A stretch of DNA of 34,963 bases, from assembly GCF_000227725.2 (NCBI RefSeq), contig NZ_MU255056.1:125332-160294 (forward strand), given 5' to 3'. Positions 1 to 34,963 of the stretch are shown here, piece by piece. Within the stretch, counting starts at the first letter, position 1. The number at the start of each line of letters is the position of its first letter. Origin of the DNA: Thiorhodospira sibirica ATCC 700588. GTDB taxonomy: Bacteria > Pseudomonadota > Gammaproteobacteria > Ectothiorhodospirales > Ectothiorhodospiraceae. A program made the position numbers and the translations under genes. The notes below the pieces were generated by a model. It made no database searches. It saw only the letters and a list, made by a program, of their open reading frames with translations, and was not told the DNA's origin.

Positions 1-144
1 CGCTGGATGAATGAAAAAAGTGTCCACCACAGCGTCGACCAGGCCAAGGCAAAACAGACCGCCAAGCCAACCTACAAACCGGCGCCGGACCACCCTTGGA
101 GAGGTCGGGGCAACATCACTCCGGCACCAGCCCAAACACCATAA
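1..144 (+). pseudogene. 3' fragment of an insertion-sequence transposase
   Basis: An open frame runs in from the window edge and ends at TAA 142-144, giving 47 residues. The tail is basic and proline-rich and contains PAPDHPWRG. From memory, a KPAxDHPW tail is typical of the extreme C-terminus of integrase-like (ISNCY/IS481-type) transposases. The start lies outside the window, so it is impossible to say whether the rest of the gene is intact. Just downstream are two copies of a GGGGACA-type motif, as expected at the end of such an element. The family assignment is a recollection, not a search result. Confidence 0.45.
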
Positions 145-158
145 CCACGCATTCTACG

Positions 159-196
159 GGGGACACTTCTGCTTTGCACAAAAGGGGACTTTTCTG
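159..196 (+). repeat. Tandem GGGGACAyTTCTG motifs, probable IS end
   Basis: GGGGACACTTCTG (159-171) and GGGGACTTTTCTG (184-196) match at 11 of 13 positions. They lie just after the transposase fragment stop. Repeated GGGGACA-type motifs near a terminus are common transposase-binding sites in IS21/IS481-like elements, so this is probably the right end of the element cut by the window edge. Confidence 0.4.
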
Positions 197-259
197 AATT
201 GGGTTGACAAAACGCACACCGACCGCCAATTGCACCTTGTCAATGTACATGGGGTTTTG

Positions 260-403
260 ATGAGTGAGCCAAAATCAATCACGTGTACCCGTCTGTCGGA
301 AGTGATGGGCATCTCGCATGACAGCGTGAACCGTTTCTTGTTGCGGGAGGCGTATGAAGCCCGCGACCTGTTCAACGAAGCGGCACGGCTGCTGAACCTA
401 GTA
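260..403 (+). pseudogene. IS701-like transposase, N-terminal stub
   Basis: Starting at ATG 260, about 48 residues read MSEPKSITCT... and include SEVMGISHDSVNRFLLRE. This resembles the N-terminal DNA-binding part of IS701/IS4-superfamily transposases, where the pattern 'ISHDxVxRFL' is recurrent. A full protein would have several hundred residues including the DDE domain. Here the similarity stops at ...LLNLV and the frame runs on antisense into the IS630-like transposase. The most economical reading is that the IS630-like element inserted into this gene and the remainder was lost. No catalytic residues are present. Confidence 0.5.
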
Positions 404-430
404 CCGTGCACCAGAAATATTCTGGATAAC

Positions 431-1222
431 TTAAGCCATCAGCGGCTTGCCGATGTAGGTCCAGCGAAACGGCTTGGCGAGCGTCTGGTTAAAGAAGGCG
501 ATGAAGTCGAGGAGGCGTTGTTTGAGCGCCTGGGAGGACGCAAAGCGCCCACGCCGGAGCCGTCGCCGGGTCAGGATAGCGAACCAAATCTCGACCGGGT
601 TGAGCCAAGCGCAGTGCCTGGGGGTATAGACGAACCGGATACGATGCGAGGGATCCTGGAGAAAGGCGGCCCGAGAGGACATGTTGGCGAGGATTCCCGT
701 CTTTCCCTTGCGGCCAAGTTCGGTGTCGATGGCGCAGCGTTGGGCGATGAATTCCACCAGGCTGGCCGATTGATGGGTGTTGAGCGGATCACAGACGAAG
801 CTCCATTCGCCGTGTGGATCGGTGTCCACGGTGGCGGCGATGTGGGCCACGAAGTCCGCCTCGGTGCGGGTGTCGCCGATGGAGGGAGTGATTATAAGCC
901 CGGTGGCGACCTCGAAATGGGCGATCAGAGTCTGAGTACCGTGGCGTTTGTACGCGAACGCCACGGCCTCGGGATGGCCGGGCTGCATCGGGTGAGACGG
1001 GTGGATCGCCTCTATGGCCTGGATGCCGGTTTTTGAGATGAACCCCGTGTTCATGCAACGGCGTTGCCTGATGGTACCGCGTACAGACCGTGCGAACCTC
1101 CTGACGGAAGGTAGCCTCATCGGTGATGTGGGGATTGAGCCCGTAGCGGGTGCGATGCGGTTTAAGATCCGCCTGATTTTAAAAAACGACCGATGCTGCT
1201 GGCCGAGATTGAGGTCACCATG
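431..1222 (-). pseudogene. IS630-family transposase, truncated and frameshifted
   Basis: The frame ending at 431 encodes the DDE_3 catalytic core of an IS630 transposase. It starts at KTGIQAIEAIHPSHPMQPG and contains the second aspartate in FVCDPLNTHQS and the glutamate in PRHCAWLNPVEIWF. Upstream parts lie in other frames: IGRFLKSGG, then KPHRTRYGLNP running on to HEHGVHL. Family members normally have a stretch like ISTDE(K/M)TGIQ, but here HEHGVHL runs directly into KTGIQ with a frame change. The segment carrying the first catalytic Asp is therefore missing. The N-terminal helix-turn-helix (about 130-140 residues) is also missing, cut where the IS4-like element begins. The gene is dead. Confidence 0.8.
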
Positions 1223-1237
1223 CCTTGCCACCTATCA
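1223..1237. repeat. Left terminal inverted repeat of the IS4-like element
   Basis: CCTTGCCACCTATCA matches the reverse complement of 2400-2414 (CCTTACCACCTATCA) at 14 of 15 positions. Confidence 0.75.
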
Positions 1238-1288
1238 CTTTTATGGCAAACTTTGAGGATTGGCTGAACTGAGGTCATGGGGGTGGGC

Positions 1289-2397
1289 ATGGGAAGCATC
1301 AAACACTTGGCAGAAGAGGTGGAACGTGGACTGCGCAAGGCCGCATCCGGGGCTGCGCCTGACGGTGGTGAGGAAGCTGTCGCTGGTGGTCGGAGCGATG
1401 ATCGAAGCGCAAACCGCCAACACGGTGGAGTTGGCGAATGTGTTGCCGCTGGAGACCGAGCGCCAAGACATGCGCGAACAGTGGTTGAGACGCTTGCTGA
1501 AGAACCCGTTGGTGTGTCCAACCGACATGATCAAGCCGCTGGCGATGGCCGAACTGGCGCAGGCGGCCCGTCACGATCAGACGGTGTGCCTGAGTCTGGA
1601 TCAAACCGATTTGGGGGATCGGATGGCATTGCGGGTGTTGGCCTTGCGCGTGAGCGAGCGGGCGTTGCCGTTGGTTTGGTGGGCCAGGCAAGGCGCGGCG
1701 AACCGTGGCTTTGCGGGCCAGCAAGCCCTCCTGGAGACGGTGTTGGCTTGGCTGCCGGCTGGGGCGCGGGTGCTGCTGTTGGCGGATCGGTTCTACCCAT
1801 CGGCGGCGCTGTTCGCGTGGTTGCATGCGCACGAATGGGGCTACCGGTTGCGCTTGAAGGGGAATCTGCGGGTGGACACCGGCGTGGCGGAGACCACGAC
1901 CGGGGATTTGGCCAAGGGTGTGCGGGAAGCGTATTTTCCGGGTGTGCGCCTGTTCGCCTCTGGGGTGGTGACCCACCTGGGAATTGTGCATGACCCGGGG
2001 CATCCAGAGCCGTGGATGATTGCCATGGATGCGATTCCGACACGGGCGCGCGTACTGGACTATGCCACGCGCTGGGGCATCGAGCCGATGTTCTCCGACT
2101 TCAAGGGGCGAGGATTATTTGGCTTGGGGGATTCGCACCTGCGCCATGCGGATCGTTTGGAACGCCGGGTGTTGATCATGGCCTTGGCGATGTATGGGTG
2201 TGTGCGCATTGGGCGCGATCAGGCGTGCCACCCTCCGACCCCGCTCGAAAAAAAACCAAGCACAGGACGATCCGAACCACTGGAGCTTCCGCAAGCTCGC
2301 CCGCAGCCTGGTTTCGTGGTTCACACGTGGCTTGCGCTACCTGATGCGCTGTCTGCAAAACGACCTGCCGCTGCCGGCTTTTCGTGCCCGTGAGTAA
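1289..2397 (+). pseudogene. IS4-family transposase with two apparent frameshifts
   Basis: The core is a DDE transposase: first Asp in LSLDQTDLGDR, second in LLLADRFYPSAALF, and the Glu in RWGIEPMFSDFKGRG. The N-terminus that fits best (MGSIKHLAEEVERGLRKA from ATG 1289) is one frame away from the following HPGLRLTVVRKLSLVVGAM, which implies an indel near 1345. Near the 3' end the frame passes an A8 run (2248-2255), after which the family-like tail (NHWSFRKLARSLVSWFTRG, ending at 2397) lies in the +1 frame. Reading A7 would restore it. Without correction, one frame is open from TTG 1260 to 2393 but with foreign-looking ends. The gene is inactive unless slippage at A8 rescues it. Confidence 0.7.
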
Positions 2398-2399
2398 AT

Positions 2400-2414
2400 T
2401 GATAGGTGGTAAGG
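2400..2414. repeat. Right terminal inverted repeat of the IS4-like element
   Basis: TGATAGGTGGTAAGG directly follows the transposase stop region and pairs with 1223-1237 (14 of 15). Confidence 0.75.
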
Positions 2415-2689
2415 TCAGCAAAGCTCATCTGATCCATGGGGCAAATACCGATTGATTGACTGATGAGTGAATTATCGCAAAAATGCGGAGTTATTCAGAG
2501 CTTCCCTAACGTATATGTGCATGTCAATCTGGCAGTGTCCTTATGAGGCCGTCGCAGTAGGAACGCCAGCTACACGATGCCCCTGTATAGTTCTCGAGGT
2601 GCGGTTTTGCCGCATCGGGCTATTCCGCGCAGAGGGTCGTTCTCTCACGCAAGTCCTTAATTTCGCATCCTCTGCATTGTATCAACCGG
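2415..2689. other. Gene-free interval after the IS cluster
   Basis: No convincing coding sequence is seen on either strand. A 79-codon plus-strand frame (2467-2706) has no recognisable motifs and no good ribosome binding site, so I do not call it. The expected other half of the interrupted IS630-like gene is not found here. Confidence 0.5.
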
Positions 2690-2776
2690 CATATGAAACG
2701 CAATAAGCCTCCAATACCCGCCTGTGAGTCTTTCCGATGTCTGTAAAACCATCTGCCATGGCCTGCGTTTCATATG
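2690..2776. repeat. 87-bp element with 13-bp perfect inverted ends
   Basis: CATATGAAACGCA (2690-2702) is repeated exactly in inverse as TGCGTTTCATATG (2764-2776), with 61 bp between. The size and perfect ends fit a very small MITE-like remnant or a long-loop hairpin. It lies 42 bp beyond the stop of glmU. It has no run of T and so does not look like a standard terminator. Confidence 0.5.
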
Positions 2777-2818
2777 GATTGGTGGTCCGTGCTGGTGTGG
2801 GAATTTCACAGGAACGAG

Positions 2819-4231
2819 CTATGCCGATGGTTTTTTGGGGCGTTGCCAGTTGGGGTAGCTGTGTTGGCGGGTGCGGCTGAGGCTTAGGCTGTGGTCGGGG
2901 GCGTCGCGGGTGATGGTGGAGCCGGCGCCGATGGTGGCCTGTGTGCCGATACATACCGGGGCGATGAGTTGGGTTCCTGAGCCGATGAAGGCGCCATCCT
3001 GAATCACGGTGCGGTGTTTAAAGGCGCCGTCGTAGTTGCAGGTGATGGTACCGGCGCCGATGTTGACGGCGCTGCCGATTTCGGCATCGCCTAAGTAGCT
3101 GAGGTGATTGGCTTTGCTGCCTTCGCCGAGGAGGGTGTTTTTGACCTCGACGAAATTGCCGATGTGTACCTGTGCGGCGGTGGTGGTGCCGGGCCGCAGT
3201 CGCGCAAAGGGGCCAATGATACTGTGGGCACCGATGTGGGCCCCTTCAATCACGCTGTGGGCGCGAATCTCAACGCCCGGCTCCAGCTCACTGTCTTTGA
3301 TCACGCAGCCCGGACCAATGACAACCCCATCCCCCAGCCTGACCGTGCCTTCCAGCACCACATTGACATCTATGCAGACATCCTGTCCGGCCAGCACCTG
3401 TCCGCGAATATCAAGGCGGGCGGGGTCACGCAGGCTCACCCCGGCGCGCATCAGGCGGGCGGCTTGCTGGTGTTGGTAGATGCGCTCCAGTTGGGCCAGT
3501 TGCAGGCGGTCGTTGACGCCTAAAAACTGCTCACTGTGCGTCGCCACCAAGGCTGCCGGGTTGGCTTGATCGGCTACGGCCAGGGCCAGGCAGTCGGTGA
3601 GATAATATTCTCCCTGGGCATTGGCGCAGTCGATGCGCGCCAGCCAGTCCCGCAGCGCCTCACTGCGGGCGGCCATGAAGCCGGTGTTGACCTCGGTAAT
3701 GGCGCGTTCCTCGGGGCTGGCGTCTTTGTCTTCGACAATGCGGCAGGGGCGTCCCTGAGCATCGCGCACGATGCGCCCATAACCGCCGGGCTGCGCCAGG
3801 TGCATACTTTGTAATACCAGGGCATGACGTTGCAGCTCTTCCACCAGCAGGCTCAAACTCTCCGGGCTGACCAGCGGCACATCGCCATATAGCACCACCA
3901 CCCGCTCACCATCCCGAATTAACGGCATCGCCTGGGCTACCGCATGGGCGGTGCCGCGCTGTTCGGCCTGCAATACCCATTGCACCACGCCATTGCTCTG
4001 CGTATGGTCAGGCCCAGGCCCGTCGGCAAAGTAGGCGCGCACGGCCTCGGCACCGTGCCCATGCACCACGATGATTTGTGCCGGGTGCAGGCGCTGCGCC
4101 CGTTCCAGCACATGCGCCAGTAGGGGCTGACCGCCAAGAGGATGCAGGACTTTAGGCAGATGCGAGCGCATCCGCGTCCCCTGACCGGCGGCCAGGATGA
4201 TGACATTGAGCGGGGTGGGGGTGTGCATCAT
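2819..4231 (-). CDS. glmU: GlmU, UDP-N-acetylglucosamine pyrophosphorylase / glucosamine-1-phosphate acetyltransferase
   Basis: This bifunctional enzyme of UDP-GlcNAc synthesis acetylates glucosamine-1-P with acetyl-CoA and then joins it to UTP, feeding peptidoglycan and LPS. The N-terminal uridylyltransferase domain opens with [19 protein letters not shown], the nucleotide-binding loop and lysine, followed by YGDVPLV and EVNTGFM. The C-terminal half is a left-handed beta-helix of hexapeptide repeats ([32 protein letters not shown]) and ends with a basic tail. The length, 470 residues, is normal for the family. The start ATG (4229-4231) overlaps the ettA stop in ATGA, so translation is probably coupled to ettA. 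It is the last gene of a minus-strand run; glmS is not in the window downstream. Confidence 0.97.
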
Positions 4232-5895
4232 TGCTCCAGGCGACGGTATTTCATGCGGTGGGGCTGATCGGCGGCACTGCCCAGGCGTTTGTGGCGTTCT
4301 TCTTCATATTCGGTGTAATTGCCATCAAAAAACACCAGATTGCCATCTTCCTCAAAGGCGAGAATGTGGGTGGCAATACGATCCAAAAACCAGCGATCGT
4401 GCGAGATCACCACCGCAGAACCGGGGAAATCCAGCAGGGCTTCTTCCAGGGCACGCAGGGTTTCTACGTCCAGGTCATTGGTGGGTTCGTCGAGCAGCAA
4501 GACATTGCCGCCGCTTTTGAGCAGCTTGGCCAGATGCACGCGGTTGCGCTCACCGCCGGAGAGATCCTGCATGCGCTTTTGCTGGTCACTGCCCTTGAAA
4601 TTAAAGCGCCCCACATAGGCCCGCGAGGGCATCTGATAAGTGCCAACCTGGATGATGTCCTGGGCGTTGGAGATTTCTTCCCAGACAGTTTTTTCATTGC
4701 TTAAGGCATCGCGGCTTTGATCCACATAGGCCAGCTGCACCGTCTCGCCGATGCTGATCTCGCCGCTATCGGGCTGTTCCTGGCCGACAATCATGCGAAA
4801 CAGGGTGGATTTACCCGCGCCATTGGGGCCGATGACGCCGACAATGGCACCGCGTGGAATCGCGCAGGAGAAGTTTTCATACAGGAGGCGATCTCCGTAG
4901 GATTTGCTGATGTTGTTAATCTCAATGACCTTATCTCCCAGACGCGGGCCGGGTGGAATGTAGATTTCCTTGGTTTCGCTGCGCTGCTGATAGCTGGGCG
5001 AAGAAAGCTCCTCAAAGCGTTTGAGGCGCGCCTTGCTCTTGGTGCCGCGTCCCTTGGGATTGGAGCGCACCCATTCCAGTTCCGCCTCCATGGTTTTGCG
5101 GCGGGCGCTTTCCTGCTTTTCTTCCATCTGCAGGCGCTTTTCTTTTTGCTCCAGCCACGAGGAATAATTGCCTTCCCAGGGAATGCCATGCCCGCGATCC
5201 AGCTCCAGAATCCAGCCCGCGACGTTATCGAGAAAATAGCGGTCGTGGGTCACGGCCACCACGGTGCCGGGGAATTCCTGCAAAAACTGCTCAAGCCAGG
5301 CCACGCTTTCGGCATCCAGATGGTTGGTCGGCTCGTCTAAAATCAGCATATCCGGGGCCGAGAGCAACAGCCGACACAATGCCACGCGGCGACGTTCGCC
5401 GCCGGAGAGCTTGCTGACATCGGCCTCCCACGGCGGCAGGCGCAAGGCATCGGCGGCAACGTCCAGCTTGCGCTCCAGCTCCCAGGCACCGGCAGCGTCG
5501 ATCTTGTCTTGCAATTCGCCCTGTTCGGCCATCAGTTTTTCAAAATCGGCATCCGGTTCCGCAAAGGCATCGGAGATGGCGTTGAAGCGATCCAGCAGGG
5601 CCTTGATCTCCTGAATGCCCTCTTCTACATTGCCGCGCACGTCTTTGGCCGGGTCTAGTTGCGGTTCTTGCGACAAAAAGCCGATTTTTATCCCCGGTTG
5701 CGGACGCGCCTCACCGACAATCTCGGTGTCCACGCCAGCCATGATGCGCAGCAGAGTAGATTTGCCCGCGCCGTTATAGCCCAATACGCCAATCTTGGCG
5801 CCGGGGAAGAAGTTGAGCGAGATGTTTTTCAAAATCTCTTTTTTCGGGGGGACAACCTTGCCCACCCCTTGCATGGTGTAGATATATTGAGCCAT
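4228..5895 (-). CDS. ettA: EttA, energy-dependent translational throttle ABC-F ATPase
   Basis: This is a ribosome-associated ABC-F protein that binds the E site and gates the first elongation cycle according to ATP/ADP. It has two ABC domains. The first has Walker [10 protein letters not shown] near residue 39, signature [16 protein letters not shown] and Walker [12 protein letters not shown]. The second has [24 protein letters not shown] and [11 protein letters not shown]. Between them is the charged linker rich in K/E/R that contacts P-site tRNA. The start chosen is MAQYIYTM (ATG at 5895), which gives 555 residues, the standard EttA length; the open frame extends 27 codons upstream without family similarity. 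Both Walker B glutamates are present, so it should be an active ATPase. It overlaps glmU by 4 nt. Confidence 0.96.
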
Positions 5896-5954
5896 GTAAG
5901 GAACCTGCGTTAAAAAATCGTTGAAAATATAGGATGGTGGCGGGTTGGTCTGCC

Positions 5955-7112
5955 TTAGCGCCGGGCCGCCACGCACTGGGCATAAACTGCCAGCGTCTGT
6001 TGGGCAGTGTGTGGCACTGACCAGCGGGTGGCATAGTCACGCGCCTCGTGAGAAAGCCGCTCCCGCAGCGCCCGATCTTGCAGCAGCGTTAAGACCTGCC
6101 GGGCAAAATCGGCCTCATCGTCCTGGGCCACTAAGGCCCCCAGACCCGGTTCGAGAATATCCCGCGTTCCCATGATCGACAAGGCGACCACCGGCACGCC
6201 AGCGGCCATCGATTCAAGCAGCACCAGTCCTTGGGTTTCGGTGCGCGAGGCAAAAATAAACACATCCCCGGCAGCATAACAATCGGCCAGACGGGTGCGC
6301 CGGTCCAGATAGCCCAGAAAGCGGATGTTATCGTTAAGCCCAAGCGTGGCCGCCAGCTGTTTGATATGCGCTAGCGCCGGGCCTTCACCGGTCAGCAATA
6401 ACATCACATCAGGCTGCTGGGCCTTGATGCGCTGCACGACCCGCAGCAAAAAATCCACGTTCTTTTCATGGGCGATGCGCCCCACATGCGTCAATACCGG
6501 GGTATGCGGGGCAATCCCCAGCGACTGACGAAAGGCCTGACCATCCCCGTGAGCAAAGAGTTCAAGCGGAATGCCGGTGGGAATCACATGCTGCGGGGTG
6601 GCTACGCCATAATTTTGCAACACCGTCTGCATGGCCCGGGAGGGTACAATCACCGCATTCACGGCATTGCACTGTCCGCGTGAAAACTGCCGCGCCAGGG
6701 CGCGCATCCACGCATCGGGAACCAGCGGCAGGTAGTGAAACAGATACTCCTCAAAATAGGTGTGATAAGACTCCACGCAAGGAATATCCAGACGGCGCGC
6801 CAGCTTCAGGCCCAGATAGTGCGCCAGAAAAGGGGTCTGAATGTGCAGGATGTCATAGCCCTCTGCTGCCAGGGTGGGCGCCAAGGCCAGCACCTCGCGG
6901 TATTTGAGCATCCGGTCTTCCGGGTCAAATGGCACCCGGCGCGAGGACACGCGGATGATGGCGGCATCGTCATCATAGGGCGCCAGATACTGCGGTGCAA
7001 TCAGGGTCAACTGATGCCCTGCGGCCTCAAAGGCCTGTTTAAAGGTGGCAATGGATGTCGAAACCCCGTTGATGCGCGGGAAATAGACATCCGTAATCAT
7101 TAGAATTTTCAT
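5955..7112 (-). CDS. GT-B glycosyltransferase, family 4
   Basis: This is a retaining GT4-type glycosyltransferase of 385 residues from ATG 7112 ([20 protein letters not shown]). The N-terminal glycine-rich start and [10 protein letters not shown] loop are typical of the acceptor domain. The C-terminal domain has the nucleotide-sugar motif in [24 protein letters not shown], with E-x7-E spacing (E at ...TETQG and LLES). The sequence resembles diacylglycerol glucosyltransferases and alpha-mannosyltransferases of the MgdA/PimB type, so a glycolipid or cell-envelope glycan substrate is likely, but the sugar and acceptor cannot be read from sequence. No transmembrane helix is obvious. It lies 59 bp upstream of ettA in the same direction and may be cotranscribed. 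The frame extends upstream to 7187 but without homology. Confidence 0.85.
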
Positions 7113-7244
7113 CGATGCGTGGCTTGACCTGAACAATCGCCCCCAGTGGGCGCAGCGATTGTACCGAAAGCCCGGCGTGGCGTGCATGGGATTTTTGCGC
7201 AGCCCACGCAGGCGATGCGCTCAGGCCAACCGCACCCGCCAACA

Positions 7245-8234
7245 TCAAAAATCGTAGCGCACCCCGGCGGCAAACACCTCGCCGCCCTCAGCAGCCCACG
7301 CGGTTTCCTTGGCGCCGCCGCGTTTTTCGGTCAAGGCCGCTGTGTGTTCTTCATAATAGTATTCGGCAAACAGCAGCAAGGCTGGAGTCAGCTGGTGATC
7401 AAGGCCTAAATGCACGATGTCTTCGCCGTAGTTTTCGACATTCGCCAGCATCAGCTTGACGGTGGTGTTGCCCAGGGTATAACCGGCATAAAGATTCATG
7501 GCGCGGTCCCCATCGGCCCCATAGCCCTGCGCAATGGTGCTGTCATGCCATTCGTATTTGGCCCCAAGGTACAGATCACCCCAGGTTTGCGCCAGCGATG
7601 CCCCATAAATGCGGCTATCTGTCTCGCCCTGCAGATCATCCAGCCCCACCGCTACCACGGTATCCGCCACGCGATAACTGGCGGTCACTTGCCAGCGGTC
7701 ATCGCCGTCCTGACCATTGCGCTCGCTCCAGCCCAATGCAACGTTAAAGCCGCCCATATCCGGGCTGTAATAGCTGATGCTGTCGCCTTGGCGAAAGGTG
7801 GTGTAGGTGGCAAAGCCACTGTAATAGCTGCTGAACATATCCACCGGGTAGGCAATGGCGTTATAGTAAGGCATCCACATCTGTCCATAGGCCAGCGTGC
7901 CAAAACCGCCACGCAGTCCGATATGCGCCACCCGCACATCCTGTTCTTGATCCCAGGGGTCTTGTACCGCCAGATTGGCCAGATCCAGGGGCAATTCCAG
8001 TTGACCAAAGGCAGTGATGTCATGCCCCAAGGGATATTCTGCATTAAACCCAAGGCGTGAATAGGCGTCGCGCAGCCCGGTGTAGGACTCCAGGGCCTCG
8101 GTATTATCCGGCTGCACGGCCTCGGCATGAATCCGTGCCGAGCCGTAATAGTTAATGGTTAAACCCTGGGCCACACTCAAGGTCGGAGTAAGCAGCAAGG
8201 CGGCTGTTAAAAGCGTCTGTTGGCGTGTAGGCAT
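7245..8234 (-). CDS. Gram-negative porin-like outer-membrane beta-barrel
   Basis: 329 residues from ATG 8234. Residues 1 to about 22 form a signal peptide (basic MPTRQQ, a leucine/alanine-rich core, then LSVAQG). The mature part alternates polar and aromatic strands (INYYGSARIHAE, SRLGFNAEYPLG, NLYAGYTLGNTTVKLML) and ends VFAAGVRYDF. A C-terminal Phe is the BamA recognition signal of outer-membrane proteins. The GLRGGFGTLAYGQMWMPYYNAI segment looks like the conserved constriction-loop region of Gram-negative porins (porin_4 type). It probably forms a general diffusion pore, but specificity is unknown. It is transcribed divergently from nadB, with 218 bp between the two start codons. The upstream extension of the frame (to 8294) is not supported. 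Confidence 0.85.
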   Translation of the reverse strand: MPTRQQTLLTAALLLTPTLSVAQGLTINYYGSARIHAEAVQPDNTEALESYTGLRDAYSRLGFNAEYPLGHDITAFGQLELPLDLANLAVQDPWDQEQDVRVAHIGLRGGFGTLAYGQMWMPYYNAIAYPVDMFSSYYSGFATYTTFRQGDSISYYSPDMGGFNVALGWSERNGQDGDDRWQVTASYRVADTVVAVGLDDLQGETDSRIYGASLAQTWGDLYLGAKYEWHDSTIAQGYGADGDRAMNLYAGYTLGNTTVKLMLANVENYGEDIVHLGLDHQLTPALLLFAEYYYEEHTAALTEKRGGAKETAWAAEGGEVFAAGVRYDF

Positions 8235-8452
8235 CGGCGATAAACATCCGTTAAAGGTGAGTGAATCGATGGCGCAGCGGTGCATGATGCACACAAAAAC
8301 TGACCGCCACCGGCTTGGCCATTTAAAATACCCACATTGCGCACCGCCTGCAAACGGCCAAAGCCACGTCCTTGGCCATCATTCACGGGTTTTTCAAGCG
8401 GCATCAAGATGATGCCGCCACAGATTCCATCGAGTTTTTTGAGAACCAAACC

Positions 8453-10063
8453 ATGCCTTCTTACACCCATGATGTCCTGATTATCGGCAGTGGGGCTGCC
8501 GGTCTGAGCCTGGCCTTACGGCTTCCCGCAAATTTGCGCGTTGCCGTGGTCAGCAAAGGCCCCCTCAGTGAAGGCAGCACCCTCTATGCCCAAGGCGGAA
8601 TTTCTGCCGTGCTGGATCAGCGCGACTCGCTCAATGCCCATGTGGCAGACACTCTTGATGCTGGCGGCGGCTTGTGCAATGAGGCTGCGGTGCGCTTTAC
8701 CGTGGAACATGGCCCGGCCAACATCAACTGGCTGCTGGAACTGGGTGTGCCCTTTACCCGCGAAAGTGATGCCAGCCAGCCCTCACGCCTGCATCTGACC
8801 CGCGAAGGCGGGCACAGCCACCGCCGCGTCGTCCATGCCGCCGATGCCACCGGCCGCGCCATTGAAGATGCCTTACTGGAAAGCACCCAAAGGGCGCCAA
8901 ATATCGAATTATTCGAGCAGCATATTGCCGTGGATCTGATCACCACCGCCAAACTGGGATTGCCCGAAAACCGCTGTGTTGGAGCCTATGTGCTGGACCG
9001 CGAACATGAGGAAGTGCTGACCTTCAGCGCCCGCTTTGTAGTCCTGGCCACCGGCGGGGCCAGCAAGGTCTATCTGTACACCAGCAACCCTGATACGGCC
9101 AGCGGTGATGGCATTGCGATGGCCTGGCGGGCGGGCTGTGAAGTGGCTAATATGGAATTTATGCAGTTTCATCCCACCTGCCTGTATCATCCACAGGCCA
9201 AATCCTTCCTCATCTCCGAGGCAGTACGCGGCGAAGGCGGCCAGCTATTGCACGCCGACGGCACACGCTTTATGCACCAGTTTGATGCGCGGGGTGAGCT
9301 GGCCCCACGCGATATTGTCGCCCGCGCCATTGACCATGAAATGAAGCGCTTGGGGGCTGACTGTGTGTATCTGGACATCAGCCACCGCTCCGCTGATTTC
9401 ATCACCCGCCATTTTCCGATGATCTATGAACGTTGCCTCGAATATGGCTTTGACATGACCCAGCAACCGCTCCCGGTAGTTCCGGCAGCGCATTACACCT
9501 GCGGCGGCGTGGTCACCGATTTGCACGGCGCCACCTCCATTCCCGGTCTGTATGCGGTCGGCGAGGTCGCCTACACCGGCCTGCATGGCGCCAATCGCAT
9601 GGCCAGCAACTCCTTGCTGGAATGCCTGGTATTTTCCCAGGCTGCCGCCCAGCATATCAGCCACCTCAGTGACCAAGCCCAGGCAAGCTACACTATTCCC
9701 CCCTGGGACGACAGCCGCGTCACCGATTCTGATGAAAATGTCGTGGTGGCGCATAACTGGGACGAACTGCGCCGCTTCATGTGGGATTATGTGGGCATCG
9801 TGCGCACCACCAAACGCCTGCAACGCGCCAAGCGTCGCATCGACCTGCTCAAGGCCGAAATCCACGAATATTACAGCAACTTTCACATCACCAACGACCT
9901 GATCGAACTGCGCAATCTGGTCATGGTGGCTGAGATCATCGTTTTATGCGCACTCTCGCGCCGGGAAAGCCGTGGCCTGCACTACACCCTGGATCATCCC
10001 CATACCGACCCGGCCCTGGATGGCATCCCCACCGTGATTCAAAGCCCGTTTACAGCCGGATAG
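8453..10063 (+). CDS. nadB: NadB, L-aspartate oxidase
   Basis: This flavoenzyme oxidises L-aspartate to iminoaspartate, the first step of de novo NAD synthesis, and works with quinolinate synthase NadA. The dinucleotide-binding motif is at the N-terminus ([17 protein letters not shown]). The [12 protein letters not shown] and [18 protein letters not shown] segments follow the succinate-dehydrogenase/NadB pattern. [33 protein letters not shown] and [30 protein letters not shown] (FAD and active-site regions) are all present. Length is 536 residues from ATG 8453, close to the E. coli enzyme. The frame is open back to 8372, but similarity begins at [12 protein letters not shown]. nadA and nadC are not adjacent in this window. 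Confidence 0.96.
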
Positions 10064-10313
10064 CCCAGCCCATGCTCTGTATGAAGATATTCCAGCCATG
10101 TGTGAACGTTAAGGACGCCATGCGGTCAACATCTACCTCAGGCAGGGATACCTTCCTGCGGTGATTAACCTGCCATGTTTTGGAGATGATGCTCAACATC
10201 TGCATGATCATTAGAGTGAATGCGGTGTTTTTGAGGGTCTTGTTAAGAAATCATGTTCGGGTTGATGCGATAGGGAATGTGCCCTCCTGGGCTTCCTGGT
10301 ATTTTCATTCGGT
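10064..10313. other. Intergenic region after nadB
   Basis: About 250 bp without a convincing gene. A short hairpin (GCAGG...CCTGC, near 10142-10159) lacks a following T-run. A plus-strand frame of 72 codons starting inside nadB (9946-10164) is a shadow. Confidence 0.4.
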
Positions 10314-10342
10314 TTGACTGAATTTTTATGTGGAGTTATATT
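10314..10342 (+). promoter_or_regulatory. Putative sigma-70 promoter of the DUF2892 gene
   Basis: TTGACT (10314-10319), a 17-bp spacer and TATATT (10337-10342) form a good match to the sigma-70 consensus. The expected start of transcription would fall at about 10349, on top of the best start codon. Either the transcript is leaderless or the real promoter lies further upstream. Confidence 0.35.
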
Positions 10343-10347
10343 TTTTT

Positions 10348-10548
10348 ATGAAAAATAACATAGGCGCAAACGATAAGCTGATTCGTATCGTGGTAGGTTT
10401 GGTTCTGATTGGCATGGCAGTGATGCAGATCGGTACGCCGTGGACCTGGATTGGGGTGTTGCCTCTGGCCACAGCGCTGATCGGTTTTTGTCCGGCCTAT
10501 ACGCTGCTGGGCATAAATACCTGCGGATCTTCACAAAAAGACGGATAA
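10348..10548 (+). CDS. Small DUF2892 (YgaP-type) inner-membrane protein
   Basis: 66 residues from ATG 10348: MKNNIGANDKLIRIVVGL..., then two hydrophobic helices (about 12-30 and 34-52) joined by a TPWTW turn, and CPAYTLLGINTC near the end. This is the typical DUF2892 pattern (N-terminal NVGxxDRxxR, C-terminal GxCPxYxLLGxxTC), the two-helix membrane domain also found at the end of the YgaP rhodanese. Both cysteines are present. The function of stand-alone members is unknown; rhodanese partners suggest sulfur chemistry, but none is adjacent here. A GTG codon at 10330 gives six more residues. A GGAG at 10332-10335 is 12 nt from the ATG, rather far. A strong terminator follows directly. Confidence 0.85.
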   Translation: MKNNIGANDKLIRIVVGLVLIGMAVMQIGTPWTWIGVLPLATALIGFCPAYTLLGINTCGSSQKDG

Positions 10549-10557
10549 AAACAGGAC

Positions 10558-10592
10558 GGGCCAAGGGATTTTCCGCTTGGCCCATTGCTTTT
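10558..10592 (+). terminator. Rho-independent terminator
   Basis: GGGCCAAG (10558-10565) pairs perfectly with CTTGGCCC (10576-10583) around a 10-nt loop and is followed by ATTGCTTTT. It lies 10 bp after the DUF2892 stop codon. Confidence 0.8.
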
Positions 10593-10649
10593 CCTGATCC
10601 CTGTCTCGCATAGTCATCTCTCGCGCCGTAAAGCGCCCTTTGTCCTTAT

Positions 10650-10948
10650 CTGATCGAGTTTCGCTAACAAACGTTAGCGCGCACCCTCAAGTGAGGATGG
10701 GCCGATCCGCCAAAGCCAGATGAATAAACATCTGGCGCTAAGTTCTTGAGTACGCTTTAGGTTTTACATCTGAGACTTGCCCAGATAACCGCAAACCTAA
10801 ACTTAATTAAAGAACTAGAACAGCCCTTGGTTCTCGGGCTAAGGCCATAGTAGGGTATGCTAAAGCGTATGTAAACCCTATTTCTAACTGAACTTTATAG
10901 GAGGGTTTGTCTGCAAATGTTAGCGAATCGAAACCTAGGTGTAAGCTC
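10650..10948 (+). repeat. 299-bp dispersed repeat, copy A
   Basis: The reverse complement of 23646-23943 matches this stretch with about ten substitutions and one single-base indel by eye (roughly 96% identity). Both edges are sharp. Inside are a 10-bp inverted pair near the ends (TTCGCTAACA at 10660-10669 and TGTTAGCGAA at 10919-10928), a perfect 8-bp hairpin (GCCAGATG-aataaa-CATCTGGC, 10715-10736), a 9-bp stem (TTTAGGTTT 10756-10764 with AAACCTAAA 10793-10801) and TACGCTTTA/TAAAGCGTA (10751-10759, 10861-10869). An AGGAGG (10899-10904) and an ATG (10917) face outward at the right edge. No transposase is encoded and no target duplication was seen. It could be a MITE-like element or a structured RNA. 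Confidence 0.85.
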
Positions 10949-10976
10949 TCGCAGTAAAAATACTCCCTTTTTAGCC

Positions 10977-13673
10977 TCAATGTTCCCCCAGGGACTTGCG
11001 CAGGGTGTGCGTGATCATGGATTTTTGTTTTTTGTCGGTAATGGGGCGACCCTCCAGGTCGGTGATATAAAAAACGTCGTCGACTTGTTCACCCGCGGTG
11101 GCAATTTTGGCGTTGTAGACTTTGACGCCGCATTGGGTAAGGGCTATGCCGATACAGGAGAGCAGGCCGGGGCGGTCAACGGTGGTGATGTTTAATACGG
11201 TTTTGTTGTAATGGGTTTTGGGTGAAAAACGGATGTTGGTATCCACTTTGAAGTGGCGCAGGCGTTGCGGGGCGGCGCGCACCACCGGTTTGGGGCCACG
11301 TTCGGGGTATCTGACGGCATCTGCCAGGGTATGGCCGATTTCTTCCAGTCGGCTTTCGCAGGAGATGGGGTTGCCGGGGTCTTCGAGGACCAAAAAAGTG
11401 TCAAGGGTTTTGCCGCTGCGCGTGGTGATGATGCGTGCATCGACAATATTGAGGCTCAAGCGGGTGATGGCGGTGGTGGCAAGGGCGAACAGATTAGGGT
11501 GTTCGTCGGTGTATAAAAAAATCTCGGTACTGCCACGGGCGGTTTCCTGACGCACCAGCACCAAGGGCAGTTGTGTTTGATCATCACCCAGGCGTTGAAT
11601 GGCAAAGCTGTGCCAGGCAATCTCGTCGGCGGAGTGGCGCAGGAAGTATTCCTCATCAAAATCGCTCCACACCTCAAAGATGGTTTTTTCATCCATGCCG
11701 CGCCCTTTGAGCAGTTCGATGGCATGGGCCTGTACCTCGCCGATCAGCTCGTCTTGATCCGGCGGGTTGTCCAGGCCCCGGCGCAGCATTCGCTGGGTGG
11801 CGTGATAGAGGCTGATCAGCAGGGAATCTTTCCAGGAGTTCCACAGTTGCGGGTTGGTACCGCGAATGTCGGCGACCGTCAGCAGGTAGAGATAATCCAG
11901 GCGCATACTGTTACCCACGCTGACGGCAAAGCGACAGACCACCTCGGGATCGGAGATGTCCTGGCGCTGGGCGGTTAATGACATGAGCAAATGGGCACGC
12001 ACCAGCCAGGACACCAGGTTGGCATCGTATTGACTCATGCCATGGTGCAGGCAGAAGGCCCGGGCTTCCAGGGCGCCGAGTTCGGAATGATCGCCGCCGC
12101 GTCCTTTGGCGATGTCATGAAACAGCGCGGCCAGATAGAGGAGCTCTGGCTTGGGGATGTGTTTGAAAATGCGGTTACACAGGGGTTGTTCGTGTTCATG
12201 TGAGGCAATGGCAAAGCGACGCAGATTGCGAATCACAAACAGGGTATGTTCATCCACGGTGTAGATATGGAACAAATCGTATTGCATGCGCCCGACAATC
12301 ATGCCAAAGGCCGGCAGGTAGGCCGCCAGAATCCCGTAGCGGTTCATGCGCCGCAGTTGATGGGTCAGGCCGCGAGGCTGGCGCAGGATCTCCATAAACA
12401 GGGCGCGACAGGCCAGGTCATTGCGAAATTTGTCATTGATCAGGCGGCGATCCATGCGCATCTGGCGAATGGTGGAGGCGCGCACCCCTTGCAATTCGGG
12501 ATGCTGTGCCAGCAGCAAAAAGGTTTCCAGCAGGGCCGGCGGATAGTGGCGAAAGACCTCTGGGTGGGTGATTTCCAGAAAACCGCGCCGGGCCTGAAAG
12601 CGACGGTTAATCGGCACAATCTCGCTGGGATCATCGGCCCGGTGCTCGCCGTCGGTGAGCACAATGGCCTCATAGAAGTGTTGCAGCAGCATTTCATTGA
12701 GACGTTCAAGCTCGGTGACGTTACGAAAATAGTGCTGCATGAACTGCTCCACGGCCCGATCATGGCCGCGATCACTAAAGCCCAGCCAGCTTGCCAGGGC
12801 CTGCTGATGGCCAAAAACCAGGCGGTCTTCGCGTCGGCCATTTTGCATGTGCAGGGCAAAGCGGACCCGCCATAGATAGTTTTGCCCGTCGATCAGGTCG
12901 CGGTATTCCTGTTCGGTCAAAAAACCGTGGGACACCAGTTTATGCAGTTTGCTGGTGCCAAAATGGCGCCGCGCCACCCAGCCGATCATCTGGATATCGC
13001 GCAAGCCCCCAGGGCTTTCCTTGAGGTTGGGTTCGAGTCGGTAGGCGGTATCACCAAAGCGGTGATGCCGCGCTTTTTGTTCAGCCAGCTTCACGCTGAA
13101 AAAGTCGCGGCTGTTCCAGAGCACCTCGGGGCCGGTGGCTAGATTGAGCTTTTCCAGCAGGCGTACCTGCCCACTGAGCAGGCGCGCCTCCATGATGTTG
13201 GTGGCCACGGTGATATCGCGGGCGGCCTCGGTGGCGCATTCATCCAGACTACAGACGTTGTGACCGATCTGCAGGCCGATATCCCATAAAAAGGTGATAA
13301 AGGCGACGATGTTTTCGGTCTCGGTGCTGCTAAGCGGGGCATCGTGCAATAGCAACAAGTCAATGTCTGAGCCGGGGTGTAACTCCCCGCGTCCATAGCC
13401 GCCCACCGCGATCAGCGCAATTTTGCTCACCTCGCTGAGGTTGAAATGGCTCCAGGCGGCAATCAGCAGGCGGTCAATCATGGCGGCGCGACCATGCACC
13501 AGCGCGACCACATCGCAACCATCCTTAAACGCACTTTCCAGGGCGCTGCGAATATCCTGCAACAAGGCTGCATAGTGATCCCGCTCAGGCCCCGCAGCGC
13601 GTAAGGCCCGGTAGCGCGCATCCCACTGCAGCCGACTGCTGAGGGCCTCTGGTAAAGCAATCAATGAGAGCAT
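10977..13673 (-). CDS. glnD: GlnD, bifunctional uridylyltransferase / uridylyl-removing enzyme
   Basis: GlnD senses glutamine and adds or removes UMP on PII proteins, controlling nitrogen assimilation. The nucleotidyltransferase motif GGYGRGELHPGSDIDLLLL lies at residues 91-109 with both metal-binding Asp (D103, D105). The HD domain for deuridylylation is visible in LAALFHDIAKGRGGDHSELG. Two C-terminal ACT domains follow: one around STEIFLYTDEHPNLFAL, the other around VLNITTVDRPGLLSCIGIAL, ending about residue 890. The 898-residue length is full. The start ATG 13673 lies 16 bp after the slt stop, so slt and glnD are probably cotranscribed. All four domains look intact. Confidence 0.96.
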   Translation of the reverse strand: MLSLIALPEALSSRLQWDARYRALRAAGPERDHYAALLQDIRSALESAFKDGCDVVALVHGRAAMIDRLLIAAWSHFNLSEVSKIALIAVGGYGRGELHPGSDIDLLLLHDAPLSSTETENIVAFITFLWDIGLQIGHNVCSLDECATEAARDITVATNIMEARLLSGQVRLLEKLNLATGPEVLWNSRDFFSVKLAEQKARHHRFGDTAYRLEPNLKESPGGLRDIQMIGWVARRHFGTSKLHKLVSHGFLTEQEYRDLIDGQNYLWRVRFALHMQNGRREDRLVFGHQQALASWLGFSDRGHDRAVEQFMQHYFRNVTELERLNEMLLQHFYEAIVLTDGEHRADDPSEIVPINRRFQARRGFLEITHPEVFRHYPPALLETFLLLAQHPELQGVRASTIRQMRMDRRLINDKFRNDLACRALFMEILRQPRGLTHQLRRMNRYGILAAYLPAFGMIVGRMQYDLFHIYTVDEHTLFVIRNLRRFAIASHEHEQPLCNRIFKHIPKPELLYLAALFHDIAKGRGGDHSELGALEARAFCLHHGMSQYDANLVSWLVRAHLLMSLTAQRQDISDPEVVCRFAVSVGNSMRLDYLYLLTVADIRGTNPQLWNSWKDSLLISLYHATQRMLRRGLDNPPDQDELIGEVQAHAIELLKGRGMDEKTIFEVWSDFDEEYFLRHSADEIAWHSFAIQRLGDDQTQLPLVLVRQETARGSTEIFLYTDEHPNLFALATTAITRLSLNIVDARIITTRSGKTLDTFLVLEDPGNPISCESRLEEIGHTLADAVRYPERGPKPVVRAAPQRLRHFKVDTNIRFSPKTHYNKTVLNITTVDRPGLLSCIGIALTQCGVKVYNAKIATAGEQVDDVFYITDLEGRPITDKKQKSMITHTLRKSLGEH

Positions 13674-13689
13674 ATTCGCTCAACCACGA

Positions 13690-15753
13690 TTATGTGCAAG
13701 GGACTTCAACATAGCCCGGTGCATCGCAGATTTGATGGGTTGGCAGGTTCGGCATTGCGTCTCCAGGCCCCAGGATATTTTCCAGATGGGCGCGCATGAC
13801 CGGCCCAAGTTGCGCCCGTGGGGTAATCGGCGCCATCAGGCTGCTTAAGCGGGTGGGTGCAAGCCCCAGGCGTACCTCGTAGAGCACCATATAGGCCAGC
13901 ACACGGCGCACATAGTCGCGGGTTTCCGTAAAGGGAATCAGCTCGGCCCAGACGTCTGCCTCCATGCTGCCGTGTTCTGGCAACCAGCTGCGCACCCGTC
14001 CTGGGCCGGCATTGTAGGCGGCGGTGGCTAAAATCACATGACCGCCAAAGTTTTGCACGTTGTGGCGCAGATAATAGGTGCCGATGCGGGTGTTAATATC
14101 CGGGTCAATCAGATCCAGATCACGATTCAGGGTGACATTGACATGTGAGGCCATGCCACGCCCGGTGGCGGGCATGATCTGCATCAGACCCAAGGCCCCG
14201 GCATGGGAACGGGCATCGCGCATAAAGGCGCTTTCCTGACGTGCTACCGCCATGGCCCAGGCAGGGTTGATCTCCTGGGCAGCAGCGGCATCGAGAATGT
14301 ACTGGCTATAGGCCAAGGGAAAACGCAGTTCAATATCATCAAAGGCGCGGGCGCGGGCCGCAGCAAAAATCGCCCGGTCATGCCAGCCCCATTGTTGCGC
14401 CAGGATTGCGGCAGCCTTCAAGCCTTCGGTGTCGAGCTGACCCAGCAGATACTGCCATTCCCGGCGGGCATCCACTTCGCGCCCCAGCGCCAGAAATTCA
14501 TAGGCACTGCGCACTGCCGGATGGGCGGCAGTACGGGTCATGGTCTGTGTACTGACCTGCAATGCCTCATGCCCGATACGATAGGGGCGGTTGCTGCGTT
14601 CTGCAGCCAAAAAGCCAAAGTAGTTGCGTTCCTGGGCAATCTCGACGTACAGGGCCTGCGCCTGCGCGGTTTCGCCGATTTGCTCCAGGGCGCGCGCCTG
14701 CCAATAACGCCAGGCGGCATCCTCACGATCTTCCGCCGACATTTTGCCGATAGCCATCGCCACCGTGCGCCAATCACCGGCTGCCAGCGCCGCCCGTGCC
14801 TGCCGTCCGCGCAGGGCCGAATCAAAGACCCCTTCGGGTAATTTGGCCAGATACGGCAAAATCGCCGGATCGGCGCGCAGGCTCAAACGCATGGCGATAT
14901 GCCGCTGTGCGGCAAAGGCATCCTGTGGGGATAAACGCAGCCGTTGCGCCTGTTCGTTATACAGGTTCTGCGCCCGCTGGGCATCACGCCGGGCCAGGCG
15001 TTCAAAGGCATGGGCGACAATTTTTCCGGCGATGGGGTGCTGATGGGCTTGCCAGGTGACTTGCGCGAGCTGTTCGGGAGTTTGGTGCAGTGCCAGCCAG
15101 CGATCCGCCCACAGTTGATCAGCCTCTGACAGATAACGGCGCAGATAACGGGCAAGATTAGGCTGTCCTGCCTGCAAGGCCAGCTCAAAGCGCTCCCAGA
15201 CCAGCGCGGTGGTCAGGCGATTATCCGCGCGCCATGCCTGAAAAACCGGATTACACGCGGTGGGCTGAGAGCGGCCCTGTCGCCATAAGTCCTCCACCCC
15301 GTCCAGCGCCTGGGCTTGGCGTCCGGTACGCAATAAAGCATGACGGTAATGGCACTGCATACTGGTATCCGCGCCGAGCTCGCGGTAATCCTGTAAAAAA
15401 TTCTCCCAATCGCCGCGTCCGGCCAGTAGCGCCAACCAGCGGTTGCGCAGATTGAAGGCATGCATGGAACCCTCAAAGCGCGCCAGAAAAGCCCGCACCT
15501 CCGCCGCACTGGCTTGAGACAGGCGCGCATCCAGCGCATCATGCAGCAGATAAGGCAGCAAGGGATAATCCTTAAGCGGTTCCAGCAGCGCCTGATAACG
15601 CACACTATCACCTCGCGCCTTGGCCCCTTCAGCCTCAATGAACAGCTTACGCTGATTGGCCAGGGGATCAGCCAGCGCAATACCTTGGGCAAACAGCGTG
15701 AGCAAAACAATCAATGCAGGCACGAACATACGGCGCACAAATAGGGGACACAT
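13690..15753 (-). CDS. slt: Soluble lytic murein transglycosylase (Slt70-like)
   Basis: This is a periplasmic enzyme that cleaves peptidoglycan with formation of 1,6-anhydromuramic acid ends. A signal peptide covers about the first 29 residues (VRRMFVPALIVLLTLFAQGI, then ALADP). A long alpha-helical superhelical U-domain (about 35-450) with many leucine/arginine-rich helices leads to the C-terminal goose-lysozyme-like catalytic domain. The catalytic Glu is E507 in ARQESAFMRDARSHAGALGL, followed by MQIMPATG and AAYNAGPGRVRSWLP. Length is 687 residues including the signal, slightly longer than E. coli Slt. ATG 15753 is preceded by GAGG at suitable spacing; M9 is an alternative. It lies directly upstream of glnD. 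Confidence 0.93.
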   Translation of the reverse strand: MCPLFVRRMFVPALIVLLTLFAQGIALADPLANQRKLFIEAEGAKARGDSVRYQALLEPLKDYPLLPYLLHDALDARLSQASAAEVRAFLARFEGSMHAFNLRNRWLALLAGRGDWENFLQDYRELGADTSMQCHYRHALLRTGRQAQALDGVEDLWRQGRSQPTACNPVFQAWRADNRLTTALVWERFELALQAGQPNLARYLRRYLSEADQLWADRWLALHQTPEQLAQVTWQAHQHPIAGKIVAHAFERLARRDAQRAQNLYNEQAQRLRLSPQDAFAAQRHIAMRLSLRADPAILPYLAKLPEGVFDSALRGRQARAALAAGDWRTVAMAIGKMSAEDREDAAWRYWQARALEQIGETAQAQALYVEIAQERNYFGFLAAERSNRPYRIGHEALQVSTQTMTRTAAHPAVRSAYEFLALGREVDARREWQYLLGQLDTEGLKAAAILAQQWGWHDRAIFAAARARAFDDIELRFPLAYSQYILDAAAAQEINPAWAMAVARQESAFMRDARSHAGALGLMQIMPATGRGMASHVNVTLNRDLDLIDPDINTRIGTYYLRHNVQNFGGHVILATAAYNAGPGRVRSWLPEHGSMEADVWAELIPFTETRDYVRRVLAYMVLYEVRLGLAPTRLSSLMAPITPRAQLGPVMRAHLENILGPGDAMPNLPTHQICDAPGYVEVPCT

Positions 15754-15911
15754 CGAAACATACCTCGACTAAAGAGACGAAACAGGCAGACACCATACAC
15801 CCTCTGTTGAGGGGTCGCCGTCGCCGACGACGAGGTCAGCGTTCATATAGCGCTAGGTGCAGGCTTTTACAGCCCACTTTACGACGTCACAGGCGCTGCT
15901 GGCAACTGCTT

Positions 15912-16679
15912 TTAATACTGGAAAACATCGCCCTGACGCAGAGCTATCAAGGGGCGGTTTGGCAGGGCCTCCTGTAACTCGGCAAAGATCGTGGCCTCCT
16001 CGCCGGCTTTGAGGTGGCTTATGCCGATGCTGGCGGGGTGTTTGAGTCGGGCGATATCCTGTGCCAGTAGCTGCGGGCAATAATGACAGGCCAGTTTGGC
16101 CAAGGCCTGATCCTTTTGCCCCAAGGCGCACTCCACAAACAAAAGATCAAGGCGCGGGTAGATGTTCAAGGTATCCCAGAAATGCGGGGTACTGGTAGTG
16201 TCACCGCTAAAGGCAAAGGTGGCCTTGGGGGTGGTGATCGTATACGCCACTGCCGGCACGGTATGCTTGACAGTTATCGCCTGCACCTGCCGCCCATTTA
16301 ACATCACGGGGCTATGCGGACTGATCGGCTGAAAGAGAATCACCGGGCGATCCCGTTGGGGGAGCTCGAAAAAATCCGGCCAGATCGCCCAGTTGAAAAT
16401 GTGCTGCTTGATAATCGCCAGCACCTCCGGCAAGGCATAGACAGTCAGCGGGTGGTGCTGCAAGTGGGTAAAGAGCGTATCCACCAGCAACGGCAGGCAG
16501 GCGATATGATCCAGGTGCGTATGGGTCAAGAAGATATGGCGGATCAACGCCATTCTGTCCAAAGAAAGCTCCGCAACCCCGGTGCCGCAATCGAGCAGGA
16601 TATCCTCGTCGATGAGAAACGCTGTGGTACGGTGTGCGGCGCTGATACCTCCACTGCATCCAAGAACCTCAATGCGCAT
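15912..16679 (-). CDS. Metallo-beta-lactamase-fold hydrolase (cyclic-nucleotide phosphodiesterase-like)
   Basis: 255 residues from ATG 16679, with a GGGGG ribosome binding site upstream; a TTG one codon earlier is also in frame. It starts MRIEVLGCSGGISAAHRTTA and has the metal motif THTHLDH (H53, H55, D57, H58), a later FAFSGDTT with the bridging aspartate, and GISHLKAGEE with a downstream metal-ligand histidine. The pattern is close to class II cAMP phosphodiesterases and to RNase Z-like MBL proteins. Hydrolysis of a phosphodiester is therefore likely, with cAMP the best guess for substrate. No signal peptide is seen, so it should be cytoplasmic. Neighbours give no functional link. Confidence 0.75.
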   Translation of the reverse strand: MRIEVLGCSGGISAAHRTTAFLIDEDILLDCGTGVAELSLDRMALIRHIFLTHTHLDHIACLPLLVDTLFTHLQHHPLTVYALPEVLAIIKQHIFNWAIWPDFFELPQRDRPVILFQPISPHSPVMLNGRQVQAITVKHTVPAVAYTITTPKATFAFSGDTTSTPHFWDTLNIYPRLDLLFVECALGQKDQALAKLACHYCPQLLAQDIARLKHPASIGISHLKAGEEATIFAELQEALPNRPLIALRQGDVFQY

Positions 16680-16736
16680 CAAATACCCCCTTGAATCCTT
16701 AAAAATAGGCCGTCGTTTTTTACTCCAGTGCCGGTG

Positions 16737-17543
16737 TCATATGCGCAAGCCGCAGTCCTCGTCGGCATAACTGAAGACCTCAATCCCCAGGCGTTGCGCC
16801 ACCGGCAGGGCGCTGGGATGTACCATCGACGAGATGACCAGCTTGCGTTGTACCGGGCGCTGATGTCGCTGCGTGTAATATTGCACCTTACGATCAAACA
16901 GATACATATCACCTTTGGACATGGAGGATTTGAGCTCGCACAAAATGACCAGACCATTTTTGATAAGGATATCCAGCTCAACCTGATCAGGCCGTCCGAA
17001 TACCACCCCCTCATCGTCGAATTCATTGATGTTGAGTACCTCAACTCCAAAGCTTTGCTCCAAAATCCCTTTCAGCGCCTCACGAAAACTGTGCTCCGAG
17101 GCCAAGCCCCAGCGTGCGCCTATCGCACTGATGCCCTGTTCCTGTCGTGAACGCGATTGGCGTATCTCTTCAAGGAGTTTTTGATTAGCTTGATTTTGTT
17201 CATCCCATTTGCGGTTTTGTTCTTCCCACTTGCGGTTCTGCTCATCCCATTTACGGTCTTGTTCGTCCCAGCGGGCGCGTGACTGGCGTATCTCTTCCAG
17301 GAGCCGTTGATTGGTCTGGTTTTGTCCGTCCCATTTACGGTCTTGTTCCTCCCACTTGCGCTTTTGTTCGGCACGATCTTCGGCCAGCTCTCGCAAAAGC
17401 TGTTCAAAACGTAGATCAAATTGCGCGGATGTCAGCGCAGTTTCGCGAATAAGCTGTTCCAGCCAGGCACGAAATGACTGATCCTGACGTAAAATTTCGG
17501 GCAACTCACGTTGTAAATATGTTTTCAGTTCTTCGCCAATCAT
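16737..17543 (-). CDS. DUF3782-like PD-(D/E)XK protein with coiled-coil repeats
   Basis: 268 residues from ATG 17543, which has GGGTGG 8 nt upstream; GTG 17555 is an alternative. Residues about 58-132 are charged heptads of the form WDEQNRK/WEEQDRK, predicting a long coiled coil. The C-terminal domain has the PD-(D/E)XK pattern: E150 region, D191 in VELDILIKNG and E203-x-K205 in LCELKSS. This matches DUF3782/DUF4143-type predicted nucleases common in cyanobacteria and sulfur bacteria. Catalytic residues appear intact. Function is unknown; nuclease activity is inferred from the motif. A 60-bp stretch of the coiled-coil region is duplicated at a 126-bp offset. The gene lies alone between a hydrolase and a glycosyltransferase-like gene on the same strand. 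Confidence 0.75.
   Translation of the reverse strand: MIGEELKTYLQRELPEILRQDQSFRAWLEQLIRETALTSAQFDLRFEQLLRELAEDRAEQKRKWEEQDRKWDGQNQTNQRLLEEIRQSRARWDEQDRKWDEQNRKWEEQNRKWDEQNQANQKLLEEIRQSRSRQEQGISAIGARWGLASEHSFREALKGILEQSFGVEVLNINEFDDEGVVFGRPDQVELDILIKNGLVILCELKSSMSKGDMYLFDRKVQYYTQRHQRPVQRKLVISSMVHPSALPVAQRLGIEVFSYADEDCGLRI
17155..17340 (-). repeat. Intragenic direct duplication in the coiled coil
   Basis: 17155-17214 and 17281-17340 are 60-bp imperfect direct copies, offset by 126 bp (42 codons, 6 heptads). Both encode a form of W-(5)-Q-N-Q-x-N-Q-(K/R)-LLEEIRQSR. The in-frame heptad-multiple offset keeps the coiled-coil register. Confidence 0.75.
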
Positions 17544-17578
17544 CGAATGATCCACCCAATGTGTATATCACGGCTGAT

Positions 17579-19411
17579 TTAAGCAAGACAGTGTGTCAGC
17601 AGTGCAGTTTCACCGCGTTCCTGACAACATTGCCAGACCTGCGGCCAGGGCGCCAGACATTGTACATAATGCCCCAAGCGGCGTTGCAGCAAGGGTAAGC
17701 GCGTGTGAAAGAGCTGGCCATCGCCCAGACCGGCGGTCTGATTCAGCGTAATCAGCCGCTGCATATCATCACGCCAGGTATCCAGTGCCTGCGGCTCTTG
17801 CGCAAAAATCGCTTTCAGTTCACCGAGGCGCGCCAGACGGGCCTGCAGCGAGGTCTTTTCGTACACCGCGCACAGACGATCAGGGGCCTGGACAAAATCG
17901 GCCAGCGCGGCCTGGAGATACTGCAGGCGCTGCAGCGGATGGCTTGCCATGCAGCGGGGCCGGATTTGGCGCAGCAGGTCAGCCAGAAAACGATTGATCG
18001 GCAAGGTAAAAGGCTGCTCCCAGATGTCGCCCGACCACGGACGTGCTTGGGCCGGGTGATGTGCCAGCATCCAGGGAAAATGCAGATACAGCGCTGCTGG
18101 GTCGATGAACGCGAGCGCCGCACCAAGAAACTCATCTTCATTGCGGCCCTGCGGCAAGGTCGGCAGCAGCAGGCTGCGATTATCCACTCCCATCAGGGTA
18201 GTCACCATCACCGGGCGTTCATGGCCCAGATAGCCATGATCAAAACTGCGATAGCCGCTGCGATAGCGCGTGGCGTGGCGATAGGTGGTCTCATCCTGGG
18301 TCAAGGCACGCAGCGCCTCACCGCGTTGCAGATACAGGGCAAACAGGTCGCTGGAGCCTTGATCGCCCCAGGCACCATTTTGGGTAATCCGCACGCGATG
18401 TCCGGGGCCAATGGCATGTAATGCCGCCGCCCCCATAGCGCCGACAAAGGCGGTGGGCTGATCCTGCGCCAGCGTGGCAAGATGCTGGATCGGCTGCCCC
18501 AACTGAGCACTATGTGCCAGCAAGGGATTAAATTCAGCCCGACCTAAGGCGGTGTTTTTTGCACTGGCTTCGCTGGCAAGGGGAAAAAACGACTCACGCG
18601 CTTGTGAAAGCAGCAATGTCGGGGTCACCCCTTCACGCATCCACACCTGCGGGAGGGCGTCATCATCCATGATCAGAAAACGCTGCCCGGCAGAAAGAGT
18701 TAGCGCCAGATTCAGGGTAATGCCATAGGCCAGCTCCGCGTCCTCGGGATCCCCCTGATAGAGCCAGCGCAAATCATCCGGATGGGCATCCGTCTGTGCG
18801 GCCAGATAGGTGATTAAACGCTGGCGTGCCGTCAGGCCGAAATAGCGCAGATCCGCCCCGCTTGCCGTGGCGATGGCGGCAACCAGCTCAGCCGTGGCCT
18901 GTTGCAGGGCCGGCTCCTGACACGCCTCCAGAACCACGCAGCGCATCGTGGTTGGCGCGTGTGCCAAGAGTCCTGCCAGCGCATTCAATAAGGGGCGCAG
19001 CGTTTCCAGGCGGCCATTGCTGCGGACATACAGCGTTTGCACGGCAGCCGCTTCGGGGTTTTCCACCGGCTGAAGCAAGCGCTGCAGTTGCTGTTCGGGG
19101 CTGGTGAAAAAACCATGCTGCATCAGCTCCAGCAGCGCACCTTGCAGGGCTTCCAGATGCTCTGCAAAGACGGGAAGCTGTCGGGCAATGACGGCGAGGT
19201 GTTCAGGCAGGGTGCGAAAACGATCACAGGCCAACAGCGCCATCGCCAAGTCGTTAGTGGTTGAGACGGACATGCGCGTGGCACGGTGATACAGCAGACA
19301 TTCCGTGGCCGATTCCGGAATCAGGTCAACATCGGCGGCCATAAAAACCGGTTGCTGGGCGTGGGCAGTGGGGGCGTTGCCGAATTGATAATGGATCTGA
19401 TAATTGCTCAT
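17579..19411 (-). CDS. PqqD-like domain fused to a GT-A-like glycosyltransferase (unrecognised family)
   Basis: A 610-residue protein that I cannot assign to a named family. Residues about 25-105 (DVDLIPESATECLLYHRA, then TTNDLAMALLACDRFRTL) look like a PqqD-type winged-helix domain (strand-rich start, N-x2-A, then a C-D-x-x-RTL turn and two helices). The remainder has LIMDDDALPQV (D249-D251), like the metal-binding DxD of GT-A glycosyltransferases, and GRNEDEFLG (424-428), like the NED/ED catalytic-base motif of GT2. Other marks are NGAWGDQGSSDLF and DNRSLLLPTLPQGRNED. No signal peptide or transmembrane segment is seen. PqqD-like domains bind peptide precursors in RiPP pathways, but no small precursor gene is visible nearby. 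Function is an inference with low certainty. It is separated from htrA by a hairpin. Confidence 0.6.
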   Translation of the reverse strand: MSNYQIHYQFGNAPTAHAQQPVFMAADVDLIPESATECLLYHRATRMSVSTTNDLAMALLACDRFRTLPEHLAVIARQLPVFAEHLEALQGALLELMQHGFFTSPEQQLQRLLQPVENPEAAAVQTLYVRSNGRLETLRPLLNALAGLLAHAPTTMRCVVLEACQEPALQQATAELVAAIATASGADLRYFGLTARQRLITYLAAQTDAHPDDLRWLYQGDPEDAELAYGITLNLALTLSAGQRFLIMDDDALPQVWMREGVTPTLLLSQARESFFPLASEASAKNTALGRAEFNPLLAHSAQLGQPIQHLATLAQDQPTAFVGAMGAAALHAIGPGHRVRITQNGAWGDQGSSDLFALYLQRGEALRALTQDETTYRHATRYRSGYRSFDHGYLGHERPVMVTTLMGVDNRSLLLPTLPQGRNEDEFLGAALAFIDPAALYLHFPWMLAHHPAQARPWSGDIWEQPFTLPINRFLADLLRQIRPRCMASHPLQRLQYLQAALADFVQAPDRLCAVYEKTSLQARLARLGELKAIFAQEPQALDTWRDDMQRLITLNQTAGLGDGQLFHTRLPLLQRRLGHYVQCLAPWPQVWQCCQERGETALLTHCLA

Positions 19412-19429
19412 ACGGTTCTCTAAATGAAT

Positions 19430-19450
19430 GCGGCCGCATAAGGCGGCCGC
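19430..19450 (-). terminator. GC-rich hairpin downstream of htrA
   Basis: GCGGCCGC (19430-19437) and GCGGCCGC (19443-19450) form a perfect 8-bp stem around ATAAG, 29 bp after the htrA stop. On the minus strand it is followed by ATTCATTTA, only weakly T-rich, so termination may be partial. Confidence 0.5.
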
Positions 19451-19478
19451 TTTGCATACGCACGATCAACGGCGCGCT

Positions 19479-20909
19479 TTATTCCGGAATGCGCAAGGCA
19501 ATGAACACCGGATTACCGCCGCGTTGCAGCAATATCGGGACCGGGCGGCCTTTGGGCAGGCTGGCGATGAGTTCTTCCAGCGCAGCGAGTGAGTCAACGC
19601 TGCGGTTGTTGACCATCAACAGCAGATCACCGCTGCGGATGCCTGCACTGCGTGCCGGTTCGCCTTCAACCTGGCGCACAATCAATCCGCCCTGAGCAAG
19701 ACCTAGCTCCTGACGCATGTCATCGGGAATGGTTTCCAGCTGCATCCCCAGGGTGCTCTTGGGCGTCTGGGCGGGTTTGGGGGTACTGCTTTGCGATGCG
19801 ATCTCCTCATCGGCGGGCAGCTCACCAATCGCCACCTCCAGGGTGAGTTCCTGACCATCACGCAAAATGCGCACACTGGCCGCTTCGCCAATCGGGGTCC
19901 GGCCAACGATCGGCGGTAGCGCATTGGAGCGCGGCACATCCTGATCATTAAAGGCCAGAATCACATCCCCCACACGAATGCCGGCCTTTTGTGCAGGACT
20001 GTCTGGAAACACCTGCGCCACCAAGGCACCCGCAGGACGTGTCATTCCAAAAGAATCGGCCAGATCGCGTGTGACCTCCTGAATCAAGACCCCCAGCCAG
20101 CCGCGACTGACATAGCCCTTGTCTTTGAGCTGGGCCACCACATCCATCGCCATTTCTACCGGAATGGCAAAGGACAACCCCATAAAGCCCCCGGTGCGGC
20201 TGTAGATCTGGGAATTGATGCCGACCACCTCACCTTGCATATTAAACAAAGGCCCACCGGAATTACCGGGGTTGATGGCCACATCGGTCTGAATGAAGGG
20301 CACATAATTCTCACGCGGCAGGCTGCGACCCTTGGCGCTGACAATCCCGGCGGTGACAGAATGATCAAAACCAAAGGGCGAACCGATGGCCAGCACCCAT
20401 TCCCCCACCTTAAGGTCACTGGAGTCGCCGAATTTCAGGGTCGGCAGTCCGTCTGCTTCCACCTTCAACAGGGCAATATCACTGCGCGGGTCTGAGCCCA
20501 TCAGCTCGGCGGTGAAGGTACGCCGATCACTGAGGCGCACCAGGATTTCATCGGCATCCTGCACCACATGATGATTGGTGACCACATAGCCATCGGCGGA
20601 AATGATGAAGCCCGACCCCAGTGACGTGGTATCAAAGGCATGAGGCGCCGCCCCGCCTTCACCAAAGAAACGGCGCAAGAGATCACCAAACATATCCTCC
20701 GGCAGCTGATCGGGAAGCTGAATCTGCGGGTGCTGCGCGGAACTGATTTTGCGCGTGGTGCTGATATTCACCACTGCCGCGCTGTTTTTCTCCACCAAGG
20801 GAACAAAGTCAGGCAGACTGCCCCGTGCATTTACACTACCGGCAAAAGCCAGCAGAATCAGGCACAGCATCAAGGGGCTGTGAAACGCCAAACGCATGTG
20901 TAATGACAT
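19479..20909 (-). CDS. HtrA/DegP family periplasmic serine protease (MucD/DegQ-like)
   Basis: This is a periplasmic quality-control protease and chaperone. From ATG 20909 (AGGAG upstream) it has 476 residues. The signal peptide covers about 1-28 (LMLCLILLAFAGSVNARG). The trypsin-like domain has H114 (TNHHVVQDAD), D144 (RSDIALLKV) and S217 (NPGNSGGPLF). Two PDZ domains follow, about 265-360 (SRGWLGVLIQ, GDVILAFND) and 385-476 (LGMQLETI, GDLLLMVNN). The length and two PDZ domains fit the Do family (DegP/DegQ/MucD). The frame is open upstream to 21017 without homology. Which of DegP, DegQ or MucD it corresponds to cannot be told here. It is followed by sppA upstream in the same orientation, so a protein-quality cluster is possible. 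Confidence 0.93.
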   Translation of the reverse strand: MSLHMRLAFHSPLMLCLILLAFAGSVNARGSLPDFVPLVEKNSAAVVNISTTRKISSAQHPQIQLPDQLPEDMFGDLLRRFFGEGGAAPHAFDTTSLGSGFIISADGYVVTNHHVVQDADEILVRLSDRRTFTAELMGSDPRSDIALLKVEADGLPTLKFGDSSDLKVGEWVLAIGSPFGFDHSVTAGIVSAKGRSLPRENYVPFIQTDVAINPGNSGGPLFNMQGEVVGINSQIYSRTGGFMGLSFAIPVEMAMDVVAQLKDKGYVSRGWLGVLIQEVTRDLADSFGMTRPAGALVAQVFPDSPAQKAGIRVGDVILAFNDQDVPRSNALPPIVGRTPIGEAASVRILRDGQELTLEVAIGELPADEEIASQSSTPKPAQTPKSTLGMQLETIPDDMRQELGLAQGGLIVRQVEGEPARSAGIRSGDLLLMVNNRSVDSLAALEELIASLPKGRPVPILLQRGGNPVFIALRIPE

Positions 20910-21044
20910 TAAAAAACTCCTGTCAAAATGAATAAACCCTGGCCCCATCGCCAGGACCAGGCCAAAGCGATGCGGCCAACACCACCACAGGTCGCGCACG
21001 GTGCAGCTGTTTTTCACAAAAACACCGTGCCCTCAGACCGCCGG

Positions 21045-21995
21045 CTAACGCAAGGACGGCGTCAGACCTTGACTCATGACCCGCGCCAGGGAGACGCCAA
21101 GATTTTCCGACATGCGAGTGAAAAAGTCTTTCTTTGCGGTGAAATCCACAATATTGGCCTCACCAATCACCTCGCGGGCCACATAGCCGGGGCTGCCCAG
21201 ACCATCAATCAGCCCCAACTGCAGGGCTTCTTCGCCGGTCCAGATCAGGCCGCTAAACACCTCCGGATCATTGGCAAGACGTTCACCCCGCCCGGTTTTG
21301 ACCACCTCGACAAAGTGCTGATACACCCGATCCAGCAGCGCTTGCACATGAGCCACCTCCTGGGTATTCAGCGGCAGGAAGGGATCGAGCATCCCCTTGT
21401 TTTCCCCGGCCACCAGCAAGCGCCGCTCAATTCCCAGCTTATCAATGGCATCCACCAGACCAAAGCTGTCCATGCGCACCCCGATGGAGCCGACGATGCT
21501 GGATCGGGCGGCATAAATGCCATCTGCTGAGGCGGCAATATAATAGCCCCCGGAGGCACCGATATCGGTGATCACCGCATACAGCGGGATATCGGGGTAT
21601 TGCGCCCGCAAGCGGACGATCTCATCGTTAATATACCCGGCCTGCACCGGACTGCCGCCGGGGCTGTTGATGCGCAGCAAGACCCCAACGGTATTGGCAT
21701 CCTCAAAGGCCGAGCGCAAGCCCGAGACAATGAGATCGGCATTCGCCGCACCATCCTGGGTGATGATGCCCTGCACATCCACCATGGCCGTGTGCTTTTT
21801 CACTTTGGCGCTGCTGCCAAAGTCATCACCGATCAGCAGGTATAACAAGGCAAACAGATACAAAAAGCCCAGGGTTTTGAAAAAGATACCCCAGCGCCGG
21901 GCGCGCCGCTGTTCCTGGATACCGGCCAGGGCGATTCTTTCCAGCATCTCCCGCTCCCATTGTGGACTATCTTTTTCTTTGAAATTCTCAAACAT
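21045..21995 (-). CDS. sppA: SppA-type signal peptide peptidase (S49)
   Basis: This is a membrane-bound serine/lysine-dyad peptidase that degrades cleaved signal peptides. It has 316 residues from ATG 21995 (MFENFKEKDSPQWER); the frame continues upstream to 22046. One transmembrane helix lies at about 37-56 (IFFKTLGFLYLFALLYLLIG), with the protease domain outside. The dyad is probably S148 (ASGGYYIA) and K200 (VAGENKGMLDP), as in the short, single-domain SppA of Bacillus rather than the 67-kDa enterobacterial form. INSPGGSPVQAG and GSIGVRMD are conserved elements. It is 135 bp upstream of htrA and may be cotranscribed with it. Confidence 0.92.
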   Translation of the reverse strand: MFENFKEKDSPQWEREMLERIALAGIQEQRRARRWGIFFKTLGFLYLFALLYLLIGDDFGSSAKVKKHTAMVDVQGIITQDGAANADLIVSGLRSAFEDANTVGVLLRINSPGGSPVQAGYINDEIVRLRAQYPDIPLYAVITDIGASGGYYIAASADGIYAARSSIVGSIGVRMDSFGLVDAIDKLGIERRLLVAGENKGMLDPFLPLNTQEVAHVQALLDRVYQHFVEVVKTGRGERLANDPEVFSGLIWTGEEALQLGLIDGLGSPGYVAREVIGEANIVDFTAKKDFFTRMSENLGVSLARVMSQGLTPSLR

Positions 21996-22115
21996 ATGCT
22001 TTGCCACACTCTCGCTCTTTGATAAAGATAATTTTTGCCATCGCAAAGGCTGCCTGCGGGGCCATATAGCAAGGCAGTTTTGTTTCAGTCTTGAGGCAAC
22101 CAGGGCTTAGAGGCC

Positions 22116-22613
22116 CTAAACATCCGAATGTTCGCCCAAGCGCTGCGCCATGCGTTCAAAATGGGGAATCAGGCACACCACGCCGCTGGCTTTGACCCGC
22201 ATCGCGATCAGGTCATCGCTTTGTGCGGGGGCATCCCAGGGCCGGATATCCTGACGATGGATCTTGATAGAGTGCGGAATGCCGCGCACCTCAATGGCAT
22301 AAAAGGCAGGGCCTTGCTGGGCCTTTTGGGGATCAAAATACAGATTATGCACCACCAGAAAGCGCGTGATACGGGAAGCCTGCGCGGCGTCTGCCACCTC
22401 CATCAAAGACAGCACCGGCAACCGCTGCTCGCGCCAGCTAAAGTGCCCCTTCAGCCAAGGCAAGGCTTTTACCGGTGGGCTAAAGACCAAAGATTGATCG
22501 CCGCGACTGATGACTTCAACCACCACAGATTGCGGCAACAGCAAATTGCCCTCAAACAAGGGAACAATCAAGCAGTCAAGTGACGGTGTCTGGGAGATTG
22601 ACATGTCGGCCAT
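22116..22613 (-). CDS. CheW-domain protein
   Basis: 165 residues with a CheW/SH3-like fold: FEGNLLLPQSVVVEVI, LPWLKGHFSWREQRLPVLSLME and MRVKASGVVCLIPHFERM. CheW couples receptors to the kinase CheA. The chemosensory operon is not nearby, so this may be an orphan adaptor (for example PilI-like, for twitching motility). The start at 22613 has only a weak ribosome binding site; M4 (22604) is an alternative. It is transcribed divergently from sapC, with 215 bp between them, and follows sppA's promoter region on the same strand. Confidence in the domain is high, in the partner low. Confidence 0.8.
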   Translation of the reverse strand: MADMSISQTPSLDCLIVPLFEGNLLLPQSVVVEVISRGDQSLVFSPPVKALPWLKGHFSWREQRLPVLSLMEVADAAQASRITRFLVVHNLYFDPQKAQQGPAFYAIEVRGIPHSIKIHRQDIRPWDAPAQSDDLIAMRVKASGVVCLIPHFERMAQRLGEHSDV

Positions 22614-22828
22614 CTTAGCAAAACTGCACGCCTAAATATATTTCCCGGTAACCAGAGTGCGCAGACAAACGCCGCGCCATGCCCGTAGCGCAGCGCTGCA
22701 AACCGCTCAATATTTGGCGGCCATGGCGTCAATTAGGTTAAAATCAAAGCGGGCGCTATGCTTTTGATCTGTGCGCATGGCATTCATGCTTGTTATTCTC
22801 ACCTTCATTTTAAGGAGCAACCCGACTC

Positions 22829-23620
22829 ATGCCACAATTTGCTGCCATCAGCCGCGAACGCCACGCCAACAAGGCCTGGCGCCGTTATACCGATTACCAC
22901 TTTGCGGCGCGTGAAACTTTATTACCGCTGGTTATTGCGGAATTAAGCCGGGCAGCGGTGAACATGCCTACCGCGCTGATCTCGCAGGAAGATGGCTTTA
23001 AACTGGTTGCGGTCACCGCCCTGGCACCGGGCAAAAATCTCTTTGTCGCCCCTTCCGGGCAGTGGCTGGGCAATTATGTGCCGGCGGTGCTGCGCGGCTA
23101 TCCTTTCCGCCTGATCCGTCCGCAAAATGCCCAAGACCCGGTGTTGTGCATTGATGAGGACAGCGGTCTGTTGACCGAGGATGACGACGGCGAGTCATTT
23201 TTCGATGCGCAGGGCAATCCCACCGAATTGGTCAAGCAGATCATGGATTTTCTCGCCCAGGTTGAGCACAGCCGGGTAGCAACGGATCTGGCAGTGGCCG
23301 CCATTGCCGAGGCCGGTCTGATTGAGCCCTGGCCGATGAAGCTGAAAAAAGACGGCCAAGAGGTTGAGGTCACGGGTTTGCATCGCATCTCCGAGGCCAA
23401 ATTCAATGCCCTCGATGATGAGGCTTTTGTTAAACTGCGTCATGCCGGGGCTTTGCCCATCGCCATTTTGCAGATGGTGTCGATGCAGCAGATCATGGTC
23501 TTTGATCGCCTGCTGCAGTTGCAGGAACGCCTGAACCAGAATAAGGGCAGTCAATCGGTAGACCTGGATAATGTCTTTGGCAATGACCAAAGCGGGACGC
23601 TGCGTTTCGATTTTCAGTAG
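22829..23620 (+). CDS. SapC family protein
   Basis: 263 residues. The pattern ISRERHANKAWRRYTDYHFA..., NLFVAPSGQWLGNYVPAVLRGYPF and LCIDEDSGLL is characteristic of the SapC family (PF07277), named for an S-layer-associated gene in Campylobacter. SapC homologues are cytoplasmic or periplasmic proteins of unknown biochemical role. AAGGAG (22812-22817) lies 11 nt before ATG 22829. Upstream, TGTTATTCT (22792-22799) could be an extended -10. Downstream, 25 bp beyond the stop codon, begins repeat copy B. The gene shows no transmembrane segment or signal peptide. Confidence 0.88.
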   Translation: MPQFAAISRERHANKAWRRYTDYHFAARETLLPLVIAELSRAAVNMPTALISQEDGFKLVAVTALAPGKNLFVAPSGQWLGNYVPAVLRGYPFRLIRPQNAQDPVLCIDEDSGLLTEDDDGESFFDAQGNPTELVKQIMDFLAQVEHSRVATDLAVAAIAEAGLIEPWPMKLKKDGQEVEVTGLHRISEAKFNALDDEAFVKLRHAGALPIAILQMVSMQQIMVFDRLLQLQERLNQNKGSQSVDLDNVFGNDQSGTLRFDFQ

Positions 23621-23645
23621 CATTGTGCGATTCTCCGGTGATGCG

Positions 23646-23943
23646 GAGCTTACACCTAGGTTTCGATTCGCTAACATTTACAGACAAAAACTCCTAAAAA
23701 GTTCAGTTAAAAATAGGGTTTACATACGCTTTAGCATACCCTACTATGGCCTTAGCCCGAGAACCAAGGGCTGTTTTCGTTCTTTAATGAGTTTAGGTTT
23801 GCGGTTATCTGGGCAAGTCTTAGATGTAAAACCTAAAGCGTACTCAAGAACTTAGCGCCAGATGTTTATTCATCTGGCTTTGGCGGATCGGCCCATCCTC
23901 ACTTGAGGGTGCGCGTTAACGTTTGTTAGCGAAACTCGATCAG
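23646..23943 (-). repeat. 299-bp dispersed repeat, copy B (inverted)
   Basis: This is the reverse complement of copy A, 298 bp, with about ten substitutions and one missing base. In copy B the conserved hairpins and the terminal inverted pair (TTCGCTAACA / TGTTAGCGAA) are kept. The ribosome-binding-like AGGAGG is degraded to AGGAGT, and the outward ATG is conserved. It sits 25 bp after the sapC stop, in the same relation as copy A to the glnD stop (28 bp). Confidence 0.85.
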
Positions 23944-24041
23944 TTGATCTGCATCGTGATCCAGACCGCAAGCGCCGCCCCAAGGGGCGGCCTGTTATTC
24001 CTCCCGGTGCTGCGGGTGGATGTATTGCGAGGCATTGTGTG

Positions 24042-27000
24042 ATGTCTGCTCCCCGCAAAACCCTGATTGAACAATGCAACGACGGCTTTGAGCAGATGTT
24101 TGAGCATTATCCGGATGCGGTGGTCTTGATTGATCCGCACACGGCCCTGCCGATACAGTTTAATCAAGTGGCCTGCGAACAACTGGGCTATAGCCGCGAG
24201 GAATTTTCCCGCCTGCGCATCCCGGATTACGAGGCCAAAGAGACTCCACAACAGATACAGGCGCACATCCAGACCATTCTCAATACCGGACGTGATGATT
24301 TTGAGACCTGGCATCGACGTAAAGACGGCGCGCTAATCCCCGTCAAAGTGACCGTGCTGTTGATGCAAAAGACTGATCCAGCGTCTTTTTTCTGCGTTTT
24401 CCGTGACCTTTCCGCGCACCATCAAGCCAGCCTTGCCTTACAGGAAAGCGAGCAGCGTTTCCGTGATGTGGCCGATGCCGCCGGTGAATACATCTGGGAA
24501 ACGGACAGTCAGGGGGTCTATCGCTTTCTCACGCACCCGGTAGAAACCTTACTGGGTCGTCCGATCCGGGATATTTTGGGACATACCCCCTTTGAATTCA
24601 TGCCCGCAGAAGAGCAGGTGCGGGTGGCAACGATGTTTGCACAATGGGCAACCACCGGACAGGCGTTTCGTGGCCTTGAACATCAATCCACACGCCCGGA
24701 TGGCTCATTGGTCTGGCAACGGGTCAGCGGTTTGCCCATGCATAACGCCAGCGGAGCCTTGATCGGTTTTCGCGGGACGGGGCTGGATATTACCGAACAA
24801 AAAGCCGCCCAGCTGGCCCTCAAGGAAAGCGTGGACTGCCTCAAGCTGGCCACCGATGCCGCCGAACTGGGGATCTGGGATCTACACATCAAAAGCGGCG
24901 AACTGAGCTGGGATGAGGGCATGTTCAGGCTCTATGGCACCAGCACCACCCAATTTTCGGCAAACGTTGGAGACTGGGTGCAGGCGCTGACCCCGGATAT
25001 TCGTGCGGCGACGGTTGAGATTTTCCAGACAGCGATTGCGCAACGCCGCCCCTTTCAATGCGAATTCACCATTGCGCGGGCCGATGGGGAAATTCGGCAT
25101 ATCCGCGCCATGGCCAAATGCTTTTATGATGACGCCGGTCAGGCGGTGCGCATTGTCGGCACCAATGAAGACATCACCGAGCGGGTGCTGGCGCGTCAGG
25201 CCCTGCTGGAACAAGAACAGAAGCTGTTACACGCCAAGGAAGAGGCCGATCAGGCCAATCGCGCCAAAAGTGATTTTCTTGCCAATATGAGCCATGAGAT
25301 CCGCACGCCGATGAATGCCGTCATCGGTCTGAGCGAGTTGTTGCTAAACACGGAACTCAGTCCCCACCAACGCGACTATCTGCAAAAAATTCATCGCTCC
25401 TCGCGGATGCTGCTGGGCATCATCAACGATATTCTGGATTATTCCAAAATCGAGGCCGATAAACTTGAGCTGGATCTGCATCCCTTTTCACTGGATGAGC
25501 TGTTGGATCAGATGACCACTCTGTTTAGCAACGCTGCCGACGAAAAAGGTCTGGAGCTGATTTTTCATGCGCATCCCGAAGTACCGCAGAGGCTAGTCGG
25601 AGATTCGCTGCGGCTGGGACAGGTATTGATCAATCTGCTAGGCAATGCCCTGAAATTCACCGCACAAGGAAGCGTGGAATTGGATATTCGCCCGCTACAA
25701 TGCCACGGCGAGGCCGCCTTATTGGGCTTTCAGGTCAAAGATAGCGGCATTGGCATGACCGAGGCACAACTGGCCAAACTGTTTCAGCCCTTTTCGCAGG
25801 CCGACACTTCAACCACCCGCAAATACGGCGGCACCGGTCTTGGGCTGGTGATCAGCCGTAAACTGGTGGAAAAGATGGGCGGCACCCTGGAAATTGCATC
25901 GCAACCCCAGATCGGCACAACGGTACGCTTTAACCTGCATTTGCCGCTGGCCCAAGCGGCTGCATCCAGCACCACCGGCGCAGCTCCAATCACGCAAGTA
26001 GGCACACGGGCGCTGGTGGTCGATGATCATGCCATCGCCCGGGCGGTGTTGCGCGAGCTTTTGGAGCATCACCAGCTTGAGGTCGAAGAGGTCGCCAGCG
26101 GTGAGGCCGCGATTCAGGCGCTGATCGTAGCCGATAAACAGCAGCGCCCCTTTGATTTTGTGTTTCTCGACTGGAAAATGCCCGATGGACTGGATGGCAT
26201 GGAAGCCAGCCGCATCATTGATCGCATGAAACACCAGGGGATTTTGCAGCATCCGGTGATAGTGGTCATCGTCAGCGCCTATGGCATCAAGAAAAAAGAG
26301 GCTGATGACGGTTATGCGGCCTTTTTGAGCAAGCCGGTCACCGCCTCCTCGTTACTGGGCGTCATGACACATCTGCAATACGGCGTTACCGCCGCACAGA
26401 CCGAAGGCCAACCGCAAATCCCCCAGTTTGCCCACAGCAGCGTATTATTGGTAGAAGATAATGCCATCAATCAGGAAGTGGCCTTGCGTACCCTGGAAAA
26501 AACCGGGGCTACCATCTGGGTCGCCAACCACGGCGCGCAAGCCCTGGAAATGGTATTGCATAAGCAACCGGATCTGATTTTAATGGATTTACAGATGCCG
26601 ATCATGGATGGCTTTGAGGCCACCGAGCAGATCAAAAGCCACTACCCCGAGATTCCCATCATTGCGCTGTCTGCAGCGGTCATGCCGGCGGATAAGGTGC
26701 GTAGCCAGCAGGCCGGGATGGCCGGACATCTCGCCAAACCCCTGGATCGTGAGGAGCTATATCGCACCCTCGCCCACTGGCTCCCGCAAACGGGGTTTGC
26801 ACCCATTGCCAGCCCGGTGCCACCGCCTGCACCTCCACCGCTACAGGCCAAAGACCGGCCAGCCGCAGCGGCGCAAACAGCCGACCTGCAAACCCCGGAT
26901 GCAGATGCGCCGCTACCAAAACTGCAAGGCTTTGATCTGGCCAAGGGCTTGCATATTGCCGATGGGGATCGTGCGTTTTATTATCAAATGCTGCTAAAGT

Positions 27001-27503
27001 TTAAGGCGCGTATTGCCAGCGAATATCAGCCACTGGTGACATTACTGGCCCAAGGGGCGCAGACACAGGCCAGTGCGCTGGCGCATGCGCTTAAAGGGAC
27101 GGCGGCCAATCTCGGGGCGGTGCGCCTGCAGCAGGTGGCCCATGAGATTGACCAGCGGCTCAAGCAGCGCCAGGCTGTGTCCTCGGCACTGGCTGAAGAA
27201 CTGGCTCAGGCGCTGGATGAGGCACAGCGCGAGCTTGCCCAGGTGCCGGTTACGCAAAGTACGCCCGTTGCCAGCGATCCACGCAGCGCACACGCGGCCT
27301 TTATACGCCTGCAACAGGCATTGCAAGACAATGAATTTATTGAAGAAGGTATCATTAACACCGCCTTGGCCGGTTTGGCTGCAACGGTGGATGCCGCCAC
27401 CTGTGAACAGCTGCGCCAGCTGATTGAGACCTTTGCCACCGACGAGGCACTGCAACTCATGCAAGAACTTCAATCCATCATCGGGGAACAGCGTGTTGAG
27501 TAA
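24042..27503 (+). CDS. Hybrid sensor histidine kinase: three PAS, HisKA, HATPase, two REC, HPt
   Basis: A 1153-residue cytoplasmic phosphorelay sensor. Three PAS domains occupy about 15-385 (for example YPDAVVLIDP, WETDSQGVYRFL, LGIWDLHIKSGELSWDEG). The histidine kinase core has the autophosphorylated His in FLANMSHEIRTPMNAV (about H418), N-box LINLLGNALKF and G-boxes DSGIGM and GGTGLGL. Two receiver domains follow (Asp about 710 in VFLDWKMPDG and about 849 in ILMDLQMPIMDG). The C-terminal HPt carries its His in AHALKGTAANLG (about H1015). All phosphorelay residues appear intact. There are no transmembrane helices. The start ATG 24042 has GAGG 9 nt upstream; GTG 24039 is an alternative. The following REC-GGDEF gene overlaps its last codons, suggesting the phosphoryl group is passed to it. 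Confidence 0.93.
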   Translation: MSAPRKTLIEQCNDGFEQMFEHYPDAVVLIDPHTALPIQFNQVACEQLGYSREEFSRLRIPDYEAKETPQQIQAHIQTILNTGRDDFETWHRRKDGALIPVKVTVLLMQKTDPASFFCVFRDLSAHHQASLALQESEQRFRDVADAAGEYIWETDSQGVYRFLTHPVETLLGRPIRDILGHTPFEFMPAEEQVRVATMFAQWATTGQAFRGLEHQSTRPDGSLVWQRVSGLPMHNASGALIGFRGTGLDITEQKAAQLALKESVDCLKLATDAAELGIWDLHIKSGELSWDEGMFRLYGTSTTQFSANVGDWVQALTPDIRAATVEIFQTAIAQRRPFQCEFTIARADGEIRHIRAMAKCFYDDAGQAVRIVGTNEDITERVLARQALLEQEQKLLHAKEEADQANRAKSDFLANMSHEIRTPMNAVIGLSELLLNTELSPHQRDYLQKIHRSSRMLLGIINDILDYSKIEADKLELDLHPFSLDELLDQMTTLFSNAADEKGLELIFHAHPEVPQRLVGDSLRLGQVLINLLGNALKFTAQGSVELDIRPLQCHGEAALLGFQVKDSGIGMTEAQLAKLFQPFSQADTSTTRKYGGTGLGLVISRKLVEKMGGTLEIASQPQIGTTVRFNLHLPLAQAAASSTTGAAPITQVGTRALVVDDHAIARAVLRELLEHHQLEVEEVASGEAAIQALIVADKQQRPFDFVFLDWKMPDGLDGMEASRIIDRMKHQGILQHPVIVVIVSAYGIKKKEADDGYAAFLSKPVTASSLLGVMTHLQYGVTAAQTEGQPQIPQFAHSSVLLVEDNAINQEVALRTLEKTGATIWVANHGAQALEMVLHKQPDLILMDLQMPIMDGFEATEQIKSHYPEIPIIALSAAVMPADKVRSQQAGMAGHLAKPLDREELYRTLAHWLPQTGFAPIASPVPPPAPPPLQAKDRPAAAAQTADLQTPDADAPLPKLQGFDLAKGLHIADGDRAFYYQMLLKFKARIASEYQPLVTLLAQGAQTQASALAHALKGTAANLGAVRLQQVAHEIDQRLKQRQAVSSALAEELAQALDEAQRELAQVPVTQSTPVASDPRSAHAAFIRLQQALQDNEFIEEGIINTALAGLAATVDAATCEQLRQLIETFATDEALQLMQELQSIIGEQRVE

Positions 27504-28455
27504 TTCCTCCGCCCATGCCGAGCGTCCCACCGTGCTGGTCGTTGACGACCAGCCGACCAATGTGCAAGCGCTGGCGAAATTGCTGAAAGATGAATACCGT
27601 GTGCAAGTGGCCACCAGCGGCAGCAAAGCCTTAGACATTGCCAACCAGGAACAGCCGCCCGACCTGATCTTGCTGGATATCGAGATGCCCGAAATGGACG
27701 GCTATGAGGTCTGCCGTGCGCTAAAATCCGACAGCCGCACCAACCGCATCCCGGTGATTTTTGTCACCGCCCGCGATGCCGTCGAAGATGAAGAGCTGGG
27801 CTTTCGTCTGGGCGCGGTGGATTATGTCTCCAAGCCCTTTCATCCGGCCATTGTGCGCGCCAGGGTGCGCAATCACATGCGCCTGAAGATCAAAACCGAC
27901 CTGCTGGAAAAGCTCGCCATGCTGGATGGCTTGACCGGTATCCCCAACCGGCGCTATCTCAATGAACGCATGAACCATGAATGGCAGCGCGCCATCCGCG
28001 AAAGCCGCCCGCTATCGCTGGTGATGATGGATATCGACTATTTCAAACCGTACAACGACCAATACGGCCACGGCGCTGGGGATGACTGCCTGGGCAAGGT
28101 CGCCAAAGCCCTGCAAGGGGCGATTACGCGCCCGGCGGATCTGGTCGCGCGCTATGGCGGTGAGGAATTCTCCGCGCTGCTCCCGGAAACCGATACCACG
28201 GGTGCGTTGCATGTGGCCACGCGCTTTCAGGAGGCCATCGCAGCGCTGCAATTACCGCATGCCTATTCCAGCGTGTCCTCATTCATCACGCTCAGCATTG
28301 GGGTTGTCACCTTGATTCCAACTGTTGATACCGGCGCGGCGCAAAAGCTGTTTGATCTAGCCGACGAGGCCTTGTACGAATCCAAAAACCACGGCAGAAA
28401 CCGCATCACGGTAAAAAATATCTGCGCACAGGATGAGGATGTCGCTCAATCCTGA
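27493..28455 (+). CDS. REC-GGDEF response regulator (diguanylate cyclase)
   Basis: A two-domain response regulator of the PleD/WspR type that makes c-di-GMP on phosphorylation. REC (about 15-130): VLVVDDQPTN, phosphoacceptor in LILLDIEMPEMDG, T/K switch in VTARDA...SKPF. GGDEF (about 150-310): the signature is GGEEF at 222-226, with an I-site RPAD exactly five residues before, allowing product inhibition. The start is GTG 27493 (or TTG 27496), which overlaps the kinase stop; GGGG at 27483 supplies a ribosome binding site. The open frame continues back into the kinase but without homology. Coupled translation indicates that the kinase is its partner. Confidence 0.93.
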   Translation: MLSNSSAHAERPTVLVVDDQPTNVQALAKLLKDEYRVQVATSGSKALDIANQEQPPDLILLDIEMPEMDGYEVCRALKSDSRTNRIPVIFVTARDAVEDEELGFRLGAVDYVSKPFHPAIVRARVRNHMRLKIKTDLLEKLAMLDGLTGIPNRRYLNERMNHEWQRAIRESRPLSLVMMDIDYFKPYNDQYGHGAGDDCLGKVAKALQGAITRPADLVARYGGEEFSALLPETDTTGALHVATRFQEAIAALQLPHAYSSVSSFITLSIGVVTLIPTVDTGAAQKLFDLADEALYESKNHGRNRITVKNICAQDEDVAQS

Positions 28456-28508
28456 AGATCCGCTCACCGCTCAGCGCGAGGCCCAGCCTCTATCCCGGAG
28501 ACTTTTTT

Positions 28509-29651
28509 ATGAATACGCATCCCCACACCGCCCCTGCACCGGTATCCTTTTACCGCCCCCAGCGTGGGCACAAGGCCCCGACCATGCGCTCGCCTGAATA
28601 TGTGCAGATGTCCACCGCTGCCGCCATCACCCTGGGACTGATGCAAGGGCAGATGTATCGCACCGACTGCACCCACTGTCTCAACTTGTTGCTGACCTAC
28701 CCCGAGGGCTGTCGCGCCAATTGCAGCTATTGTGGTCTGGCACGCCACCGCGAAGAATCCAAAGACTATGCCGAGCGTAATTTCATCCGGGTCGAATGGC
28801 CGGCAGCGCGCTTTGATGAGGTGCTGGAACGGATGCAAAACGGCACAGATCGCGGACGTTTTGAGCGCATGTGCATCTCCATGATTACCCACCCCGATTC
28901 TGATCAGGATGCCCTCACCCTGCTACAACGCTGGGTGCGTGCCGTCCCGGATATTCCGGTATCCATTCTTTCTAACCCCACTTCCATGCAGCGTGATGAC
29001 CTGTTGCGCCTGCGCGATCATGGCGCCGAGATATTTACTGTCGCCCTGGATGCCGCCTCCCCCGGCGTCTTTGCCCAAACCCGTGGCGCTCCCGTCGGCG
29101 GGCCGCATCGCTGGGAACATTACTGGCGCGTGCTGGAATGGGCCGCAGAGATCTTTGGCCCGGAGCACTTTGGCACACATCTGATCTGCGGCATGGGCGA
29201 AACCGAGCAGGAAATGCTGGAAGTCTGTCAGCGGGTGTGTGATCTAGGGGGGCATAACCACCTGTTTGCCTTTTTCCCCGAGCAAGGCTCTCTGATGGAA
29301 CAATGGCAGCCCGTGGCGCGAGATCAATGGCGACGGGTGCAATTAGGCCGCTTCATCATTGACTACGCCGACGGGCGTTTTGAAAATATGCAGTTCAACG
29401 ACCAAGGCCAGGTCATTGATTTTGGCATATTGCCCGCACAACAAGACGCCCTGATCGCCTCCGGTACACCGTTTCGCACCTCCGGCTGTCCCGGTAAAGA
29501 AAACGAAGCCATCTCGGTCTGCAATCGACCCTATGGCGACTCCACACCAACCGATATCCGCTCATTCCCCTTCGCCCTGAACGCACACGACCTTGACTGC
29601 GTGCGCCGCCAGCTTGCCGGGGAAGCCGTGGGTACTTTTAACGAGGAATAA
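28509..29651 (+). CDS. Radical SAM protein, COG2516 / lipoyl-synthase-like
   Basis: 380 residues from ATG 28509 (GGAG upstream). The [4Fe-4S]-SAM motif is CRANCSYC (C68, C72, C75). Two further cysteine pairs, C54-x-x-C57 (DCTHC) and C327/C338 (TSGCPGKE, VCNR), may bind an auxiliary cluster; this is my inference. It resembles the biotin-synthase-related family (COG2516), which includes LipS2, one half of the two-protein lipoyl synthase, but I cannot confirm LipS2 without alignment; no LipS1 or lipoate-binding protein gene is in the window. There is no transmembrane segment. It stands 5 bp before the DUF190 gene, so the two are likely cotranscribed. Confidence 0.75.
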   Translation: MNTHPHTAPAPVSFYRPQRGHKAPTMRSPEYVQMSTAAAITLGLMQGQMYRTDCTHCLNLLLTYPEGCRANCSYCGLARHREESKDYAERNFIRVEWPAARFDEVLERMQNGTDRGRFERMCISMITHPDSDQDALTLLQRWVRAVPDIPVSILSNPTSMQRDDLLRLRDHGAEIFTVALDAASPGVFAQTRGAPVGGPHRWEHYWRVLEWAAEIFGPEHFGTHLICGMGETEQEMLEVCQRVCDLGGHNHLFAFFPEQGSLMEQWQPVARDQWRRVQLGRFIIDYADGRFENMQFNDQGQVIDFGILPAQQDALIASGTPFRTSGCPGKENEAISVCNRPYGDSTPTDIRSFPFALNAHDLDCVRRQLAGEAVGTFNEE

Positions 29652-29655
29652 AGCC

Positions 29656-29970
29656 GTGCCCATCGCAGCCACCCCAACCGACATCACTTTCGTGCGCATC
29701 TACGTCACCGAGGCCCACGGCAAACAGGCGGAAATCTTTCGCCGCCTGCACGATGAGTGCAAAGTACGCGGCGTAGGCCTGTTTCGCGGCATCGCCGGTC
29801 TGGGTATCGAAGGCATCCTGCCCAGCACCGCCCTGCTCGACCTGGCCCTAAACCTACCCGTCGTCATTGAGTTTTTTGATACCGACGAGAAGATTACCCA
29901 AGCCCTGGAAGCCGTCAGCGATCTGATCGAACCCGGCCACGTCGTCAGCTTCAAAGCCCAACTGCGCTAA
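29656..29970 (+). CDS. DUF190 family protein (PII-like fold)
   Basis: 104 residues from GTG 29656; GAGGA (29642-29646) is at suitable spacing and no ATG is available. It reads ITFVRIYVTEA, then HGKQAEIFRRLHDECKVRGV, and contains GLFRGIAGLG and LDLALNLPVVIEFFD, characteristic of DUF190 (PF02641), whose fold is related to PII signalling proteins. A small-ligand sensor or transporter regulator is possible, but none is proven. It begins 4 nt after the radical SAM stop and is convergent with the ParB-like gene. Confidence 0.85.
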   Translation: MPIAATPTDITFVRIYVTEAHGKQAEIFRRLHDECKVRGVGLFRGIAGLGIEGILPSTALLDLALNLPVVIEFFDTDEKITQALEAVSDLIEPGHVVSFKAQLR

Positions 29971-29993
29971 ATATCAGCCGCCTCTGTGTGGGA

Positions 29994-30014
29994 GTGCCGG
30001 GTTTCACTCGGCAC
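29994..30014. terminator. Hairpin between convergent genes
   Basis: GTGCCG (29994-29999) pairs with CGGCAC (30009-30014) over a 9-nt loop, 23 bp after DUF190 and 29 bp before the ParB-like stop. It lacks a clear T-run on either side, so a bidirectional terminator is only a suggestion. Confidence 0.4.
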
Positions 30015-30042
30015 AAAACCACAGGCTTGAAAGCGCATGCGC

Positions 30043-31416
30043 TTATGAAGTTAAGGTATTTATGATGTGGTTGATTTTGTTTTTTCCGATTTTATTGATT
30101 CGCTGAATTTCTTCGAGGGATTCAAAGGGATGCTTTTTTAAAATTTCTTCGATAACCATTTTATGCACTTTTGCTCTGCTGAGTTTAAAGGCAATTTCCT
30201 TTTTACTTAAGTTGTTAATGGTGATCAGTTCAGGAGGAATGATTGTGGGGATGGATTCCTCAGCATGTATTGATTTTTCGACGGTTTTGGCATTGGCCGC
30301 AGCGGCCTTAGGGGGGATTGGCTGTTCGGTGCTGATGTCATTGGCTTTGGAAAGCTCTGGAGGCATTGGCTTTTCAACGGTCATACCATGTACAAAAGCG
30401 CTGATGCTGCTATAAACATCCTGCCGGATTTGTTCTTTCTGCTCGGCCTTTTGCGGCGCCTGGGGCTTGCTGACAGAATCCTGTGTTTTTTTCGCAGGCG
30501 GCGTGTGATCGGCGCTGTCCTGGACAGGCGGGTCGGCAACAGGCGCTTTTTGTGTATCTGTGGATACGTCGGATAAAAGCGCTTTCAGATGCTTAATCGC
30601 GACCGGGCCAATGCCCTGAACGTCTCGCACGTCCTGCTCGCTCACAAAAGGCTGAGTATCTCTGACTGCAATTAAATTATTGATCTGCTTGGCCTTAAGT
30701 TTCTTGGCGGCTTTGCGGGTCAATTCCTCAAAAGTAATCTGGTTTAATGCTTCAATCCATGCATCCGAGAAAGTAGGCTCTGGAGATGGATCAACCTTTT
30801 TACCTTTATTTTTTTCTCTTTCTATGTTAGCTAACCTATTCTCAATCAATTCTAAGCGATGATCCATTTTGTCGCTAAGCTTGGCGGCTAAGTTATCTTC
30901 CATTTCCTCGAAGCGATTATCTATTTTAGCTTCAATAGAGTTTGTATTATTTTGTAAAATTTTTTGAATTTGATCGATTTTTTCCACCAAGGGTTGCAGT
31001 AATGTTGAAAACATGTTTTGCAGCTCTCTCATGCTAACATTTACAGAACTTTCTTTAAAAGCCTTTGGCGAAGCGCCGTTTTCAGTTTCTGGCTTGATAT
31101 GCGGAGCATGATGACGAAACAACTTTATCTGCTGCTCAATAACATGAGCATTGTCTTCTTCAATTATATAAGCATCAATGCTTTCTCCTTTGATGGGGTC
31201 AATTTCCTTGGCTCTTTTTGCGGAAAAATATTCAAATTCACCGTTGACTAGGTCATATCTTTCAATGCCTTTTCTTTTTACAACCAAAGGATTAATAACG
31301 CCACCACCTTCCAGAATAGACCTGGCTGCTTGCTCAATTTCATCTTTGGAAAAAGTGTTTTCTATGTTCGTATCAATGCTTTTAAATAGAATAATCTTTG
31401 GAGCAACTTTCAACAT
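30043..31416 (-). CDS. ParB N-domain-like protein with coiled coil and two helix-hairpin-helix motifs
   Basis: 457 residues. N-terminal ParB-like domain (about 1-100): IDTNIENTFSKDEIEQAARSIL, INPLVVKR and YDLVNGEFEYFSAKRAKE. The Arg-rich C-motif of true ParB CTPases (GERRxRA) is here GEFEYFSA, so CTP hydrolysis is doubtful. Residues about 127-200 predict a coiled coil (LVEKIDQIQKIL, repeated E/K/R). One helix-hairpin-helix is VRDVQGIGPVAIKHLKALL (about 263-282), another near the end is ESLEEIQRINKIGKNKINHI (432-451); between is a proline-rich linker. HhH motifs bind DNA non-specifically. The gene lies 11 bp after the ParA-fusion gene, so they are almost certainly one operon. The stretch is A+T-richer than its neighbours, suggesting horizontal origin. 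The role (partition, defence, other) is not known. Confidence 0.7.
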   Translation of the reverse strand: MLKVAPKIILFKSIDTNIENTFSKDEIEQAARSILEGGGVINPLVVKRKGIERYDLVNGEFEYFSAKRAKEIDPIKGESIDAYIIEEDNAHVIEQQIKLFRHHAPHIKPETENGASPKAFKESSVNVSMRELQNMFSTLLQPLVEKIDQIQKILQNNTNSIEAKIDNRFEEMEDNLAAKLSDKMDHRLELIENRLANIEREKNKGKKVDPSPEPTFSDAWIEALNQITFEELTRKAAKKLKAKQINNLIAVRDTQPFVSEQDVRDVQGIGPVAIKHLKALLSDVSTDTQKAPVADPPVQDSADHTPPAKKTQDSVSKPQAPQKAEQKEQIRQDVYSSISAFVHGMTVEKPMPPELSKANDISTEQPIPPKAAAANAKTVEKSIHAEESIPTIIPPELITINNLSKKEIAFKLSRAKVHKMVIEEILKKHPFESLEEIQRINKIGKNKINHIINTLTS

Positions 31417-31427
31417 AGCTTATACCT

Positions 31428-32774
31428 TTATATTTTTTGTGAAATCAAGTTAGCCAGCATGGAAAATTCTTCGGATGATTTGGAATGCGGCTTATAGTCA
31501 AAAATAGATCGTGGATCACTCATGTCTAAATCACCTACCTCAATGGTTTGCTCCATGCACTTCACCAGGTCTTCTCGATCATAAATGACAGCATCCATAA
31601 CGGGGAATTTATATCTCTTTTTAATGTTTTCAATGCGATTTGCAAATGTTGAAGACAAAAAACGCGGATTGGTTGAAATTTTATTAGGTAATACACCTAG
31701 TATATTTATTGGCGCAGCACCCGTCATATTTTTAAATCCATCAACTTCTTTGATGAAATTTCTTACATTTTCAAGTCCTTCATTGGCAAATGGCTTGAGG
31801 TCTGATGGAATCACCAAGTGATTAGCAGTAATCAATGCAATGCGTGCATAAAGATCCAAGGAAGGAGGGGTGTCAATCAGGACAATATCATATTTATCTT
31901 GATCTTTCAGTATTTTTTCTTTTAATACCATTCGTGTAAAATCCAGGCGATTTAATTCTTCTTGATGCTCCATCAAACGAATATGCGAAGAAACAACATA
32001 AATCCTGTTGCTGCTATCAAAGCTCGCCTTTTCCATCACCTCTCTAATTGGATAAGTATCACTATAGCGCAAGACATGATAAACATACTTGTCACGCAAG
32101 GTGTCTTTGGCTTCATCACCAAATTTAATCATTCCGGTGCTAAAAGTGGTATTCGCCTGGCTATCCAGGTCAATAATCAGTACCCGTTTTCCTTGGCGGG
32201 CAAAGGCAGCGGCGAGATTAACCACGGTGGTGGTTTTTCCCACGCCACCCTTGTTATGATAAACAGCTACAATCTTCATATTGTGATCTCCTGTGGGTTT
32301 TGGGTTGGATAAACACTGAATCTGCGGTACAGGTTGAGGATTGACGTGTTGCAGTAAAACTTCCCTGCCGATTAATTCTTTCATTTCTTCAATGCGTTGC
32401 ACTAGCTCAGAAGCATGGCAGCGAAAAACAAGATGCACCTTGTATGTACGCTTCTGATAGATCCGAATCTCGTAACCATTGGTGAGAAGGCCATAGCTGA
32501 TATCCAGAACCAGCATATAGCGTTTGAGCTGGTGGTAGGCCGCTTCCAGCACAATTTTAGGGTGCTTGGCTTCAATGATTAACCGGGCAACATTTTTTTC
32601 ATCCGACGGCTGTGGCGCGGCCAAAAAATCCAATCTAAATCGTCGGGTGACTTTCTCCTGTTGCCACATATTGATCTGATAGCCTAAGGCGGGAAGCAGA
32701 TAGCTTACGATCAGTTTGCTTTCTACTTCGCGTTCATTCTTGCAATAGTCTGGATGAAAGCTGACGGTTTCCAT
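31428..32774 (-). CDS. HsdR_N-like PD-(D/E)XK nuclease domain fused to ParA ATPase
   Basis: 448 residues. Residues 1-135 resemble the N-terminal nuclease domain of type I restriction HsdR: E16/E18 helix, D49 in RFRLDFLAA, E68-x-K70 in LIIEAKHPK and Q82 in the QLKRYML motif, so the catalytic set seems complete. Residues 166-448 are a ParA/MinD-type P-loop ATPase: deviant Walker A KGGVGKTT (175-182), LIIDLDSQANTTF (Walker A') and VLIDTPPSLD (Walker B). The start is ATG 32774 with AGGA upstream. An ATG at codon 166 (32279), preceded by AGGAG at 8-nt spacing, could start ParA alone (283 residues). Gene order with the following ParB-like gene is that of a parAB pair. Fusion of a nuclease domain to ParA is unusual. 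Function unknown. Confidence 0.75.
   Translation of the reverse strand: METVSFHPDYCKNEREVESKLIVSYLLPALGYQINMWQQEKVTRRFRLDFLAAPQPSDEKNVARLIIEAKHPKIVLEAAYHQLKRYMLVLDISYGLLTNGYEIRIYQKRTYKVHLVFRCHASELVQRIEEMKELIGREVLLQHVNPQPVPQIQCLSNPKPTGDHNMKIVAVYHNKGGVGKTTTVVNLAAAFARQGKRVLIIDLDSQANTTFSTGMIKFGDEAKDTLRDKYVYHVLRYSDTYPIREVMEKASFDSSNRIYVVSSHIRLMEHQEELNRLDFTRMVLKEKILKDQDKYDIVLIDTPPSLDLYARIALITANHLVIPSDLKPFANEGLENVRNFIKEVDGFKNMTGAAPINILGVLPNKISTNPRFLSSTFANRIENIKKRYKFPVMDAVIYDREDLVKCMEQTIEVGDLDMSDPRSIFDYKPHSKSSEEFSMLANLISQKI
32277..32292 (-). promoter_or_regulatory. Internal ribosome binding site and start codon at the nuclease/ParA junction
   Basis: Reading the minus strand, AGGAG (32292-32288) is followed by 8 nt and ATG (32279-32277), which opens MKIVAVYHNKGGVGKTT, a typical ParA N-terminus. 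It is in frame with the fusion. Either it is a relic of a former separate parA, or it is a working second start. Confidence 0.6.
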
Positions 32775-32826
32775 GTGCTTGTCCTGATTAAAAATTCAGT
32801 TTGGTTTCCTTGACGTTTTGCGGGCC

Positions 32827-34701
32827 TTAGTAGGATTCCTTTTCTGCCCAAAGTTCGGGAATAAAGCGCACCACTTGATTGCGGCCGCCTTCTTTAGCCG
32901 CATAGAGGGCGACATCGGCAAATTTAAGCACTTGCCAGAAGGCTTGTCCATCGTTGGGGTAGTCAGCCAGACCAATAGAGATGGTTTTATTGAGAATCAC
33001 ACCGCCGCCCACCTTGAATTTATAGGCCTCGACGGCCTGACGTATTTTTTCAGCAACACCCATCGCCTGTTCGCCACTGGTGTCTTGCAAGACGATGAGA
33101 AATTCCTCGCCGCCGTAGCGGATTAACAAATCCGATTCACGCACATTGGCTTTAAGGATATCCGACAGCGCGCACAGGATCTGGTCGCCCACATCATGCC
33201 CGTAATTGTCGTTGACCGGCTTAAAATAATCCAGATCCAGCATCAGCAGGGTCATGGAGGTTGCCCGCCGCTTGCATTGATTGACCAGGGTTTCGGCGTA
33301 TTCTTCCAGAAAACGACGGTTGCGCAAGCTGGTCATCGCGTCGGTCAAGGTGGATTCGCGCAGGCTGGCCATCAGGCGCTTGGCCTGCAGTACCGGCGCC
33401 GCTTCGCGTAAATAAGCCTCAATGATGGGGCGCATACGGCTGATACAAGGGGCATTGTCCGTGCTCAATACCAGTTGTGCAACACTGCCCACGCTGCCCG
33501 ATTGAATCACCGGCAGACACAGATAGCGGTAGCCTTGACCGTAGGCCTGAGCATCAAAGGCGCGACAGATCGAGGCATTTTCTACCCCGTCGATGACATG
33601 GCCGGTGCGCACCGCACGACAGGCGGAGGATTGTTCGAGGATACGCTCATGACACCATTGGAGAATCGTGCTCGGCGTGCCGTCAATCATTACCGGATGA
33701 ATGCGATGCAGATCCTGGTCCACCTCGTAGATGGAATACAGCTCAATGTGAAATTCCTGCGCAAACACCTCTCCAATGCGCAAAAAAACCTCTTCGCTGG
33801 ATTCGTCCTCTTCAATGGCCTGTTTAAATTGCGCCACTTTCACCAGACCGGAGACAGTAGCGGCGGTTTCAGCAAGCAGATCACCACTGGTATCGCTTTG
33901 CGGGCGGGAATTGACCAGCTGCGCGACATGATTACGAATCTCGCTCAGGCGGCGGGTGATGCTGTCGGAAAGGTGGTTGAAATGGGTGGCAACCTGACCA
34001 ATTTCATCATCAGTGCGTCGCTGAACCCGCATACTGAAATCACCGGCACTGGCACGGGTCACGGCTTGCTCAATCTCAGTGGCTGTTAAAACCAGGGGTT
34101 GCAGCAAACGGCGCAAGAAAAGCACGGAAAAAATCGCAAACAGCGCCGCCGCGCCGACCAAAAACAAGACCGTCAGCAGTGCGGTGGTGCGCATGTGTGC
34201 AAAGGAAGCAATCAGCGTGACCGCCCCCAGCGTGCTCCCTTCAGGAACCTGATGACAGCTCAGGCAATTGACATCGCCGTCGCTGGTGGCCACATAGGGG
34301 ATGGTAGCGCGAAAATCCGGGCTGAGAATATCGCCGGCCAGCGCATAATACGGCTTGCCCGTTTGCATCACATAGTGATCAATCTCATCGGCGACACTTT
34401 CCACCGCAAAACCATTGCCGTATTGCTCTTCCAGGATTTGCGCCCGCACCACCCGTGCTTGATCCAGACCCTGCACCTCGGCAAGGCGCGTCAGCAAGGA
34501 ATCGCGCTGGTCAATAGTGCCATTGAGCATGGCCTCCGTCAGCGCCACACGCAGGATTTCAGCCGCCGTGCGGGTATGTTCCGTTGCCGCCCGCATGGAA
34601 AAATCCCGAAAAGAGGCGATGCTGGCCAAGCCGATGACCACCGTCAGGGTAAACATCACCGCAAACAGGGCCATCATGGTTTTGGTCTGAAGTCTATGCA
34701 T
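32827..34701 (-). CDS. Membrane diguanylate cyclase with periplasmic haem c-type CXXCH sensor
   Basis: 624 residues from ATG 34701. Transmembrane helix about 10-30, a periplasmic domain (31-171) containing CLSCH (C146, C149, H150), a covalent haem c attachment motif; a second helix about 172-196; a HAMP linker (197-250); a GAF-like domain about 295-460; and a C-terminal GGDEF domain with GGEEF at 530-534 preceded by the I-site RESD (521-524). Such tandem sensors respond to redox or to NO/O2, and c-di-GMP synthesis is implied by the intact GGEEF. The frame starts upstream at GTG 34755 without support. It lies 52 bp upstream of the ParA-fusion gene in the same direction, so readthrough into it is possible. 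Confidence 0.9.
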   Translation of the reverse strand: MHRLQTKTMMALFAVMFTLTVVIGLASIASFRDFSMRAATEHTRTAAEILRVALTEAMLNGTIDQRDSLLTRLAEVQGLDQARVVRAQILEEQYGNGFAVESVADEIDHYVMQTGKPYYALAGDILSPDFRATIPYVATSDGDVNCLSCHQVPEGSTLGAVTLIASFAHMRTTALLTVLFLVGAAALFAIFSVLFLRRLLQPLVLTATEIEQAVTRASAGDFSMRVQRRTDDEIGQVATHFNHLSDSITRRLSEIRNHVAQLVNSRPQSDTSGDLLAETAATVSGLVKVAQFKQAIEEDESSEEVFLRIGEVFAQEFHIELYSIYEVDQDLHRIHPVMIDGTPSTILQWCHERILEQSSACRAVRTGHVIDGVENASICRAFDAQAYGQGYRYLCLPVIQSGSVGSVAQLVLSTDNAPCISRMRPIIEAYLREAAPVLQAKRLMASLRESTLTDAMTSLRNRRFLEEYAETLVNQCKRRATSMTLLMLDLDYFKPVNDNYGHDVGDQILCALSDILKANVRESDLLIRYGGEEFLIVLQDTSGEQAMGVAEKIRQAVEAYKFKVGGGVILNKTISIGLADYPNDGQAFWQVLKFADVALYAAKEGGRNQVVRFIPELWAEKESY

Positions 34702-34875
34702 AGCGTGTCGTGGTAGTGATCTTGATTTGGAGAGGCGCGGGTCGCAGCATTGCACGGCGACACAGAAAACGAAAGTGAGGATAGTTTAGCAGCAACATGG
34801 CAAAAGCGTCTTGCCTTCGCTGTGCGGTATTTCGCCGCCTGAGCGCGCCGCCTGGGAGCGAGTAACAAAAAGACT

Positions 34876-34896
34876 CCCCTCCTTTTCAAGGAGGGG
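34876..34896. repeat. CCCCTCCTT...AAGGAGGGG hairpin, common dispersed motif
   Basis: CCCCTCCTT (34876-34884) and AAGGAGGGG (34888-34896) pair perfectly over a 3-nt loop, followed by TGGCGCGTAGGGGCGGGGTGG. This hairpin with its GC-rich tail recurs in many proteobacterial genomes from memory, often near DUF559 genes. Another small hairpin (GCCGAGT-TGT-ACTCGGC) lies at 34929-34945. No gene starts in 34756-34963. Confidence 0.6.
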
Positions 34897-34963
34897 TGGC
34901 GCGTAGGGGCGGGGTGGTTATCTGGATCGCCGAGTTGTACTCGGCCAGTCAGAACACGCACTA

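Follow-up and report, generated by a model that had tools for sequence, protein, structure and literature searches.

A predicted HsdR-type nuclease domain, a ParA ATPase and a ParB-like partner are encoded together in a two-gene cassette of Thiorhodospira sibirica ATCC 700588. Judged from its sequence and those of its homologues, this architecture is real and conserved, and it is not found in the literature searched. An earlier note on this DNA knew of no described system with exactly this architecture. We likewise found no description of a combination of HsdR_N, ParA, and a ParB-like protein, either in full-text literature searches or in the PADLOC library. The analysis started from a stretch of 34,963 nucleotides (the window), and the alignments comprised 26 full-length fusion proteins and 27 partners.

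Organization of the cassette

The cassette consists of a fusion gene and a partner gene, both on the minus strand and 11 bp apart. The fusion gene (31428-32774) is a single unbroken open reading frame of 448 codons, and the 448-aa product has 26 full-length homologues. In a Pfam scan of this protein, residues 20-112 match HSDR_N_2 (E=2.7e-9) and residues 166-345 match AAA_31/ParA (E=3.3e-51). The earlier note had read the gene, from motifs, as an HsdR_N-type nuclease joined to a complete ParA; both Pfam matches and the uninterrupted reading frame agree with its domain assignment. However, it overlooked a probable internal start at M166. Homologues with the same domain order exist, and the detection of HSDR_N_2 in all 26 indicates that the architecture did not arise by chance. 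The two domains are separated by a linker (residues 142-165; 32280-32351, minus strand), neither the sequence nor the length of which is conserved.

The cassette is flanked by genes for a GGDEF and a DUF190 protein on a 2.94 Mb contig that is otherwise ordinary chromosome. Elsewhere in the window, positions 1-2400 contain transposase-like ORFs on both strands and a 152-base match to an IS701-like Polaromonas element. In the product of an ORF at 16737-17555 (minus strand), KWDEQNRKWEEQ coiled-coil units are repeated ahead of a C-terminal domain that contains an ELK motif. This C-terminal domain may be another PD-(D/E)XK nuclease.

The predicted nuclease domain

The nuclease domain spans residues 6-141 (32352-32759, minus strand), and Pfam HSDR_N_2 as well as the related model PDDEXK_3 match it in 26 of 26 fusions. 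The nuclease domains of the homologues are only 47-60% identical to that of the window. D49, E68, K70, and Y86 are nevertheless invariant in the alignment of the 26 fusions, and Q82 is present in 25. Y86 completes a QxxxY motif together with Q82, and D...ExK...QxxxY is the pattern of HsdR nucleases. E14, E16, E18, and K20 in the first helix are likewise invariant. Thus, the four residues named in the earlier note (D49, E68, K70, and Q82) are in place in the window protein, and its impression that the catalytic residues look intact extends to the D, E, and K of all 26 homologues.

The fold assignment rests on Pfam profiles. An AlphaFold2 model of residues 1-160 from a two-row alignment reached a pLDDT of 41, and a PDB-chain profile search with the nuclease domain returned weak and mostly unrelated matches, including one HsdR at E=1.6. 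The conservation pattern supports a nuclease motif that is kept throughout the family and a predicted nuclease that looks intact.

The ParA domain and a putative internal start

The ParA domain covers residues 166-448 (31431-32279, minus strand), and its closest PDB relatives are Soj/ParA proteins. The deviant Walker A motif KGGVGKTT, already recognized in the window protein, is invariant in the 26 fusions. M166 is the first residue of this domain, and its codon is ATG in 26 of 26 fusions despite the variable linker. In the window, a Shine-Dalgarno-like AGGAG (32288-32292, minus strand; hybridization energy, -7.4 kcal/mol) lies 8 nt before this ATG (32277-32279). Averaged over 16 genera, the pairing energy with the anti-Shine-Dalgarno sequence of 16S rRNA was -4.4 kcal/mol at M166 vs -1.9 kcal/mol at other internal ATGs (Wilcoxon p=4e-4; 13 of the 16 genera in the expected direction). 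The strength at M166 was comparable to that at the partner genes' own starts, and an upstream site of -4 kcal/mol or better was present in only 12 of the 26 members. Since the M166 start is kept in all 26 fusions and has Shine-Dalgarno support, a second, nuclease-free ParA product is likely.

The ParB-like partner

The partner gene (30043-31416, minus strand; 457 aa) lies directly downstream of the fusion gene, as it does in every readable locus. A ParB_N-type domain occupies approximately residues 1-100 (31117-31416; Pfam ParB_N, E=1.9e-6), and ParB_N was detected in 26 of the 27 homologous partners. Its GxxR motif is replaced by G-E-F-E, and the fourth position is E in 26 of the 27 partners and Q in one. 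The ParA-binding motif LG[RK]GL occurs in none of the 27, and a ParB helix-turn-helix is not among their listed Pfam matches. Therefore, the description of this protein as ParB-like stands for the ParB_N fold; however, the GxxR arginine, the helix-turn-helix, and LG[RK]GL are absent from all 27 partners. In a survey of ParB-CTPase-fold proteins, the GxxR arginine was mutated as a non-binding control and LG[RK]GL was the ParA-binding motif of ParB (PMC12704722). Since the partner lacks all three features, CTP clamp switching at parS is not expected. We conclude that, as predicted from these motifs, the protein does not work as a ParB. A search of the window for parS gave no match at up to 3 mismatches, a threshold that a differing site would escape.

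In place of the helix-turn-helix, HHH_3 was found in 9 of the 27 partners and Rho_N in 2. In the window partner, a putative long helix or coiled coil (residues 123-203; 30808-31050) is followed by a first helix-hairpin-helix (residues 219-285; 30562-30762) and a C-terminal, helix-hairpin-helix-like second domain (residues 395-456; 30049-30234), all on the minus strand. The coiled coil comes from a low-confidence AlphaFold2 model (block pLDDT 43-77), and the model of the whole partner, from a two-row alignment, had a pLDDT of 51. The first helix-hairpin-helix was modelled at 82-89; its HHH_3 match (E=1e-4) is below Pfam's cut-off, and the family profile also matches ComEA in this region. The second block (pLDDT about 63-69) contains a repeated PF-SLE-IQ--K-IGK pattern that is common to the partner at locus L001. 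The two most divergent partners (L056 and L059) end in a Rho_N/SAP-like domain rather than a helix-hairpin-helix, which appears to be a swap of small nucleic-acid-binding domains.

Distribution and ancestry

One relative is a Beggiatoa metagenome-assembled genome (L001), which has both genes and a fusion 59% identical over its full length. A whole-genome search with a two-row profile of the fusion found it in 25 of the 43 genomes of the Beggiatoa order. One of these (G432) carries two distinct cassettes, one of the standard type (L033) and one fused to RloB (L058). At another locus (L040, in G222), an rdgC-like gene, recognized by eye (2306-3199, minus strand), overlaps the start of the fusion; this was observed at that locus only. 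Among 47 genomes of the window's own order, the fusion occurs only in the window's genome. With this exception, it was not found outside the Beggiatoa order in 369 sampled genomes of the class or 398 of the phylum; these samples are thin, restricted to Pseudomonadota, and mostly of draft genomes. A second draw of the class largely overlapped the first and was not counted as an independent sample.

The window cassette is a low-G+C island, with 41% G+C vs 57% in its flanks. Because of this difference and the lone occurrence outside the Beggiatoa order, horizontal transfer of the cassette is likely. The fusion is thus a feature of the Beggiatoa order, with one probable transfer to the window's genome. 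The nuclease tree pairs the window with L001 (95/86), and the ParA tree places it on a long branch inside the main clade, where its sisters are not resolved. The genes flanking the cassette are not adjacent in relatives of the same family, and an empty insertion site was not resolvable.

Searches of 72,556 plasmid and 50,697 phage records, and two viral-contig scans, detected no fusion. The matches in the plasmid and phage records were ordinary ParA or stand-alone HsdR_N proteins, and two plasmid matches extending into the nuclease region (H3 and H6) were ordinary ParA/ParB. These searches thus lend no support to a plasmid location or to plasmid maintenance, one of the two roles suggested in the earlier note.

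Mobility and exchange of modules

Neighbouring genes are almost never common between loci, which places the cassette at unrelated sites. Two loci from one genus (L054 and L055) have cassette DNA that is mostly 87-100% identical up to about partner residue 125; the partner tails are less conserved, and the flanks are unrelated on both sides. In a comparison of L052 with L055 by DNA windows, the flanks, nuclease, and linker are 95-100% identical, identity drops to about 48-80% between a point shortly past Walker A and partner residue 90, and many windows beyond that residue are again 90-100% identical. Because identity falls only between Walker A and partner residue 90, the ParA core and the ParB_N domain of the partner were exchanged as one block with the nuclease retained, and we regard this pair as containing a natural recombinant. 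A tree conflict shows another exchange in L053, the RloB-nuclease half of which groups with L058 and L057 (98/92 and 97/97) and the ParA half with L049, L050, and L052 (100/99). Over all pairs, the similarity of the partner tracks that of ParA more closely than that of the nuclease (partial rank correlation, 0.75 vs 0.42).

Defence genes beside the cassette

A gene for a defence-type ATPase adjoins the cassette in 8 of the 26 loci, 5 with AbiLi and 3 with PDC-M07A. The AbiLi-type ATPase is directly upstream; the four that were scanned gave E values from 6e-76 to 2e-83. In three of these loci (L053, L057, and L058), an AbiLii/RloB domain is also fused to the N terminus of the fusion protein; AbiLii matched all three (E from 2e-19 to 1e-24), and Pfam RloB matched the two scanned (E=3e-31 and 5e-26). 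The position expected of AbiLii is taken by the HsdR_N-ParA gene itself in L033 and L048. In its three loci, PDC-M07A is the gene directly downstream; two of these were scanned, with E values of about 1e-161 to 1e-163. Three further loci retain remnants of it. GmrSD and type ISP restriction genes are found near some loci. AriA/AbiLi-class matches were found for 7 of 118 neighbouring genes vs 0 of 118 control genes, which were drawn from four Beggiatoa-order genomes (Fisher p=0.007, an approximate value because the loci are related).

The clustering of homologues with defence genes therefore holds for 8 loci; however, 18 of the 26 have no intact adjoining defence ATPase, and the window copy lies amid housekeeping genes. 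With PADLOC, the window fusion showed no more than weak cross-matches (ParA-fold, nuclease-fold, and Cas4), and the window partner matched nothing. The defence role suggested in the earlier note, in contrast to plasmid maintenance, gained indirect support from the AbiL and PDC-M07 neighbours, the RloB fusions, and the patchy, mobile distribution. Taken together, the gene contexts support a defence association of the cassette.

Comparison with known systems

The cassette resembles ParABS (Soj/Spo0J and plasmid ParA/ParB) in its deviant Walker A ParA, its parA-parB gene order, and the ParB_N of the partner. It differs in that its ParA bears a nuclease and its partner has a helix-hairpin-helix or Rho_N instead of the ParB motifs; moreover, the window has no recognizable parS, and two near-complete genomes have the cassette at a distance from dnaA. 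An N-terminal HSDR_N nuclease with D..E-x-K..QxxxY is shared with Type I HsdR. However, the domain scan revealed no SF2 helicase in the fusion, the motor of which would be ParA, and HsdM and HsdS are not regular neighbours of the loci. The cassettes at L053, L057, and L058 resemble AbiL (AbiLi plus AbiLii/RloB) in having AbiLii/RloB on the fusion polypeptide and AbiLi encoded directly upstream. However, AbiL does not include HsdR_N, ParA, or the partner, and neither AbiLi nor AbiLii/RloB was found at the window locus. The PADLOC candidate PDC-M28B matches the ParA part weakly (E=4e-11), but not the nuclease domain or the partner. The partner is also similar to fusions of the ParB-CTPase fold in combining ParB_N with other domains that replace the helix-turn-helix. 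The main text of the survey of these fusions reports none with a helix-hairpin-helix, and only the DUF3850 fusion is consistently co-encoded with parA (PMC12704722). In contrast, the pairing of our partner with ParA is constant, and ParA itself carries the nuclease.

Proposed explanation and alternatives

Our preferred reading, held with slightly less than even confidence, is that the cassette is a defence-associated two-gene system in which a ParA ATPase fused to an HsdR-type nuclease acts as the effector. ATP-bound ParA dimers would sit on DNA, and dimerization would join two nuclease domains so that both strands are cut. Through its coiled coil and its non-specific DNA-binding domain (a helix-hairpin-helix, or Rho_N in two members), the partner would bind ParA and set the place or timing of ATPase turnover, and this control would replace the CTP clamp and parS site of ParB. 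The M166 start may yield a nuclease-free ParA, which would lower the share of nuclease domains in the dimers. Invading DNA, either phage or plasmid, is the probable target, and in some members the AbiLi-type ATPase may act as an additional sensor or trigger. The window copy was presumably acquired horizontally from a Beggiatoa-like donor. We infer the dimer gating and the partner control from what is known of the ParA and PD-(D/E)XK families. The occurrence of a single copy in 25 of the 43 genomes is also compatible with a cellular role and speaks against the defence reading.

Such a cellular role might be chromosome or nucleoid positioning in place of ParABS in the Beggiatoa order, with the nuclease anchoring or trimming DNA. 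Canonical ParB, scored by TIGR00180 above its curated cut-off in the 43 genomes of the order containing G222 and the Beggiatoa genome of L001, is absent from 42; therefore, ParABS seems to have been lost across the whole order. The ParA/ParB_N pair is what remains, and the lone genome with ParB has no fusion, both of which favour positioning. However, 18 of the 43 genomes have no fusion, and nearly all of these also lack ParB. The missing ParB motifs of the partner, the separation of the cassette from dnaA (about 1.4-2.0 Mb in G417 and G416, both near-complete), and the absence of a fixed genomic place also argue against it. Furthermore, the window's genome has a normal ParB of its own, and a cutting nuclease would be hazardous in such a role. 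We consider positioning distinctly unlikely.

The movement of the cassette between unrelated sites is also what would be expected of a device that serves an integrated mobile element for maintenance or incompatibility; ParA and the partner would tag or shut out related copies, and the nuclease would cleave rivals. The exchange of ParA and ParB_N as a block, like incompatibility determinants, and the end of DNA-level similarity close to the two genes fit such a device. We nonetheless regard it as rather unlikely: no integrase, transposase, or replication gene regularly adjoins the cassette, the fusion is absent from the plasmid, phage, and viral-contig collections, and G432 holds two distinct copies. 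A catalytically dead domain that only binds DNA, giving ParA an extra tether, is very improbable. PD-(D/E)XK folds sometimes serve as non-catalytic domains, and catalysis by the fusion is so far a prediction from sequence; however, all 26 proteins keep the metal-binding D and E, the lysine, and the tyrosine of QxxxY, although about half of the positions in their nuclease domains differ.

If the defence reading is correct, the cassette might represent a new class of DNA defence, a further step that we regard as doubtful. The ATP-driven dimer cycle of ParA on DNA, rather than a helicase or methylation check, would gate an HsdR-type nuclease. The sensor would be a degenerate ParB whose tail binds DNA non-specifically, and the internal start would set the ratio of nuclease-bearing to nuclease-free ParA.

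To our knowledge, the established role of ParA ATPases is the movement of cargo rather than the control of DNA cleavage. The joint exchange of the ParA core and ParB_N and the conserved internal start are directly testable predictions. A conserved ParA-nuclease and ParB-like partner found with abortive-infection genes would link partition dynamics and bacterial immunity, and a ParA-nuclease system would provide a handle on an order that is almost entirely without ParB.
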